Below, in pieces: positions 1 through 55,269 of a DNA stretch of 55,269 nucleotides. Under the pieces are notes generated by a model. It was given only the letters and a program-made list of their open reading frames with translations. It was not told the origin of the DNA and ran no database searches. Source of the DNA: Chloroflexi bacterium OHK40 (GTDB lineage Bacteria; Chloroflexota; Chloroflexia; Chloroflexales; Chloroflexaceae); the NCBI GenBank assembly GCA_004367505.1, contig SFCB01000045.1:1-55269 (forward strand), in the 5' to 3' direction. Made by a program: the position numbers and the translations under genes. Positions within the stretch are counted from its first letter, which is position 1. Every line of letters begins with the position of its first letter.

Positions 1-180
1 CCCCACCGGGGCGTCTCCCCAGGATCCTACGCCGCACCGCCCCCACCGGGGCGTCTCCCCAAGACCCTACGCCGCACCGCCCCCCACCGGGGCGGCTCCC
101 CAAGACCCTACGCCGCACCGCCCCCCACCGGGGCGGCTCATCGGGAGCGTACGCCGTAAAGACGCCCCACCGGGGCGTCT
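1..180. repeat. Tandem repeat, 40-42 bp unit, about 4.5 copies
   Basis: Near-identical units begin at 1, 41, 82, 123 and 165. Each starts with the small palindrome CCCCACCGGGG, and the first three continue CTCCCCA(A/G)GA(C/T)CCTACGCCGCACCGC-like. The last two diverge at the 3' end, close to the first gene. The array is cut by the window start, so its full length is unknown. Units abut directly with no variable spacers. Confidence 0.85.
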
Positions 181-263
181 CCGCAGGATCGTGTTCCAGC
201 GACATCACCGTGGTGACCAACCAGCGCTCCGCGTGAGCGCCAACCGAAATCCAAGGAGCGGAG

Positions 264-941
264 ATGAGTGAAGCCATCAACCAGCACGACGGCGCGGCCC
301 TGGAGCAACTGATCTATCAGGTGCGTGGCGTCCACGCGGCACGGCTTGTGACTAACAATGGCACGATCAACGAAGTTCACGTGGTCGGTACGCCACAGCG
401 CAGTGCGAAGCAGATCGTGCGCGATATCGAGTCGATCCTCTATGTCCGGGGCGGGGTGCGCCTGGATTACCGCAAGATCAGCCTGGTGCAGGTGGCTGAG
501 GGCGCCATCCAGGGGGGGAGCTCGCGCCCTCAGCTGATCGACGTCGTGGCCCACAACCGGGACGACGGCCCGATGGTGGTGGTGACGCTGAGCCTGCGTG
601 ATGAGCAAGCGCAGGGCGTGGGCGCGCAGCCCCCGGGCCAGCCAGCCGACCTGCCACGCCTGGCCGCGCAGGCCACCGTCAACGCCCTGGAGAACTGGGT
701 CCGGCCGAGCTACCGGGTGCAGCTCGAGCAGCTACAACGGCAGCCCTTCGGCGCGCTGGAGGTCTACCTCGCGCAGCTTGCGCTGGAAAGCGAGGGGGGT
801 GTCGAGACGCTGCTCGGGATCAGTATGCTGCGGGGCGACGAGCTCCTGGCTGTAGCCAAGGCGGTGCTCGATGCGGGCAACCGCCGGATCGAGCGCCTGC
901 TCGCCGAGGCGCCCCATCGTACGGCCCACGCGTCGCGCTAA
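264..941 (+). CDS. Conserved hypothetical protein, 225 aa
   Basis: I do not recognise a named function. The ATG is preceded by a clear ribosome site (AAGGAGCGGAG). Residues about 8-75 form a compact region with alternating strands and helices, including VRGVHAARLVTNNG, INEVHVVGTPQRSAKQIVRDIES and a final YRKISLVQV. I have seen similar blocks in uncharacterised proteins of Actinobacteria, Firmicutes and Chloroflexota. The rest is mixed alpha/beta (VVTLSLRDEQAQG; LEVYLAQLALESEGGVETLLGISM). There is no signal peptide or membrane segment, so it is probably cytosolic. It stands alone, with 443 bases to the next gene on the same strand. Gene reality is well supported by codon use and the ribosome site; function is unknown. 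Confidence 0.8.
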   Translation: MSEAINQHDGAALEQLIYQVRGVHAARLVTNNGTINEVHVVGTPQRSAKQIVRDIESILYVRGGVRLDYRKISLVQVAEGAIQGGSSRPQLIDVVAHNRDDGPMVVVTLSLRDEQAQGVGAQPPGQPADLPRLAAQATVNALENWVRPSYRVQLEQLQRQPFGALEVYLAQLALESEGGVETLLGISMLRGDELLAVAKAVLDAGNRRIERLLAEAPHRTAHASR

Positions 942-1231
942 GCTTCCGATTCGCTCCGGTCACCACGACGCCCCACCAGGCACGTCGTGCCTATGCGCAC
1001 GCCACGTGCGATGCGGGACCTAACCTCCTCGTGGCCGGCACGTCGTCAGCTGCGCCCGGCTGAGACACGCTGGCGCGGAAAGATGAAAATATTGTAAACT
1101 GGCAGGAGCGTGATTTCAGGAAATTGTCACCTTTGCCCACATGCCTGCCGCAGGATCTAACGTGGCCAGGACAGCTATAGGACGAGCAAATCCAACCAGC
1201 CAAAGCGTGGATCTCCAGCAAAAACCCCGAC
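942..1231. other. Intergenic, no gene seen
   Basis: About 290 bases after the first CDS hold no convincing ORF. It is a little richer in A/T than the genes around it near 1080-1100. The promoter of the small gene at 1385 begins at the right edge. Confidence 0.5.
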
Positions 1232-1259
1232 TTGCGCGGTGGTGAAAATATGGTAGTAT
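1232..1259 (+). promoter_or_regulatory. Sigma70-type promoter, extended -10
   Basis: TTGCGC at 1232-1237, a 16-base spacer, then TAGTAT at 1254-1259 preceded by TGG (extended -10). Predicted start near 1266, giving a leader of about 119 bases before the small ORF at 1385. Confidence 0.5.
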
Positions 1260-1384
1260 AGGTGTGGGATCGGCATCGGGTGACACGTCTGGTGGGATGG
1301 GCATTTGCCCGAAGCGGAGCTGAGGGGACCCGACGGCAGCAATGCCAGAGCGTAGCAACACACTGCGAAGAAAGGGGTCTCCCA

Positions 1385-1486
1385 ATGAAGTGGCACGCCA
1401 TGAACCTCTACGTCAAGGTCACTCTGCTGCTGAGCGCGCTCACCGCGCTGCTTCTGGCGGCCGGCGCCGAAGGCAAGTGGATCTAA
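1385..1486 (+). CDS. Small hydrophobic membrane peptide, 33 aa
   Basis: The ORF starts at ATG 1385 after AAAGGGGTCTCCCA, which contains a plausible ribosome site. It encodes a short basic N-terminus, then one hydrophobic stretch (VTLLLSALTALLLAAG, residues about 12-27) and a short GKWI-type tail, as expected for a single-pass membrane peptide. It has its own candidate promoter (1232-1259) and is followed 24 bases later by a strong hairpin terminator, so it looks like a monocistronic unit. The hydrophobic segment resembles the first helix of HtpX-type membrane proteases (ALLLGALTxLLLxxG), so a truncated htpX remnant is an alternative. The regulatory signals on both sides argue for a real small gene. 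Confidence 0.55.
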   Translation: MKWHAMNLYVKVTLLLSALTALLLAAGAEGKWI

Positions 1487-1510
1487 AGTAGATTGTCGCC
1501 GATCCCCACA

Positions 1511-1550
1511 GGGCAGGAAGGACAAGCGCCTTCCTGCCCTTGTTGCGTTT
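1511..1550 (+). terminator. Rho-independent terminator
   Basis: GGGCAGGAAGG (1511-1521) pairs perfectly with CCTTCCTGCCC (1529-1539) around a 7-base loop, followed by TTGTTGCGTTT. It ends the small gene at 1385-1486. Confidence 0.75.
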
Positions 1551-1741
1551 GCGGAACGTAACGACTCGTTTCCGATACAAACTGGCGTTATACTGCGTGG
1601 GCTCAAATAACGACCGTGGCGGATGCGGCAAGGGTGAGGCATTCGGCCACCGGGATGATCTCCGGTTCGCAGCAGGCCCTCACGGCAGGGTCTGTTGTCG
1701 TCCCCACTGTCAGGATCACTACCACAAGACGGACATCCGCG

Positions 1742-3643
1742 ATGTACGCCCTCCCCCGCGCAGCCCGCTGGTATTTGTATACGCTCTGGCTCCTTGCGCT
1801 CGTGCTGGCAGCCGCCACCCTCTGGCGCCTTTCTGGCCCACCGGCGCACCTGGCTCTGCTAGGCTTCACCACGCTGATCTACATCCTGGCCGACTATTTT
1901 GAGGTTGGCTACGGGATCAACGGCCGGGACCGGGTTGCGATGACGATCGTCGATGCGGTGGCGATCTTCCTTGTACCCATCACGGGCCCATACGGCCTGG
2001 GCGTAATCGTCGTCGGGAGCCTGGCGGTCGACATGCTGCGCGACCGGCCGTGGTTCAAGGCGCTCTTTAATGTCGCCCAGCGGGTGATCATCTTCGTGGT
2101 CATGCTGCTGCTCTATCAGGCCCTCAGCCTGCCGGGCGCCCCGGCCTTCAGCGGGCCACACGGCCTCACGGCCTTCCTGGCTCTCACGGTCAGCTACTAC
2201 CTGCTCAACACCTTCCTCGTGTCCACGATCGTGGCGCTGGCTAGCGGCCGCCCCCTGCTCCAGATCTACGCCGATAGCTACCGCCAGGCCCACTGGGTAC
2301 ACTTCATCACGATGCCCTACGGCGCGGTCCTCGCTTACCTCTGGCAGACCAACCCCTGGCTCATCCTCCCCGCCATGGTGCCGCTGCTGATGGCCCAGCG
2401 CTCCTTCCAGGCGATGGCCAGCTGGCAGGAGGAGAGTCGGCGCAACCGGGAGCTCGCCACGCAGGCCACCGCGCTCGTCGAGCAACTCCGAGCCCATCAG
2501 GACGAACTGGTGCGCTCCTCGAAGCTGGCGGCCCTGGGGACCTTCGCGGCCGGAATTGCCCACGAGTTCAACAATCTGCTCGCCGCCATCCTCGGCTACG
2601 CCCAGCTCGCGCTCAGCACAGACGATGTGGCCGAGAAGAATGAGGCCCTGGAGGTGGCGATGCGGGCCTGCCTGCGTGGCCGGAGCATCACCAGTGGCCT
2701 GCTCACCTTCGCCCGACGGCGCGACCCCCGCCGCGAGACGTGCAATCTGGCCGACCTGGTGGCCGAGACGGTGACCCTGGTGCAGCGAGAGTTTGCGAAG
2801 GTCAATGTCACGATCGAGCAGCGCCTGCAGTCGGTTCCCACCGTGGTGTGCGATAGCGGCCAGATCGCTCAAGTGCTGATCAACTTACTTACCAACGCGC
2901 GCGACGCCATGGCCGGTCAGCAGGGTGGGAGGATCGAGATCAACCTGAGCGCTACAACAAACAGCGTGGAGATCGCCGTCACCGATACTGGTAGCGGGAT
3001 CCCGGCCGAGCTGCTGCCACACATCTTCCAGCCTTTCACCACCACCAAGGGCGCCCTCGGCGGCAGCACCACGGCGGGTACCGGGCTGGGCCTGGCGATC
3101 AGCCACGGGATCATCGAGCGCCACGGGGGCAGCATCCGGGTGTGTAGTACGGTTGGCCAGGGCACGACGATGATTGTCAGCCTGCCGGTGGCCACCTTGC
3201 CCACCGGGGAAGAGCCCGATGGATCGCTCCCGGAGATGCACCCTCTGCACATCCTGATCATCGATGATGAGGTTGATGTGGCCGAGTGGCTACGGCGCGG
3301 CCTCGAGCGCCACGGCCATCTGGTGGAAGTAGCCTACGACACCAGGCAGGGAGTGGAGCGCTACCGCGCCCATCCCTTCGATCTCGTGCTCTGCGATGCG
3401 ATCATCCCCGGCGGCGATGGGGTAGCGATGCTCCAACAGCTCCGTAGCTACGACCCCCAGGCCCGGGTGCTGGTGATGACAGGCCAGACTGGCGCCGCCC
3501 AGGTGGACCGTATGCTTGAGCTTGGGGCCCTCTCGGTGCTCAGCAAGCCCTTCGCATTGGACGACCTTCTCGCCCTCATCCGCCGCATCGCCCCGCCCCA
3601 GAGCGTCAGCGTTGGCTCCGGCACTACCAGGCCTCTGGTATAA
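1742..3643 (+). CDS. Hybrid sensor histidine kinase with C-terminal receiver domain
   Basis: Membrane-bound signalling kinase of 633 aa from ATG 1742. An upstream GTG at 1616 would add 42 residues, but these look non-coding, and the first helix begins just after 1742. Residues 1-240 are about six hydrophobic helices with no recognisable ligand fold. A coiled coil (about 240-265) leads to the HisKA H-box AAGIAHEFNNLL with phospho-acceptor His about 274. The ATPase domain follows, with N-box LLTNARDA, then TDTGSGIP and GTGLGLAI. A receiver domain starts near residue 500 (ILIIDDEVD) with acceptor Asp about 552 (LVLCDAIIP) and a conserved K in LSKPFA. HEFNN is typical of NtrB-like and hybrid kinases. 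No DNA-binding response regulator is adjacent, so the output partner is unknown. A weak TATACT at 1589-1594 may be its -10. Confidence 0.9.
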   Translation: MYALPRAARWYLYTLWLLALVLAAATLWRLSGPPAHLALLGFTTLIYILADYFEVGYGINGRDRVAMTIVDAVAIFLVPITGPYGLGVIVVGSLAVDMLRDRPWFKALFNVAQRVIIFVVMLLLYQALSLPGAPAFSGPHGLTAFLALTVSYYLLNTFLVSTIVALASGRPLLQIYADSYRQAHWVHFITMPYGAVLAYLWQTNPWLILPAMVPLLMAQRSFQAMASWQEESRRNRELATQATALVEQLRAHQDELVRSSKLAALGTFAAGIAHEFNNLLAAILGYAQLALSTDDVAEKNEALEVAMRACLRGRSITSGLLTFARRRDPRRETCNLADLVAETVTLVQREFAKVNVTIEQRLQSVPTVVCDSGQIAQVLINLLTNARDAMAGQQGGRIEINLSATTNSVEIAVTDTGSGIPAELLPHIFQPFTTTKGALGGSTTAGTGLGLAISHGIIERHGGSIRVCSTVGQGTTMIVSLPVATLPTGEEPDGSLPEMHPLHILIIDDEVDVAEWLRRGLERHGHLVEVAYDTRQGVERYRAHPFDLVLCDAIIPGGDGVAMLQQLRSYDPQARVLVMTGQTGAAQVDRMLELGALSVLSKPFALDDLLALIRRIAPPQSVSVGSGTTRPLV

Positions 3644-3644
3644 T
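3636..3644 (+). promoter_or_regulatory. Extended -10 promoter inside the end of the kinase gene
   Basis: TGG followed by a perfect TATAAT at 3639-3644. No good -35 is seen, which is common when the TG extension is present. The ATG of the next gene is at 3652, 7 bases past the box, so the transcript would be leaderless or nearly so. Confidence 0.55.
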
Positions 3645-3651
3645 CGTCCCA

Positions 3652-5865
3652 ATGGGACCCTTCGCTCGCGCATGCATCACTCTGCTCCTCACAGCCACCC
3701 TGGTAGCATGTGTCGCCCGGACCGACACCCCGTCGGGGCCTGTGGCGACTCCTCAGCCGGGCGCTGCTGATCCCGCCACGCCATCCACCGCTCCCCACAA
3801 CCTCAGCGAGCCATTTCTCAGCGCCTGGCAGCGCGCCGGAGGCGCCGCCGTAGGTCCCCCACGGACTCCACCCCTCTGGATCGACGACCGGCAGGTGCAG
3901 TTGTTCGAAAACCTGCTACTCGCCGCCGTGGACGAGCGCGAGGCCGTGGCCGAGCCATTGCCGCAGGGCTGGGAAGCGACCATCCCCCCTGACCTGCTAG
4001 CCCTGCCCGCTTCGCCGCTGCGGGCCTCGCTCGGGCTCGCCCATGACCAGACGACCATCGCGGTGCCCCTTGCGCCGCTCACCGTGACGATAGCGGCCCC
4101 CGGCTACGGCGGCCCGGCCCGTTTGCACCTCTACGACAGCCATCTTCGCCCTGCAGGTGAGGCTAGCGTTGTGCTCACCAGCGGACAGACAACCACCACG
4201 GTGCTGCCGCGTGGGCACCTCGGCCCCCAGTGGGCCCTGCTCACGATCGACGGCCAGATCGCGGGCGCGCGCAGCGCCCTCTTCACCCTGGATGCAACCA
4301 GCAGCCTCGCCACCGGCCAGCCCGATCTCGATGCGCTCTACCCTCGCCTGCGCGGCTTTATGGCAAGCAACGTCGTGAGCTATCAGCTCAACGGTCGTAG
4401 CGTGCGGGGCTACCGCTCGCCGGACAACCCGCTCCTCTGGCTGCGCGACCACGTCTACCAGGGCCGGGGCTTCCGCTACTTCGAGCAGGATGTCACCAGC
4501 CTGCTCGACGCCTTCCGCGCCGCCCAACGGCCCGATGGCAGCTTCCCCGACGTGCTCGACTACCCCGAGCGCTACGTGACGGCCTTCCGGAAAGAGCCCG
4601 AAAGCGATCTGGAGTTCCTCTTCGTGCAGGGCGTCTACGAGGCCTGGCAGATGACCGGCGACGATGCCTGGCTGCGGGAGAACCTCGACGCCATGCGCCG
4701 CGGCCTGCGCTATCTGACCTCCGATCCGCTGCGGTGGGATGCAGAGCGCGGCCTGGTGCGCCGCCCCTACACGATCGACACCTGGGACTTCGCCTACGGC
4801 CCCACCACCACGAGTCCCGACGGAAAGCCTGCGCCGCGCCACTGGATCGAATCCGATACGATCTGGGGGACCTTTCACGGCGACAACACCGGTCTGGCCC
4901 ACGCCCTCGAACTGCTGGCACGGACCGAGGAGCGCGTCGGCGACCCGGCCCTGGCCGCCAAATGGCGTGCCCAAGCCAGCGAGATCATGCGCCGGCTCAA
5001 CGAACTGAGCTGGAATGGCCGCTTCTACACCCACTTCGTGCCTGAGGACCCGGCTTTCGCGCCGGCTGGCGTTGACCCGATGACCCAGCTAAGCCTCTCG
5101 AACGCCTATGCCCTCAACCGGGGGGTGCTGGACGACCGGCAAGGGCAGCGGATCGTCGAGGAGTACTTTCGGCGCCGGGACTTCACGCGCGCCTTTGCCG
5201 AGTGGTACAGCATCGACCCACCCTTTCCGGCGGGGAGCTATGGCATGGCCGGCGGCAAAGGCGAGAACCCCGGCGAGTATGTGAATGGCGGGATTATGCC
5301 GCTGGTCGGCGGCGAGCTCGCCCGGGGCGCGTTCCGCTACGGCATGGAGCTCTACGGCTTCGACATTCTGCGCCGGTACGCCGCGCTCACCGCGCTCACC
5401 GAGGCCACTTACCTCTGGTACTACCCCGACGGGAGCCCGGGTATCCAGGGCCCTGATACGCTCGCCACTGATGGCTGGGGCGCCGGTGCCATGCTCGGGG
5501 CGCTCTTCGAGGGTGCCGCCGGCTTCACCGACCGGGCTAGCCGCTACGAGGACCTCATCCTTACGCCGCGCTGGGCCGCCGACCCCTCCTTTCGCGAGGT
5601 CTACGCCGTAGCGCGCTACGCCGCCTCCGACGGCTACGCCGCCTACCGCTGGCGCCGCAGCGAGCGTGCTGTGAACCTTAGCCTCACCAGCAGCGCCGCG
5701 AGCGCCTACGTGCGGATCCTCATCCCCAAAGAGATCGCCCAGCTGCCACTGCGGGTGACCCTCAATGGCGCCGAGCTGCCCACCCGGATCGACCTGGCCG
5801 GTGAGACGCCCTACGTGGCCGTGGCCGTGGCTGGCGGGAATGCGGAGATCCAGGTGACGTGGTGA
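3652..5865 (+). CDS. Lipoprotein with six-hairpin glycosidase domain
   Basis: The 737-aa product has a lipoprotein signal peptide (hydrophobic 7-19, lipobox LVAC with Cys20), then a Pro/Thr-rich linker. Residues about 50-90 (FLSAWQRAGGAAVGPP ... VQLFEN) match a short module common in secreted Chloroflexota proteins. From about residue 230 to 620 the sequence is an (alpha/alpha)6 glycosidase of the amylo-1,6-glucosidase/alpha-rhamnosidase type: LWLRDHVYQGRGF, YLTSDPLRWD, DTWDFAYGP, WGTFHGDNTGLA, NGGIMPLVGGELARG. Acidic residues in LRDH, DTWDF and NGGIMPLVGGE are candidate catalytic groups, but I cannot fix the GH family. A beta-sandwich tail ends it. It probably trims extracellular or cell-surface oligosaccharide. 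No ribosome site is visible, in line with the leaderless promoter. Confidence 0.75.
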   Translation: MGPFARACITLLLTATLVACVARTDTPSGPVATPQPGAADPATPSTAPHNLSEPFLSAWQRAGGAAVGPPRTPPLWIDDRQVQLFENLLLAAVDEREAVAEPLPQGWEATIPPDLLALPASPLRASLGLAHDQTTIAVPLAPLTVTIAAPGYGGPARLHLYDSHLRPAGEASVVLTSGQTTTTVLPRGHLGPQWALLTIDGQIAGARSALFTLDATSSLATGQPDLDALYPRLRGFMASNVVSYQLNGRSVRGYRSPDNPLLWLRDHVYQGRGFRYFEQDVTSLLDAFRAAQRPDGSFPDVLDYPERYVTAFRKEPESDLEFLFVQGVYEAWQMTGDDAWLRENLDAMRRGLRYLTSDPLRWDAERGLVRRPYTIDTWDFAYGPTTTSPDGKPAPRHWIESDTIWGTFHGDNTGLAHALELLARTEERVGDPALAAKWRAQASEIMRRLNELSWNGRFYTHFVPEDPAFAPAGVDPMTQLSLSNAYALNRGVLDDRQGQRIVEEYFRRRDFTRAFAEWYSIDPPFPAGSYGMAGGKGENPGEYVNGGIMPLVGGELARGAFRYGMELYGFDILRRYAALTALTEATYLWYYPDGSPGIQGPDTLATDGWGAGAMLGALFEGAAGFTDRASRYEDLILTPRWAADPSFREVYAVARYAASDGYAAYRWRRSERAVNLSLTSSAASAYVRILIPKEIAQLPLRVTLNGAELPTRIDLAGETPYVAVAVAGGNAEIQVTW

Positions 5866-6044
5866 CCAGTGTTCGCACCGTGGCTCTGCTGGCACAGCCG
5901 GTCTTCATTTTCCTCGCGGTGCTACGGGCGGCCTACGCCGGGCAGGGCGCGCTCTCGTTCTGGCACGACCGGGCCGAGGCCCAGCGCCAGCACCGCCCGA
6001 TCATCGCCGGCCAGCACCTCGTCGCTACGGTGCGACGGGGATAA
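5862..6044 (+). CDS. Small putative membrane protein, 60 aa
   Basis: A GTG at 5862 overlaps the stop codon of the lipoprotein gene, suggesting translational coupling. The product has one hydrophobic stretch (VALLAQPVFIFLAVLRAAYAG) and a basic, His-rich tail. Third codon positions are strongly G/C, as in real genes here. I do not recognise it. It may be a small membrane partner of the lipoprotein or the stub of a decayed larger gene; the 640 bases downstream are full of repeats, which fits decay. Confidence 0.35.
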   Translation: MTSVRTVALLAQPVFIFLAVLRAAYAGQGALSFWHDRAEAQRQHRPIIAGQHLVATVRRG

Positions 6045-6284
6045 CTGGCCGTGGCAAGCCACCCGCAACCGCCAGCACACACCGGGGGTGCCGTAACAGC
6101 GTGCCCTGGCGCGCAGGGTCGGCTCCGCACGCCTGTACGACAGTAAGCTTCTACGGGTCGTGCAGCCGGGCCTGGGAGCGCATGATCGGGTATCGTTCCC
6201 GCATCCCCGCTTGCGCGGGTTCAGGAGCGGACAGAACCCGTGATCGATCAGCGGTTCACCACATCCTGACGGGCGGCGTTCCCA

Positions 6285-6340
6285 GCTCCCGCTCTGGGAG
6301 AGGGGGCCAGGGGCCTGCCCCCGCGAAAGCGGGGGTGAGG
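6285..6340. repeat. Dispersed two-hairpin intergenic repeat, copy 1
   Basis: The segment starts with GCTCCCGCTCTGGGAG (hairpin 1) and ends with CCCCCGCGAAAGCGGGGG (hairpin 2, GAAA-type loop). A copy of the same length and order lies at 41320-41376, and the second hairpin recurs at 44577-44598. Confidence 0.75.
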
Positions 6341-6641
6341 GCCAGCAGCGCGTCCCAACGCCGTGAACCATGGCTCCAACCAGACGTTCTTTCCGTCATC
6401 GCTTGCGCGGGGGGCAGGTAAGCGGAACCGGCACCCTCACCTGCGCAAGAACAGGCACGTCCAGGCGGACATACCAAGGCTGCGACAGTGGCCCTGGCAC
6501 ACCATCGCCGGGAGCGTGGCGCCCCTGGGCGTCCCGATCAGGGCCGCATGGCGGGAACCACCACCGGCGCAGGGGCGGCTCGTGCAACAACGTCCGTCAC
6601 ACCATACACACGCCTGGTGCAGTGGCGGACCCTCTACCCCG

Positions 6642-6650
6642 TGCTATACT
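6642..6650 (+). promoter_or_regulatory. Extended -10 promoter
   Basis: TGC followed by TATACT at 6645-6650. The predicted start near 6657 gives a leader of about 30 bases with a good ribosome site (GGGAAGGGAG) before ATG 6689. Confidence 0.45.
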
Positions 6651-6688
6651 GCTCCTGCTCTGGCAAGCGGTGCGAGAGGGGAAGGGAG

Positions 6689-7537
6689 ATGCCGAAGACG
6701 AACTTCAAGCCGGCCGAGCACGGTTTCGCGTTTCTGAACGCCTGGACGATGCACCCCACCGAGCGGAGCCAGTTGCGCCAAACACTGGTCGCGTCCACCG
6801 AGCAGGCCGCTGGATCGCTCGGCAACGACCCGTTCGGCGTAGTGCGCTCGATGGTCACCTCAACCGTTGGGAGCTGGATCAACGCCGCGCTGCCCGACTA
6901 CTACGGCCTCTGTGGTGGAATGGCCTTCGCCGCCGCCGACCACTTCCGCGCTGGCAAGCCGGTGCCCCATGGTCTCGACCCCGCCACGACCCCTAACAGC
7001 GACGATCCGGTAGACAAGGCCCTCCGCGACTATCTCTGGCAGCGACAGATCGAGAGTCTTGGCCCAAATGCACCGGTACTCCTCTCGTGGATGGCGATGC
7101 TGCACCTGCCGCTCCCCTTCGCCGGCCCGACCTGGCTGCGCGACCGCAGCCGCGAGCAGTTCGCCAACCTGAAGACCTTCCTGGCCCACGGCTGGCCCTG
7201 GCCCCTCTGCCTGATCGGCAGCTCGACATCGCCCTTCAACAACCACCAGGTCCTGGCGATCGGCGTTGACGATCCTGGCGACGGCACGGGCACGATCTAT
7301 CTGTACGACTCGAACGGCCCGGGTCGCGAGCAGACGATTATGGTTGACTTCCGTGGACCGGTGCTCCAGGCGGTGGAGAGCTGCCCCAGCCCCGATCGCG
7401 GCCCCCTGCGCGGCTTCTTCTGTGAGCACTACAGCCCTGCGCCACCTCCCGATCTCCCACGCGGTAGCGCGCCCAAGCCAGCCACCAGGCCGGCCAGGCG
7501 GCCCGCAGCTCGCCCCAGGGCCAGCCACACGGAATAG
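6689..7537 (+). CDS. Papain-like cysteine peptidase-fold protein
   Basis: 282 aa from ATG 6689, chosen because GGGAAGGGAG precedes it. The core has the order and spacing of a papain-type active site: YGLCGGMAFAAADHF (candidate Cys about 73), NNHQVLAIGVDD (candidate His about 184) and IYLYDSNGPG (Asp/Asn about 202). GLCGGM...A at the start of a helix and NHQVLAxG on a strand are what C39/papain-like proteins show. There is no signal peptide or membrane segment; the C-terminus (about 250-282) is a Pro/Arg-rich tail likely to be disordered. It stands alone, so its substrate is not suggested by neighbours. It could be a peptidase, an amidase or an inactive relative. Confidence 0.6.
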   Translation: MPKTNFKPAEHGFAFLNAWTMHPTERSQLRQTLVASTEQAAGSLGNDPFGVVRSMVTSTVGSWINAALPDYYGLCGGMAFAAADHFRAGKPVPHGLDPATTPNSDDPVDKALRDYLWQRQIESLGPNAPVLLSWMAMLHLPLPFAGPTWLRDRSREQFANLKTFLAHGWPWPLCLIGSSTSPFNNHQVLAIGVDDPGDGTGTIYLYDSNGPGREQTIMVDFRGPVLQAVESCPSPDRGPLRGFFCEHYSPAPPPDLPRGSAPKPATRPARRPAARPRASHTE

Positions 7538-7644
7538 CGCAGGCCCCGAAATGCACACCGGCCACACAGCGGAGCGCCGCCGCCCGTTCCGCTGCGTGGC
7601 CGTCACCATTCGCCGCGCGGCGAACATGCGCGAACCGGCGCGGA

Positions 7645-7673
7645 TTGACCGCCCACCGCGTTATTGGTATCAT
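7645..7673 (+). promoter_or_regulatory. Promoter of the tetR gene, leaderless layout
   Basis: TTGACC (7645-7650), a 17-base spacer, and TATCAT (7668-7673) preceded by TGG. ATG 7681 begins 8 bases after the -10, so transcription should start at or one base before the start codon. No ribosome site is present. Confidence 0.7.
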
Positions 7674-7680
7674 ATCCGGC

Positions 7681-8277
7681 ATGGAAACAGCCAGGACAGC
7701 GGCGGGCCGCAGCACGCGCGACCAGATCCTCGCCGCCACCTGCGACCTGATGGAGGCCCAGGGTTTTCACGCCACCGGCCTGGCCGAGATTATCAAGGCC
7801 AGCGGCGCGCCCCGGGGCTCACTTTATTACTACTTTCCCGACGGCAAAGAGGGCCTCGCGGCTGAGGCTATCGCCCGCACCGGCGAAGTGGTGGCCGAGC
7901 GCATTCGCGCCAACCTCACCGCTGACGGCGGCGTCGGCGCTGCCTTTGCCGCCTTCACCGCACAGATCGCCGACGCGATCGAACGCTCCGGCTTCCGCGC
8001 CGGCAGCCCTCTCACAACTGTGGCAATGGAGACGGCCACTACCAGCCCGCGCCTGAACCAGGCCTGCCGCGAGGCCTATAGCCGCCTGCAGGCCGCTTTC
8101 GCCGAGCGTCTCGCCATGGCCGGTTACCCTGCGGCCCGGGCCACCGAGCTCGCCGAGTTGCTCACCGCAGCGGTTGAGGGCGGGATTATCCTCTGCCGCA
8201 CCTATCACAGCGGCAACCCGCTGCGGCGGATCGGCGCCCAGATCGGGGCTATGATCAGCGCTATGCCCCCTACCTGA
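7681..8277 (+). CDS. TetR/AcrR family transcriptional regulator
   Basis: 198 aa. The N-terminus is a TetR DNA-binding domain: RDQILAATCDLMEAQGFHATGLAEI then a recognition helix ending in APRGSLYYYFPDGKEGL. The C-terminal ligand domain (GSPLTTVAMETA, about 105-116; GGIILCRTYHSGNPL near the end) is of the LmrA/YxaF type, known for control of drug-resistance transporters. It lies directly before a hydrolase and an EamA transporter, which are its likely targets. An imperfect palindrome at 8333-8352 between them is a candidate operator. The start is ATG 7681, which fits the promoter 8 bases upstream. Confidence 0.9.
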   Translation: METARTAAGRSTRDQILAATCDLMEAQGFHATGLAEIIKASGAPRGSLYYYFPDGKEGLAAEAIARTGEVVAERIRANLTADGGVGAAFAAFTAQIADAIERSGFRAGSPLTTVAMETATTSPRLNQACREAYSRLQAAFAERLAMAGYPAARATELAELLTAAVEGGIILCRTYHSGNPLRRIGAQIGAMISAMPPT

Positions 8278-8332
8278 TCGGCCGCACCCCAGGATGCGCC
8301 CTCGGGCCGATGCCTGCGGCCTGCCCGGAAAG

Positions 8333-8352
8333 TCTGTGGTCTTTACTACAGA
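8333..8352. promoter_or_regulatory. Candidate TetR operator
   Basis: TCTGTGGT, a 4-base spacer CTTT, then ACTACAGA: the half-sites match at 7 of 8 positions. It lies 31 bases before the hydrolase start and 56 bases after the tetR stop. Confidence 0.35.
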
Positions 8353-8382
8353 GGTGTTCTGCACGCTGTTCCTTCGTGATCC

Positions 8383-9357
8383 ATGCTCACCGCACCACCA
8401 GCCACTGCGCCCGCCTGGACGCCCGACAGTGCCCTTGAAGGGTTCGAGGCGGCCACCATCGGCTTTCCGCCCGACGACGAAGGCCCGGTGGTGGCCACGC
8501 TGGTGCGCCGCCGGGCCACCACGCCCTGCGGCAGAGCTGTGCTCTACCTGCATGGTTTCAACGACTACTTCTTCCAGGCCCACCTCGCCGAGGCCTACAA
8601 CGCTCAGGGCTACGACTTCTATGCCCTCGATCTGCGCAAGTACGGGCGCTCCCTGCGCCCATGGCAGACGCCGAACTTCTGCCGCGATCTGCGCGAGTAC
8701 TATGCGGAGATCGATGCCGCGATCGACCTGATCGCCGGGCCACAGGCCGATGGCTCCCCCTGGCTGCTGCTCAACGGCCACTCTACCGGCGGCCTCACCG
8801 CCGCGCTCTACGCCCACGAGGGCACCCGGCGCGCCAGGGTACACGCGCTCTTCCTCAATAGCCCCTTCTTCGACCTGAACATCACCCGCGCCCAGCGCGC
8901 CCAGGCCGCCGTTGTCACCCGGCTCGGCGCCCGCATCCCCCGCCTCCCCCTCGGTGGCGGGCTTTCGCCCCTCTATGCCCAGAGTGTCCACCGTGACTAC
9001 CACGGCGAGTGGGAGTTCAATACTGCCTGGAAACCGATCAATGGCTTCCAGGCCTATGCCGGCTGGCTGCGAGCGATTGTCGAGGGCCAGCGGCGGCTGC
9101 AAGCTGGCCTTGCCATCGACAAGCCCGTGCTGATCCTGCACTCGGCCCGCTCCGTTCGCGCAACGAGCTGGAGCGATGACCTACTCCGAGGCGACGCGGT
9201 GCTGGACGTGGCTCATATGCGCCGCTACGGCCCGGGGCTTGGCCGCGACGTGACACTCGTGGCGATCGAGGGGGGCCTGCACGACCTGGTGCTCTCGCCT
9301 CGCCCGGTACGCGAGCGGGTGTTCCAGGAGCTCTTCGCCTGGCTGGAGCGCCAGTGA
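8383..9357 (+). CDS. Alpha/beta hydrolase (serine hydrolase, S33/lysophospholipase-like)
   Basis: 324 aa. It shows an oxyanion region (AVLYLHGFNDYFFQ), the nucleophile elbow NGHSTGG with Ser134, an acidic position in the WSDD...AVLDVAHM region, and a late EGGLHDLVLS with the catalytic His. The family includes monoacylglycerol lipases and serine aminopeptidases, so an ester or acyl substrate is likely, but the exact one cannot be read. No signal peptide is seen. The stop overlaps the next start by 4 bases (GTGA), so it is co-translated with the EamA transporter. No strong ribosome site precedes ATG 8383. Confidence 0.85.
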   Translation: MLTAPPATAPAWTPDSALEGFEAATIGFPPDDEGPVVATLVRRRATTPCGRAVLYLHGFNDYFFQAHLAEAYNAQGYDFYALDLRKYGRSLRPWQTPNFCRDLREYYAEIDAAIDLIAGPQADGSPWLLLNGHSTGGLTAALYAHEGTRRARVHALFLNSPFFDLNITRAQRAQAAVVTRLGARIPRLPLGGGLSPLYAQSVHRDYHGEWEFNTAWKPINGFQAYAGWLRAIVEGQRRLQAGLAIDKPVLILHSARSVRATSWSDDLLRGDAVLDVAHMRRYGPGLGRDVTLVAIEGGLHDLVLSPRPVRERVFQELFAWLERQ

Positions 9358-10265
9358 TTCGCGAGCCGGCCAGGCCGGCGGCCCGGCGTCTCTACGACCG
9401 GCCCTACCTGCTGATCAGCCTGGCCACCCTCTTCTGGGCGGGCAACTTCGTGCTCGGGCGAGCAGTGAGCGGCGAGGTGCCCCCGGTGGGCCTGGCCTTC
9501 TGGCGCTGGTTCGGCGGCGCCCTGATCGTCGCGCCATTCGCCCTGCCCTATCTGCGTCGCGACTGGCCGGCCGTGCGGACATCCTGGCGTACCCTGCTCC
9601 TGCTCGGCTTTCTGGGTATCGCTGTCTTCAACACCCTGATCTACGCCGGCCTCGCCCGCACCACCGCGATCAACGCCTTACTGCTTCAGTCCATCCAGCC
9701 GGTGGTGATCATCATCTTCTCGTACCTCATCTTCCGCGACACCATCGGCATGCGGCAGGCCCTGGCCGTCGCTGTCTCCCTGCTCGGCGTGGTGACCATT
9801 ATCGCCCGGGGCGACCTGCGGGCGCTAACGGCGCTCGCCTTCAACAGCGGCGATCTACTGGTGCTCGTCGCGATCGTCGCGTACGCCGCCTACACCGCGC
9901 TGTTGCGCCGCCGACCGCCCATCCACCCGCTCAGCTTTCTGCTGGCCACCTTCACCGTCGGCGTTGTGCTACTGCTACCGCTGTACATCGCCGAGGGGCT
10001 GTCTGGTCGGCCGATGCAGCCCACCCCGGTCACGCTGGGCGCGGTGGCATATGTGGCGATCTTCCCGGCCATCCTGGCCTATCTCTGCTTCAACCGCAGC
10101 GTGGAGCTCCTGGGCGCCAACCGGGCCGGGCACTTCTTCCACCTGCAGCCCGCCTTCGGGGTGGTGCTGGCAATGATCTTCCTCGGCGAGCGCTTCGCAC
10201 CCTTCCATGCCATCGGTATCGCCCTGATTGTGGCCGGGATTCTGCTGGCCACACTGCGCCAGTGA
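9354..10265 (+). CDS. EamA/DMT-family transporter
   Basis: 303 aa from GTG 9354, overlapping the hydrolase stop. About ten hydrophobic helices form two EamA repeats; the first begins LISLATLFWAGNFVLGRAVSG and the second near residue 160. The conserved end of repeat 2 is present (PAFGVVLAMIFLGERF). Such carriers move small metabolites, often out of the cell. The operon with a TetR-type regulator and hydrolase suggests export of a compound related to the hydrolase reaction; this is inference. A second, separate EamA gene lies at 27646. Confidence 0.9.
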   Translation: MIREPARPAARRLYDRPYLLISLATLFWAGNFVLGRAVSGEVPPVGLAFWRWFGGALIVAPFALPYLRRDWPAVRTSWRTLLLLGFLGIAVFNTLIYAGLARTTAINALLLQSIQPVVIIIFSYLIFRDTIGMRQALAVAVSLLGVVTIIARGDLRALTALAFNSGDLLVLVAIVAYAAYTALLRRRPPIHPLSFLLATFTVGVVLLLPLYIAEGLSGRPMQPTPVTLGAVAYVAIFPAILAYLCFNRSVELLGANRAGHFFHLQPAFGVVLAMIFLGERFAPFHAIGIALIVAGILLATLRQ

Positions 10266-10294
10266 GGGCTCAATCCGGGAGCCACGGGTGATGC

Positions 10295-10936
10295 TCAGAG
10301 CAAGCCCATCGCCGTGAAGGTCGCGAGCACACAGGCGGCGGCGAGGGCCAGGCCAGCGATCACCTGGGCGGGCGTGTGGTTGCGGGTACGCACGCGGGCC
10401 CACCCGAGGCCGAGCGCGCAGAGCCAGAGTACCAGGCCCAGGGGCTCGGAGTAGAGTGCTCCGAGGGTCGCAGCCGAGCCCATACTGGCCGCGTGGACGC
10501 TGATCTTCCACGAGAGATTGATCAGCCAGGCGGTCAGGTTGATCAGGCCGCCAGCCACGAGGATGGCCTGGAAGGGGAGGGGCGCGCCGGTGAGCCGCAG
10601 GATGAGCAGCCCGGCGAAGACATTGGCAAGGCCGAAGAGGTAGAGCTCGTTCCGCTGGGAGCGCACGGAAACATCATCGTCAGAATAGGCACCCTGGCGC
10701 AGGCGCACGGTGAAGAAGAGCATCGGCGGCACGATCTGTAACCCTGTGCAGACGAGGGCCCAGAGCGCGCCAACCCGCAGCGGCTCCACACCGAGCAGCC
10801 CAACGATCACGATGCTCACGATACCGAGCACCACGGGGTGTAACACCTGCGAGATGGTGCGGGCGAGGGCGTAGCCACGGCCGGGGGCCGCCCCGCGCCG
10901 CACCGCCTCGGCCACAAGGTCGTGCTGTTGTCGCAT
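10295..10936 (-). CDS. PAP2-like membrane phosphatase protein
   Basis: 213 aa from the ATG at 10936, chosen because AGGAAG lies just upstream; an earlier start at 10984 would overlap the previous gene. It has five or six hydrophobic helices. The C-terminal half retains PAP2-type marks: KISVHAASMGS (motif with the His of SxH) and RVRTRNHTPAQVIAG (R...H). The first PAP2 motif (KxxxxxxRP) is not clear; SVRSQRNELY near residue 100 stands in its place. It is the last gene of the polysaccharide operon, where such a protein could recycle the polyprenyl-phosphate carrier. Catalytic competence is uncertain. Confidence 0.65.
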   Translation of the reverse strand: MRQQHDLVAEAVRRGAAPGRGYALARTISQVLHPVVLGIVSIVIVGLLGVEPLRVGALWALVCTGLQIVPPMLFFTVRLRQGAYSDDDVSVRSQRNELYLFGLANVFAGLLILRLTGAPLPFQAILVAGGLINLTAWLINLSWKISVHAASMGSAATLGALYSEPLGLVLWLCALGLGWARVRTRNHTPAQVIAGLALAAACVLATFTAMGLL

Positions 10937-10944
10937 GGGGCTTC

Positions 10945-12093
10945 CTATCGTGGGCGCGCCACGGGCCGCAGCGCGTCGTAGCATGCAAGTAACTGGCGCG
11001 CCGCCGCAGGCCAGCCGAAGCGCCGCGCCTGCGTGGGCCCGGCGGCGCGCAGCCGCTGGTGCCGGTCAAGGGCCAGCCGAATACCCTCGGCGATCGCCCC
11101 CACGTCCTGCGGGTCCACAAGCACAGCGGCCTCACCGGCCACCTCGGGCAAGCTCGACACGTCCGCAGTCACCACTGGTGTGCCGCATGCAAGGGCCTCC
11201 AGAACAGGCAGGCCGAAGCCTTCGTAGAGCGACGGGTAGACGAAGGCCCGCGCCAGATTATACAACGCCGGAAGGTATCGATCGTCGACGAAGTCCAGAA
11301 AATGAACCCGTCCGCCCGGATCGAGCCGTTCGGCGGCGGCGAAGACCTCCTCGTAGAGCCAGCCCTTCCGCCCGGCGATCAGCAGGCTCAGCCCGGGCTC
11401 CGAGAGGCGTGCAAAGGCCTCGATCAAACGAACGAGATTCTTGCGCGGCTCGAGCGTGCCGACGAAGAGCAAGAACTGCTCCGGGAGCCCGAGCGCGGCA
11501 CGCACCGGCTCCACCTCGGCCGCAGCCAGTGGACGGAATCGCGGGTCCACGCCGGGGTAGACGAGGCGCACCCGTGGGCCAGCCACGCCGAGCAGCCGGG
11601 CAAGATCGTTGGCGGTCGCCTGAGAGTCCACCAGTACCAGATCGGCGCGGCGCAGGGCCCGAGGGACAGCCCGCGTGAGGTAGCGGCGCAGGCCTGCCTC
11701 GGCGCACTCGGGCCGCACCAGGAAGGTCAGGTCGTGGACGGTAAGCAGGGTACGGGCGCGTGTGGGCGGGAGCACGAAGTCCGGCGCATGGAGCAGATCG
11801 GTCTTCCCCACGAGGGCCTCAGCGGGAAGCGGGAGACGCAGGCGCTGCCAGAGGATGGTGAGCGCGCGGGGGGTGAGGGGAATCGGCCGGGCGCGGACAT
11901 TGGGGTAGGTGGCGCAAAGGGCGCGCAGGTCGGCCAGATGGGGCGAGGCGGCGGGCAGACCGCCAGCAGCGTAGAAGAGTGTATAGCGCAGACCCTGGTC
12001 GAGCCTCACCGCCGCCTGGATCAACTCGCGGGTGTAGCGACCGATCCCGGCGCCCTGCCACACAGCCGCGGTGTAATCGACGGCGATGATCAT
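10945..12093 (-). CDS. Glycosyltransferase family 4 (mannosyltransferase-like)
   Basis: 382 aa, GT-B fold. The N-terminal domain has the glycine-rich acceptor start (VWQGAGIGRYTREL), the C-terminal domain has FVGTLEPRKNLVRLIEAF and the donor-binding EGFGLPVLEALACGTPVV with the E...E pair near residues 290-300. It is most like WbaZ/RfaB-type mannosyl- and glucosyltransferases. Cytosolic face of the membrane; it should add a sugar to the lipid-linked repeat unit begun by the gene at 15792. It lies 12 bases from the upstream flippase-like gene and 8 bases from the PAP2 gene, within one operon. Confidence 0.9.
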   Translation of the reverse strand: MIIAVDYTAAVWQGAGIGRYTRELIQAAVRLDQGLRYTLFYAAGGLPAASPHLADLRALCATYPNVRARPIPLTPRALTILWQRLRLPLPAEALVGKTDLLHAPDFVLPPTRARTLLTVHDLTFLVRPECAEAGLRRYLTRAVPRALRRADLVLVDSQATANDLARLLGVAGPRVRLVYPGVDPRFRPLAAAEVEPVRAALGLPEQFLLFVGTLEPRKNLVRLIEAFARLSEPGLSLLIAGRKGWLYEEVFAAAERLDPGGRVHFLDFVDDRYLPALYNLARAFVYPSLYEGFGLPVLEALACGTPVVTADVSSLPEVAGEAAVLVDPQDVGAIAEGIRLALDRHQRLRAAGPTQARRFGWPAAARQLLACYDALRPVARPR

Positions 12094-12105
12094 CGGGTGG
12101 GCCAG

Positions 12106-13179
12106 CTACTTGCGCTTGCTGACGAGGTACAGGAGAAAGCCCCCGACCACGATGCTCCAGAAGTTGATCAGGCGATCGAGGAAGGTCACGGCGATCCCCA
12201 GGTGCTTATCGATGCCGAAGAGGGTGAGCACCACCGTGATGGTGCCCTCAACGACACCGAGGCCGGCGGGAGTGATCGGGAGCGCCGTGAGCAGGGAGGA
12301 GGCGAGGGCCACGAAAATGATCGCGGAGAGGGAGAGGGTCGCCATCTCGGGGCCAAGGGCCTCGATCACGAAGAAGAGCCGGAAGCCTTCGAGCAGCCAG
12401 ACGCCAGCGGTGAGCAGGATGAGGCGGGGGAGGATAGCCGGGCTGAAAGAGCGCAGGGCCGCGTGCTCAAAGCGGCCGTAAAATTCGTGGAGGCGGCGGG
12501 GAATGAATCGCCGGATGATCGGCCCGAGCCAGCGCATACCCGCCAGCCCCCCGAGGATCAAGAGCACGAGCAGCGCCCCAAAGACGAAGACGATCCGGGT
12601 GCCCTCGGGCATGCGGGCGCCGAAGGTGAACCAGGCCGAGAGCACCAGCAGGCCGAAGAGCCCGAGCATGTCTAGCAGGCGCTCGGCGAAGATCGTGCCA
12701 AAGGCGCTGGAGAACGACACCCGCCCGTTGTGCTTGAGTAGATAGCCGCGATAGGCATCGCCAAGCTTGGCGGGGACGATACAGTTGGCGAACCAGGAGA
12801 GGTAGATGTACTCCATCAGCGCGGGCATAGAGGCCCAGGTCTGCCGGCCCGCATCGACGGGCACCCCGGCGTTGCGCAGCAGCATGCGCCAGCGCAACGC
12901 CCGGAGCGGGAAAGTGGTGTAGAAGACAGCAAGGCCGAGCAGGAGCATCCAGGGGTTCGCCTGACGTATGTACTGCCAGGTTGTGGCCAGGTCGATCTCG
13001 AGGCTCCGCAGGGCGAAGATTACGATGGCCAGCGCCAGCCCGAAGGAGATCAGCGTGCGCGGGCTGCGTAGACGCTGCCAGAGCGAGAAACCCTCACGCT
13101 CAACCTCGGCCTCGATGGGCAGCTCTGGCTCTTCGGGCACCTCCCCCGCCAGCGAGCCTTTGGTTTCATCAAGCATCAT
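12106..13179 (-). CDS. LPG synthase TM-domain family membrane protein (flippase-like, UPF0104)
   Basis: 357 aa with an acidic N-terminal tail and about eight transmembrane helices. Family marks are PLRALRWRMLLRNAG near residue 95, YRGYLLKHNGRVSFSSAFGTIFAERLLD near 150, and the end GLGVVEGTITVVLTLFGI. The family is related to the membrane part of lysylphosphatidylglycerol synthase and is often found beside glycosyltransferases. It may move a glycolipid or regulate lipid-linked sugar transfer; no reaction can be read. ATG ATG at 13179/13176 both possible. Confidence 0.85.
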   Translation of the reverse strand: MMLDETKGSLAGEVPEEPELPIEAEVEREGFSLWQRLRSPRTLISFGLALAIVIFALRSLEIDLATTWQYIRQANPWMLLLGLAVFYTTFPLRALRWRMLLRNAGVPVDAGRQTWASMPALMEYIYLSWFANCIVPAKLGDAYRGYLLKHNGRVSFSSAFGTIFAERLLDMLGLFGLLVLSAWFTFGARMPEGTRIVFVFGALLVLLILGGLAGMRWLGPIIRRFIPRRLHEFYGRFEHAALRSFSPAILPRLILLTAGVWLLEGFRLFFVIEALGPEMATLSLSAIIFVALASSLLTALPITPAGLGVVEGTITVVLTLFGIDKHLGIAVTFLDRLINFWSIVVGGFLLYLVSKRK

Positions 13180-13227
13180 CGATCGATAGCCTCTCAGCGG
13201 CCAAGGCGAGCCGCCCTGCGCCAGCCC

Positions 13228-14199
13228 TTACCGTCCGCCGTCCCCGGCGAGCACCTCAGCGCGATACCAATCCCAGAAATGGGCCAGGCCCTCCTCGACG
13301 TTGGTGTGCGGCTCGAACCCGAGCAGCCGGCCGGCCTTTTCGGTGCTGGCGAACGTAATGGGGGGCTCGGTGGCGGGGAGCGGGGCGGCCTCGATCAGCG
13401 CCGGCCTACCGGTGATCGCCTCGAGCAGGCCAACAAAGCGCCGCAGCTCGACGGGCTGGGAGTTGCCAAGGTTAAAGATCTCGTAGCCGCTAGCCCGGTC
13501 GACCGCGGCCAGCACCCCGGCGACAATATCGTCGACGTAGGTGTAGTCGCGGTAGAGCTCGACGCCGCCCTGAAAGAGCGTGATGGGCTGGCCACGCACC
13601 ATTTTATCAACAAATAGGTACGGTGTCATATCGGGCCTGCCACGGGGCCCGTACACGGTAAAGAAGCGCACCACGCTCATCGGGGTGCCGTAGAGGCTGT
13701 GGAAGGTGTAGGCCAGCACTTCGGCGGCCTTCTTGGTGGCGGCATAGGGCGAGAGCGGGCGATCGGTGGAGGCCTCCTCCACAAAGGGCAACTGCGCGGC
13801 GCGCCCATACACGGATGAGGTCGAGGCGAGCAAGAAGCCCAGGACATCGAAGCGCCGGGCGAGCTCGAGCAGGTGCACCGTACCCCCAACGTTCACGGCT
13901 TCATAGAGGGCCGGGTTCGCGATCGACGGGCGAGGGCCAGGCATGGCGGCAAGGTGGATCACCCGCTGCGGGCGATGGGCCGTGAAGATGGCCGCCAGAG
14001 CCTCGGCATCGCGGATATCGGCCTCCGCGAGGGTGAAGCCAGGGTGCGCGAGGGCAGGGGCAAGGTTACGCCGCTTACGCGCAGGGTCGTAGTAGGCGAT
14101 GAAGTTGTCGACCGCAACGACGCGCTCGCCACGGCGCAGCAGCGCATCGACGACGTGACTCCCGATAAAGCCGGCGCCACCAGTGACAAGGTAGGTCAT
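13228..14199 (-). CDS. NAD-dependent sugar epimerase (UDP-glucuronate 4-epimerase-like)
   Basis: 323 aa SDR enzyme. Rossmann glycine motif TGGAGFIGSHVV at residues 7-18, active-site pattern SSVYG...Y(A)ATKKAAE with the YxxxK pair near residues 150-154, and SVRFFTVYGPRGRPDM, which is characteristic of the UDP-glucuronate/GDP-mannose branch. DNFIAYYDPARKRRNL near residue 31 also fits the UDP-glucuronate 4-epimerase group. It should supply a nucleotide-activated uronic acid or sugar for the polysaccharide. Its start overlaps the stop of the preceding O-antigen ligase gene by 4 bases (ATGA). Confidence 0.9.
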   Translation of the reverse strand: MTYLVTGGAGFIGSHVVDALLRRGERVVAVDNFIAYYDPARKRRNLAPALAHPGFTLAEADIRDAEALAAIFTAHRPQRVIHLAAMPGPRPSIANPALYEAVNVGGTVHLLELARRFDVLGFLLASTSSVYGRAAQLPFVEEASTDRPLSPYAATKKAAEVLAYTFHSLYGTPMSVVRFFTVYGPRGRPDMTPYLFVDKMVRGQPITLFQGGVELYRDYTYVDDIVAGVLAAVDRASGYEIFNLGNSQPVELRRFVGLLEAITGRPALIEAAPLPATEPPITFASTEKAGRLLGFEPHTNVEEGLAHFWDWYRAEVLAGDGGR

Positions 14200-15785
14200 G
14201 ATCGTGGCTCCTCTCCGCCTGTCAACTCCGCCGCGACGAGCAATGCCCAGATTGTACCAAGTTGCAGGCCCATATTCAGGACGTGCAGGTTTTCAAAAAG
14301 GTTATGGGCGGCCACCGCCGCGACGACCCCGGCGCCCCCGGCGGCAATGCCGCGCCACATCCAGCCACGGGCGGCCCGCACCGCGCGCAGGGCCTGGACC
14401 GCCACCAGGCCAATCAGCAGGAGGTAGGCGCCCAGCCCGAACAGGCCCGCCTCGGCCGCGACGTGGAGGTAGTAGTTGTGGGCGTGGCCGCGCGACTCGT
14501 ACCAGGGCCGCACGCTGATCGGGCGCTCACCGGCCGCCGGGGGCCGTTCATAGACCAGGGTGAAGTTCCCGGGACCCACGCCGATCAGCGGACGGCTGCG
14601 CAGCATGTTCCAGCCAGCCTGCAGATGTGCCATCCGCTCCACCACCGCAAAGTTCGCCGGGGTGATATCGGCGCCGCGCGCATCGAAGAGGCGCAGATTG
14701 GACGCCAGACTGTTCAGGCGCGTCGCCAGCGCGGTCGGGAGCAGGCCGCCGCCACCGAGCAGGGCCAGGATGAGGCCCCCGGCGACAGCCGCTACGAGCG
14801 CCTGGCGGGCGAGGGGACGCAGGCGGGCCGGCAGGGTGGCTACCGCCACCACCACGAGCACCGCGCCACCGGCCATACCCCCGACCCACCCACCGCGTGA
14901 GAAGCTGGCCAGCAGGGCAGCGAGCATGAGAGTGGCGGCGGCGCCGGCACCGAGGAGCGCAGGCAGGGCATGACGGCGGGGCGCACCATCACATAGGCCC
15001 CGGAGCGCGAAGAGCGCCACCCCGGCGGCCAGGGGCCATCCCTGGTTCATGTAGCCGGCAAACGAGTTTGGCTGCCCGATCGTACCATAGGCACGCACAC
15101 GTCCACCGCCGATCCCGAAGCTCTCTGGGCCAAGGCCGAACCAGTACTGCACGAGGCCCACCACGGCCGCCGCAGCCGGTGCGAGGAGCAGGCAGGCGAG
15201 CAGAGACCAGACAGGCCAAGATCCTGGCGGCAGCGCCCCGGGTGCGGGGCTCGGCAAGGGGGCCACCTCCCCCTTCTGCCCCCACCGCGTTCCCGGCTCC
15301 TGTCCGCCGGCCCCCACCGCGCGCAGCGCCGCCAGGTAGATCAGCGGCACCGTGGCCCAGCGTGCCGTCTCCCGGAGACCCTCGGCACGGCTGAAGGGCG
15401 TAAGGACCGCCGAGAGGGCCAGCGCCCAGACGAAGAGCGCCAGCGGGACGAAGAGCGCCCCGACGACGAACCGTCGCTCGGGAAAGGCGAGCACATGCGG
15501 GGCCAGGCTTGCCGCAACGAGCAGCAGCGCTGCCTGGGTAACGCTGAGACCGCCCGGGAGCTGCACCAACTCCTGGACAGGTACTGAGAGCAGCGCCAGC
15601 CCGACGGCACCAGCCGGGTGCAGCAAGGCGATCGCCGTCGCGCCGAGGCCCAGAACCAGGATCGCAGCCTGGGGCAGGGGAAGCCACGCGATCGCCGCGC
15701 CCAGGGCCAGCAGGCAACCGACCGCCACCACGCGGCCAGGAGCCACGGGGATCGGCTGCTCCGGAGGGCTCACCATGGCCCACAC
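14196..15785 (-). CDS. O-antigen ligase/polymerase (Wzy/WaaL-like)
   Basis: 529 aa with about twelve hydrophobic helices. The diagnostic large periplasmic loop ends in HAHNYYLHVAAEAGLFGLGAY near residue 430, the H-x-H-N-x(2)-L-type signature of the O-antigen ligase (Wzy_C) family; GVGPGNFTLVY precedes it. The role is joining of lipid-linked repeat units into polymer outside the membrane. The start is GTG 15785 or ATG 15776; neither has a strong ribosome site. It lies 6 bases after the sugar transferase gene. Confidence 0.88.
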   Translation of the reverse strand: MWAMVSPPEQPIPVAPGRVVAVGCLLALGAAIAWLPLPQAAILVLGLGATAIALLHPAGAVGLALLSVPVQELVQLPGGLSVTQAALLLVAASLAPHVLAFPERRFVVGALFVPLALFVWALALSAVLTPFSRAEGLRETARWATVPLIYLAALRAVGAGGQEPGTRWGQKGEVAPLPSPAPGALPPGSWPVWSLLACLLLAPAAAAVVGLVQYWFGLGPESFGIGGGRVRAYGTIGQPNSFAGYMNQGWPLAAGVALFALRGLCDGAPRRHALPALLGAGAAATLMLAALLASFSRGGWVGGMAGGAVLVVVAVATLPARLRPLARQALVAAVAGGLILALLGGGGLLPTALATRLNSLASNLRLFDARGADITPANFAVVERMAHLQAGWNMLRSRPLIGVGPGNFTLVYERPPAAGERPISVRPWYESRGHAHNYYLHVAAEAGLFGLGAYLLLIGLVAVQALRAVRAARGWMWRGIAAGGAGVVAAVAAHNLFENLHVLNMGLQLGTIWALLVAAELTGGEEPRS

Positions 15786-15791
15786 TGCATC

Positions 15792-17303
15792 TCAGTAGGC
15801 CCCACGCCCACCAATGACCGCCGGGATGATCATCAGCAGGATGCGCAGATCCATCCCCGTCGACCAGTTCTCGGCGTAGTAGATATCCAGGCGCACTTGC
15901 TCATCGAAAGACATATCGCTGCGCCCGAGGGCCTGCGCGAGCCCCGCACAGCCCGGCATCACCTCCAGGCGGCGGCGATGCCAGGGCTCATAGCTGGCCA
16001 CCTCCTCGGGGAGGGCGGGGCGCGGGCCGATCAGACTCATCTCACCGCGCAGCACATTCCAGAGCTGGGGGAGCTCGTCCAGGCTACTGCGCCGCAAAAA
16101 GCGGCCCACGCGGGTAATGCGCGGATCATCGCGCATCTTGAAGAGCGGGCCGTCGGCCTCATTGTGGGCCACCAGATCGGCCTTACGGGCCTCGGCGTCG
16201 GGCACCATCGTACGAAACTTGAGACAGGTAAATAGCTGGCCATCCTTACCGACGCGCGTCTGGCGAAAGAGCACGGGGCCAGGCGAGTCCAGCCGCACGA
16301 TCAGCGCGATCAGCAGAGCTAGCGGCAGCGTAAAGGGCGCGGTGAGCAGCACCACCCCAACGTCGGTGGCCCGCTTGATGAGCAAGTTCGCCCCGCGCAG
16401 GCGGATCTCCTTCGGGCGCAGGAGCGGAACGCCGCAGATCTGGAGCATATCCACCCGGTCGAAGCTCAGCTGGTAGAAATCCGGCGCCAACTGGTAGCCC
16501 ACGCCGAGGCGCTGGCAGGTGGCCACGAGCTCGGGCAGGCGGCCCTGCTCCCAGAAGGGCAGGGCGAGGATGACTTGCTGAGCGCCGCTGTGGGCGATCG
16601 CGCGCGCGAGCTCATCGACATGGCCGAGGTGCCGAAAGACGTGCGTCGCGCGGCCATTCTCGACGATCGGGCGATCGTCGAGGTAGCCCACCAGGCTGTA
16701 CCCGAGGCCAGGCGAAGCGGCGATCGCGCTCATCACCTCCTGGCCGAGGCCGGTACCGCCAACCACGAGCACGCGCTCCCGCCCGATCCCCCGCGACCAC
16801 TGCCAGTGGCGCACCCCGGCGAGCAACAGGCGCCAGGCGCTCAGGAGGATGATAATCGCGGCGCCAGCAAAGATGAAGATCAGGCGCGAGTAGTAGAAGG
16901 GCTTATAGAGGAACACGAAGACGATCAGCAGCGAAATCCCGGTGAGCGTACTACCGACGATATTGCTGAGCTGATCATAGAGGCCGACGCGCGGCGGCAG
17001 CCGGTAGAGGCCCCGAGCGGCGAACCGTAGCGCCAGCAGGAGCATGAGGGGCAGGAGGATGGGGAGGAACGCGCCGAAGGCCACCTGGTTCTGGGTGGTC
17101 ACCTCGAAGACGATCCGGTCGAAGGGTTCGGGCCAGTCGGCCTCGTAGCGGAGCCAGTAGGCGATCGCGAAGCCGGCGAAGATCAGGGCCTGGTCCCAGA
17201 GCAAGAGGCCAAGGGCAGCAAAGCGCCGGCTGCGTCGGGCCGTCCACTGCGGTGTGTCCACGGCCAGCGTCGGCCCGGCGGTCCGATGAATGCTGCTGTC
17301 CAT
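15792..17303 (-). CDS. Polyprenyl-phosphate sugar-1-phosphate transferase (WbaP-like)
   Basis: 503 aa. Five N-terminal membrane helices, a middle nucleotide-binding-like domain (VLVVGGTGLGQEVMSAI), and a C-terminal bacterial sugar transferase domain: RPKEIRLRGANLLIKRATDV, SPGPVLFRQTRVGKDG, FTCLKFRTMVPDAE, RRSSLDELPQLWNVLRGEMS and GPRPALPEE. This enzyme starts the lipid-linked repeat unit by moving sugar-1-phosphate to undecaprenyl phosphate. It is the first gene of the polysaccharide operon, with GGGGAG before ATG 17303 and a promoter about 55 bases upstream. Length and domain order are full. Confidence 0.93.
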   Translation of the reverse strand: MDSSIHRTAGPTLAVDTPQWTARRSRRFAALGLLLWDQALIFAGFAIAYWLRYEADWPEPFDRIVFEVTTQNQVAFGAFLPILLPLMLLLALRFAARGLYRLPPRVGLYDQLSNIVGSTLTGISLLIVFVFLYKPFYYSRLIFIFAGAAIIILLSAWRLLLAGVRHWQWSRGIGRERVLVVGGTGLGQEVMSAIAASPGLGYSLVGYLDDRPIVENGRATHVFRHLGHVDELARAIAHSGAQQVILALPFWEQGRLPELVATCQRLGVGYQLAPDFYQLSFDRVDMLQICGVPLLRPKEIRLRGANLLIKRATDVGVVLLTAPFTLPLALLIALIVRLDSPGPVLFRQTRVGKDGQLFTCLKFRTMVPDAEARKADLVAHNEADGPLFKMRDDPRITRVGRFLRRSSLDELPQLWNVLRGEMSLIGPRPALPEEVASYEPWHRRRLEVMPGCAGLAQALGRSDMSFDEQVRLDIYYAENWSTGMDLRILLMIIPAVIGGRGAY

Positions 17304-17359
17304 CCCGCTCTCCCCGCGCTACCTCCGCACCTGCTGCATCGTACAGCCATGCCTGGCCG

Positions 17360-17387
17360 ATTGTACCATAAACGCCACGCCTACCAA
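17360..17387 (-). promoter_or_regulatory. Promoter of the polysaccharide operon
   Basis: On the minus strand TTGGTA (17387-17382), a 16-base spacer, and TACAAT (17365-17360) preceded by TGG. Predicted start near 17353, about 50 bases before ATG 17303. Confidence 0.6.
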
Positions 17388-17478
17388 TGGCGCGGCGCTA
17401 GCAGGCGGATGAGAGAATGGAGTAGCCTTGTTACGGCGGTGGCAGGCGTCACCGGCCGTAGACTTCATGAGGATGGCG

Positions 17479-17613
17479 TTAGGCCATCGGCGAGCTATCG
17501 CCGATCCCATCGCCCGGCTCCACACGCGCGGCGCGCACGTGCTCCAGGAACATCAGGGCGCCGGGCGCAGCCGACACAAGCAACATCAGGGCAAGAAGAC
17601 CAAGCCAGACCAT
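17479..17613 (-). CDS. Possible single-pass membrane peptide, 44 aa
   Basis: ATG at 17613 follows GAGGTAGTGAGCCT, with a fair ribosome site. The product has one strong hydrophobic stretch (VWLGLLALMLLVSAAPGALM) and a short charged tail. I do not recognise it. No promoter or terminator is obvious, so it could be chance. Confidence 0.3.
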   Translation of the reverse strand: MVWLGLLALMLLVSAAPGALMFLEHVRAARVEPGDGIGDSSPMA

Positions 17614-17900
17614 AGGCTCACTACCTCGGGGTGCGTCCAGGGATACGCGGCATTTGTGCGACGACAGGCCGGGCCACCGCCCCTCTGAGCAAGATCCAGG
17701 CCAACGCACACAGGCGCCAGCGCCGTGTGTACTGGATGCCTGGCACGGCCCTCGCGCCATCGAGAGGCGACCTATGCTACCACAGCTCGGACGAGCGCAA
17801 GCTGATAGAAGGCTGGAATCGGCCTGAGTTACCCGCTCGTCTGAAGTTACAGTGAGGGCTGGAGACCGGGCGCCCCTGAGGAGCGACACCCGCTGGCGTC

Positions 17901-17929
17901 TTTACCGGGAACCCTGTTTGTGCTACTAT
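17901..17929 (+). promoter_or_regulatory. Promoter of the DUF1992 gene
   Basis: TTTACC (17901-17906), 17-base spacer, TACTAT (17924-17929) with TGC extension. Predicted start near 17936, then GAGGAGG and ATG 17965. Confidence 0.55.
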
Positions 17930-17964
17930 TCACATAGTTGGCACATCACCCTGAGGAGGCCCCC

Positions 17965-18435
17965 ATGAGTGATCAACCAGCCGACGGCGACGAGACCCCG
18001 CCACCACGGCGAGTTGGGCCGCGTGCCTTCGAGAGCCTGGTAGACCAGCAGATCCGCGCGGCCGAGGCGGCGGGGCTGTTCCGCAACCTGCCCGGGGCAG
18101 GCAAGCCGCTCAACCTCCGGGACGACGACGATGTGCCCGAGGAGCTACGGGCCGGCTTCCGCATGCTCAAGAGTGCGGGGTACGCTCCGCCGTGGATCGA
18201 ACTGCAGAAGAGCATCCGCGAGGAGCAGGCCGAGCTCGAAGCCTGGCTGGCACGGGTCAATCGGCGCTGGCATGGCTGCGGAGCGATCGAGCGGGCCCGG
18301 TTGCGGGCTGAGTTCGAGCAGAAGCTCCGCGATCTCAACACGCAGATGACCACCTACAACCTGATGGCTCCGCCGGCAGCGGGGCAGTTCCCCCTGTTAC
18401 AGCCGTGGCGTGAGTTGCGGAAGCTGGGGGAATAA
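17965..18435 (+). CDS. DUF1992 domain protein (DnaJ-C28-like)
   Basis: 156 aa from ATG 17965, just after GAGGAGGCCCCC. The DUF1992 core is clear: FESLVDQQIRAAEAAGLF, NLPGAGKPL and PPWIELQKSIREEQ, followed by a helical tail with YNLMAPPAAGQ. This family occurs in many bacteria and, fused to a J domain, in eukaryotes (DNAJC28); its biochemical role is unknown. Cytosolic, no membrane segment. It is monocistronic with its own promoter and a strong terminator after it. Confidence 0.9.
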   Translation: MSDQPADGDETPPPRRVGPRAFESLVDQQIRAAEAAGLFRNLPGAGKPLNLRDDDDVPEELRAGFRMLKSAGYAPPWIELQKSIREEQAELEAWLARVNRRWHGCGAIERARLRAEFEQKLRDLNTQMTTYNLMAPPAAGQFPLLQPWRELRKLGE

Positions 18436-18472
18436 GGTCAAGCCCTGGTTGATCAGGGTGCAAGGCAAACAT

Positions 18473-18503
18473 GGCGCGAAGGGGCCTGTGGCCCCTTCGC
18501 GCC
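18473..18503. terminator. Bidirectional hairpin terminator
   Basis: GGCGCGAAGGGGCC pairs perfectly over 14 bp with GGCCCCTTCGCGCC around a TGT loop. It sits between the convergent DUF1992 and gltB genes. No long T-run is seen on either side. Confidence 0.6.
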
Positions 18504-18584
18504 TTCCCATCAATGCACACCACCATACCAGGCTTGAGCTAAGATCAACCGCTGGTTGCCCCCAGAGCGCGCTACGAACGGCAC

Positions 18585-21500
18585 TCAGGCGGCCCGGGCC
18601 GTGGCCTTCGGCTCATCGACGGTGCCCTCGGCGGCATTTTCGATCCTGGCCACCGCATCGCGCGGCACAACGGCCCAGAAGCGCCCTCGGTAGTTCTCCC
18701 AGCGTGAGAGGATCTCGGCGCCGCGAGGGCTACCGGTAAGCTCAACGTGCCGGCGGAGGAGCGCCTGGATGCGGGCCTCATCACGAGATGTGAGCGGCTG
18801 CATCTCGACGAGCTGGGGGTTATAGCGCTGGGCAAAGGTGCCGGCTTCGTCGAGCACATAGGCGGTGCCGCCCGTCATCCCGGCGCCGAAATTGCGCCCG
18901 GTAGCGCCAAGGATCACCACGGTGCCACCCGTCATATACTCGCAGCCGTGGTCGCCAACGCCTTCCACAACGGCATTGGCGCCACTGTTGCGCACGGCAA
19001 AGCGCTCGCCAACCTGTCCGGCGGCATAGAGCTCGCCGCCGGTGGCGCCATAGAGCAGCGTATTGCCGGCGATGGTGTTCTCGTGCCAGGCGAAGCGGGC
19101 CCCGGGACCGGGCGTGATCGCAATCAAGCCACCGGCCATCCCCTTGCCAACATAGTCGTTGGCGTCGCCCGTGAGGTGCAACTCCATACCGGGGGCATTG
19201 AAGGCGCCGAAGCTCTGCCCAGCGCTACCGTGCAGCTTGATCACGATCGTACCGGCGGGCAATCCTTTATCGCCGTAGAGCTGGCCGATCGTACCGGCGA
19301 GGCGCGTACCGACGCTGCGGTCGCGGTTGCGGATGGCGTAGCTGAGCGTCACGGGGCCACGCGCGGCCAGGGCGCCACGAGTATCGTGCATGATCCGCTC
19401 ATTGAGGCTCTCCTCGGGGGGTAGCGGGTTACGCCGTCCGTTGTGGCGAATCTCGTTACCGGCGATCATGCGTGCGGCGCCGAGCAGCGGCGTGAGGTCG
19501 AGATCATCGGCGCCCGGCAGACCGCTGGCGCGCTGACGCAGCAGATCGGTACGGCCGATCGCCTCGTCGATCGAGCGCAGGCCATTGGCAGCGAGCAACT
19601 CGCGCACCTCCTGAGCCAGATAGCGGAAGAAGGCCATCACCATCTCGGGCTTACCGGGGAACTTGGCCCGCAAATCCTGGCGCTGGGTCGCGATGCCAAC
19701 GGGGCACGTGTTGTTGTGGCAGGCGCGAGCCATAATGCAGCCCTCCGCGACGAGGGCCGCAGTGCCGAAGGAGAACTCATCGGCACCGAGCAGGGCGGCC
19801 ACGAGCACATCGCGCCCGGTCTTCAGGCCGCCATCGGCACGCAGGCGCACCCGGGCGCGAAGCCCATTGAGCACCAGGGTTTGCTGGGTCTCGGCGAGGC
19901 CGAGCTCCCAGGGCACACCGGCATTCTTGATGCTGCTCAGGGGCGAAGCGCCCGTACCGCCGGCGTGGCCACTGATCAGGATGCAGTCGGCGTAGCCCTT
20001 GGCCACACCGGCGGCGATCGTCCCGACGCCTGCAGTGGCCACCAGCTTGACCGAGATGACGGCGTTCGGATTAGCCTGGCGCAGGTCGTAGATCAGCTGG
20101 GCCAGGTCTTCGATGCTATAGATATCGTGGTGTGGCGGCGGCGAGATCAGGGCCACACCGGGCACCGTATGGCGAATGCGGGCGATCTCCTCGTTGACCT
20201 TGTGGCCAGGGAGCTGGCCACCCTCGCCGGGCTTGGCGCCCTGGGCCATCTTAATCTGCAGCTCGCTGGCGCTGGCGAGGTACGCGGGCGTCACCCCGAA
20301 ACGCCCCGAAGCCACCTGCTTGATCCTGGAGTTGCGCTCGTCTTTGTAGCGCTCGGGAGCCTCGCCGCCCTCACCGCTGTTGGCCATGCCGCCCAGGCGA
20401 TTCATCGCGATCGAGAGCGTCTGATGGGCCTCCAGGCTGGTCGAACCGTGGCTCATGGCGGCGGTGCTGAAGCGGCGAACGATCTGCTCGATCGGCTCCA
20501 CCTCATCGAGGGGGACGGGGGGCGCAGCGGGGAGGATCTCGAGCAGATCGCGCGGCTCGGTGGGCGTACGGCTCTGAACCAGGGTCGCGTACTCGCGGTA
20601 GGCCGCGTAGCCCTCGGCGCTCACCCCGGGGCCGTGGCTATCGCCGTTGAGCGCGTGGGGGCCTTGCACCGCCTTGTGGAGCGCGTGCACCACCTGGGGG
20701 CTAAAGGCGTGGTACTCGCCGTCCTTCTTGAACTTGTAGAAGCCGGGGTGCGGGAGCGCAGCCGCGCGCCGGGCGGCTACCACCTCGCCAAAGGCCCGCC
20801 CATGGCGCGCCAGAACGTCCTGCTCGATCCTGGCGAAGCCCACGCCACCGATCCGCGAGGGAGTGCCGGTGAAGCAGCGCTCGACGAGATCCTGGTCGAG
20901 GCCGATCGCCTCGAAGATCTGGGCGCCGCAGTAGCTATCCAGGCTGGCGATGCCCATCTTCGACATCGTCTTTAGCAGGCCCTTTTCCAGGGCGTGGACG
21001 AAGTGATGCTCAGCCTCCTCGGCGAGGGTCAGCGAGCGCGGGTCATCGGCGAGCTTCTCAACGGCGCCGGCGGCCTTCTGCTTGACCGCATCGCGATCGA
21101 CGGCGAGCTGGCGCACGCTGGCGAGGGCCAGGTAGGGGTTTACGGCCTCGGCGCCATAGCCCACAAGGCAGGCAAGGTGATGCACCTCACGCAGCTCACC
21201 CGTTTCGCTGAGCAGGGAGCAGAGCGTCCGCAGGCCAGCGCGGATCAGGTGGTGATGTACCGCGCTCACGGCGAGCAAAGCGGGGATGGGCGCGCGGGCA
21301 GCATCGACGGCACGGTCGCTCACGATGACGATCGCGGCGCCAGCGCGGACGGCGGCCTCGGCCTCGCCACAAAGACGCGCGACGGCGTGGGGCAGAGCGC
21401 CCACCTCCCCAACGGGGAAGGTTGCATCAACGGTAGCAGCGCGCAGCAGCGGATCGGGGTAGGCGCGGAGGGCCGCGAGCTGGGCATCGGTGAGCACGGG

Positions 21501-23231
21501 CGAGCTAAGCTGGAGCAGATGCGCGTGCTCGGGCGTCTCCAGGAGGATGTTGTAGCGCCGGCCCACAGCCACGCTGAGCGACATGACCAACTCCTCGCGG
21601 AGCGAGTCGATCGGCGGATTGGTCACCTCGGCGAAACGCTGCTTGAAGTACTGGAAGAGCGGGCGGCCGAGCTCCAGCTGAGAGAGCACCGCCACGGGCG
21701 TATCGTCGCCCATGGAACCGACGGGCTCCTGGCCGGTGGTGGCCATAGGCTTGAGGATTACGTTAAGTTCCTCGGAGGTATAGCCGAACGCCATCTGGAG
21801 CGCTGGCAGATGAGCGCTGGGCGCCTGGAGATCAGCGGCAGTGGGGGACACCTCGGCACCATGCGCCCGGCCATCGGCAAGCTGGCGCAGATGCTGGCCG
21901 ACCCAGGCCTCGTAGGGCTGGCGGGCCGCGAGGAACTCCTTGACATCCTCATCGGTGAAGAGGCGACCGGCGACGGTATCCACGGCGATCATCTGGCCCG
22001 GGCCGAGCTTGCCCTTATGGACGATGCGCTCCTCAGCGACGGCCACAGCGCCAACCTCCGAGCCGGAGATGACGAGACCATCGTCGGTCACAATATAGCG
22101 GGCAGGCCGCAGGCCATTGCGGTCGAGGGCGGTGCCAACCACCCGGCCATCGGAGAAGGTCAGCGCGGCGGGACCATCCCACGGCTCCATAAGGCAGGCG
22201 TGGTAGCGGTAGAAAGCGCGCAGTGCGGGGCTAAGATCGCGCACCTTCTCCCAGGCCTCGGGCACAAGCATGGCCAGGGCATGGCGGATATCGCGGCCGC
22301 CGAGCACGAGCAACTCGAGCACGTTATCCAGGATCGCCGAGTCGGAGCCACGCTCGTCGAGCACGGGCGTGATCGGCGTCTCGGCCAGGAGCTCGGCTGG
22401 CAGCCAGCCCTCGGGCAACTGGAGGTTGGCGTAGCGGGCGCGCATCCAATTGATGTTGCCCTGCACCGTATTGATCTCACCGTTGTGGGAGAGCATCCGG
22501 AAAGGCTGGGCCCGCTCCCAGGTGGGGAAGGTATTGGTCGAATAGCGCTGGTGGTAGACCGCAAGGGCCGTGGTATAGGCCGGATCGCGCAAGTCGGGGT
22601 AGAAATCGGCGAGGTTCGTCCCGAGCAGCAGGCCCTTATACACGATCGTCCGGGCGGAGAGTGAGGGCACGTAGGCGGCAATGGCGTGCGTGTGGAACGC
22701 GGCCTCGATCGCCTTGCGGGCCAGGTAGAGGGTACGCTCGAAGGCCGTATCGTCGAGGCCGGCGGGGCGAGCGATGATCGCCTGGCGGATGAAGGGCATG
22801 GCCTCACGGGCGCGCTGGCCAAGGGCCTCGGGGTTGAGCGGTACGTCGCGCCAGGCGAGCACGGCCGCGCCACGGGCGGCGAGCGCCTGGGCGACGATGG
22901 TACACGCTGCGGCACGGGCGGCCTCGTCCTGCGGCAGGAAGAAGACACCTGCCGCCAGGTCGCCGGGGGCGGGGGCGACGATCCCACGGGCCTGCAACTC
23001 CCGCCGCAACAGCTCACGGGGGAGCTGAGTAAGCACACCGGCGCCATCGCCCGTCCTGGCGTCGTCGGCGACGGCGCCACGATGCTCAAGGTTGCTGAGG
23101 GCCTCCAGGGCCATCGCGAGGATGGCATGGCCGGGCTGACCGTCGATCCGGGCGACAAAGCCGATCCCGCAGGCATCGTGCTCGAAGCGCGGGTCGTACA
23201 GGCCGTGGGCGTCTCGCGGGGGGAGATGCAT
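18585..23231 (-). CDS. gltB: Glutamate synthase large subunit
   Basis: 1548 aa, full length. The enzyme makes glutamate from glutamine and 2-oxoglutarate. ATG 23231 is chosen because GAGGTGG precedes it and it puts the class II amidotransferase Cys at position 21 (FEHDACGIGFVA), to be exposed by propeptide cleavage. The order is glutaminase domain (FRMLSHNGEINT near 235), central domain, FMN domain (ISGHAGGTGASP), the 3Fe-4S motif in CIMARACHNNTCPVGIATQ, and the C-terminal GXGXG beta-helix. No gltD small subunit lies next to it, so the electron source is elsewhere (a distant gltD or ferredoxin). Transcription should start at the consensus promoter 335 bases upstream and pass a leader terminator. 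Confidence 0.97.
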   Translation of the reverse strand: MHLPPRDAHGLYDPRFEHDACGIGFVARIDGQPGHAILAMALEALSNLEHRGAVADDARTGDGAGVLTQLPRELLRRELQARGIVAPAPGDLAAGVFFLPQDEAARAAACTIVAQALAARGAAVLAWRDVPLNPEALGQRAREAMPFIRQAIIARPAGLDDTAFERTLYLARKAIEAAFHTHAIAAYVPSLSARTIVYKGLLLGTNLADFYPDLRDPAYTTALAVYHQRYSTNTFPTWERAQPFRMLSHNGEINTVQGNINWMRARYANLQLPEGWLPAELLAETPITPVLDERGSDSAILDNVLELLVLGGRDIRHALAMLVPEAWEKVRDLSPALRAFYRYHACLMEPWDGPAALTFSDGRVVGTALDRNGLRPARYIVTDDGLVISGSEVGAVAVAEERIVHKGKLGPGQMIAVDTVAGRLFTDEDVKEFLAARQPYEAWVGQHLRQLADGRAHGAEVSPTAADLQAPSAHLPALQMAFGYTSEELNVILKPMATTGQEPVGSMGDDTPVAVLSQLELGRPLFQYFKQRFAEVTNPPIDSLREELVMSLSVAVGRRYNILLETPEHAHLLQLSSPVLTDAQLAALRAYPDPLLRAATVDATFPVGEVGALPHAVARLCGEAEAAVRAGAAIVIVSDRAVDAARAPIPALLAVSAVHHHLIRAGLRTLCSLLSETGELREVHHLACLVGYGAEAVNPYLALASVRQLAVDRDAVKQKAAGAVEKLADDPRSLTLAEEAEHHFVHALEKGLLKTMSKMGIASLDSYCGAQIFEAIGLDQDLVERCFTGTPSRIGGVGFARIEQDVLARHGRAFGEVVAARRAAALPHPGFYKFKKDGEYHAFSPQVVHALHKAVQGPHALNGDSHGPGVSAEGYAAYREYATLVQSRTPTEPRDLLEILPAAPPVPLDEVEPIEQIVRRFSTAAMSHGSTSLEAHQTLSIAMNRLGGMANSGEGGEAPERYKDERNSRIKQVASGRFGVTPAYLASASELQIKMAQGAKPGEGGQLPGHKVNEEIARIRHTVPGVALISPPPHHDIYSIEDLAQLIYDLRQANPNAVISVKLVATAGVGTIAAGVAKGYADCILISGHAGGTGASPLSSIKNAGVPWELGLAETQQTLVLNGLRARVRLRADGGLKTGRDVLVAALLGADEFSFGTAALVAEGCIMARACHNNTCPVGIATQRQDLRAKFPGKPEMVMAFFRYLAQEVRELLAANGLRSIDEAIGRTDLLRQRASGLPGADDLDLTPLLGAARMIAGNEIRHNGRRNPLPPEESLNERIMHDTRGALAARGPVTLSYAIRNRDRSVGTRLAGTIGQLYGDKGLPAGTIVIKLHGSAGQSFGAFNAPGMELHLTGDANDYVGKGMAGGLIAITPGPGARFAWHENTIAGNTLLYGATGGELYAAGQVGERFAVRNSGANAVVEGVGDHGCEYMTGGTVVILGATGRNFGAGMTGGTAYVLDEAGTFAQRYNPQLVEMQPLTSRDEARIQALLRRHVELTGSPRGAEILSRWENYRGRFWAVVPRDAVARIENAAEGTVDEPKATARAA

Positions 23232-23559
23232 CGCGTACCACCTCAAAACAGTACTTGAAACGGCAGACGCTCGCCGCGCCCTCAGGGGGCTGAGGGTGGG
23301 GCGAGCGCCATTCTCGGATATAGCCGCCACGGGGGCGGATACGGGTGCGGCCCCCACGGCGCTGCGGCGCGCCGGCGGAGGCTGGTTCGGGCGATCGGGC
23401 GCCCGTCCGGCCGGGAGGGCCGGGGGAGCGGGCCTGGAAGAACACCGCGGGCCGAAAGGAAGACCGGATGCGAAAAAGCGCCCCTGAGCTCCAGTCGTTG
23501 AGCGTCAGGCGGCGTCGTTGCGCTCCGCGCGCTTCTGGGTTAAGCGCAAGTTGGTATTG
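23232..23559 (-). other. Long structured 5' leader of gltB
   Basis: About 328 bases between the predicted start site and ATG 23231. It begins with competing short hairpins (TTGCGCT 23549-23543 with AGCGCAA 23524-23518, or GCGCTT with AAGCGC inside it). An intrinsic terminator follows, then about 240 GC-rich bases. I do not recognise a known riboswitch class. No leader peptide rich in one amino acid was found. Confidence 0.55.
23473..23514 (-). terminator. Intrinsic terminator inside the gltB leader (candidate attenuator)
   Basis: Read on the minus strand, CGCC-g-CCTGA-c-GCTC pairs with GAGC-TCAGG-GGCG (13 pairs, two one-base bulges, 8-base loop) and is followed at once by CTTTTT. It lies about 45 bases after the predicted start site and 240 bases before gltB, with no other minus-strand gene for it to end. 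Confidence 0.65.
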
Positions 23560-23565
23560 ACGGGT

Positions 23566-23595
23566 ACTATACCGTACCTGTCTAAGTTCTGTCAA
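23566..23595 (-). promoter_or_regulatory. Promoter of gltB
   Basis: On the minus strand a perfect TTGACA (23595-23590), an 18-base spacer and TATAGT (23571-23566). Confidence 0.75.
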
Positions 23596-23651
23596 GCCTA
23601 TTTGTATATTTTATCCAAGGGGCGGCCTTCAGCGCTGCCAGCGAAGGCCCA

Positions 23652-23660
23652 TGGTAGAAT
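23652..23660 (+). promoter_or_regulatory. Extended -10 promoter, near-leaderless
   Basis: TGG then TAGAAT at 23655-23660. ATG 23670 lies 9 bases past the box with no ribosome site between. Confidence 0.4.
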
Positions 23661-23669
23661 GGCGACGCC

Positions 23670-25124
23670 ATGCAACCGCCACGGATCGCCTACTGCTCGC
23701 CGGTGAACCCGGCCTCGACGGGCATCTCCGACTATTCGGAGGAGTTGCTGCCCTACCTGGGGCAGTATGCGGCGATCACGCTCTTTGTGGAAGATGGGCT
23801 GCGCCCATCCAACCCACGGCTCGCCGAGCACCTGGAGGTGCTGCCGCTGCGACGACTGGAACGCGAGCTACGGCGCCGGCGCTATGACGGGATCGTCTAC
23901 CATCTTGGCAACAGCCCGGCCCATGCGGGCATCTGGCGAGCGGCCCAGCGCCTGCCGGGCGTGGTGGTCCTGCACGATTTTGTGCTGCACCACTTTATGC
24001 TCTGGTACGCGGCCAATGTCGAGCACGACATCCAGCGCTATGTGCGGGCGATGGGCGAGCGCTACGGTGAGGCAGGCGCCCACATGGCCCAACTGATGAT
24101 CCGCTCGCGCTTTACCGACGCCGCCTTCGATTTTCCCTGCTGCGAGCCAGCGCTGGAGGCCGCCCGCGGGCTGATCACCCATAGCCGCTACGTCCAGGCG
24201 CGAGCCGCCACTATCCGGCCCGAGCTGCCGTCGGCGGTGGTGCCCATGGGCGTGCCGCTCCCGCCACTGATCGACCGGGCCACGGCCCGCGCCGGGTTGG
24301 GCCTACCGCCGGAGGCACCCGTACTCGCTAGCTTCGGCCACATCAATGCCTGGAAGCGGGTTGAGTCCACTCTGCGGGCACTGGCTACCCTCCGCGCCGA
24401 AGGCCACGACGCTCGTTACATTCTGGTTGGGAGCGTCTCCCCCAACTACGACCTGCGAGGCCTGATCGCTCGAACCCGCCTCGGGGATGCAGTAACGGTG
24501 ACCGGCTACGCGCCACGCGAGCAGTTCGAGGCCTATGTCGCGGCTGCCGATCTCTGTGTCAACCTGCGTTACCCCACCGGCGGCGAGACGAGCGCGAGCC
24601 TGCTGCGTCTGCTTGGCGCCGGACGCCCCACCCTCGTGAGCGCCGTTGGCTCCTTCGCCGAGCTCCCCCCCGGCGTAGCCGCCCAGGTAGACCCCGGGCC
24701 CGCCGAGGGTGAGCAGATCCTCGCCTACTGTCAGTTGTTGCTGGGCCGGCCGGAGCTCGCCGCCGCCCTGGGGGCTCGAGCCCGCGCCTACGTGGCCGCC
24801 GAGCACAGCCTTGAGCGGGCGGCCCTCGGCTACGCCCGCTTTCTCGCCCGGCTCTACGGCTGGCCAGCGCTCGCGCGCTACCATGAGCAACCGCTGTGGA
24901 CGCTGGAGGAGCGCGCGCACCGAGGGGAAGGCAGGCCAGGCGCAGCGGCAGCCGGAGGGGTGAACGCCAGCGCCCCGGGCGAACGCCGCGCGGCGAGCCA
25001 GGTACTCGCGCCAGCCGAACCGCTCATCGGCGGCGCCGCGCGCGCGGCGGCGGAGCTCGGGCTCACCGAGGACGACACCCCACTACTGGTGGCCGTAGCG
25101 CGGCGCATCGGCGAGCTCCAGTAG
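23670..25124 (+). CDS. Glycosyltransferase family 4 protein
   Basis: 484 aa. The N-terminal start RIAYCSPVNPASTGISDYSEELLPYL is typical of GT4 enzymes that bind their acceptor with a GIxxY loop. The C-terminal donor domain has VLASFGHINAWKRVE, ILVGSVSPNYDL and CVNLRYPTGGETSASLLRLLGAGRPTLVS, where the usual EGFG is replaced by GGETS, as in one large GT4 branch. A tail beyond residue 405 is Ala/Gly-rich and probably disordered, ending with a short helix. The acceptor is unknown. It stands alone, divergent from gltB and convergent with pgm; the start is ATG 23670, supported by the promoter 9 bases upstream. Confidence 0.85.
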   Translation: MQPPRIAYCSPVNPASTGISDYSEELLPYLGQYAAITLFVEDGLRPSNPRLAEHLEVLPLRRLERELRRRRYDGIVYHLGNSPAHAGIWRAAQRLPGVVVLHDFVLHHFMLWYAANVEHDIQRYVRAMGERYGEAGAHMAQLMIRSRFTDAAFDFPCCEPALEAARGLITHSRYVQARAATIRPELPSAVVPMGVPLPPLIDRATARAGLGLPPEAPVLASFGHINAWKRVESTLRALATLRAEGHDARYILVGSVSPNYDLRGLIARTRLGDAVTVTGYAPREQFEAYVAAADLCVNLRYPTGGETSASLLRLLGAGRPTLVSAVGSFAELPPGVAAQVDPGPAEGEQILAYCQLLLGRPELAAALGARARAYVAAEHSLERAALGYARFLARLYGWPALARYHEQPLWTLEERAHRGEGRPGAAAAGGVNASAPGERRAASQVLAPAEPLIGGAARAAAELGLTEDDTPLLVAVARRIGELQ

Positions 25125-25357
25125 AGCGCCTGCGCATCCCGGATCGGCGTGATGGCACCCCATGCGCTCAACACCCACATCCTGCTCCGCCGCGCCTGGC
25201 GCGGGGACTGGCGCGCGGTGGGGCAGACACCGGACCGTGCACGGCCAATCGGGACCCTACGCGCAGCGGCAAGCGGAACGGTTGCGTATGGAACCAGACC
25301 GGCAGATAGCGGCGCGCTACGCTTCCAAACCAGCCGCGTCGAGGCCAGCGGAGCGGC

Positions 25358-27010
25358 TCACACCCCGGCGGCGGCGAGGGCCGTCGCGACGATCGCCTGA
25401 GCCTCGGCCTGGATCGCCGCCAGGTGCGCCTCACCCTTGAAGCTCTCCGCGTAGATCTTGTAGATGTGCTCGGTACCGGAGGGGCGTGCCGCGAACCAGC
25501 CATTCTCCGCCACAACCTTGAGCCCACCGATCGGCGCATTGTTGCCCGGCGCGCGGGTAAGCTTCGCCGTGATCGGCTCGCCGGCGAGCTCGCTAGCCGC
25601 CACCAGTTCCGGAGAAAGGTTGCTCAGCGCCGCCTTCTGGGCCGGAGTAGCCGGCGCATCCATCCGCGCGTAGACCGAGCGGCCGAACTGCTCCTCCAGG
25701 GCCCGGTAGTGCTCCCCGGGGTCTCGCCCCGTCACGGCCGTGATCTCGGCGGCCAGCAGGTCGAGGATGATCCCATCCTTGTCGGTCGTCCAGACGGTAC
25801 CATCGCGGCGAAGGAACGAAGCGCCGGCACTCTCTTCACCCCCAAAGCCGAAGGAACCGTCCAGCAAGCCGTCCACAAACCACTTGAAGCCCACAGGCAC
25901 CTCGGCGAGACGGCGGCCCAGATGCGCGGCAACGCGGTCGATGATCGAACTGGAGACCAGCGTCTTGCCTACAGCCGCGTCGGGGCGCCAGGCGGGGCGG
26001 TGCTGGAAGAGGTACCAGACTGCCACCGCAAGGTAGTGGTTGGGGTTCATCAGGCCCACACTGGGCGTGACAATCCCGTGCCGATCGCTATCGGGGTCGT
26101 TGCCAAAGGCGATCGCGAAACGGTCTTTGAGGTCGATCAGCCCGGCCATCGCAGCGGGTGACGAGCAATCCATGCGGATCTTGCCGTCCTTGTCCACACG
26201 CATGAAGGCAAAGGTGGGATCCACCGCATCGTTCACCACGGTCAGATCGAGCCCGTAGCGCTCGGCGATCGGCGCCCAGTAGGGCAACGAAGCGCCGCCC
26301 ATCGGGTCGACGCCAATGCGCAGGCCGGCAGCGGCGATCGCCTCCATGTCGATCACCCGGGCCAGATCCTCCACGTAGGGGCCAACATAATCGTGCTGGA
26401 TAGTCGTCTCGGCGGCCAGGGCGCGCCGCAGCGGCATGCGGCGCACCTCGCGCAGCCCGGCGAGGAGCAACTGGTTCGCGCGGTCCTGCACCCACTTCGT
26501 GGTGCTGGTATCGGCCGGGCCGCCGGAGGGTGGGTTGTACTTAAAACCGCCGTCTTCGGGCGGATTGTGGGAAGGGGTGATCACCACGCCATCGGCCAGG
26601 CCGGCGCTGCGACCGCGATTATAGCTAAGGATGGCATGGGAGACGGCGGGGGTAGGGGTATAGCCCAGACCGGCCTGGACGCAGAGCGTCACGCCGTTGG
26701 CGGCGAAGACCTCGATCGCCGTAGCGAGCGCGGGCTCGGAGAGTGCGTGGGTATCCATGCCCAGGTAGAGCGGCCCGCTGATGGCCTGGGCCTGGCGCCA
26801 CTCACAGATCGCCTGGCAGATGGCGAGGATATGATCCTCGTTGAAAGAAACCTGCAGCGACGAGCCACGATGGCCCGAGGTGCCGAAGGCAACCTGCTGC
26901 ACGGGGATCGTGGCATCGGGCTTGTCGGTGTAGTACGCAGAGACGAGCCGGGGAACGTTGATCAGCAGCTCACGGGGCGCCGGAAGACCGGCCAGCGGGT
27001 GAGTGGCCAT
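25358..27010 (-). CDS. pgm: Alpha-D-glucose phosphate phosphoglucomutase
   Basis: 550 aa, full length for the bacterial Pgm family. It interconverts glucose-1-phosphate and glucose-6-phosphate, feeding nucleotide sugars for polysaccharide and glycogen. ATG 27010 is chosen over upstream starts because GCAGGAGTTCTCC precedes it and [12 protein letters not shown] matches the usual N-terminus. FGTSGHRG lies near residue 45; the catalytic phosphoserine loop is [23 protein letters not shown] near 145-165; the metal loop is [11 protein letters not shown] near 305; the sugar loop GGEESAG near 390; and the phosphate-binding [12 protein letters not shown] near the end. All key motifs are present. Confidence 0.96.
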
Positions 27011-27164
27011 GGAGAACTCCTGCTCAGGCGTGTGCCGAGGGCTCTCGGGTGCGTAACACTGGAAGTGCCCGTACGGTAGCACGAGAGCGCTGGGCCGTCA
27101 ATGCGGAACCGCTGGCACGTGCCGAACGTGGCTGCGCGGACGGCCCCCGCCAGATAGGAAGAGA

Positions 27165-27200
27165 GTTCCCGCGCCCCTGGCTGCACAGGGGCACGGGAAC
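27165..27200 (-). terminator. Hairpin terminator after the 29-codon gene
   Basis: GTTCCCG-c-GCCCCTG pairs with CAGGGGC-a-CGGGAAC (14 pairs, one opposed mismatch) around a short loop. Read on the minus strand it is followed by CTCTCTTCCTATCT. It separates the small gene at 27225-27314 from pgm. Confidence 0.6.
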
Positions 27201-27224
27201 GATACGAACGCACGCAGGCGGCAC

Positions 27225-27314
27225 TTAGCGCGCGTCGCGCCAGGCGAGCAGCCCACCGACAATCACCACGGCGGCGATGAGCAGCAGCCCGATGACAAAG
27301 ACGATTGGCGACAT
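27225..27314 (-). CDS. Small single-pass membrane protein, 29 aa
   Basis: ATG 27314 follows a textbook ribosome site (AAAGGAGTGCACC). The product is a short N-terminus, one strong helix (VFVIGLLLIAAVVIVGGLLA) and a basic end (WRDAR). It is followed 24 bases later by a hairpin terminator, so it looks like an independent transcript. I do not recognise a family; such short peptides often modulate larger membrane complexes. It is short enough to be missed by standard gene calling. Confidence 0.6.
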   Translation of the reverse strand: MSPIVFVIGLLLIAAVVIVGGLLAWRDAR

Positions 27315-27645
27315 GGTGCACTCCTTTCTTGCAGCCTGTGAACCTTCGTGGAACCACCATTTTCCTTCGGTCGCATGCGCCGGATCGCAGCATACTGCAT
27401 CGACGAAGTACCGAAAGCGCGGGGTTTCAACGAGCGCAAGAGCAAGCTTGCTACCACGATCCGCAGCGCACCTCCATCGAAGAGCAAAGCGGGATCGCTA
27501 TGCCGCGCCTCCAGGATACCACCAGCGGGGCGGGCTGAGAATAGCGCCAGCCAAACCGCACGTCGAGATCGGCCAATTGTCCCTGGCGCAGGGCTTCCCC
27601 GGCTGTTAGGATACCGGACGGGGGTATCGAAGCAGAAAGCAGCGA
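27315..27645. other. Divergent intergenic region
   Basis: About 330 bases between the small minus-strand gene and the EamA gene. I see no gene. A TAGGAT at 27607-27612 might be a -10 for the EamA gene, but no -35 is seen. Confidence 0.4.
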
Positions 27646-28554
27646 ATGATGGTAACACCAACACGGGCAGAGGGAGTGGCACGGCTGGGCCTGCCCATGA
27701 CCGATCTGGCGATGATCGCGGTGGTGCTGATCTGGGGCATGAACTTCAGCCTCTCAAAGATCGCCTTGCAGGAGCTCCCGCCACTGCCGTTTGCGGCGCT
27801 ACGCTTCAGCGCCGGGGCCGTGCTACTCTGGCTCTTGCTCCGGCGCCTGGAGCCGCCTCGGCCACTCCCCCCTGGCGCCCTCTGGAAGCTCACCTGGATC
27901 GGGATCGTAGGCAACACGTTCTACCAGGTCGGGTTCACCTATGGGCTCAAGCTTACCAGTGCCGCCAACGCCGCGCTCCTGATCGCCGCCACCCCGGCCC
28001 TGGTAGCGGGGTTTGGAGCCCTGCTGGGGATCGAGCCGCTGCGGCGCAACACGATCTACGGCATTGCCCTCGCCTTCGGCGGCGCGGCCCTGGTGCTCGC
28101 CGCTCGTGGCTTGCACTTCACCGCTGGCGGAATCGTTGGCGACCTGATGCTGCTAGGCTGTGCCGTCTGCTGGACGATCTATACGCTCGGCGTCCGCACC
28201 GTGGGCAGCGGGCTCTCGCCCCTGGCGATCACCACCTGGACGATGGTGACGGGCGCGCCGGGCCTGCTGCTGGTGAGCCTGCCCGACATCCTGCGGGTGG
28301 ACTGGGCCGCGCTCAGCCTTACCACCTGGGCCTGCCTGGGCTACGCCACCCTGCTGGCGCTCGTGCTGGCCTACGTGCTGTGGAACAACAGCGTGCGGGT
28401 GGTTGGCACCAACCGTACCGCCGTCTACGGGTGCGCCATCCCGCTCTGCGCCGCGCTCTTCGCCTGGCCCCTGCTGGGTGAGCAGCCTACCTGGCTCCAG
28501 GCCGCTGGCGGCGCGCTGATCATCGGCGGGGTGCTGCTCACCCGGAGGAGCTAG
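27646..28554 (+). CDS. EamA/DMT-family transporter
   Basis: 302 aa, ten predicted helices in two EamA repeats. Repeat 1 starts MIAVVLIWGMNFSLSKIALQEL, with LPFAALRFSAGAV next; repeat 2 starts near residue 160 (LLGCAVCWTIYTLGVRTVG) and ends with LCAALFAWPLLGEQPTWLQAAGG-type signature. It is a probable inner-membrane exporter of a small metabolite; the substrate is unknown. ATG 27646 and 27649 are both possible, and neither has a clear ribosome site. It is not closely similar to the EamA gene at 9354 in its N-terminus, so it is not a recent duplication. Confidence 0.9.
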   Translation: MMVTPTRAEGVARLGLPMTDLAMIAVVLIWGMNFSLSKIALQELPPLPFAALRFSAGAVLLWLLLRRLEPPRPLPPGALWKLTWIGIVGNTFYQVGFTYGLKLTSAANAALLIAATPALVAGFGALLGIEPLRRNTIYGIALAFGGAALVLAARGLHFTAGGIVGDLMLLGCAVCWTIYTLGVRTVGSGLSPLAITTWTMVTGAPGLLLVSLPDILRVDWAALSLTTWACLGYATLLALVLAYVLWNNSVRVVGTNRTAVYGCAIPLCAALFAWPLLGEQPTWLQAAGGALIIGGVLLTRRS

Positions 28555-28667
28555 GGGATCACCACGGTGATGGCGCGGGGCCGCGATCAGGTGGAGAGGC
28601 CTCGGTGGAGGGGCTGGGCCTCATCGATGATCTCCGCCTGAGGACTCCTCCGCCACGGACGGGCGCG

Positions 28668-28676
28668 TGGTATAGT
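28668..28676 (+). promoter_or_regulatory. Extended -10 promoter
   Basis: TGG then TATAGT at 28671-28676, followed about 20 bases later by AGGAGG and the start codon at 28707. Confidence 0.45.
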
Positions 28677-28706
28677 GTGACCACCGTCGTCCTCAGGAGG
28701 ATGCCC

Positions 28707-31658
28707 ATGCGCCAGCGCGCCCTTGCTCCGCTGATGATCGGCCGCGAGCCACAGCTCGCCGAGCTGCACAACCTGCTCGCCCAGGCCCGCGCCGGGCAAG
28801 GCCAGGTGATCTTCATCGCGGGGGAGGCCGGCGTCGGCAAGACGCGTTTGCTCCGGGAGTTCGTGCGCTCGCTGGCAAACGACGAGGGACTGAGCGTCTT
28901 CACTGGCTACTGCTACGACGAGCACCCGGCGCCACCCTACGGCCCCTTCGCCGAGATACTCCGGCGGGAAGTGCCGAGCACCCCGGCCATCGCCGAACTA
29001 CGGCGGCTGCTGGCCAGCCTGGCCCCCGCCGGGGCCGACGCCGGCGACCCGCAGGCCGAGCGACGCCGGCTCTTCCATGCCATCCACCAGGCGCTCCGCC
29101 CGACAGGAACGCGGACCCATGTGCTGCTCCTGGAGGATCTGCACTGGTCGGACGAGGCGAGCCGGGATCTGCTACTCTACCTGGCGCGGGTCACCGCAAG
29201 CGATCGGATGCTGATCGTGGGCAGCTACCGCAGCGACGAGATGCACCGGCTGCACCCGCTGGCCGGGCTGATCGCCCGCTTCGCCCGCGACCGCCGCTCC
29301 GTGGAGCTGCGCCTGCAGCCGCTGAGCCGCGCCGAACTGGCCGAAATGCTCGCCGCAACCCTGGGCGAGGCCCCCGCGCCCGAACTACTGGCGGCGCTCT
29401 ACGAGCGTACCGAAGGCAACCCCTTCTTCGCCGAGGAGGTATTGGAGGGCTTGCTGGCAGAGGGCCGCGCGCCCGACGCCGGCAAACTCACGCTGACGAT
29501 TCCGATCTCAATCAAGGACAGTGTGCTGCGCCGGGCCGCCGAGCTCGACGAGTCCACGGCGCTGGCCCTGCGGGCCGCGGCGGTGATCGGTCGGAGCTTC
29601 GACTTCGAACTGCTGCTGCGCCTGAGCGGCATACGTGAGGCCGAACTGCTGCGCAGCCTGGCCGTGCTGGTGGAACGCCAGCTCATCGCCGAGGAGCCAG
29701 GCGGCCCCGAGGACCGCTACCGGTTTCGCCACGAGCTGATCCGCGCCGCCCTGTACGAGGAGATGCTGCGCCGCGAACGGCGCCTGCGCCACCTGGAGGT
29801 GCTGCGGGCCCTCGAGGAGCTTCACGCCGCCAACCCGGCGGCGAACGTGGACCAGCTTGCCTACCACGCCCTCAGCGCGCGGGCCCTGCCAGAGGCGGCC
29901 CGCTACAGCGAACTGGCCGGCGACCGGGCGAGCCGTGTCCATGCCTACCGCGAGGCCCTGGGTCATTACGAGGCTGCCCTGGAGGCGGGGGAGCAGGCGG
30001 GCACACTGGATGAGCAGCGCCGTGGCGAACTGCTGGCCCGCCTGGGCCACACCGCCTATCTGCTCGGCGAGCCACGCCGGGCCGCCGACGTCTGGCGCGA
30101 GGCCCTGGCCTGCTTCGAGGCCCTGAACCAGCCACGCCGTGTCGCCGACATCCGCCGCTGGCTCGGCCGCACCGCCTGGGACACCGGCGCCGTCGAGGAG
30201 GCCTTCGCGCAGACACGAGCGGCCCTCGCCACCCTGGAGGGTGAGGGGCCGAGCCGCGAGTTGGCCATGGCCTACAGCGCGCTCTCGCACCTCCACATGT
30301 TTCAGATCTTCGAGCATGTGCCAGGCGCCACAGCAGAGTGTATTGCCCTCGGCGAACGAGCCCTGGCGCTTGCCGATGCGCTTGGCGACGACCAGGTGCG
30401 TACGCACGCCCTGAACAATATCGGCGTGGCCCTGGTGGACTCAGGCCGGGCCGCGGAGGGTCTGGCGTACCTTGAGCGCAGCCTGGCGATTGCCCGCGCC
30501 GCGGATTTGCCCGCCGACGCTGTGCGCGCCTACATTAATCTCGGCGCCAAGCTCTGCAAGGTGGGCCGGCGACCCGAGGGCCTCGCCCTTCAGCGTGAGG
30601 GCTACGCCTACGCGACCCGCCTCGGCTACATTCGCGGCTCGAATAAGCTGCTCATCAGCATCTGCTACAGCGAGCTGCAAGTGGGCGAGTGGCAGCGCCT
30701 GGAGGAGCACCTTGCCGAGGCGCTGCGGCCGGGATTCCCCGGCGCCAGCGAGGAGCGCACGCTCTTCCCCTATTTTCAGGCCCTCCTGCTCTACGCCCGT
30801 GGCCAGCCGGCAGAGGCCTGCGCCATCCTCACCGGCCTGCGCGCGGCCACCACCGATAGTGACGAGATCTTCAGCATTGAGGAGCTGCAAAGCGCTGTCT
30901 ACGCCGCCATGGGCGAGATCGAGCAGGCGCTGGCCACGGCTGACCGGGTGATGGAGCATATGCGGGGCCTGCTCGCCCCCGGCGCTCCGCTCACGACCCT
31001 GGGTCACCACGCCTTCAAACTGAGCCGGATTGCCGAGCTCTACCTGGAGCACGGGCGCCGCGCCGAGGCGCTGGAGATCCTGGCGGCTCAGGAGGCGGCC
31101 CTGGGGAGCAACGCGATCTGGGAGGAGGAGGCGGCAGACCTGACCCAGCTGCGCGGGATGGTGGCTCTGGAGGATCAGCCAGCAGCGGCGGCTGACTATT
31201 TTGCCCAGGCGATCGCCCACTGTGAGCGGCTGGTGAGCCTGCCCGACGTGATCAGCAACCGGCGCAGGCGTGTGGGGGCGCTCCTGCGCCTGGGCACCCC
31301 CGACGCCAGGGCCGCCGCCCGGGAAGAGCTGCGGGCTGCCCGTGTTGCCGCCGAATCGCTTGGCTTTGGCTTCGAGCTCGCCCGCATCGCCGCCCTTGAG
31401 GAGGAGCTCGCGCCTGCCCGCGCTACGAGCAGCACGAGAAGCGCACGACCTCTGGATGGGCTCACCCCCCGCGAGCTCGAAGTGCTGGCCCTGATCACCC
31501 GGGGCCTCTCCAATCGCGCGATCGCCGAGATCCTGGTGATCTCCGAGAAGACCGCCGAGGTGCACGTACGCAACATCCTCGGGAAGCTCGGCTTTAGCTC
31601 CCGGACCCAGGCCGCAACCTACGCCGTCGAGCGCGGGATCGTCGCCAGGTCGGCGTAG
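28707..31658 (+). CDS. LuxR-family ATPase regulator (MalT-like/LAL)
   Basis: 983 aa. ATG 28707 is used because AGGAGG ends 6 bases before it; an ATG at 28701 sits too close. Residues about 15-250 form a STAND/AAA-type ATPase with Walker A GEAGVGKTRLL and Walker B-like VLLLEDLHWSDEASRDLLL. A winged-helix-like link and a long TPR region (about 380-880, repeats such as LNNIGVALVDSGRAAEGLAYLERSL) follow. The C-terminal LuxR DNA-binding domain is complete: LTPRELEVLALITRGLSNRAIAEIL and VHVRNILGKLGFSSRTQAATYA. Such proteins turn on transcription when an inducer binds the TPR/ATPase part. Its target is unknown. Confidence 0.92.
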   Translation: MRQRALAPLMIGREPQLAELHNLLAQARAGQGQVIFIAGEAGVGKTRLLREFVRSLANDEGLSVFTGYCYDEHPAPPYGPFAEILRREVPSTPAIAELRRLLASLAPAGADAGDPQAERRRLFHAIHQALRPTGTRTHVLLLEDLHWSDEASRDLLLYLARVTASDRMLIVGSYRSDEMHRLHPLAGLIARFARDRRSVELRLQPLSRAELAEMLAATLGEAPAPELLAALYERTEGNPFFAEEVLEGLLAEGRAPDAGKLTLTIPISIKDSVLRRAAELDESTALALRAAAVIGRSFDFELLLRLSGIREAELLRSLAVLVERQLIAEEPGGPEDRYRFRHELIRAALYEEMLRRERRLRHLEVLRALEELHAANPAANVDQLAYHALSARALPEAARYSELAGDRASRVHAYREALGHYEAALEAGEQAGTLDEQRRGELLARLGHTAYLLGEPRRAADVWREALACFEALNQPRRVADIRRWLGRTAWDTGAVEEAFAQTRAALATLEGEGPSRELAMAYSALSHLHMFQIFEHVPGATAECIALGERALALADALGDDQVRTHALNNIGVALVDSGRAAEGLAYLERSLAIARAADLPADAVRAYINLGAKLCKVGRRPEGLALQREGYAYATRLGYIRGSNKLLISICYSELQVGEWQRLEEHLAEALRPGFPGASEERTLFPYFQALLLYARGQPAEACAILTGLRAATTDSDEIFSIEELQSAVYAAMGEIEQALATADRVMEHMRGLLAPGAPLTTLGHHAFKLSRIAELYLEHGRRAEALEILAAQEAALGSNAIWEEEAADLTQLRGMVALEDQPAAAADYFAQAIAHCERLVSLPDVISNRRRRVGALLRLGTPDARAAAREELRAARVAAESLGFGFELARIAALEEELAPARATSSTRSARPLDGLTPRELEVLALITRGLSNRAIAEILVISEKTAEVHVRNILGKLGFSSRTQAATYAVERGIVARSA

Positions 31659-31942
31659 CGCCGGACCCTGCACGGGGTGCCCATGGCCGGAGTAGAATGG
31701 CAGGTGCCGCGACCTTGAGCGCCTGAAGCAATGGGGGGTGCGTCCAGAACCTGTGTGAGCCGTGAGCATGAGGCACCGCACCACGTACCCGAGCGCTACC
31801 TGATTCCCCTTAGGACTAGAGGAGGAGCTGCCGGCGCGAACAACTGGCCAGGAATACCTGATCCCAACGATGTGCCCCGGGCCTCGCTTCGCTATGATCA
31901 GCTTGCAGTGTAAACAAGCGAGCGAAGAGAGCGAGGCCATAG

Positions 31943-32140
31943 ATGATCCCGGAACGTGACTATTTTCTGGCAAAAGCTGAGACACGCCGGCGACAGGAAG
32001 AGGCCGAGGCGGCACGCCTGGTTCGCGAGGCCCGCCGCGAGGATGCGGCCCGGCGCCGCGAGCAGGCCGGCGAGGACGGCGAGTCGCGCAGCCCGACAGG
32101 CGCGCTCGGCTGGCTGCGGCGCCTCGCCGGCGCCCGCTGA
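31943..32140 (+). CDS. Small charged protein, 65 aa
   Basis: ATG 31943 lies after GAGAGCGAGGCC. The product is a mostly helical, highly charged peptide (ETRRRQEEAEAARLVREARR) with a Gly/Ser break and a short amphipathic end (GALGWLRRLAGAR), so it may bind membrane or nucleic acid. I do not recognise a family. TATGAT at 31893-31898 may be its -10. Confidence 0.5.
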   Translation: MIPERDYFLAKAETRRRQEEAEAARLVREARREDAARRREQAGEDGESRSPTGALGWLRRLAGAR

Positions 32141-32183
32141 CGGGGACAGGACGAACGCGAACCAGTAGCCCACGGACGACGGT

Positions 32184-34121
32184 TTGGAGCTCACACCCGC
32201 ATGGTCGATCACCCTGGCGAGCAATGACCAGGTTGCCAGGCACGCAGCCGAGGAACTGCGTGCCATGCTGGCGCGTCTCGGCGCGCCGGAGTTGCCGATC
32301 GGCACCACCACCAGCGGGCCGCGAATCGCCCTGGAGCACGGTCCCGACGGGGATGGCTTCGTACGCGCCCCGAGCGACCACGGCCTGACGCTCCGGGGCG
32401 ATGGCCCACGCGGTCTGCTCTACGCCGTCTATGATCTGCTTGAGGCACTCGGCTGCCGCTGGCCCGCGCCGGGGGCCGAGCGCATCCCCCGCTACACCCG
32501 CGTACTCCTCCCCACGCATGCCATCGCCGATCGGCCTGCCCTGGAGCGGCGCGGCCTGGTGATCGGCCATGATCACGCCCTCGCCCGGGCCGAGGAGTGG
32601 ATCAGCTGGGCCGCCCGTAATCGCCTCAACACGATCGTCGTCCACACGACGATTCGCGCTCCAGCCTTCGGCGCGTGTCGCCTCAGCAGCTGGCGCGCCC
32701 GCCGGCGCAGCCTGCTACCGCTCATCCGCGCCCGGGGTATGCGGCTTGAGCTCGGTGGCCACCACCTGCGCGATCTGCTGCCCCGGCGGCTGTTCCGCGT
32801 CGAACCCGAGCTTTTCCGGCACGACGGCGCCCGGCGCACCGCCGACCACAACCTCTGTGTGAGCAGCCCCCGGGCGCTGGCCTTCGCGCGCCGGACGGCT
32901 GCCGCCTTCTTCCAGGCCTACCCGGAGGCCGAGGTCTACCACCTCTGGCCCGACGACCTGCGCGTGGGCGGCTGGTGTCGCTGCCCGCGCTGCGCGGCGC
33001 TCTCGCCCGCCGACCAGGCGCTCACGGCCATCAACGCACTGGCCGAGGCGCTGCCCGAGCGGCGCCGTACGGCCAGGGTGGCCTACCTGGCCTACCACGA
33101 TACCGAAGAGCCGCCAGCTGCCGTTGCCCCCCACCCTGCCGTGCAACTGCTCTTCGCCCCGCGCCTGCGCAGCTACGCCGAGGGGATCGGCGGGCCGGCC
33201 AACGCGCCGGTGGCCAACAGGCTGCGCCGGTGTGCTGCGGTCTTCACGCGGCCCGGGAGCCCTGGCCCGGCGCTCTTCGAGTATTACCTGGACGGCATCC
33301 TCTTCAAGTCGGCGCCGCCACCGCTTGCGCAGACGATCGCCGCCGACCTGCGGGCCTACCACGGCATGGGCGCGAGCGCCGTGTACGCCCTGCTCACCGG
33401 CGATAGGCCCCTGTGCTACGCATCCCCGAATGCCTACTGCTTCGCCAGGCTGGCATGGGCCCCCGATAGCGATCCGGCTGAGATCCTGCTAGCCTATGCG
33501 ACTGCACGGGCGCCCCGGGCCGCCACGGATCTCGCCCTGGCCTACGCCGAGCTCGCTGGCGCCTGGCGGCCCATCCTGGAGCGTAGCGCCACAGCCGAAG
33601 CACCTGGCGAGACCATCCGCCCACGCGACCCCGTCGCCACGCCGCCCGCCGACGTGCTCGACGCCATTCTGGCGCCCCGGCGAGCCGCGGAGCGGCGACT
33701 CGACGCGATGGCCACGGGCGCCGACGCCCTCGCTCGCGGGCGTGCCGCCTGGGATGCCGCCATGAACGCTGAGCCGGGCCTGGCCCCGGAGCGTAGCGAG
33801 TGGGAACTCGGCGCGTTGCTGCTCGGCTTCTTGCACGCGCGCCAGAAACTCTATGTACTGGCCGACCGCGAGGCAGCGCCCCCGCTGCTCGCCGAAGCGC
33901 TCGCTGAAGCCCAGGCCGCCCTCGACGCCATGCTGGCGTGGGCCCAGGAGCACGTACCACCCGCTGCCCGGGGCGAGCACCTACTGTTCCGGGCACCTTT
34001 CCAGCTCCAGCTCGACCATATCGCCGACCGGCACCTGCTCACACCGCTGGCCCGCTTTGGGCTGCGCGTGCGCCGCGCGGGCGATCTGGCACGCTACGCG
34101 ATCGGGCTCGACTGGCGCTGA
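32184..34121 (+). CDS. DUF4838-type (alpha-glucuronidase-like) protein
   Basis: 645 aa. Residues about 5-100 resemble the N-terminal domain seen in GH67/GH20 enzymes (SNDQVARHAAEELRAML; GPRGLLYAVYDLLEALGCRW). A TIM-barrel-like DUF4838 region follows: LERRGLVIGHDHA, WISWAARNRLNTIVVH, VYHLWPDDLRVGGWCRCPRC and FEYYLDGILFKS. W-P-D-D-x(n)-CxCxxC is a mark of the family. The function of DUF4838 is not established; a carbohydrate substrate is inferred. The start is TTG 32184, since an in-frame stop lies at 32166 and no ATG or GTG comes before residue 28. No signal peptide is seen, which is odd for a polysaccharide enzyme. Confidence 0.7.
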   Translation: MELTPAWSITLASNDQVARHAAEELRAMLARLGAPELPIGTTTSGPRIALEHGPDGDGFVRAPSDHGLTLRGDGPRGLLYAVYDLLEALGCRWPAPGAERIPRYTRVLLPTHAIADRPALERRGLVIGHDHALARAEEWISWAARNRLNTIVVHTTIRAPAFGACRLSSWRARRRSLLPLIRARGMRLELGGHHLRDLLPRRLFRVEPELFRHDGARRTADHNLCVSSPRALAFARRTAAAFFQAYPEAEVYHLWPDDLRVGGWCRCPRCAALSPADQALTAINALAEALPERRRTARVAYLAYHDTEEPPAAVAPHPAVQLLFAPRLRSYAEGIGGPANAPVANRLRRCAAVFTRPGSPGPALFEYYLDGILFKSAPPPLAQTIAADLRAYHGMGASAVYALLTGDRPLCYASPNAYCFARLAWAPDSDPAEILLAYATARAPRAATDLALAYAELAGAWRPILERSATAEAPGETIRPRDPVATPPADVLDAILAPRRAAERRLDAMATGADALARGRAAWDAAMNAEPGLAPERSEWELGALLLGFLHARQKLYVLADREAAPPLLAEALAEAQAALDAMLAWAQEHVPPAARGEHLLFRAPFQLQLDHIADRHLLTPLARFGLRVRRAGDLARYAIGLDWR

Positions 34122-34162
34122 CGGAGAGCTCCGCGCGCGACCGGCATCGCTCCGGGCGCAAA

Positions 34163-34190
34163 TTGACGCCCGCCCCAGATCGGGTAAGAT
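34163..34190 (+). promoter_or_regulatory. Leaderless promoter of the 34200 operon
   Basis: TTGACG (34163-34168), 16-base spacer, TAAGAT (34185-34190). ATG 34200 is 9 bases after the -10 box, leaving no space for a ribosome site. Confidence 0.75.
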
Positions 34191-34199
34191 AGGGTCGCT

Positions 34200-34643
34200 A
34201 TGGAGGAGAACTTCTTCACCTACCAGCGCCGGGCGCTGCGGCCGCTTCTCGCCTGGGGCATCGGTAGCGCCGTGCTAGGCGCCGCGATGCTGCCCATCCC
34301 CGGATTCTGGCGCCACTTCGGCGCTCAGGCCGTGGCGTGGGGCGTCATCGATGTGGTGCTCGCCATCGCCGGGCGGCGCCAGGCCCTGCTCAAGGCAGAG
34401 GCCCTGGCCACCCACGCCCTCGATGAGGCCCGGGCCACCCGTGAGGCTGAGCGCTTTCGCAACATCTTGCTCTTCAATGCCGGGCTCGATGTGCTCTACA
34501 TCATCGCCGGCCTGCTCGTCGCCCGCCGTTACGCCGAGCGCCCCGACCACAGCGGCCTTGGCGCCGGCATCGCCGCCCAGGGCGCCTTCCTGCTGCTCTT
34601 CGATGCGCTCCTGGCCCGCGACGTGGACGCTACCTACCTCTAA
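34200..34643 (+). CDS. Conserved membrane protein, 147 aa
   Basis: Four hydrophobic helices in a short protein (LLAWGIGSAVLGAAML; AVAWGVIDVVLAIAG; ILLFNAGLDVLYIIAGLLVA; GIAAQGAFLLLFDALLA) with a charged helix between helices 2 and 3 (AEALATHALDEARATREAERFRN split by one break). It looks like the DUF6992 type of small membrane proteins, of unknown role. It is the first gene of an operon with a methyltransferase (directly adjoining) and a GNAT acetyltransferase. The promoter position indicates translation of a leaderless message. Confidence 0.8.
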   Translation: MEENFFTYQRRALRPLLAWGIGSAVLGAAMLPIPGFWRHFGAQAVAWGVIDVVLAIAGRRQALLKAEALATHALDEARATREAERFRNILLFNAGLDVLYIIAGLLVARRYAERPDHSGLGAGIAAQGAFLLLFDALLARDVDATYL

Positions 34644-35741
34644 ATGATCACCCGCGATCTCTTCCCTCTGCTTCAGTGCCCCACCTGCCACTCGCGCGAT
34701 CTGTACGTCACCGATGCCGGTGTCCACTGCACGCGCTGCGCGAACCGCTACCCCTTCCGTGACGGCTACATCGACCTGATGCCCCGCGATGCGGCCTACG
34801 ACTACGTCTCGAAGTATGTGACCGACGAGGCCGAACTGGCTGAGGAGCTCGACTACCGCGAGCTCGCGCCGCCACTGCTTGCCGCCGGAGTGCGCGACCG
34901 GACCTTGCGCCGCCTGATGCGCTTCGGCCCGGGCGATGTGGTGCTCGACAATGGCTGCGGCACCGCCAAGCACGCCGTCTGGAACGCGCATCGGGTGCGC
35001 CTGATGGTCGGTAGCGACCCGGCCACGCTCTTCGCCGACCAGGCCCTGGCCGAGGTGGCGCTCGCCAAAGCCGACTCGCGCAGTCTGCCTTTCGCCGAGG
35101 GCAGCTTTGATAAGGCCTTCGCGATCGACATCCTCGAGCACTTCCCGCTCGAGGTGATCGACGCCTACCTCGCCGAGACGGCCCGCGTGCTGCGGCCCGG
35201 TGGGCGCATGCTCGCCTTCTCCAATACCCGCGAGATGTCGCCGATCCAGCCGGTGATCAACCTGAGCCGCCGCCTCGGCCGGCTCTTCGTGCGCGCCGGC
35301 CTCTACGACTTCTCCCGCGAGGCCCGTCGCAAATCCGACCATCTGAAGGCCCTGGAGACGTGGGAAGATGTCCTGGCGGCCTTCGAGCGCGCCGGTCTCC
35401 GCCCCGTCAGGGTGATCTTCTGGAACAGCCTCTTTACTACCTTCGTTGAGCACGTGCTCATGAAGCTCGGCGAGGCGGCGCTGGGACGCGGAAGTTCGGA
35501 ACGCCAGAAGGACCAGGACGGGGAAGCCGGGGGAGCGCCCGGCACAAACGGCACGCTCGCCTCGCCCGCCGGTATCGCCCGCGAGATTCGCGCGCGACGG
35601 CGCGTGCGGGCCACACTCCGCCCCGGAAGTCCCGTCTATCTGGCGCTGCAGGCGATCACGCTGCTGATGGAACTGGACCTCTGGCTCTTCGGCTGGATGC
35701 GCTGTGGGAGCTACTTCATCCTGGTGGAGAAGCCACGGTGA
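34644..35741 (+). CDS. SAM-dependent methyltransferase with zinc-ribbon N-terminus
   Basis: 365 aa, starting directly after the stop of the membrane protein. Residues about 9-48 are a Trm112-like zinc ribbon (CPTCHSRDLYVTDAG..CTRC, four Cys). The class I methyltransferase domain has motif I VVLDNGCGTAKH near residue 95, a DPATLFADQALAE strand and FDKAFAIDILEHFPLEVIDAYLAE with the LRPGGRM loop. A C-terminal part of about 80 residues ends in a hydrophobic helix (LQAITLLMELDLWLFGWM), which could tether the enzyme to the membrane. The substrate cannot be read; such enzymes often act on quinones, lipids or glycans. Confidence 0.85.
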   Translation: MITRDLFPLLQCPTCHSRDLYVTDAGVHCTRCANRYPFRDGYIDLMPRDAAYDYVSKYVTDEAELAEELDYRELAPPLLAAGVRDRTLRRLMRFGPGDVVLDNGCGTAKHAVWNAHRVRLMVGSDPATLFADQALAEVALAKADSRSLPFAEGSFDKAFAIDILEHFPLEVIDAYLAETARVLRPGGRMLAFSNTREMSPIQPVINLSRRLGRLFVRAGLYDFSREARRKSDHLKALETWEDVLAAFERAGLRPVRVIFWNSLFTTFVEHVLMKLGEAALGRGSSERQKDQDGEAGGAPGTNGTLASPAGIAREIRARRRVRATLRPGSPVYLALQAITLLMELDLWLFGWMRCGSYFILVEKPR

Positions 35742-36916
35742 TGATCTACCGCCCGCTCACCGAGGCCGACATCGAGGCCTACCTGGCCCTGGAGTCCTAC
35801 GCCTTCAACATCAACCCGGACCGGAGTGGGCTCGATGGCCCGAAGATGGCGCGCTTTCGGGGCCTCTTCGCCGGCCCCACCCTCGCCACCCAGCTCGAAT
35901 GCATCCCCCTGCGCGTGCGTACCGGCCTCGGCGAGATTGCCGCCGTGGGGATCGGCTCGGTGGCCACCGCGCCGGAGTACCGCCGCCAGGGCCACGTGGC
36001 CACCCTCCTGCGCCACCTGGTGGATGAACTGCGGGCCGCCGGCGTCACACTGGCCATCCTCTACCCCTTCAAGCGCTCGTTCTACGGCCGCTACGGCTGG
36101 GCAACCTTCTTCGAACGACGGATCTATCAGGGCGACCCGGCGCTCCTCGCGGGCTTCCGGCTCGGCCCCGGCGGCTTTGTGCGCGCCAGCGCCGCCGAGA
36201 TTCCCGAGCTCGACAGGATCTACCGCCGCGCGCTCCACGGGCGCTTCGGCCTGCTCGTGCGCGACGAGACCTGGTGGCGCGAGCAGGTGCTGCACGACTG
36301 GGAGCGCCGCCCCTGGAACGCCTACATCTGGCGCGACACACAGGGTCAGGGGCGTAGCTATCTCGTCTACCGCCTGGAGCAACACGGCCAGGGCCAGCGG
36401 CTCTTCTGCCGCGAGATCGCAGCGTGTGACCCGGAGTCGCGCGCGCAACTCTTCGCCTTTCTCGCCGCGCACCAGGACCAGGTGGCAACGGTGCGCTTTC
36501 CCGCTCCCGCCGATGCGCCGGTGAACCTCCTCTTCCCCGATCCGCTGGAGTGCGGCGTTGAGCCCCACTTTATGCTGCGCCTGCTCGATGTAGCGGGCGC
36601 CTTTGCGGGCTACACCTACGGGCGTGAGGCGCGTGGCCGCCTGACGCTCGCCGTGCGCGACGACTGGATCAGCGCCAACCAGGGCGTCTACGAGCTCGTG
36701 TTTGAGCACGGGCGCTGCCAGGTGCGCCGGCTCGCCGATGATGCCCCCGCTGGCCTGCAATGTGATGTACGCGCTCTCGCCCAGATCTACAGCCGTTATC
36801 TGCGCCCCCGCACCGCCGCCGCCTTCGGGGTGCTCGACGTGGTTGAGCGGGCCGACCTCGAGCTGCTTGAGCAGGCGTTCGCCGGGCTCGCACCGTTCTG
36901 CAGCGACTTTTTCTGA
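35741..36916 (+). CDS. GNAT acetyltransferase, Eis-like, with SCP2-like tail
   Basis: 391 aa from ATG 35741, which overlaps the previous stop by one base (TGATG); a GTG at 35738 is also possible. Domain 1 (about 1-155) is GNAT with the acetyl-CoA loop APEYRRQGHVATLLRHLV near residue 75 and PFKRSFYGRYGWA, which is typical of Eis. A second GNAT-like domain (about 160-285) and a C-terminal SCP2-like domain (about 290-390) complete the three-part Eis architecture. Eis proteins acetylate aminoglycosides or other amines; here the target is unknown. It is the last gene of this operon. Confidence 0.88.
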   Translation: MIYRPLTEADIEAYLALESYAFNINPDRSGLDGPKMARFRGLFAGPTLATQLECIPLRVRTGLGEIAAVGIGSVATAPEYRRQGHVATLLRHLVDELRAAGVTLAILYPFKRSFYGRYGWATFFERRIYQGDPALLAGFRLGPGGFVRASAAEIPELDRIYRRALHGRFGLLVRDETWWREQVLHDWERRPWNAYIWRDTQGQGRSYLVYRLEQHGQGQRLFCREIAACDPESRAQLFAFLAAHQDQVATVRFPAPADAPVNLLFPDPLECGVEPHFMLRLLDVAGAFAGYTYGREARGRLTLAVRDDWISANQGVYELVFEHGRCQVRRLADDAPAGLQCDVRALAQIYSRYLRPRTAAAFGVLDVVERADLELLEQAFAGLAPFCSDFF

Positions 36917-36983
36917 TCGGAGGCCCGTACACAGCTCGCTGCGATGAACCGGTCCCTCGTTTCGGTTCCGAAGGAGCAGCACG

Positions 36984-38174
36984 ATGCGCCGACGCGATTT
37001 CCTCGGTCTCATGGGAGCTCTGGCCACAGCCGGCGCCGCCGGACTGCCCGGAGCCAGGCCCGCCGCCGCCCAGCCAGACCGCCTCGCCTGGTGGGACCCG
37101 GCCACCAATGCCGCACCGACTCCCCCCGACTTCGTGGCCCTTGAATGGCGCTACCTCGCCGGGCGGATCAGCCGCAGCGCCGAGGACTTCGGCTTCGTCG
37201 TCTCTCTGGCCGACTACAACCCGCTGCCGCCCGTGAGCACGACGAGCCGCAACGAGCTGCTGGTGATGCGCCAGGAGTTCACAGGCGCTCAGTCTCATAC
37301 CACCCGGACGTATAGTGGCACGCTGAGCTACGATGGAGCAAGCGGCACATACAGCTTCACGACGCCCGACAATCCGGCCGTGAGCGCCACCTGGCGCCTC
37401 GACAGTGTGGCCCAGACCTATGCCCTCTCCGTCGCCGCGCCCGAACTGACGGTGACCGACCTGGTGCTGGCACCGCAGGGCCCGCTGATCGCCGAAGGCG
37501 GCGATGGCGAGATCAGCTCGGGGAACTTCAGCTTGAACGGGGTCCCGGTCAACCTCCTGTCAGACTACTACGCCGACTGGGTTGCCATCAGCAGTGGCGG
37601 GCAACCCCTCGGCCTGGGCCGGTTGGATATGCAGACGATTCGCCCGACGTTCGGGACGAATGCGCAACCCGGCTTCTCGCACCACTGGTTCGCCCTCGCG
37701 GCAACGCTCGCCGACGACACCGATGTCTGGGTCTCTGGCTGGGAGATTGTCACCGCCGCTGCGACGGTCTGGGCGCTCACCGTGGTGACTGGCCGTGGCG
37801 CCTGGAACGTCAGCTCGTACACCCACGAGAGCTTCAGCGGAGCGCAGCCGCTCGCCGTGCGCGTGCTGGCGTACCAGGCGGTGCCCGACACGTCGCCGGC
37901 CAGGCGCTCGGGCCGGCGCTGGCGTTTTCGGGCAGGCCAGGGGGCGCCGGGCGATCTGCTGGATGTGACGATAACCGTGCCGGAGGGGCAGTACATCCAG
38001 AACGCCCGCGCCTCCAGCGTGACCGGCATCGCGATGCAGGAGTCGCTGGGCCTGGAGGCCGTGGGCAGTGTTGGTGGCCTGGCAATCCGGCGCACCGACT
38101 TCGCGATCGTCGAGTCAACCTACAGTGAGCCCGGTCTGCCCTACCTGGTCGGGCTGCCGGTCCTCCGGGGGTGA
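36984..38174 (+). CDS. Tat-exported CrtC/AttH-like protein
   Basis: 396 aa after AAGGAG. The N-terminus is a Tat signal (RRRDFLGLMGALATAGAAGLPG with AxA-type cleavage near residue 28). The mature part looks like the two-lobed lipocalin-like CrtC/AttH family: VALEWRYLAGRIS, DFGFVVSLADYN, YYADWVAISSGG and HHWFALAATLADDTDVWVSGWEI split at domain ends. Relatives include carotenoid 1,2-hydratase and AttH-type secreted proteins. Export by Tat makes a carotenoid enzyme role less sure. It stands alone. Confidence 0.65.
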   Translation: MRRRDFLGLMGALATAGAAGLPGARPAAAQPDRLAWWDPATNAAPTPPDFVALEWRYLAGRISRSAEDFGFVVSLADYNPLPPVSTTSRNELLVMRQEFTGAQSHTTRTYSGTLSYDGASGTYSFTTPDNPAVSATWRLDSVAQTYALSVAAPELTVTDLVLAPQGPLIAEGGDGEISSGNFSLNGVPVNLLSDYYADWVAISSGGQPLGLGRLDMQTIRPTFGTNAQPGFSHHWFALAATLADDTDVWVSGWEIVTAAATVWALTVVTGRGAWNVSSYTHESFSGAQPLAVRVLAYQAVPDTSPARRSGRRWRFRAGQGAPGDLLDVTITVPEGQYIQNARASSVTGIAMQESLGLEAVGSVGGLAIRRTDFAIVESTYSEPGLPYLVGLPVLRG

Positions 38175-38349
38175 CAGAGCGATCCCGGCCAGCCCCGGGG
38201 AGCGTGGGGGCGCAACGTACTGCGCCCCTACCAACCCCATCCAACCACCTACCGGCTACCAACGCCCCGCCTCGAACCGGTGGCACGGATAGCTGTGTTT
38301 TTCCGTGGCGACGACGCGGATTGGCCACGAAGGCCACGAAGATACGCCT

Positions 38350-39408
38350 ATGACAATGCGCCCACTGTACATTTCCCCGGTTGGACGGGGCGGCGTTGAC
38401 TTCGGCATCCAGAACATCGCCCGCTCTGTGCGCGCCGCCGGGCTCCGCCCCGAGCTGTTGCGCCTGCCCGAGCTGTATAACTTTTTGCCCATGCTCATTC
38501 CCAGGGCGCTACCGCCGGGCTGGTGGCGGGGCTTCGACATCCTCCAGGGGCGCTCCCGGGTGGCCTTCAGCCTGCGATCCGCCGGCCTGCCCGTTGTCAC
38601 TACGGTGCACCACCTGACGACGGACCCCGAGTTACAGCCCTACAGCTCCTTCGCCCAACGGCTCTTCTACCGCCTGGTCGAGTCGCGCTACGACGGGCTA
38701 TCAATCGCCAACGCCGACGCCGTCGTCTGCGTGAGCCGCTTCACCCAGCGACAGGTGGAGGCCACCTACGGCCGGGCCGACAGCCTGATCATCTTCGATG
38801 GCATCGACACCGATATCTTTGTGCCGACCCCCGGGTTGGTCCGCCGCGATGACGGACTGCCGCCGAGCGATGCGCGTATCCGCCTGCTCTTTGTAGGAAA
38901 CCGCACGCGCCGCAAGGGCTTCGACCTGCTACCCCGGATTATGGACCAGTTGCCCGCAGATTATGTACTCTACTACACTGGCGGCTTTCAGGGAAGGGAG
39001 ACCACCCCACCCCACCCGCGCATGGTGCCGATCGGCTCGCCCGACCGGGCGGGTCTGGTGGCGGCCTACCAGAGCTGCGACATCCTGCTCTTCCCCTCGC
39101 GGCTCGAGGGCTTCGGGATCGCCCCGGCAGAGGCGCTGGCCTGCGGGCGGCCAGTCGTTACCACCAACGCCTCGGCGCTGCCCGAGGTGGTGGACCACGG
39201 GGAGAACGGCCTGCTGGTGACGCGCGACGATGTTGCCGGCTACGCCGAGGCGGTGCGCGCCCTCGGCGAAGACGCCGCGCTGCGCCGCCGCTTTGGTGAG
39301 CACGGGCGCGCCAAAGTGGTGCGCTGCTTCGGGTACGATCAGCTCGGGAACGGGTTCCGCGCACTCTACGAGCGGCTGCTGGCCGAGAGGAGCGTTCGGA
39401 AAGGTTGA
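38350..39408 (+). CDS. Glycosyltransferase family 4 protein
   Basis: 352 aa from ATG 38350; upstream in-frame codons to 38305 come from a GGCCACGAA-type repeat and are not protein-like. N-terminal domain: YISPVGRGGVDFGIQNIARSV. C-terminal domain: LLFVGNRTRRKGFDLLPRIM, then the donor site FPSRLEGFGIAPAEALACGRPVVTT with both glutamates. Complete and probably active. The acceptor is unknown. It is convergent with murJ, and the two share no terminator except a dispersed repeat between them. Confidence 0.9.
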   Translation: MTMRPLYISPVGRGGVDFGIQNIARSVRAAGLRPELLRLPELYNFLPMLIPRALPPGWWRGFDILQGRSRVAFSLRSAGLPVVTTVHHLTTDPELQPYSSFAQRLFYRLVESRYDGLSIANADAVVCVSRFTQRQVEATYGRADSLIIFDGIDTDIFVPTPGLVRRDDGLPPSDARIRLLFVGNRTRRKGFDLLPRIMDQLPADYVLYYTGGFQGRETTPPHPRMVPIGSPDRAGLVAAYQSCDILLFPSRLEGFGIAPAEALACGRPVVTTNASALPEVVDHGENGLLVTRDDVAGYAEAVRALGEDAALRRRFGEHGRAKVVRCFGYDQLGNGFRALYERLLAERSVRKG

Positions 39409-39430
39409 GCGCCTTGCAGAGGGTCAGAGC

Positions 39431-39480
39431 GCCTCAGAACGCCATCCGCTGGCGGTTCTGTGTCCTGGTTCCCGGTTCGC
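39431..39480. repeat. Dispersed AGAACGCC/CCTGGTTCCCGGTTC repeat, copy 1
   Basis: CAGAACGCC and GGCGGTTCTG form a small hairpin, followed by CCTGGTTCCCGGTTC. A second copy is at 42918-42970 and an inverted fragment at 44506-44525. Confidence 0.7.
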
Positions 39481-39483
39481 ACC

Positions 39484-41112
39484 TTAGCGCGCCCGCAGGC
39501 GCCCAACGATCGCGCGGGCAGGCGTGGCGCCGAGCGCCCCGGTGATGGCGAGGTAGAACGCGGACCCGAGCCCTCCCGCCAGCGCGAGCCAGCCGAGCAG
39601 CATGGGCAGGTCGCGCGTCCAGAGGTACCTATGGGCGGCGGAGAGGGCAGGCACGACGCCGGTGGAAGCATCGCGCAGCCCGGCGAGGCCCAGGCCAAGG
39701 AGGAGCGCCCCGGCGAGCGCGGCAGCCAGCGTACGCCAGGTAGGGCGATCGCGCCAGATGCCGGGGAGGACTCTGCCAAGCAGCAGCAGGAGCAGGAGCG
39801 CCTCGACATTGTTGGCAAGGCTGAAAGCCAGAGCGAGTGCGCCCACGTCGCCCCCGGCGCGCACCAGGGCCACACCGGCGGCAAGGTTCAGCGCCACCTG
39901 CAGCAAGCCCACGAGCACGGGCGCCCAGACGCGCTGCATCGCGTAGAAACAGCGGATGAGGATCTCGGAGGCGGCGAAGGCCGGCAGGGCGAGCGCATAC
40001 CCCATCAGCGCCGCGACCGTAAACTGGAGCGAGCGCTCGTCGAAGGCGCCGCGCTCGTAGAGTGCGCGCGCCACCGGGACGCCGAGGGTGAGCAGCGCCG
40101 ACGCAGCCGGGAGGGTGAGCCAGAGGATCGTCGCCAGAGTTGAGCGCGCATCGGCCGCGAGCTCATCGTAGCGGCCGCCTGCCACCAGGCGGGCGAGTCG
40201 CGGGAAGGCCACCGTGCTCAGGCTCAGCGAGAAGATACCGTAGGGCAGCAGCATGAGCTGGTAGGCGTAGTTGAGACCTGCGGCCTTCTCCACACCGGCG
40301 GGGAGCTGGGCCGCCAGGGCCAGAGTGGCCGCCGCGCTGATATGAGCCGCTGCCTGGCCAAGCACGCGCGGACCCATCTGCCGGGCGACCTGCCACACTT
40401 CAGGCGCGCCAGCGCCCAACGTGGGGCGCAGACGCATCCCGATCGCCAGCAAGCCAGGGAGCTGCAGCAGCAGGTAGAGCGCCGCGCCCACCACTACGCC
40501 CCAGGCCATGGCCCAGATCCCCAGCCCAGGCAGCAGCAAGCCGCAGAGCGCCCCGCCGATGATTCCCAGGTTGTAGACGGTCGGGGCCAGCGCGGGGAGC
40601 GCGAAACGGTCGCGGGCGTTGAGCGCGGCCATGGCTAGCCCACCCAGGCCGAGCAGCAGGGGGGAGAACAGGAAGAGCCGCGCCATGCCGCTGATCAGAT
40701 CGAGCGTAGCCTGGCTCACCTCGGGGCCGCCGTAGAGGGCGCCGGCCAGCCAGGGCGCGGCGACGAAGAGCACCGCGCTGGCGACAGCGAGAGCCAGCAG
40801 GGCCCACGTCACCACGGTGCTGGCCAGGCGCCAGGCACGCTGCTGGCCATCCCGCTCCCAGACCTCGATAAACACTGGGATGAAGCTGCTGCCGAGCGCC
40901 CCGCCGATGAAGACGAGGTAGAGCAAGTCGGTAATGCGAAAGGCGAGCACGTAGGCACCGTAGTCGGGAGAGGTGCCGAAGGCAAAGGAGGCGACGAGGT
41001 CGCGCAGGAGGCCGGTGATGCGGCTGAGCACGAAGCCGGCCATCACAATCAGGCTGTTGCGGAGCGCGCCTGAGCGGGCACGCCGCAGCAGCGCGGAGAG
41101 CGCGGCACTCAT
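39484..41112 (-). CDS. murJ: MurJ-family lipid II flippase
   Basis: 542 aa from ATG 41112. The upstream reading frame back to 41484 is rejected because it covers intergenic repeats. About fourteen membrane helices are present. The family start is clear: SLIVMAGFVLSRITGLLRDLVASFAFG and FIGGALGSSFIPVF. PTVYNLGIIGGAL near 190 and ILIRCFYAMQRVWAPV near 385 also match. It moves the peptidoglycan precursor lipid II across the inner membrane; some family members export other lipid-linked sugars. It is not linked to division genes here, and no other MOP flippase lies in the polysaccharide operon, so a role in that pathway is possible. Confidence 0.92.
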   Translation of the reverse strand: MSAALSALLRRARSGALRNSLIVMAGFVLSRITGLLRDLVASFAFGTSPDYGAYVLAFRITDLLYLVFIGGALGSSFIPVFIEVWERDGQQRAWRLASTVVTWALLALAVASAVLFVAAPWLAGALYGGPEVSQATLDLISGMARLFLFSPLLLGLGGLAMAALNARDRFALPALAPTVYNLGIIGGALCGLLLPGLGIWAMAWGVVVGAALYLLLQLPGLLAIGMRLRPTLGAGAPEVWQVARQMGPRVLGQAAAHISAAATLALAAQLPAGVEKAAGLNYAYQLMLLPYGIFSLSLSTVAFPRLARLVAGGRYDELAADARSTLATILWLTLPAASALLTLGVPVARALYERGAFDERSLQFTVAALMGYALALPAFAASEILIRCFYAMQRVWAPVLVGLLQVALNLAAGVALVRAGGDVGALALAFSLANNVEALLLLLLLGRVLPGIWRDRPTWRTLAAALAGALLLGLGLAGLRDASTGVVPALSAAHRYLWTRDLPMLLGWLALAGGLGSAFYLAITGALGATPARAIVGRLRAR

Positions 41113-41417
41113 AAGCGGGCCTCGGGGGCACAACACCCTTCTTCCGAGCCCCCACAGCCACCTGGCCCCGAGCGTGCCAGAGATGCCGACCCGTGCAGGG
41201 CCAGGCGCCCCACCTGCGGAGCGCGGGGCTGCTGCACCGTCGCCCGTTCCCCCGCACCCCCGGCCCCGCTCCCACAAGGGGAGCGGGGAGGGTCCGCATC
41301 GGGAAGCCTTCTGGCCCCCGCTCCCGTTCTTGGAGCGGGGGGTTCGGGGCCTACCCCCGCGAAAGCGGGGGTGAGGAGCAGGACGTTGCAACAGCCCTGC
41401 CGTGGAGCGGTGATCAG
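41113..41417. other. Repeat-rich intergenic region
   Basis: About 300 GC-rich bases upstream of murJ and rpsT, with hairpins such as GCTCGGGGGC/GAGCCCCC-like near 41115-41150 and a full copy of the two-hairpin repeat at 41320-41376. No gene seen. Confidence 0.5.
41320..41376. repeat. Dispersed two-hairpin intergenic repeat, copy 2
   Basis: GCTCCCGTTCTTGGAGC followed by a G-rich link and CCCCCGCGAAAGCGGGGG. Same order and length (within one base) as 6285-6340. Confidence 0.75.
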
Positions 41418-41446
41418 TTGCACCGAACAGACCATTCTGGTATACT
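41418..41446 (+). promoter_or_regulatory. Promoter of rpsT
   Basis: TTGCAC (41418-41423), a 17-base spacer and TATACT (41441-41446) preceded by TGG. Predicted start near 41453 gives a leader of about 82 bases containing a GGTCCCGATCGGGCC hairpin. Confidence 0.75.
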
Positions 41447-41534
41447 TGCGCGTTAGTGGACGCGGGGTCCCGATCGGGCCACAACCCGCATCAGAGCAAC
41501 AAACAGCGGTTGATTATACTGGAGGAAGGCCCCC

Positions 41535-41795
41535 TTGGCGAACACGAAGTCGGCAAAGAAGCGCATCCGCAGCAACGAGCGCAAGCACGCGCGCAACACG
41601 ATGTACCGCTCGCGCGTGAAGACGGCGATCAAGAAGGCTGAGCAGTCGATCTTCAGCGGCAAGCCCGACGATGCGATGATCCGCGAGGCGATCAGCACGC
41701 TCGACAAGGCCGCCGTCAAAGGCATCATTCACAAGAACAACGCCGCCCGCCGCAAGTCGCGTCTGATGAAGAAGCTCAACGCGGCAGCCGCCTAG
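41535..41795 (+). CDS. rpsT: 30S ribosomal protein S20
   Basis: 86 aa, complete. [17 protein letters not shown] and [15 protein letters not shown] at the start and [16 protein letters not shown] at the end are unmistakable. It binds 16S rRNA early in small-subunit assembly. The start codon is TTG at 41535, nine bases after GGAGG; the next ATG would remove the conserved N-terminus. In E. coli rpsT also starts with UUG and the protein limits its own translation, so the same control may operate here. It has its own promoter and terminator. Confidence 0.97.
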
Positions 41796-41818
41796 TAGTC
41801 CGTAGCCTACCCGGGATC

Positions 41819-41860
41819 GCCAGTAGGGATGCGGCACACCGCGTCCCTACTGGCGTTTCT
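41819..41860 (+). terminator. Terminator of rpsT, overlapping the end of holA
   Basis: GCCAGTAGGGA (41819-41829) pairs perfectly with TCCCTACTGGC (41844-41854), followed by GTTTCT. The 3' arm covers the last codons of the convergent holA. Confidence 0.8.
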
Positions 41861-42803
41861 GGCATACCTCGGCCACGAAGAGTTCGAGCGCCGTATCGGC
41901 CTGGATGCGCCCGGTCTTGGTGGCCACATCGAGCTCCAGCAGCCGATCGTGGAGCCGCTCGAGCTCGCCGCGGGCGAAGCTGCGGGCCTGATCCATGGCC
42001 TTGCGTACCACAAAGGGCTTCTGCCCGAGCTCGGCCGCGATCTCATCAGGGCGCATGCGGCGGGCCGCCAGCTCCTGGACGCCAAGCAGCACACGCACCT
42101 GGCGGGCGAGCATAAACAGGACATAGGTGGCGGCCTGGCCCTCCTCCAGCAAGGCCCGCGCGCCACGCAGGGCCGGACCCATGCGGCGCGCGCTCAGCTC
42201 GTCGATGAAGGCGAAGAGGTTCTGCTCCTGCCTGTCCTGTACCAGGGTATCCACCGCATCGACGGTGATCGTCCCCCCCTTGCCGACATAGGTGGCAAGC
42301 TTTTCGAGCTCGGTGGCCAGCGCGCGGGTATCGTTGCCGACGAGCTCAGCCAGACGCTGGGACGCGGCGGGCTCCAGCCGCGCGCCGAGGCGCCGGGCCA
42401 GATCGGCCAGCCAGTGCAGCACCTCGCCGCCCTGGGGAGGGAGGAACTCCCGCACCTCGCCAACCTTCTTGAGCTGCGTATAGAGAATGCTCCGCCGGTC
42501 TAGATCGTCGCTCTCAACAAAGACGAGGTCGCAGGTGGCGGGTACCCGCTCGAGGTAGGCCCGTAGCTCCTCACGCTCTTTGCCCGCCTTCGTATGCTTC
42601 AGCGCGTCCGTCACGATCACCAGGCGCCGCTCCGCCAGGAAGGGCGCGGCCTCACAGGCGGCGGCCAGGGCATCGAGCTTCAGGCGCCGGCCATCCAGCC
42701 GCACCACATTGAGCTCGGCCACATCGGCGGGCACGGCAGCGCGGAGCCGCGCCAGGGCCTCGCTGCGGCTATACTCGTCGGGGCCGAAGAAGAGATAGAG
42801 CAT
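41847..42803 (-). CDS. holA: DNA polymerase III subunit delta
   Basis: 318 aa from ATG 42803 (MLYLFFGPDEYSR), the usual start of this family; codons further upstream are not conserved in style. Marks are FGPDEYSRSEALARL, LVIVTDALK, CDLVFVESDDLDRRSILYTQLKK and the C-terminal RQVRVLLGVQELAARRM with a late DTALELFV. Delta opens the sliding clamp as part of the clamp loader. The gene is convergent with rpsT, a neighbourhood (holA next to rpsT) seen in many bacteria, and this supports both names. Confidence 0.93.
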   Translation of the reverse strand: MLYLFFGPDEYSRSEALARLRAAVPADVAELNVVRLDGRRLKLDALAAACEAAPFLAERRLVIVTDALKHTKAGKEREELRAYLERVPATCDLVFVESDDLDRRSILYTQLKKVGEVREFLPPQGGEVLHWLADLARRLGARLEPAASQRLAELVGNDTRALATELEKLATYVGKGGTITVDAVDTLVQDRQEQNLFAFIDELSARRMGPALRGARALLEEGQAATYVLFMLARQVRVLLGVQELAARRMRPDEIAAELGQKPFVVRKAMDQARSFARGELERLHDRLLELDVATKTGRIQADTALELFVAEVCQKRQ

Positions 42804-43196
42804 GGGGCGTACAACGTGCTGGGGGTAGAGCCGGCAAGCGCGCGGGTCGCGCAGGCGATAGGGAGCAGCCCGCGCGTGGCGTGTGCGAAACGATGGAGCC
42901 ACTACGGTGGCTGAAGCGCATCAGAACGCCACCGCGTGCGGTTCTCCGATTCCTGGTTCCCGGTTCTTGCGCTCGATGGTGCCCCGTGCTGCCGTGAATG
43001 GACCAGTTTCGAACCTGCATGGAGCAGGTGGGTGCCCGTCTGTGAGCATCTGCGGCCCGCCGCATAGCTCAGCTCGTAAGAACAGGGCTCCCATCGAAAC
43101 CGTGTTGGCTCAAAACACATGCCCACCCACGGGCAGCCAGGGCATGCGGATGGTACCACGCTCACTGGTGAACCGCAAGCAGGAAGAGGCCCGGGC
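42804..43196. other. Intergenic with a repeat and a tRNA-like fragment
   Basis: About 390 bases. It has repeat copy 2 at 42918-42970. Around 43059-43125 there is a TAGCTCAG and a GTGTT...AACAC arm resembling a tRNA, but the acceptor and anticodon stems do not pair. No gene called. Confidence 0.5.
42918..42970. repeat. Dispersed AGAACGCC/CCTGGTTCCCGGTTC repeat, copy 2
   Basis: CAGAACGCC, a short link, GCGGTTCT, then TCCTGGTTCCCGGTTC. Same arrangement as 39431-39480. Confidence 0.7.
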
Positions 43197-44345
43197 CTAC
43201 GCTACTTCGAGCCCGCGCACGATCCCGACGACGAGGCGCGCGGCGCGCTCGATCAGCTGGGGATCGGGGCGATAGCTCCCGTTGGCGGGCGGCCCGGCGG
43301 GAGGTGGGCTCGCCACAATGGTGATGGCGCCGTAGCCGAGGCGACGCAGCGGGGCTGCCAGACTTCCTTCCACGGTCAGCGCCCGGGGCTCAGCGTCGAT
43401 CTGCGGGTCGGCTGCGTCGGTAGCAGCGGCCAGGCGTAGGAGCAGCGGGTCGGCGGGGCGAGCGCGCAGGCCACCCTCGCGCGTGGCATAGACCAGTTGC
43501 CCACCGACAAGTTGCTCCAGCGCGATCACGCGGGTACTCGAGCGCTCAAAGGGGTAGCGCCGCAGCAGGCTCTGCACCCCACGCGGGTCGCTGCCGGCCG
43601 CGCCGACAGCCACCGCCCATAGCTCGACATGATCCAGAGTGCCCAGGCGGCTCGCGGCCGTCACCAGGGCGGCCAGCGCGGCCAGGCCGCCGTCGCCGGG
43701 AGCGACGGTGAGCGGGCGCGTCGCGCCGATCAGGAGCAGGCCGAAGGGCAGTGCAGCCACCGGTGCGAGTGGCCACCACGGGCCTGGCAGGAGCCAGAGC
43801 AGCAGGCAGGCGCCAGCGAGCAGCAGGGCGCCACCGATGCGCGCGATGGCGGCACCGCGCGAGGGTCCTACCATAATAGCGAGCCCACGGTGCTGCACTG
43901 GCGTATCAAGGGGAGCAAGGATCAGCACACGCCAGCGTGGTGGGCGCGGGGCAATGCCGGCTGCCCCAGCGACAGCCCTGGTGCCAACGATATTCTGGCT
44001 GGCGCGGCGGGGGCCCACTGGTGGGATGGGTGTGAGCAGGGCGTCGGCGAGCAGCGCGGCGAGCAGCGCGGCAGCGAGCAAGAACGAGGGAAACGGCAGA
44101 AGCGGGGCGAGCAGCCCCGCCACGAGGCCCAGCACCCCTACCACCGCATAGGCACCGCCCGGCCGGGGCAGCACGCGCAGCTCGTAGGTGCTCACACCCA
44201 TCCCAGCACGGCGCAGGCGAGCGTTCACAAAGGCTGCCGCTGTCGCCTCTTGGGGTGAGGTGGGGCGCCTCAGACCGGCCTGGTCGGCCAGCTGATCCAC
44301 CAGCGCCTGAATCTCCTGGGTCTCGTCGCGGGTGGCGTTGTCCAT
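43197..44345 (-). CDS. Degenerate M28-peptidase-like membrane protein
   Basis: 382 aa. The N-terminal helix region (TQEIQALVDQLADQAG, about 9-24; AAAFVNARLRRAGM) looks like the start of an M28 aminopeptidase. Two hydrophobic pairs (about 68-110 and 160-205) interrupt the catalytic fold. The strand WRVLILAPLDTPVQ stands where M28 enzymes have the zinc ligand AH(L/Y)D, with His replaced by Pro; APGDGGLAALAAL stands where (D)NASG is expected. So the metal site appears lost and the protein is likely non-catalytic. The role is unknown, perhaps as a scaffold or sensor. Monocistronic. Confidence 0.6.
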   Translation of the reverse strand: MDNATRDETQEIQALVDQLADQAGLRRPTSPQEATAAAFVNARLRRAGMGVSTYELRVLPRPGGAYAVVGVLGLVAGLLAPLLPFPSFLLAAALLAALLADALLTPIPPVGPRRASQNIVGTRAVAGAAGIAPRPPRWRVLILAPLDTPVQHRGLAIMVGPSRGAAIARIGGALLLAGACLLLWLLPGPWWPLAPVAALPFGLLLIGATRPLTVAPGDGGLAALAALVTAASRLGTLDHVELWAVAVGAAGSDPRGVQSLLRRYPFERSSTRVIALEQLVGGQLVYATREGGLRARPADPLLLRLAAATDAADPQIDAEPRALTVEGSLAAPLRRLGYGAITIVASPPPAGPPANGSYRPDPQLIERAARLVVGIVRGLEVA

Positions 44346-44505
44346 GGGATGTCAGGCAGTCTAAAGCCTGATCCGATTGTCCAGACGCGGTGAGCTGTGC
44401 CCCACCCGAGGCTCCCTCCCGCAACTCTGCACCGCGCGTCGTGTCGCTCGCTCAGGCCATCCGGGCGCGCTCAGGGGGCGCCATCCCTGTCTGCTCGGGT
44501 GTAGA

Positions 44506-44525
44506 GCAAGAACCGGGAACAGGAA
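44506..44525. repeat. Inverted fragment of the CCTGGTTCCCGGTTC repeat
   Basis: GCAAGAACCGGGAACAGGAA is the reverse complement, with one mismatch, of the tail of the copy at 42918-42970. Confidence 0.6.
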
Positions 44526-44576
44526 AGCCGCAAGCGGAAGTGGAAGATCGTTCACAGGGACGCCCGGGAGAGGCAC

Positions 44577-44598
44577 GCTCCCGCGAAAGCGGGAACGA
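44577..44598. repeat. GCGAAAGC hairpin repeat, third copy
   Basis: CTCCCGCGAAAGCGGGAACG keeps the second hairpin of the repeats at 6285 and 41320, with a shorter stem. Confidence 0.55.
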
Positions 44599-44650
44599 AA
44601 GCCAGAGCTGCTGACAGCGCATAGTCCTGTCCAGGATTCACCATCCCCAC

Positions 44651-46126
44651 TCAAGGCGTAGGCGTATTCGTCCTGGTCGGCGACGGATCAAGATTAAACT
44701 CCTGGTCCGGGGTGCCGGTTGGGCCGGGGGAGAGTGGGATCACCGGCGTGCCTGGCACGCTGGCACGGCCACAATCGGTCTGACCGGGGAGGCAGAGCAA
44801 CAGCACCAGATCGTAGCGGATGAACTGGTTGCCGATATCGCCAGTATTCTTCACCTGGACGAAGTAGAAGCCGTCCACATCGGGAGTAAACTCGATCTGC
44901 GAGTCGAGGCTACTGCCGCCGGGGATATCGTCGTTAAAATCGATCAGGCTCACGCCGTCCCGATCGGTGAGGATCATCACCGTATCGGCGCCGGCCTGCG
45001 TCTCGCCGTTCACCACATTGCGGCCACGGTAGCGGCGCGAGTCGGTGTAGATGATGTAGCGCTTACCTGCCTTGCCGAAGAAGGTCACCCAATCAGCGTC
45101 GCCGGCGGGGCAGAGGCGGCGATCCTCCTGGATCTCGTTGGAGGTAATCAGGCGCGCCTGCTCGGGGAGCCCATCGGGCTCGAAGAGATCCTGGCAGATC
45201 TCGCGCACATTGGTGGGGGTGGGGCCGTAGCTCTCGTCGAGCAGGGCGATCACATAGAAGTAGTTCACCCCGCCACGGCCCGCCGTATCGCGCACGCGAA
45301 TGTAGTAGGGGCCATCGGCAGGAATGCGAATGGTAATCCGCGGCCGGATATCGCCGGGGTTGGGGTTAGAGGGATCGCGGTTGAAAAAGTCGTCGTTGAA
45401 GGCAATACTGTTGAGATTCGAGTCAAACAGCTCCAGGCTCAGATCGATGCCCGGATCCATACGCGAGACATCGATCGTATAGACCTTGCCCTGCACGCCG
45501 CCGAAGACAAGCCAATCCTCATCGCCGGCGGGGCAGATCGTACGCTCCTGGGAGGTCTGCACGTCGATCACCCGGGCCGAGCGGAAATCGTTGTCGCTCT
45601 CAAAACCATCGCGGCAGACTGGGCCACGGGTGGCGGTGGGGCCAGTCGTCGCAGTCGCCGACGCGGTAGGGGTTGGCGTGTTTCCACCAACAACCACCGT
45701 AAATGGGCGCGAGAGCGTGAGCGAGGTTGGGGATGTCGACGTCGCGCTGAGGGTTTGCTGAAGCGAGCTCCCAGCTACTGCGTTGGTCGGAACCGTGGCA
45801 ATGACGTCAAACTCGGTGCTTCCACCGTTGGTCACGGTCACCTGGTTTCCGGACGGGAAGGTGATTGTCACCCCACCTGAGGTGCCCGCCGAGAGCGTAA
45901 ATGTCCGGTCGCTACCACTATTATTCGTGATACGAAACCGGAACGTGCCCGTCTGGCCCGGGAGGATCGGCGGCGGGGACGACACCAGATCGAGTGCATT
46001 CCCCTGCGCAAGGGGCGCTTCAAGCGGCGCGGCGCTCGCGGGGAACTGCTGGACAGCGAGGAGGAAGACGAGGAGGACAGCGAAGGCAGCGAGCGCAGCG
46101 TTACGCAGGTGTAGTCGGGAGTTCAT
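44651..46126 (-). CDS. Secreted protein with NEW3/CARDB-like and two PPC domains
   Basis: 491 aa with a Sec signal peptide (ALAAFAVLLVFLLAVQQFPASA, cleavage after ASA near residue 33). Residues about 40-150 form an Ig-like domain (PGQTGTFRFRITNNSGSDRTF). A Thr/Pro/Ala linker follows, then two pre-peptidase C-terminal type domains: about 170-300 (CPAGDEDWLVFGGVQG; PYYIRVRDTAGRG) and 310-455 (CPAGDADWVTFFGKAG; GFYFVQVKNTGD). The C-terminus is another Pro/Thr tail. PPC domains usually help secreted enzymes bind surfaces; no enzyme domain is here, so an adhesive or structural surface role is likely. A full consensus promoter predicts strong expression. Confidence 0.85.
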   Translation of the reverse strand: MNSRLHLRNAALAAFAVLLVFLLAVQQFPASAAPLEAPLAQGNALDLVSSPPPILPGQTGTFRFRITNNSGSDRTFTLSAGTSGGVTITFPSGNQVTVTNGGSTEFDVIATVPTNAVAGSSLQQTLSATSTSPTSLTLSRPFTVVVGGNTPTPTASATATTGPTATRGPVCRDGFESDNDFRSARVIDVQTSQERTICPAGDEDWLVFGGVQGKVYTIDVSRMDPGIDLSLELFDSNLNSIAFNDDFFNRDPSNPNPGDIRPRITIRIPADGPYYIRVRDTAGRGGVNYFYVIALLDESYGPTPTNVREICQDLFEPDGLPEQARLITSNEIQEDRRLCPAGDADWVTFFGKAGKRYIIYTDSRRYRGRNVVNGETQAGADTVMILTDRDGVSLIDFNDDIPGGSSLDSQIEFTPDVDGFYFVQVKNTGDIGNQFIRYDLVLLLCLPGQTDCGRASVPGTPVIPLSPGPTGTPDQEFNLDPSPTRTNTPTP

Positions 46127-46164
46127 CGGGGCACGCTGCTCCGCTAGAGGTGGAAACCGCCCGC

Positions 46165-46193
46165 ATTATAGTGTTGGGGGCACAGAGTGTCAA
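46165..46193 (-). promoter_or_regulatory. Consensus sigma70 promoter of the PPC protein
   Basis: On the minus strand perfect TTGACA (46193-46188), a 17-base spacer and perfect TATAAT (46170-46165). Predicted start near 46158, 32 bases before ATG 46126. Confidence 0.85.
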
Positions 46194-46221
46194 CCGCTCG
46201 CAGGTGACCGGAAGCTCATCA

Positions 46222-46251
46222 TGGCGCCCCGCGCACCTGTCGCCACTGACA
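46222..46251. repeat. 30-bp direct repeat, left copy
   Basis: It begins TGGCGCCCCGCGCACC and ends GTCGCCACTGACA. Its ends are inverted (TGGCG/CGCCA), so it can form a hairpin. The right copy is at 46966-46990 and continues at 48575 after the inserted IS. Confidence 0.8.
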
Positions 46252-46256
46252 TGCGC

Positions 46257-46265
46257 TGCTATACT
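46257..46265 (+). promoter_or_regulatory. Extended -10 promoter
   Basis: TGC then TATACT at 46260-46265, 150 bases before the nucleotidyltransferase ATG, overlapping the edge of the left direct repeat. Confidence 0.4.
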
Positions 46266-46414
46266 GTACTCAGAGCGTCGTTTGAAATACGCCACACGAA
46301 GTTCACGAGGTCAGCATGGCCCAACGGCAAGCAACAGCCTTTCTACGTCTTGCCCTGCGGCGTGCGGCGCGCGGCACGGGCTCATCGCCCGCCTTCTTCG
46401 CACGGAGAACCGCT

Positions 46415-46951
46415 ATGCAGCCTGTGCCAGATCTGGCGACGATGCTCGGGTCAATCAGGTGGGTGATTGTGGGCGGGCTCGCGCTGCGTGCCTACATTCC
46501 CGAACGCATGACCCTTGATGTCGACATTCTTGTACACGAGCGTGACGCGGGGCAGGCGCGGCAGGCGTTCCTCGCCGCCGGCTATCACGTCATTGCCGAG
46601 CTGACAATTGGGGGCTTCACCGTACAGCCGCTCGGCGCGGAGACGCCGGTCATCGACATCATCACCCGGGCCGACAACTGGCTCGATCAGGCACTTCTGA
46701 CACCTGGTCACGATCCGGCTGGCTACCCGGTGCTCGGTCGTCCGTACCTGACGCTGATGAAACTCCAAGCCGGGCGCACGCAGGATCTCGCAGATGTGCA
46801 GCGGCTGATCGCGAGCGCGCCGGCAGCCGAGCGGGCAATAACACGGGAGCTTGTCCTCCGCGAGAGCCCCGAACTGGTGGAAGACTTCGACGCGCTATGC
46901 ACACTGGCAGATCTCGAATTTGGCCCGCCCTCCGGCTCCGAGCTGCAATAA
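46415..46951 (+). CDS. Nucleotidyltransferase (AbiEii/MNT-like), orphan
   Basis: 178 aa from ATG 46415 after ACGGAGAACCGCT; an earlier ATG at 46316 with GAGGT before it would add 33 Arg/Ala-rich residues. The motif VIVGGLALRAY followed by PERMTLDVDILV matches the GG..A...R.T.D.D pattern of minimal nucleotidyltransferases, with DVD as the metal-binding acids; a third acid may lie in VIDIITRADNW. PYLTLMKLQAGRTQDLADVQRLI fits the family's C-terminal helix. Relatives include AbiEii toxins and substrate-binding proteins of unknown role. No partner antitoxin is adjacent. The gene sits between direct repeats and may be a mobile cassette. Confidence 0.75.
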   Translation: MQPVPDLATMLGSIRWVIVGGLALRAYIPERMTLDVDILVHERDAGQARQAFLAAGYHVIAELTIGGFTVQPLGAETPVIDIITRADNWLDQALLTPGHDPAGYPVLGRPYLTLMKLQAGRTQDLADVQRLIASAPAAERAITRELVLRESPELVEDFDALCTLADLEFGPPSGSELQ

Positions 46952-46965
46952 ACGTCGTTCCTATG

Positions 46966-46990
46966 TGGCGCCCCGCGCACCTGTCGCCAC
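46966..46990. repeat. 30-bp direct repeat, right copy, split by the IS
   Basis: The first 25 bases match 46222-46246 exactly. The last five (TGACA) occur after the IS and its target duplication, at 48575-48579. Confidence 0.8.
46983..46990. repeat. 8-bp target-site duplication, left
   Basis: GTCGCCAC directly before the IS, repeated at 48567-48574 directly after it. Confidence 0.85.
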
Positions 46991-48566
46991 GTAAAAGGTC
47001 AGGCCCTTTGATAAAGCGCAGAAAGCGCGACTGTAGAAAATAGATTAGGCAGATTTGAGGGGTTGGACGAGGAGGGGGGCCGGTTGGCCTGCCCAGGCCT
47101 TCGTCACCGCCTCGGTCACAAATTCGAACAGCGAACGCTGCTGCTGCTCACAGGTGGCGTGCACACTGAGCATCCGCTCGACAAACCGGCAGCCGGCTTC
47201 ACTCCGCGAACCGAAACAGCCCTTGCGCCAGAGCACGGCGTGACGAAGGGCTCGTTCGGCCCCGTTGTTCGTCGGTTCCACCCCTTCCACTCGCGAGAAT
47301 GTCCAGAGCGCCTCCCAATGCCCGAGCAGCTCTCGGCAGAAGCCGGCGATTTTCGGGTAGCGGCTTACCGCCCCGTCCTCGAGCTCGGCTCGCAGGGTCT
47401 GCTTGAGCGGGATAAGCGCCAGTTGGAGGCCGACACGGTCGAGCCATCCTCCTTTATGCAGGCCCCAGAGAACGAACAGCTCCCCCGCCAATTCCAGCAC
47501 GCGCTGCGCCCAGAGGCTCTCTTCTCGATAGTAGTCCAGCAGGGCCTGCAGGTTGCGCAGCAGGTGAGCCCAACAGATCTGCCGGCGCTCATCGGGGTAC
47601 TGCTCGTAGGCCCGGAAGCGGTCCGAGCCGACTATGCCCACGAATGCCTCGCCGAGCAGATGCCGCAGAGCCGGCCCACTGCGGCTCTGATGCACGCGAA
47701 AGCAGGTCGCAATCGCACAGACCGCGACCCACAGCCAGCCTTTGCGGGTCTGGGTTGGCCAACTCGTCTCATCGGCATTCACCACCTCGGCCTCGCGCAC
47801 CACCGCGGCAATTGCTGCATCGACCGGAGCCAGGGCCTCACTCGTACGCTCACAGCCGGTCACGACGCTGGCCGCACTGAGGGGGAGATGACAGACATCA
47901 GCCAGGAACTCGGCTGCATCGTCGAGACTGAAACGGTAGCGTGCGCGCAAGACCGCCATCAAGGCCGTGGCACGAGGACCAAATGCACCTGGTGGAGCAT
48001 CAGGAGGCAAGTCAGCCGTTACCAGGGTGCGACAACAGGGGCAGCAGCGGGTGTGCTGGCGGTACTCAGTGATGTGGGGGCGAATGACGGGCAGTTCCCA
48101 GACCTGAGTACGGCGTGGCTCACCAAGGGTCGGCAACTGCTCAGAAAAGAGTGCGTGGCAGTCGGGACACTGCTCAGGCAGGAGTTCGACCGGCTCATCG
48201 ACGCGTTCAGGCGGAACGAGTGGGCGTTGATGGCCTTCGTGCCCAGACTGACCACCAGCCTTTCGACCACGTGGAACCTTTGGTGGTTTGGGAGGCGCCG
48301 AGGGCGGGTCAGAGGAGGGCGGCTTCGACGAGTTGCGCGAGGTTTGACCGACCTTGGCCTGGAGGTCTTTGACCAGGGTTTGGAGGTCCTTGAGCTGCGT
48401 GCTCTGGCTTTGAACGATCTCGAGGAGCGCGTGAACTGCCAGACGAACCGACTCAGGGGTCTTCGCCCAGTCTTCCGGTGGAATACCCAGCAGGTTGATC
48501 GGCTCCTCATGCATACGCCGCAAGATGCCATGGGGCCGCCCGGTTGTCAACCCCCTGACCTTTTAC
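46991..48566 (-). mobile_element. IS66-family insertion sequence, single-gene (ISBst12-like) type
   Basis: 1576 bp. Terminal inverted repeats start GTAAAAGGTCAGG at both ends (46991 on plus; 48566 on minus), with the GTAA tip usual for IS66. An 8-bp duplication GTCGCCAC flanks it, the size known for this family. It carries one transposase gene and lacks the tnpA/tnpB accessory genes of classical IS66. Ends, duplication and gene all look intact, so it was inserted recently. Confidence 0.92.
47045..48514 (-). CDS. IS66-family transposase (TnpC-like)
   Basis: 489 aa from ATG 48514; a TTG at 48550, next to AGGGGG, could add 12 residues. N-terminal coiled coil (LVKDLQAKVGQTSRNSSKPPSSD) is the IS66 signature, followed by a zinc-binding region (CPDCHALF, CCPCCRTL). 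The DDE acids are seen in VVNADETSW (D), GSDRFRAYE (D) and TNNGAERALR (E), and the CWAHLLRN motif lies between the last two. The gene is full length with no frameshift. It acts on the ends of its own element; expression is probably from within the left part of the IS. Confidence 0.93.
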   Translation of the reverse strand: MHEEPINLLGIPPEDWAKTPESVRLAVHALLEIVQSQSTQLKDLQTLVKDLQAKVGQTSRNSSKPPSSDPPSAPPKPPKVPRGRKAGGQSGHEGHQRPLVPPERVDEPVELLPEQCPDCHALFSEQLPTLGEPRRTQVWELPVIRPHITEYRQHTRCCPCCRTLVTADLPPDAPPGAFGPRATALMAVLRARYRFSLDDAAEFLADVCHLPLSAASVVTGCERTSEALAPVDAAIAAVVREAEVVNADETSWPTQTRKGWLWVAVCAIATCFRVHQSRSGPALRHLLGEAFVGIVGSDRFRAYEQYPDERRQICWAHLLRNLQALLDYYREESLWAQRVLELAGELFVLWGLHKGGWLDRVGLQLALIPLKQTLRAELEDGAVSRYPKIAGFCRELLGHWEALWTFSRVEGVEPTNNGAERALRHAVLWRKGCFGSRSEAGCRFVERMLSVHATCEQQQRSLFEFVTEAVTKAWAGQPAPLLVQPLKSA

Positions 48567-48574
48567 GTCGCCAC
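48567..48574. repeat. 8-bp target-site duplication, right
   Basis: GTCGCCAC, identical to 46983-46990. Confidence 0.85.
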
Positions 48575-48626
48575 TGACAGGCAGCGCCTCACGGCTCCCC
48601 GGGCCAGGGCGCGACTCACACGTGAG

Positions 48627-49643
48627 CTACACTTGCCGCCCCACCGCGTTCGCCACGGCGGCGAGCTTCGGCATGAGCGCGGCAAAGTTCTCCGGGCTGA
48701 GCGACTGGCCCCCATCCGACTTGGCGCGGTCAGGGTCGGGATGCACCTCGATGATGATCCCGTCGGCACCAGCGGCGATTCCGGCGAGGGCCAGGGGCGG
48801 CACGAGGTACCACTTGCCAGTGCCGTGGCTCGGATCGACAATCACGGGCAGGTGGGTGCGACGCTTGGCGAGCGCCACGGCGTTCAGGTCCATCGTATTG
48901 CGGGTGGCGGTCTCGAAGGTGCGGATGCCGCGCTCGCAGAGGATGACGTTGGGGTTACCCTGGGCGGCCACGTACTCGGCGGAGAGCAGCCACTCCTCGA
49001 TGGTGGCGGAGAGGCCGCGCTTGAGCAGCACGGGCATGCCGGTGCGGCCAACCTCTTCGAGCAGTTGGTAGTTCTGCATGTTGCGGGCGCCGATCTGCAG
49101 CACGTCGGCGTAGCGGGCCACCAGATCCACATCGTTGGGCGTCATCACCTCGGTGACGATCGGCAGGCCAGTCTCCTCGCGGGCCTGGGCCAGGAGCTGC
49201 AGGCCCCGCTCACCCATGCCGCGGAAGGTATAGGGCGAAGAGCGGGGCTTGAAGGCACCACCGCGCAGCATGGTGGCACCGGCCTCGCGCACGGCCCGCG
49301 CCGCAGCCATGATCTGCTCCTCGCTCTCCACCGAGCAGGGGCCGGCGATCACCACGCAGCGCCCGGCGCCCACCTGCACGCCACGCACGTCCACCACGGT
49401 GTCGGCGGGCCGCAATTCGCGGGAAACGAGCTTGTACGGCTGGGTGATGCGCACCGTCTCCTTCACCCCGGCGAAGTGCTCCAGCTCCTCGCGCAACGTC
49501 GGGGGGATGGACGCGCCAACGACGCCGATGACAGTGCGCTCCTCACCGCGCACCAGGTGGCCGCGGAGCTGGTGCTCCTCGATCCGTTCGATCACGGCCT
49601 GGATCTGGACCTCGTTTGAGCCTGCCTGCATCACGACGATCAT
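48627..49643 (-). CDS. aroF: 3-deoxy-7-phosphoheptulonate (DAHP) synthase, type I-beta
   Basis: 338 aa. It condenses phosphoenolpyruvate and erythrose-4-phosphate, the first step to aromatic amino acids. ATG 49643 is chosen for GAAGGAG upstream and because [19 protein letters not shown] begins the ferredoxin-like regulatory domain (1-70) of Thermotoga-type enzymes; GTG 49796 and ATG 49742 would add a non-conserved tail. Catalytic marks: [48 protein letters not shown] and VDPSHGTGK. Enzymes of this type with that N-terminal domain are inhibited by Phe and Tyr. It is the second gene of the aroH-aroF operon, so the Phe/Tyr attenuator upstream should control it too. Confidence 0.95.
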
Positions 49644-49799
49644 CGCCTCTACTCCTTCTCCATGCATCACGGGACGGACGGACGAAACAGGCGCCGGCAC
49701 CATGCGCAGCGCTGCGGTGGAATCGCTGGGTTTGGGGCTCATCTCCTGCTCTCCTCGGGCGCACTCATCACATACGGCAGCATTGACACAACGCACCGC

Positions 49800-50210
49800 T
49801 TACGCGGCGCGGTCGGGCGGGGCGGGCTTGAAGGCGGCAAGGGCGGTGGCACGGTCGGGACGAAGGTTGGTGGCGCCACGGATGTAGACATGGGCCACCT
49901 CGTCGGCGCGGCGCTCGGTGTTCCAGTGGATGAGCACGCGAATGCAGCAGCGCAGGCTGCCCGGCACGTCCATCTCGTGGCCACAGAGCAGAGCGGTATC
50001 GGTCCAGCCGAGGGCACGGGCGGCCACAGCGGGGAACTCGGCGTCGAGATCCGTGGTGGTGGTGAAGATCGCGCTGGCGATATCATCGGGGTGGATACCA
50101 TTGCGCTCGATCAGCAGCTCGAGCAGCTCGCGGGTAGCCGCGAGGATCGCCTCGCGGGTGTTGGCCTCACAGGTGGTTGCGCCGCGGATCCCTCGGCAGT
50201 AGACGGGCAT
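49800..50210 (-). CDS. aroH: Chorismate mutase, AroH type
   Basis: 136 aa. It turns chorismate into prephenate, the branch toward Phe and Tyr. GGGAGG precedes ATG 50210. The start [15 protein letters not shown] and the body [27 protein letters not shown]-like [14 protein letters not shown] and [13 protein letters not shown] match the Bacillus AroH trimeric fold, with Arg7, Glu/Asp and Arg of YIRGA in place for the active site. It is the first gene after the leader-peptide attenuator, 30 bases downstream of the terminator. AroF follows, so the two enzymes specific to making and using the aromatic precursor are co-regulated. Confidence 0.95.
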
Positions 50211-50226
50211 AGGGCCTCCCTGATCT

Positions 50227-50271
50227 GGCGAACAAACAGAGAGGGCGTGAGGCCTGGTGCCTCACGCCCTC
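50227..50271 (-). terminator. Attenuator terminator of the aroH-aroF operon
   Basis: On the minus strand GAGGGCGTGAGGC (50271-50259) and GCCTCACGCCCTC (50253-50241) pair perfectly over 13 bp around a 5-base loop ACCAG, then TCTGTTTGTTC follows. It lies 29 bases after the leader-peptide stop and before aroH. The loop and first three bases of the 3' arm (ACCAGGCC, 50258-50251) are exactly complementary to GGCCTGGT at 50324-50317 in the leader gene. Confidence 0.85.
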
Positions 50272-50299
50272 TGAGCGAGTTGTCTATCGACCGGAGTTC

Positions 50300-50380
50300 C
50301 TAGACAGTGCGAAGCGACCAGGCCGTATGTGGCTGGCTAAAGTAAAAATAGAAGTAAAAGCTGTGGCGACTAGGGGCCAT
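50300..50380 (-). CDS. Phe/Tyr leader peptide of the aroH-aroF attenuator, 26 aa
   Basis: ATG 50380, stop TAG at 50300-50302. The peptide starts MAPSRHS, then codons 8-14 (50359-50339) read F-Y-F-Y-F-Y-F, then SQPHTAWSLRTV. Seven aromatic codons in a row, four Phe and three Tyr, cannot be expected by chance and define the amino acids sensed. The predicted transcript starts about 36 bases upstream. The ribosome site is weak (GTGAAG). The gene is followed by an inverted repeat TAGACA/TGTCTA (50306-50301 with 50286-50281) that spans its stop codon and could serve as the pause hairpin, then the terminator. Role by analogy with pheA and pheST leaders of enteric bacteria: slow translation when Phe or Tyr is scarce keeps the terminator from forming. 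Confidence 0.88.
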   Translation of the reverse strand: MAPSRHSFYFYFYFSQPHTAWSLRTV

Positions 50381-50422
50381 CGCGCTTCACATCCGCATCT
50401 ACAACGGGTCGCTTCGCCGTCG

Positions 50423-50451
50423 AATATAACACAGGGGGCGAGGGGCGTCAA
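50423..50451 (-). promoter_or_regulatory. Promoter of the attenuated aroH-aroF operon
   Basis: On the minus strand TTGACG (50451-50446), a 17-base spacer, and TATATT (50428-50423) preceded by TGT. Predicted start near 50416. Confidence 0.8.
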
Positions 50452-50502
50452 TAGGGCCGCTAGTGGTTCGTGGGCGTCCGGGCCCCGTGCGCCGAAGGCG
50501 CA

Positions 50503-51087
50503 CTAGGAACCGAGGAGCTCCTCGGCCTCAATAATCGCCTGGGCGATATCGCGCATCTTGGCGCGCTTGTCGCGAGCGCGCTGGCGCAGGCGCTCGTAGG
50601 CATCACGCTCGTTGAGGCCGAGGCGCTGCATCAGGATGCCTTTGGCACGCTCGATGAGCTTGCGCGCCTCCAGCGAGTCCTCCAGCTCCGTCACCTGGGC
50701 GCGCAGAGCCTGGATCTCGCGGAAGCGGGCCATCGCGATATTGATCGCGGGGGGCAACTCGTTCTCGTTGACGGGCTTGACGAGGTAGGCCAGCGCACCA
50801 GCGGCCTCGGCCTTTTTGATCGTCTCTTTGTCCGCGTAGGCCGTGAGCATAATGATCGGCACTGGCGCGATGTCGCGGATGCGGGCGGCAGCCTCGGTGC
50901 CCTCCATCTCCGGCATGCGGATATCCATAATGATCAGGTCGGGCTTGAGGCGCGTGGCCAGGTTCACCGCCTCGGCCCCTGAACGGGCGATCCCGATCAC
51001 ATCGTAGCCCAGCCCCTTTAGCTGCTCCTCCAGCGTAAGGGAGACGAGGTCGTTGTCCTCGGCGATCAAGATTCTGACGGGAGCCAC
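50503..51087 (-). CDS. Response regulator with ANTAR RNA-binding domain
   Basis: 194 aa from GTG 51087 after AAAGGTG. Residues 1-120 are a receiver domain: ILIAEDNDLV, acceptor Asp in LIIMDIRMP (about 54), LTAYAD and YLVKPVNE. A short coiled coil leads to the ANTAR domain (about 130-190): ARKLIERAKGILMQRLGLNERDAYERLRQRARD, with the conserved Ala and aromatic position. ANTAR domains bind paired hairpins in mRNA leaders and prevent termination. The kinase partner could be any of the kinases in the window; none is directly next to it. The structured leaders nearby do not show the known dual-hexaloop ANTAR site. Confidence 0.93.
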   Translation of the reverse strand: MAPVRILIAEDNDLVSLTLEEQLKGLGYDVIGIARSGAEAVNLATRLKPDLIIMDIRMPEMEGTEAAARIRDIAPVPIIMLTAYADKETIKKAEAAGALAYLVKPVNENELPPAINIAMARFREIQALRAQVTELEDSLEARKLIERAKGILMQRLGLNERDAYERLRQRARDKRAKMRDIAQAIIEAEELLGS

Positions 51088-51238
51088 GGCAACACCTTTA
51101 TGGCTAGCAGATGGGGCGCCGGGGTGCCGGCCAGCCGAACTTTATACCGTTGCAATATCGTCTATGATAGCACACCTGGGGTAGGGCTGCCTAGGGCGCA
51201 GGAATGGGATGCGCGCTACAGAAATGGCCAGCCGTTTG

Positions 51239-51247
51239 TGATACAAT
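51239..51247 (+). promoter_or_regulatory. Extended -10 promoter of the O-methyltransferase
   Basis: TGA then TACAAT at 51242-51247. Predicted start near 51254, about 100 bases before the GTG at 51357. Confidence 0.45.
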
Positions 51248-51279
51248 CTACGCGAATCAGAGGCGTGACAGCGTAGTTC

Positions 51280-51332
51280 GCCGCTCGTGGCCCCGGCGCG
51301 CAGATCTGTGCCGGTGGAAGGCCACGAGCGGC
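51280..51332 (+). promoter_or_regulatory. Large leader hairpin before the O-methyltransferase
   Basis: GCCGCTCGTGGCC (51280-51292) pairs perfectly with GGCCACGAGCGGC (51320-51332); inside, CCGGC pairs with GCCGG. It ends 25 bases before the start codon, ahead of the ribosome site GGGGAGGGG. Confidence 0.6.
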
Positions 51333-51356
51333 GGGTGTAAATAGGGGAGGGGATCC

Positions 51357-52007
51357 GTGCGCTACGACATTACGAACATCGCGATCGAGGATTATCTGGT
51401 CGATCTCATGCCCCCACGCGATGCCGTGCTCGCCGAGCTGGAGCAGCGTGCCCGGCAGACAGGGCTCTCGCTGGTGGGCCCGGTGCAGGGCCAGTTTCTC
51501 TACCTGCAAGCCCTGGCCATGGGCGCGAAGAAGGCGTTGGAGGTAGGCATCACCACCGGCTACGCCGCGATGTACCTGATCCGCGCGCTACAGCAGACGG
51601 GTGGCCACCTGACCGCGATCGAGCGCCATGCCAACCGGGTAGAGCTGGCCTCCCAGGTGATCGGCCAGGCTGGCCTGAGCAACTACATTACCATCCACCA
51701 GGGCGAGTGGACGGAGATCATGCCGGGCCTGGACCGCGACTACGACCTGATCTTCCTGGACATTCTGCGGAGCGCCGCCAACGCCGATCAGGCGCCGCTG
51801 GCCCTGGAGCTGTGCGTGTCGATGCTGCGCCCGGGCGGCCTGCTGATTGCCGACAATGTGCTCTGCAGCGCCCAGGTGCTGGAGGAGGATGCGCCCCCGC
51901 TGGTGCGCGGCATCCAGCAGTTCAACCGCCAGCTTATGAGCCACTCGCAGCTCGAGTCGGTGATCATCCCGCTGCGCGACGGAGTCGCGATCTGTCGCAA
52001 GAAGTAG
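51357..52007 (+). CDS. O-methyltransferase, caffeoyl-CoA type
   Basis: 216 aa from GTG 51357, after AGGGGAGGGG. This class I SAM methyltransferase has ALEVGITTGYAAMYLIRAL (motif I), LTAIERHANRVELA, and YDLIFLDILRSAANADQ with the metal-binding Asp; GGLLIADNVLCSAQV holds the second Asp and the Asn that complete the divalent-metal site of the CCoAMT family. The substrate should be a catechol or similar diol; bacterial members act on many small molecules. Cytosolic. It has its own promoter and a leader with a 13-bp hairpin, so its expression may be controlled after initiation. Confidence 0.9.
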   Translation: MRYDITNIAIEDYLVDLMPPRDAVLAELEQRARQTGLSLVGPVQGQFLYLQALAMGAKKALEVGITTGYAAMYLIRALQQTGGHLTAIERHANRVELASQVIGQAGLSNYITIHQGEWTEIMPGLDRDYDLIFLDILRSAANADQAPLALELCVSMLRPGGLLIADNVLCSAQVLEEDAPPLVRGIQQFNRQLMSHSQLESVIIPLRDGVAICRKK

Positions 52008-52010
52008 GGG

Positions 52011-52158
52011 ACAGCGAACAGGGACAGCGGACAGGGAGAGGGGACAGCGGACAGGGCGCTAGGCGACGGTGCTCGGGCTGTTACCTACCCCCTACACCCG
52101 GCACCCATATTTTCACCCTCTACCCTCTACCCTCCGCCCTCTACACCCTCTACCCTCA
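52011..52158. repeat. Purine tract then pyrimidine tract of short repeats
   Basis: 52011-52057 is built from GGGACAGCG(A/G)ACAGGG-type units with almost no pyrimidine besides C. 52095-52158 is built from CCCTCTA-type units (CCCTCTACCCTCTACCCTC). No gene; both occur just before the start of the PP2C gene. Confidence 0.65.
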
Positions 52159-52160
52159 GT

Positions 52161-54065
52161 ATGCCACCCACCGACGCCCAGCAGCGCATCAAGGAGCTCA
52201 CAACGCTCAATGCCCTCGCGCAGACGCTCAATCGCGCGAGCGACTTGCGCGAGGCGCTCGATAGCGCTCTGGCGAATGTCGTCGAGCTGATGGGCCTGAG
52301 CACCGGCTGGATCTTTCTGCGCAGCGATGGGGAGAGCTACACCCTCGCGGCCCGCCACAACCTCCCTCCCGCGATCAGCTACCCCGGCCCCGCCTGGGAG
52401 GACGACTGCGATTGCCAGGAGCTCTGCGGGAGCGGCAGGCTTGAGAAGGCCGTGAACATGGTGCACTGCTCGCGCTTGCGCAACGCCGTGGGCGACAAAC
52501 GCGGCCTGGCCCAGCACGCCTCGGTCTGCCTGCGCAGCGGCGACGAGGTGCTTGGCATCCTCAACGTCGCCACCACCCAGTGGGGCCGGATCTCGCCGCC
52601 CGAGCTACAACTCCTCGCCGCCGCCGGCCACATCCTCGGCACCGCGATCGCCCGTGCCCGGCTCTACGAGCAGGCCAAGGTGCGCCGCGTGCAGGAGCAG
52701 CGGGCCCTGCTCACGCTCTCGCAAGACTTGCTCCTGAGCGAGTCGCTCGAACCGGCCCTCCAGCGCCTGGCCCGGGTGGGCGCCCGCCTGCTCGAGGCCG
52801 ACGCCTGCGCCTTCGTGGAGGCCGATGAGCCCGGTGGACGTGCCGTGCTCCGCGCCGCCTACGGCTGGCATCTGCCATCCGACGCGCCCTGGCCCATCCC
52901 CCTCGATCCGGCCAGCCCACACCTGTGGTACCTCCCCGAGCGCACCGCCGACCTGCACCTGGAGGCTCTGGCCGACCTGCCAGCGCTCCTGGCGCGCCAG
53001 GGCTTCCAGAGCCACATGGGGATTGTGGTGGAACTGGCCGGCGCCCCAGTGGGCACCCTTATGGTGAACACCCGGGGCCCACGCCACTTCCTGGACGACG
53101 AGGCCCAGCTACTCGGCATCCTCGCCAACCTGCTTGTGCAGACCCTCGAGCGCGAGCGGCTGCACCAGGAGGCCCTGGCCCGCGAGAAGCTCGAGCAGGA
53201 GCTCGACCTGGCCCGTGAGATCCAGGCGAGCTTTCTGCCGAATAGCTGCCCAACTGTGCCTGGCTTCCAGATCGAGGCTTACTACCGGGCTGCCCGCCAG
53301 GTAGGCGGCGACTTCTACGACTTTATCGAGCTGCCGGCGGCGCCCGGGCAGACCGCTCATACACCAGGGGCCGAACCACCCCGGGGCGGAGCCGTGGTCT
53401 TCCGGGGGGGCCGCCTGGCCGCCCCGGAGATGCCCGATCTCTCCACCGCTCAGCGCCTGGGCGTGGTGATCGCCGATGTGACCGACAAGGGCGTGCCTGC
53501 CGCGCTCTTTATGGCGCTCTCGCGCACGCTGCTCCGGGCAACCGCCATCGATGGACGCCAGCCCGCCGAGGTGTTACAGCGCGCCAACCGACTGATCATC
53601 GCCGACTCGCGGGCCGGGCTCTTTGTGACGACCTTCTACGCGGTACTGGAGACGGCCACTGGCCACGTGACCTACGCAAACGGCGGGCACAACTACCCGC
53701 TGCTCTACGAGATTGCCACCGGCCAGGTGCGCCCCCTCCGTGCGCAGGGCATCGTGCTGGGGATTGTGCCCCAGCCGCAGTTCGAACAGCACAGCCTGAC
53801 CATGGCCCCCGGCGATGTCTTGCTGCTTTACACCGACGGCGTCACTGAAGCGATGAACCTGGAGCGCGAGCTCTTCGGTGACGAGCGCCTCGCCGCCGTA
53901 CTGCGCGCCCACCACCACCGCAGCCCCCAGGAGATCATTAGCGCGGTGCTGACGGCCGTCACGGCGTTTGCGGGCGGGCAGAGCCAGGCCGACGATATCA
54001 CGATGGTGGTGATCAAGCGGACGCCACCACCCGGCAGCCCGGCGCAGGGATCGCAGGCACCCTGA
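52161..54065 (+). CDS. GAF-GAF-PP2C (SpoIIE-like) serine/threonine phosphatase
   Basis: 634 aa. Helix, GAF 1 (about 25-170), GAF 2 (about 190-325), coiled-coil link with LEQELDLAREIQASFLPNSCP, then an SpoIIE/RsbU phosphatase domain (about 380-620): QVGGDFYDF, VIADVTDKGVPAALFMAL, YANGGHNYPLLY, YTDGVTEAMN and ADDITMVVIK. All metal-binding acids are present. RsbU-type enzymes dephosphorylate anti-sigma antagonists in stress partner-switch systems; no such antagonist or anti-sigma gene lies nearby. GAF 1 has Cys83-x-Cys85-x3-Cys89 and Cys103, which may bind a metal or iron-sulfur cluster. An insert of about 25 residues with Pro/Gly lies after QVGGDFYDF. Confidence 0.92.
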   Translation: MPPTDAQQRIKELTTLNALAQTLNRASDLREALDSALANVVELMGLSTGWIFLRSDGESYTLAARHNLPPAISYPGPAWEDDCDCQELCGSGRLEKAVNMVHCSRLRNAVGDKRGLAQHASVCLRSGDEVLGILNVATTQWGRISPPELQLLAAAGHILGTAIARARLYEQAKVRRVQEQRALLTLSQDLLLSESLEPALQRLARVGARLLEADACAFVEADEPGGRAVLRAAYGWHLPSDAPWPIPLDPASPHLWYLPERTADLHLEALADLPALLARQGFQSHMGIVVELAGAPVGTLMVNTRGPRHFLDDEAQLLGILANLLVQTLERERLHQEALAREKLEQELDLAREIQASFLPNSCPTVPGFQIEAYYRAARQVGGDFYDFIELPAAPGQTAHTPGAEPPRGGAVVFRGGRLAAPEMPDLSTAQRLGVVIADVTDKGVPAALFMALSRTLLRATAIDGRQPAEVLQRANRLIIADSRAGLFVTTFYAVLETATGHVTYANGGHNYPLLYEIATGQVRPLRAQGIVLGIVPQPQFEQHSLTMAPGDVLLLYTDGVTEAMNLERELFGDERLAAVLRAHHHRSPQEIISAVLTAVTAFAGGQSQADDITMVVIKRTPPPGSPAQGSQAP

Positions 54066-54147
54066 GCAACCCCGCTGGTGTTCCCTCCTGCCCCTCCCCA
54101 GGGCGCCTCACTCGCAGCCCGCCTGCATCCACGCCGCGCGCCCCCGC

Positions 54148-55269
54148 TCACGCCACGGGCAGGGTAAAGCTAAAAGTACTCCCACGCCCCTCGGCACTAT
54201 CCACCCACAGCCGCCCACCGTGCCCCTCGACAAGGTGCTTGGAAATCGCCAGGCCCAGCCCGGTACCGCCAGCATTGCGCGTGCGCGAGCGGTCAACCTT
54301 GTAGAAGCGCTCAAAGATCCGTGGCAGATCCTGGGCAGGGATGCCGATGCCAGTGTCGCTCACACTCACCCGCAGCCAGGGGCCTGCCGCAAGGGCGGAG
54401 GCATCCGACCCGGTGAGCCCTTCATCGCTATTGATCAGGGCGGTGCGCACAACCACCTCTCCACCGGCGGAGGTAAACTTCACGGCGTTGTGGAGCAGGT
54501 TCAGCATCACCTGGCCAATGCGGTCGGCGTCCATGAGCACCCGCGTGCCCGCGTCGTGGAGTTCGGCATTCACCGCGATCTGCTTGCGGTCGGCCTGGGG
54601 CCGAATGCGCTCCAGTGAGCGCTCGATGACGGGCCGCAGCTCTAGCGGCGCCAGCTTGAGCGTCACGCGGCCCGACTCGATCTGGGCAAGCTCGTGAAGC
54701 TCATCGACCAACTGGGTAACGGCATCGATCTCCTGGGCCATCTGGCCGAGCATACGGCGGGCCACCTCGGGCGGGGGCTCGGATTGCACCGTCTCGACCA
54801 GCAGTTTGAGCGAGGCCAGCGGCGTGCGCAGCTCGTGGGAGACGTTGGCCACCAGATCGCGGCGTGAGCGCTCGAGCATGCTGAGCTGGGTGATATCGCG
54901 GATGAGGAGCAGTACTCCGACGATCAGATCGCCGCTGCTGAGGGGAGTGCAGCGGAGCCGCAGCGTGCGCCCGCTGAAGAGCGGGCGCATCGCCATCTCG
55001 CGGGGCTCGCCATCGCGGAGCACCTCGGCCACCAGTGCGTCGGCCTGGTGGTCACGCAGCAGGGCGATCACGCTACTGCCCACGGCGTCGGGGGCAGCCT
55101 CGAGCATCTCGCAGGCGAGGGGGTTCAGAAAGCGCACCTGGTGCCCCTGGTCGATCACCACCGTGGCTGCGTCGAGGTTGGCGGCGGCGGATTTTGGGGC
55201 GTTGGCCTCCACGGCGGCCTGCATTTCCAGAAGCAGTTCACTCCATGAACGCGGCTCCCAGCCGTGACG
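54148..55269 (-). CDS. PAS-domain sensor histidine kinase, 5' end outside window
   Basis: The frame is open to the last base of the window and continues protein-like upstream of the first ATG (55224), reading RHGWEPRSWSELLLEMQ, so the gene is cut. The visible 374 codons contain a PAS domain (VVIDQGHQVRFLNPLACEML), a second strand set VLLLIRDITQLSML, HisKA with NVSHELRTPLASLKLLVETVQ, and the ATPase domain with N-box LLHNAVKFT, VSDTGIGIP, and GGTGLGLAISKHLVEGHGG. It is of the PhoR/WalK type and probably membrane-attached upstream. The gene is convergent with the PP2C phosphatase. Its response regulator is likely outside the window. Confidence 0.92.
   Translation of the reverse strand, partial: RHGWEPRSWSELLLEMQAAVEANAPKSAAANLDAATVVIDQGHQVRFLNPLACEMLEAAPDAVGSSVIALLRDHQADALVAEVLRDGEPREMAMRPLFSGRTLRLRCTPLSSGDLIVGVLLLIRDITQLSMLERSRRDLVANVSHELRTPLASLKLLVETVQSEPPPEVARRMLGQMAQEIDAVTQLVDELHELAQIESGRVTLKLAPLELRPVIERSLERIRPQADRKQIAVNAELHDAGTRVLMDADRIGQVMLNLLHNAVKFTSAGGEVVVRTALINSDEGLTGSDASALAAGPWLRVSVSDTGIGIPAQDLPRIFERFYKVDRSRTRNAGGTGLGLAISKHLVEGHGGRLWVDSAEGRGSTFSFTLPVA

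Follow-up and report, generated by a model that had tools for sequence, protein, structure and literature searches.

A probable ANTAR-type transcription attenuator in the gltB leader of Chloroflexales

Known ANTAR-target RNAs are small hairpins with an A at loop position 1 and a G at position 4 (A1/G4), one of which excludes a leader terminator, and they typically lie before nitrogen genes (PMC3369931). In the EutV-RNA structure, G4 is the sole base-specific contact and the minimal site is a single hexaloop (PMC8934654), and the linker between hairpins measures 5-12 nt in eut RNAs and 2-25 nt in actinobacteria (PMC3369931, PMC8164766). Ramesh et al. (2012) described ANTAR targets before glutamate synthase and further nitrogen genes of Desulfotomaculum (PMC3369931), which share with the leader reported here the kind of target gene and the use of several copies, but belong to a different phylum; the main text of that paper does not mention Chloroflexus/Chloroflexi or Roseiflexus. 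The nasF leader with NasR and the amiE leader with AmiR also represent nitrogen-linked antitermination with a hexaloop at the leader terminator; NasR carries a NIT nitrate-sensing domain, whereas the Chloroflexales candidates are REC-ANTAR proteins.

The gltB leader analysed here resembles the eut RNAs of Enterococcus, Listeria and Clostridium (PMC3369931, PMC8934654) in that a terminator lies in the 5′ leader, the loops have A or another purine first and G fourth and are closed by a C-G pair, and one mini-hairpin excludes the terminator. Likewise, EutV and the protein encoded in the window are both REC-ANTAR proteins with recognisable RNA-contact positions. Unlike in eut RNAs, which have the second loop 5′ at the terminator base, the second loop in Chloroflexales lies in the terminator apex, which counts against an ANTAR reading; in addition, this loop has 7-8 bases in many Chloroflexales, loop position 1 is often G, and a gltB leader contains up to three modules. 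We think that the leader probably switches gltB on and off in response to nitrogen, by a mechanism of a known type whose parts are newly arranged.

The window, that is, the whole 55,269-nt stretch of DNA from Chloroflexi bacterium OHK40 that was analysed, carries gltB on the minus strand (18585..23231, ATG at 23231), as it does all the leader features described below. Pfam/NCBIfam matches identified the gltB product as a full glutamate synthase large subunit, and the gene is preceded by a leader of 334 bases. TTGACA-18-TATAGT at 23595-23566 was the only sigma-70-like match in 2 kb (0.2 expected from shuffling), with transcription expected to start at about 23559; the scan of these 2 kb found no second promoter upstream of gltB, and the upstream gene is divergent (23670, plus strand). 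The preliminary description, which had placed this promoter about 335 bases before gltB and had seen no preceding minus-strand gene, was therefore correct on both points. The same promoter type heads nearly all gltB leaders of the relatives. Comparison of leaders also revealed a recurrent 5′ sequence, YTTAAMC, to which CTTAA at 23540..23544 belongs: 19 of the 41 gltB leaders carry YTTAA in their initial 60 nt, compared with a frequency of 0.03 per 60 nt elsewhere. In the relatives YTTAAMC sits shortly 3′ of the -10 box, and it bears a faint likeness to boxA.

The intrinsic terminator T1 (23473..23514) consists of a stem at 23514-23479 and a U tract at 23477-23473. Its fold, CGCC(g)CCTGA(c)GCTC-AACGACTG-GAGC/TCAGG/GGCG, has 13 pairs and is followed by C and five T, which is the 13-pair hairpin with CTTTTT noticed earlier, and none of 200 shuffles matched its stability of -21.7 kcal/mol (z -3.3). 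A simple terminator scan did not list T1, probably because of its bulges. Overlapping the 5′ arm is a mini-hairpin, P1 (23509..23523), with the sequence GCG-C[AACGAC]G-(c)-CGC and an A1/G4 hexaloop at 23519-23514. P1 shares 23513-23509 with T1, so the two structures are mutually exclusive. The apical hairpin of T1, P2 (23488..23503; GCTC[AACGACTG]GAGC), also has A1 and G4, in a loop of 8 bases. Two features of P1 count against an ANTAR reading: its stem in the window has just 4 bp with a bulged C, and T1 greatly exceeds P1 (-2.5 kcal/mol alone) and the apical hairpin combined in stability, so that the alternative fold would require a protein to prevail.

Measured against known ANTAR targets, the window combines a mini-hairpin (P1) exclusive with the leader terminator, a short linker of 5 nt between P1 (end 23509) and P2 (start 23503), and three ANTAR proteins in the same genome. 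A strict definition, however, asks for two six-base A1/G4 loops; P1 fits it, and the leader of the window falls outside because the second loop has 8 bases instead of 6. Two such loops were seen in leader L049 and in leader L044, whose genome we take to be Herpetosiphon-like, where CTGC[AACGAC]GCAG followed by CC[AATGAA]GG appears in the MFE fold as a canonical dual hexaloop. In our best reading of the sequence, the leader of the window would function in the manner of an ANTAR target, though it is not a proven one.

To follow these elements in relatives, as the preliminary description had suggested, gltB leaders were compared from about 50 genomes, and 41 non-redundant ones were counted. Relatives of this Chloroflexales genome include records of Chloroflexus islandicus, Candidatus Viridilinea, Oscillochloris and Roseiflexus; assignments to other taxa, Herpetosiphon and C. 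aurantiacus among them, are presumptive. A terminator-like hairpin was present in 38 of the 41 Chloroflexales leaders, compared with 15.8 in shuffled sequences, and the leader terminators totalled 62, against 18 in shuffles. The earlier claim of a terminator inside a long gltB leader therefore holds beyond the window, and this conservation of a promoter-proximal terminator makes attenuation likely. The first terminator has an apical CTC-[AAYGAnn(n)]-GAG across leaders. In the 19 leaders with a P1 equivalent, position 4 was always G and position 1 always a purine (19/19 each), and G stood at position 4 in 16/17 equivalents of the apical P2 loop. Because the anchors of these tallies were placed by hand and eye, we also ran an automatic rule with dinucleotide shuffles. 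By this rule, 40% of the 62 leader terminators carried C[RNNGNN]G at their 5′ base (9.9% shuffled), 29% had an apical loop with a purine at position 1 and G4 (R1/G4; 5.8% shuffled), and 8/62 had both, compared with 0.4% of the shuffled ones. Counting against an ANTAR reading, the automatic rule found no P1 at a terminator in 17/41 leaders. A scan for P1 overlap with strict Watson-Crick pairing retrieved only 1/41 leaders; it was too strict, since most P1 stems contain a bulge or mismatch, and was replaced by the automatic rule above, which is looser and was applied alike to the shuffles. Module-1 sequences were too diverse for reliable alignment. A1/G4 hexaloop hairpins with at least 4 Watson-Crick bp numbered 20, compared with 3.2 +- 1.7 and a maximum of 8 in 100 shuffles, and coding sequences of the ammonium transporter gene amt showed no excess (9 versus 9.7). 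A strict G4 with a looser position 1 in the Chloroflexales leaders fits the G4-only contact in the EutV-RNA structure.

The T1/P1 theme is repeated downstream by a middle hexaloop hairpin and a module close to gltB. The middle hairpin, CGGCGC[GCCGCA]GCGCCG (23357..23374; G1, G4), was recognised by leader comparison in 12 leaders; all 12 have G at position 4 and 11 have a purine at position 1, with a variable stem and variable remaining loop bases. The second P1-terminator module of the window (23255..23322) comprises P1′, CGAG[AATGGCG]CTCG (23316-23302), and a terminator stem at 23308-23267. The rough consensus of this gene-proximal module (module 3) is GCGAnAATGRYGCTCGCC...CCTC[..]GAGG...GGCGAGCG. 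In its terminator stem, 94.4% of cells were paired and 7 pairs had changes on both sides, a level of covariation matched by 0/500 shuffles, and its P1 paired in 76.8% of cells, compared with at most 45% when slid. A covariance model of the module, R1, recognised module 3 of the window with an E value of 5e-11, although the window sequence is part of the model. Most genomes of the family to which the window belongs gave a match before gltB, and matches in other families of the order were weak; over 61 genomes, strong matches occurred before gltB only. Of the weaker matches elsewhere, those that we inspected fell within or close to unrelated ORFs, and we rejected them as chance. In the window, the T tail of this module (23266-23257) is poor and the apical loop is reduced to CCCC; the functional module there is therefore likely to be the first. 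In the genus of L018, the last module is present alone, in a 158-base leader. The modules thus look interchangeable.

Concerning the protein partner, an ANTAR domain was found in 41/41 Chloroflexales genomes searched and in 0/14 control genomes, laboratory E. coli being one of these. Three ANTAR proteins are encoded in this genome, one of them inside the window (50503..51087, minus strand). Domain and structure matches show that this candidate antiterminator is a response regulator with REC and ANTAR RNA-binding domains (E 5e-38 to EutV, 6wsh/6ww6; E 9e-49 to the putative antiterminator 1s8n). At the RNA-contact positions of EutV, it keeps Y164, R168 and R175 and has K for R177; in place of EutV M172 and N173 it has R and D, and the other two have M-N, and the three proteins may, judging from these residues, differ in loop preference. 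The gene lies 27 kb from gltB and is not adjacent to it, which counts against an ANTAR reading. Among other Chloroflexota, a gltB-leader terminator was found in 16/19 genomes with ANTAR and 6/20 without (p = 0.001, in a test that ignores kinship); G132, scored as lacking ANTAR (94% complete genome), carries the motif.

The conserved R1/G4 mini-hairpins exclusive with the terminator, together with the ANTAR proteins, point to ANTAR-type antitermination, and we consider it probable that gltB is controlled through its leader acting as a transcription attenuator of ANTAR type. By default, RNA polymerase would start at the 23595 promoter and stop at T1 or, in relatives, also at one or two further terminators before gltB. 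An activated ANTAR response regulator would bind the emerging C[RNNGNN]G mini-hairpins, P1 at the 5′ base and P2 at the apex; P1 would then sequester the 5′ base of the terminator and keep its stem from closing, and gltB would be transcribed. We infer ANTAR binding and this direction of control, and the signal would be nitrogen status, reaching the regulator through phosphorylation of its receiver domain. More tentatively, and with the balance somewhat against it, Chloroflexota might have a distinct ANTAR geometry with serial modules and the second receptor loop in the terminator apex, in which the terminator hairpin itself would be read by the protein.

A leader conserved with its terminators and loops would also be expected if the attenuator were read by a different RNA-binding protein or by a nitrogen metabolite, for instance glutamine, with the loops as its recognition sites; loops of 7-8 bases and the unexplained 5′ YTTAAMC element fit such a reader. 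We judge this unlikely, since both the R1/G4 pattern of the loops and their co-occurrence with ANTAR domains favour ANTAR, no large conserved ligand-binding core was seen, and a covariance search with Rfam 15, the other check suggested earlier, matched no family, with riboswitches, T-boxes and leaders included, in the gltB leader and the relatives searched, at gathering or permissive thresholds. The statement that no known riboswitch is recognised stands as far as Rfam is concerned, but a protein-bound hexaloop target of ANTAR type is recognisable. The sole Rfam match in the window was a 6S RNA (42977-43146, minus strand; 65 bits).

Less likely still are constitutive hairpins without a switch, acting as partial terminators, as 5′ stabilisers that set the gltB mRNA level or as the point where a short leader RNA ends. 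The stability of the terminator over alternative folds and the poor T tail of the last module in the window (23266-23257) agree with this, but a constitutive terminator needs neither conserved mini-hairpins exclusive with it nor a fixed loop G4 amid varying neighbours, and a second promoter upstream of gltB was not found. Finally, the antiterminator first proposed, in which GAGCG (23525-23521) pairs with CGCTC (23504-23500) in response to an unspecified signal, is very improbable: the pairing exists (-5.8 kcal/mol alone), but none of the relatives read keeps it, including those that share promoter, terminator and apical loop.

Returning to ANTAR-type control, the regulon is likely, though with less certainty, wider than gltB. 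The amt leaders of the family contain R1/G4 hexaloop hairpins, mostly CTGC[RNNGNN]GCAG; hairpins of this form were seen in L104, L105, L108, L140, L143, L146, L150, L153, L156 and others, often two per leader at about -250 and -110. A promoter-plus-loop pattern gave 51 matches compared with 2 when reversed, a difference inflated by real promoters, and we report as leads only the clade-conserved matches, which precede genes for binding proteins of the branched-chain amino acid type (Chloroflexus) and of the PnrA/Bmp type. In L209/L210 and L211/L214/L215, C[RNNGAY]GC loops that come after a promoter lie upstream of ABC binding-protein genes (Peripla_BP_6; Bmp/PnrA), accompanied in L214 by a leader terminator. 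Some glnA leaders have terminators, and clear R1/G4 loops were not found in them. Just 5′ of the glnA ribosome site, AGGACC-n-GTTCGTYCTG is conserved in five family genomes (L115-L119); it is possibly a small hairpin and is duplicated in L116. In a Roseiflexus-like genome (G042, contig C1, 3736914-3740306), glnA, amt and gltB adjoin.

We found no earlier report of ANTAR control of nitrogen assimilation in Chloroflexota. If the ANTAR reading is true, an RNA element that Rfam lacks would become available for searches, and the tolerance of ANTAR proteins for seven- and eight-base loops and for G at loop position 1 would become testable. The ANTAR proteins of all Chloroflexales genomes searched would gain a concrete target, and ANTAR control of nitrogen assimilation would extend to Chloroflexota.

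Follow-up and report, generated by a model that had tools for sequence, protein, structure and literature searches.

A probable leader-peptide attenuator with mixed Phe/Tyr codons upstream of aroH-aroF in Chloroflexota

Inspection of the window, by which we mean the whole 55,269-nt stretch of Chloroflexota DNA analysed here, placed two genes of aromatic amino acid synthesis next to each other on the minus strand. The upstream one, aroH (49800-50210), encodes a type I chorismate mutase (Pfam PF07736, E 7.8e-47) and is the candidate first gene under control of the leader described below. The candidate second gene, aroF (48627-49643), encodes a DAHP synthase with an FXD regulatory domain (PF00793 and PF18152); its start was assumed to be the ATG at 49643, the reading frame being open from 49796. 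By Pfam assignment both products are enzymes of Phe/Tyr synthesis. The FXD domain fits a type I-beta enzyme, and DAHP synthases of type I-beta are inhibited by Phe and Tyr. In most relatives aroF also lies downstream of aroH on the same strand. An IS66-family transposase gene (47045-48550, minus strand) follows immediately downstream of aroF in the window. A gene for an ANTAR response regulator (50503-51087, minus strand; PF00072 and PF03861) is found directly upstream of the aroH promoter, and occupies the same place in many, not all, Chloroflexales.

The intergenic region between the ANTAR gene and aroH contains, in order on the minus strand, a promoter, a 26-codon ORF and a terminator hairpin. 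Direct reading of the promoter (50423-50451) identified TTGACG at 50451-50446 and TATATT at 50428-50423, separated by a 17-nt spacer, where a first-pass annotation of this DNA had placed them. The pattern TTGAC(N) and TATA(G/T)T with a spacing of about 17 nt is kept across aligned family members. Such a sigma-70-type promoter ahead of the leader ORF is expected to start transcription at about 50418-50415. The ORF (50300-50380, minus strand), which encodes MAPSRHSFYFYFYFSQPHTAWSLRTV followed by a stop codon, was supported by the ORF list and by orthologues. Its codons 8-14 (50339-50359) read Phe-Tyr-Phe-Tyr-Phe-Tyr-Phe (FYFYFYF), so that the ORF list bore out the earlier description of both ORF and codon run. 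A pattern search for at least six consecutive TTY/TAY codons (TWY x6) found a single occurrence in the 6.93-Mb genome, namely this leader. No clear Shine-Dalgarno sequence was seen ahead of the leader ATG in the window. The folding energy of the leader RNA is 5.3 s.d. lower than that of shuffled sequence.

The intrinsic terminator (50231-50272, minus strand) consists of a 14-bp stem with the arms AGAGGGCGTGAGGC and GCCTCACGCCCTCT (50272-50259 with 50253-50240; -29.7 kcal/mol), a 5-nt loop (50258-50254) and the tail CTGTTTGTT (50239-50231), and its stem ends 29 nt from aroH. It had been described as a perfect 13-bp hairpin followed by a T-rich tract; the hairpin held up, the stem proved to be 14 bp, and the tail is merely moderately T-rich. 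The U-tract is thus weak in the window, and the T-tract is stronger in Anaerolineae-type loci. In an alignment of 32 sequences, 97% of cells at terminator pairs were paired, with two-sided changes in 7 of the 14 pairs. Where ORF selection was correct, the terminator followed the stop codon at a distance of 17-46 nt. The near relative represented by L007/L034 retains its promoter, its leader ORF and region 2 but lacks the 5' arm and loop of the terminator, some 30-40 bp, either through genuine loss of attenuation in nature or because the hairpin collapsed during assembly.

An alternative pairing competes with this hairpin. The first-pass annotation had noted that GGCCTGGT (50324-50317) is complementary to ACCAGGCC (50258-50251). 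The match is exact, and its limitation to 8 nt did not hold, as these bases form the core of a 19-bp antiterminator with one bulged C that reaches into the terminator 5' arm (-34.5 kcal/mol). Its 5' strand, region 2 (GGCCTGGTCGCTTCGCACTGTCTA, 50301-50324, minus strand), was delimited by pairing with region 3 and overlaps the last leader codons; its 3' strand is made of region 3, which is the terminator 5' arm (50259-50272, minus strand), together with the loop and the first bases of the 3' arm. Computed antiterminator and terminator pairings are mutually exclusive. Within region 2, TGGTYGCTTCGC is near-invariant among relatives. Use of TGGTYGCTTCGC alone as a marker was rejected: of 20 extra matches fetched, 6 were aroH leaders of another family and 14 were in unrelated contexts, attributable to chance.

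The spacing of these elements suits a stalled ribosome. In the window, as in nearly all Chloroflexales, region 2 begins 14 nt past the final codon of the aromatic run, about as far as the leading edge of a ribosome would reach with that codon in the A site. Measured from the same codon in the window, the stop codon, which overlaps region 2, ends at 39 nt. The proposal that region 2 would be free at the stall and covered at the stop codon therefore agrees with the measured geometry.

Comparison with shuffled tails supported the antiterminator individually (p <0.05) in 48 of 63 loci, comprising 30 of 32 in Chloroflexales and 18 of 31 elsewhere; among those that did not reach significance were some distant loci (e.g., L037, L071, L074, L080 and L088). 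Folding of the nascent RNA allowed at least 8 region 2:3 pairs before emergence of the terminator 3' arm in 62/63 loci. In the 32-sequence alignment 90.7% of antiterminator cells were paired, compared with 33-46% when the strands were slid. Substitutions in the antiterminator across relatives were mostly G-C/G-U exchanges, as expected of bases that must pair in the terminator as well. When the full leader was folded at equilibrium, with the ribosome modelled as a block, the terminator was favoured at every ribosome position tried. Antitermination would therefore have to be kinetic, as in other attenuators.

A further element, absent from the first-pass annotation, was found at the very start of the transcript. 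Region 1 (GCGAAGCGACC, 50407-50417, minus strand), in the 5' UTR, is perfectly complementary over 11 nt to the leader end GGTCGCTTCGC (50319-50309) and forms an 11-bp helix with it in the MFE fold. Tested against shuffles across relatives, region 1:2 pairing gave a median p of 0.24 and was significant in 5/36 loci. In a stricter test the longest complement averaged 5.8 nt against 4.3 nt for shuffled sequence (p<0.05 in 6 of 28 loci). Roseiflexus-like members have a GCGAAGC complement within the leader ORF. We tentatively regard the weakly conserved region 1 as a possible anti-antiterminator or pause helix, which could compete with the antiterminator even under a stalled ribosome.

Conservation of the leader was examined around AroH relatives from the same family, where 38 of 41 genomes had one, and around further ones from a large genome collection. 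A Phe/Tyr-rich ORF was present upstream of aroH in all 30 family loci examined. A blind detector, requiring an ORF with at least 5 F/Y/W in eight residues and then a hairpin of -12 kcal/mol or lower followed by T's, was positive in 70 of 115 aroH upstream regions, in none of their reverse strands and in 0/345 dinucleotide shuffles. A wider survey drew on Pfam hits from 400 phylum genomes, sampled at one to several genomes per family, from which 40 upstream regions were fetched and added to 29 from loci in hand. This survey detected ORF and terminator in each of the order's four families, as well as in many Anaerolineae-type families; neither family f13 of the same class nor a large-genome family (f30) yielded them. 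Named carrier loci belong to Anaerolineae, Ardenticatenia, Caldilineales and Thermoflexales, and the combination was not found upstream of aroH in the fetched loci of Dehalococcoidia, Planctomycetes and several other groups. Two doubtful survey positives (L241 and L224) were left out of consideration. A covariance model (R1) built from Chloroflexales matched 29 of the 400 phylum genomes, all in families f1 and f4; primary sequence is too diverged for one model, although the architecture persists. Absence of an aromatic-rich ORF from close relatives had been named in advance as grounds for abandoning the attenuator; instead, ORF and terminator recur across the family and the order and among Anaerolineae-type relatives.

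The composition of the aromatic run is conserved in a particular manner. Phe and Tyr both occurred within the best ten residues in 60 of 63 loci; for the remaining three the script had chosen a wrong frame, and the true ORFs are mixed. Codon differences in the run comprised 391 synonymous changes, 305 exchanges among F, Y and W, and 143 others. This preponderance of synonymous or F/Y/W changes indicates that what is conserved is the aromatic nature of the codon, and practically all loci mix Phe with Tyr. From such nearly universal mixing, joint reading of Phe- and Tyr-tRNA charging is probable. Three Roseiflexus-like loci (L125, L126 and L127) have runs such as YYFWFWYF, in which Trp codons are added; to judge by these codons, Trp may be sensed there along with Phe and Tyr. 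In the 13 codons past the run, variability was 0.250, 0.355 and 0.200 at codon positions 1, 2 and 3. The third position being the least variable, constraint on the RNA rather than on the peptide is indicated.

We interpret the leader as a classical ribosome-mediated transcription attenuator of aroH-aroF, with a probability of roughly 0.9. This interpretation, already put forward in the first-pass annotation, is supported by the elements themselves, their conservation and covariation, their mutually exclusive pairings and a spacing suited to a stalled ribosome; from these we infer translation of the ORF, termination at the hairpin and a response to Phe and Tyr. In the proposed mechanism, RNA polymerase would start just after 50423, and a ribosome behind it would translate the 26-codon leader. 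With too little charged tRNA-Phe or tRNA-Tyr, the ribosome would stall on FYFYFYF with its leading edge just short of region 2. Region 2, left free, would pair over about 19 bp with the emerging terminator 5' arm and loop, so that no terminator forms and aroH-aroF are transcribed. When both tRNAs are charged, the ribosome would reach the stop codon at 50300 and cover most of region 2, the 14-bp terminator would form and transcription would stop. Tentatively, the region 1:2 helix may keep aroH-aroF silent whenever no ribosome translates the leader. Bacteria with this leader thus probably switch aroH-aroF off when Phe and Tyr are plentiful.

The most interesting alternative to leader-peptide attenuation is offered by the ANTAR neighbour. 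The response regulator encoded at 50503-51087 could bind the leader RNA and prevent the terminator in the manner of AmiR/NasR, the leader ORF being incidental, and its gene is indeed directly upstream here and in many Chloroflexales. However, a hairpin with an A..G.. hexaloop was seen nowhere in the window leader and only scattered in relatives, and a search of the window leader for a hexaloop hairpin pair in which the second hairpin overlaps the terminator found no such arrangement. The gene is also non-adjacent in eight family members that have the attenuator (L009-L011, L016, L020, L026, L029 and L030) and adjacent in 0 Anaerolineae-type loci. Since antitermination by an ANTAR protein would moreover leave the conserved Phe/Tyr codons unexplained, we consider it very unlikely. 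We give the same low credence to the idea that the ORF product is itself functional, as a small protein or peptide that acts in trans, with the terminator serving another purpose. In favour of this idea, a WSLRTV-like motif at the C terminus of the leader peptide is kept in the family, but past the aromatic run it is the third codon positions that vary least, which points to constraint on RNA rather than protein. Distant leader tails are unrelated as peptides while most stay complementary to their own terminators; with just the aromatic run in common among distant leaders, action of the peptide in trans is unlikely.

A strong hairpin located between two genes might also be a plain terminator of the upstream gene, accompanied by a chance ORF and involved in no switching. 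Against this, a conserved promoter sits between the upstream gene and the hairpin, the antiterminator pairing is conserved, and so are aromatic ORF and hairpin, a combination which none of the 345 shuffles reproduced and whose codon run is unique in the genome; we regard this explanation as extremely unlikely. The approximately 40 nt from the expected transcription start to the ORF are too short for a T-box, and no T-box or other riboswitch among the Rfam families matched the leader at E up to 5. Direct sensing of uncharged tRNA or of a metabolite by a T-box or other riboswitch is therefore the least credible of these explanations, even though tyrosine genes are under T-box control in other bacteria (cited in PMC1262725).

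Leader-peptide attenuation of aroH-aroF being preferred, we consider it fairly likely that the leader is an old, class-spanning attenuator of Chloroflexota. In it, one codon run would integrate charging of Phe- and Tyr-tRNA (and of Trp-tRNA where runs resemble the Roseiflexus-like YYFWFWYF) and govern entry to the aromatic pathway via aroH and aroF; where region 2 begins would be dictated by the footprint of the stalled ribosome. With such an attenuator, Phe and Tyr would act back on the pathway at two levels, transcription and enzyme activity. Its mixed run offers a natural test of multi-amino-acid sensing by a single leader, and the spacing of region 2 provides an estimate of the leading edge of the stalled ribosome in Chloroflexota carriers.

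Mechanisms of this kind are already known from phe, trp and his attenuators; what is new is a widely conserved case in Chloroflexota. No relevant covariance-model match of the window leader to Rfam amino acid operon leader families was obtained up to E 5, and full-text searches of open-access papers, which did not cover the survey by Lopatovskaya et al. 2010 (Mol Biol 44:128), returned no case of leader-peptide attenuation in Chloroflexota. The leader would thus extend this form of control to a phylum for which we found no report, with conservation in two or more of its large groups, and the breadth of this conservation bears on the age and mobility of leader-peptide attenuation.

The closest known systems are the enteric pheA and pheST leaders, which are ribosome-mediated, Phe-only attenuators. 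They have in common with the Chloroflexota leader a run of product codons in a leader ORF, an antiterminator/terminator switch and target genes at the level of chorismate mutase. The Chloroflexota leader differs in its alternating Phe/Tyr codons, with Trp added in some relatives, in its targets, a monofunctional type I chorismate mutase (aroH) and a DAHP synthase, in its phylum and in having no Rfam match. In the trp leader of E. coli, region 1 is part of the leader ORF and is covered by the stalled ribosome; the window instead has its complement of region 2 ahead of the start codon. Trp attenuators of Proteobacteria and Actinobacteria (PMC1262725 for the latter) share the four-region logic and a conserved motif present in both alternative helices, but carry Trp codons in place of Phe/Tyr codons. 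According to PMC2965389 (2010), leader-peptide attenuation had been shown in no group outside Proteobacteria and Actinobacteria before the Firmicutes case reported there. That case, the hisS/hisZ leader peptides of bacilli, likewise falls outside the classical phyla, but unlike the aroH leader it involves histidine codons and genes of tRNA synthetase type. Finally, Table 7 of PMC1173090 gives putative attenuators ahead of tyrA/aroF operons in other groups. These resemble the present case as predicted terminator/antiterminator structures upstream of aromatic pathway operons; the text of that paper mentions neither leader peptides nor Chloroflexus, whereas the structure described here is coupled to a leader ORF with Phe/Tyr codons.
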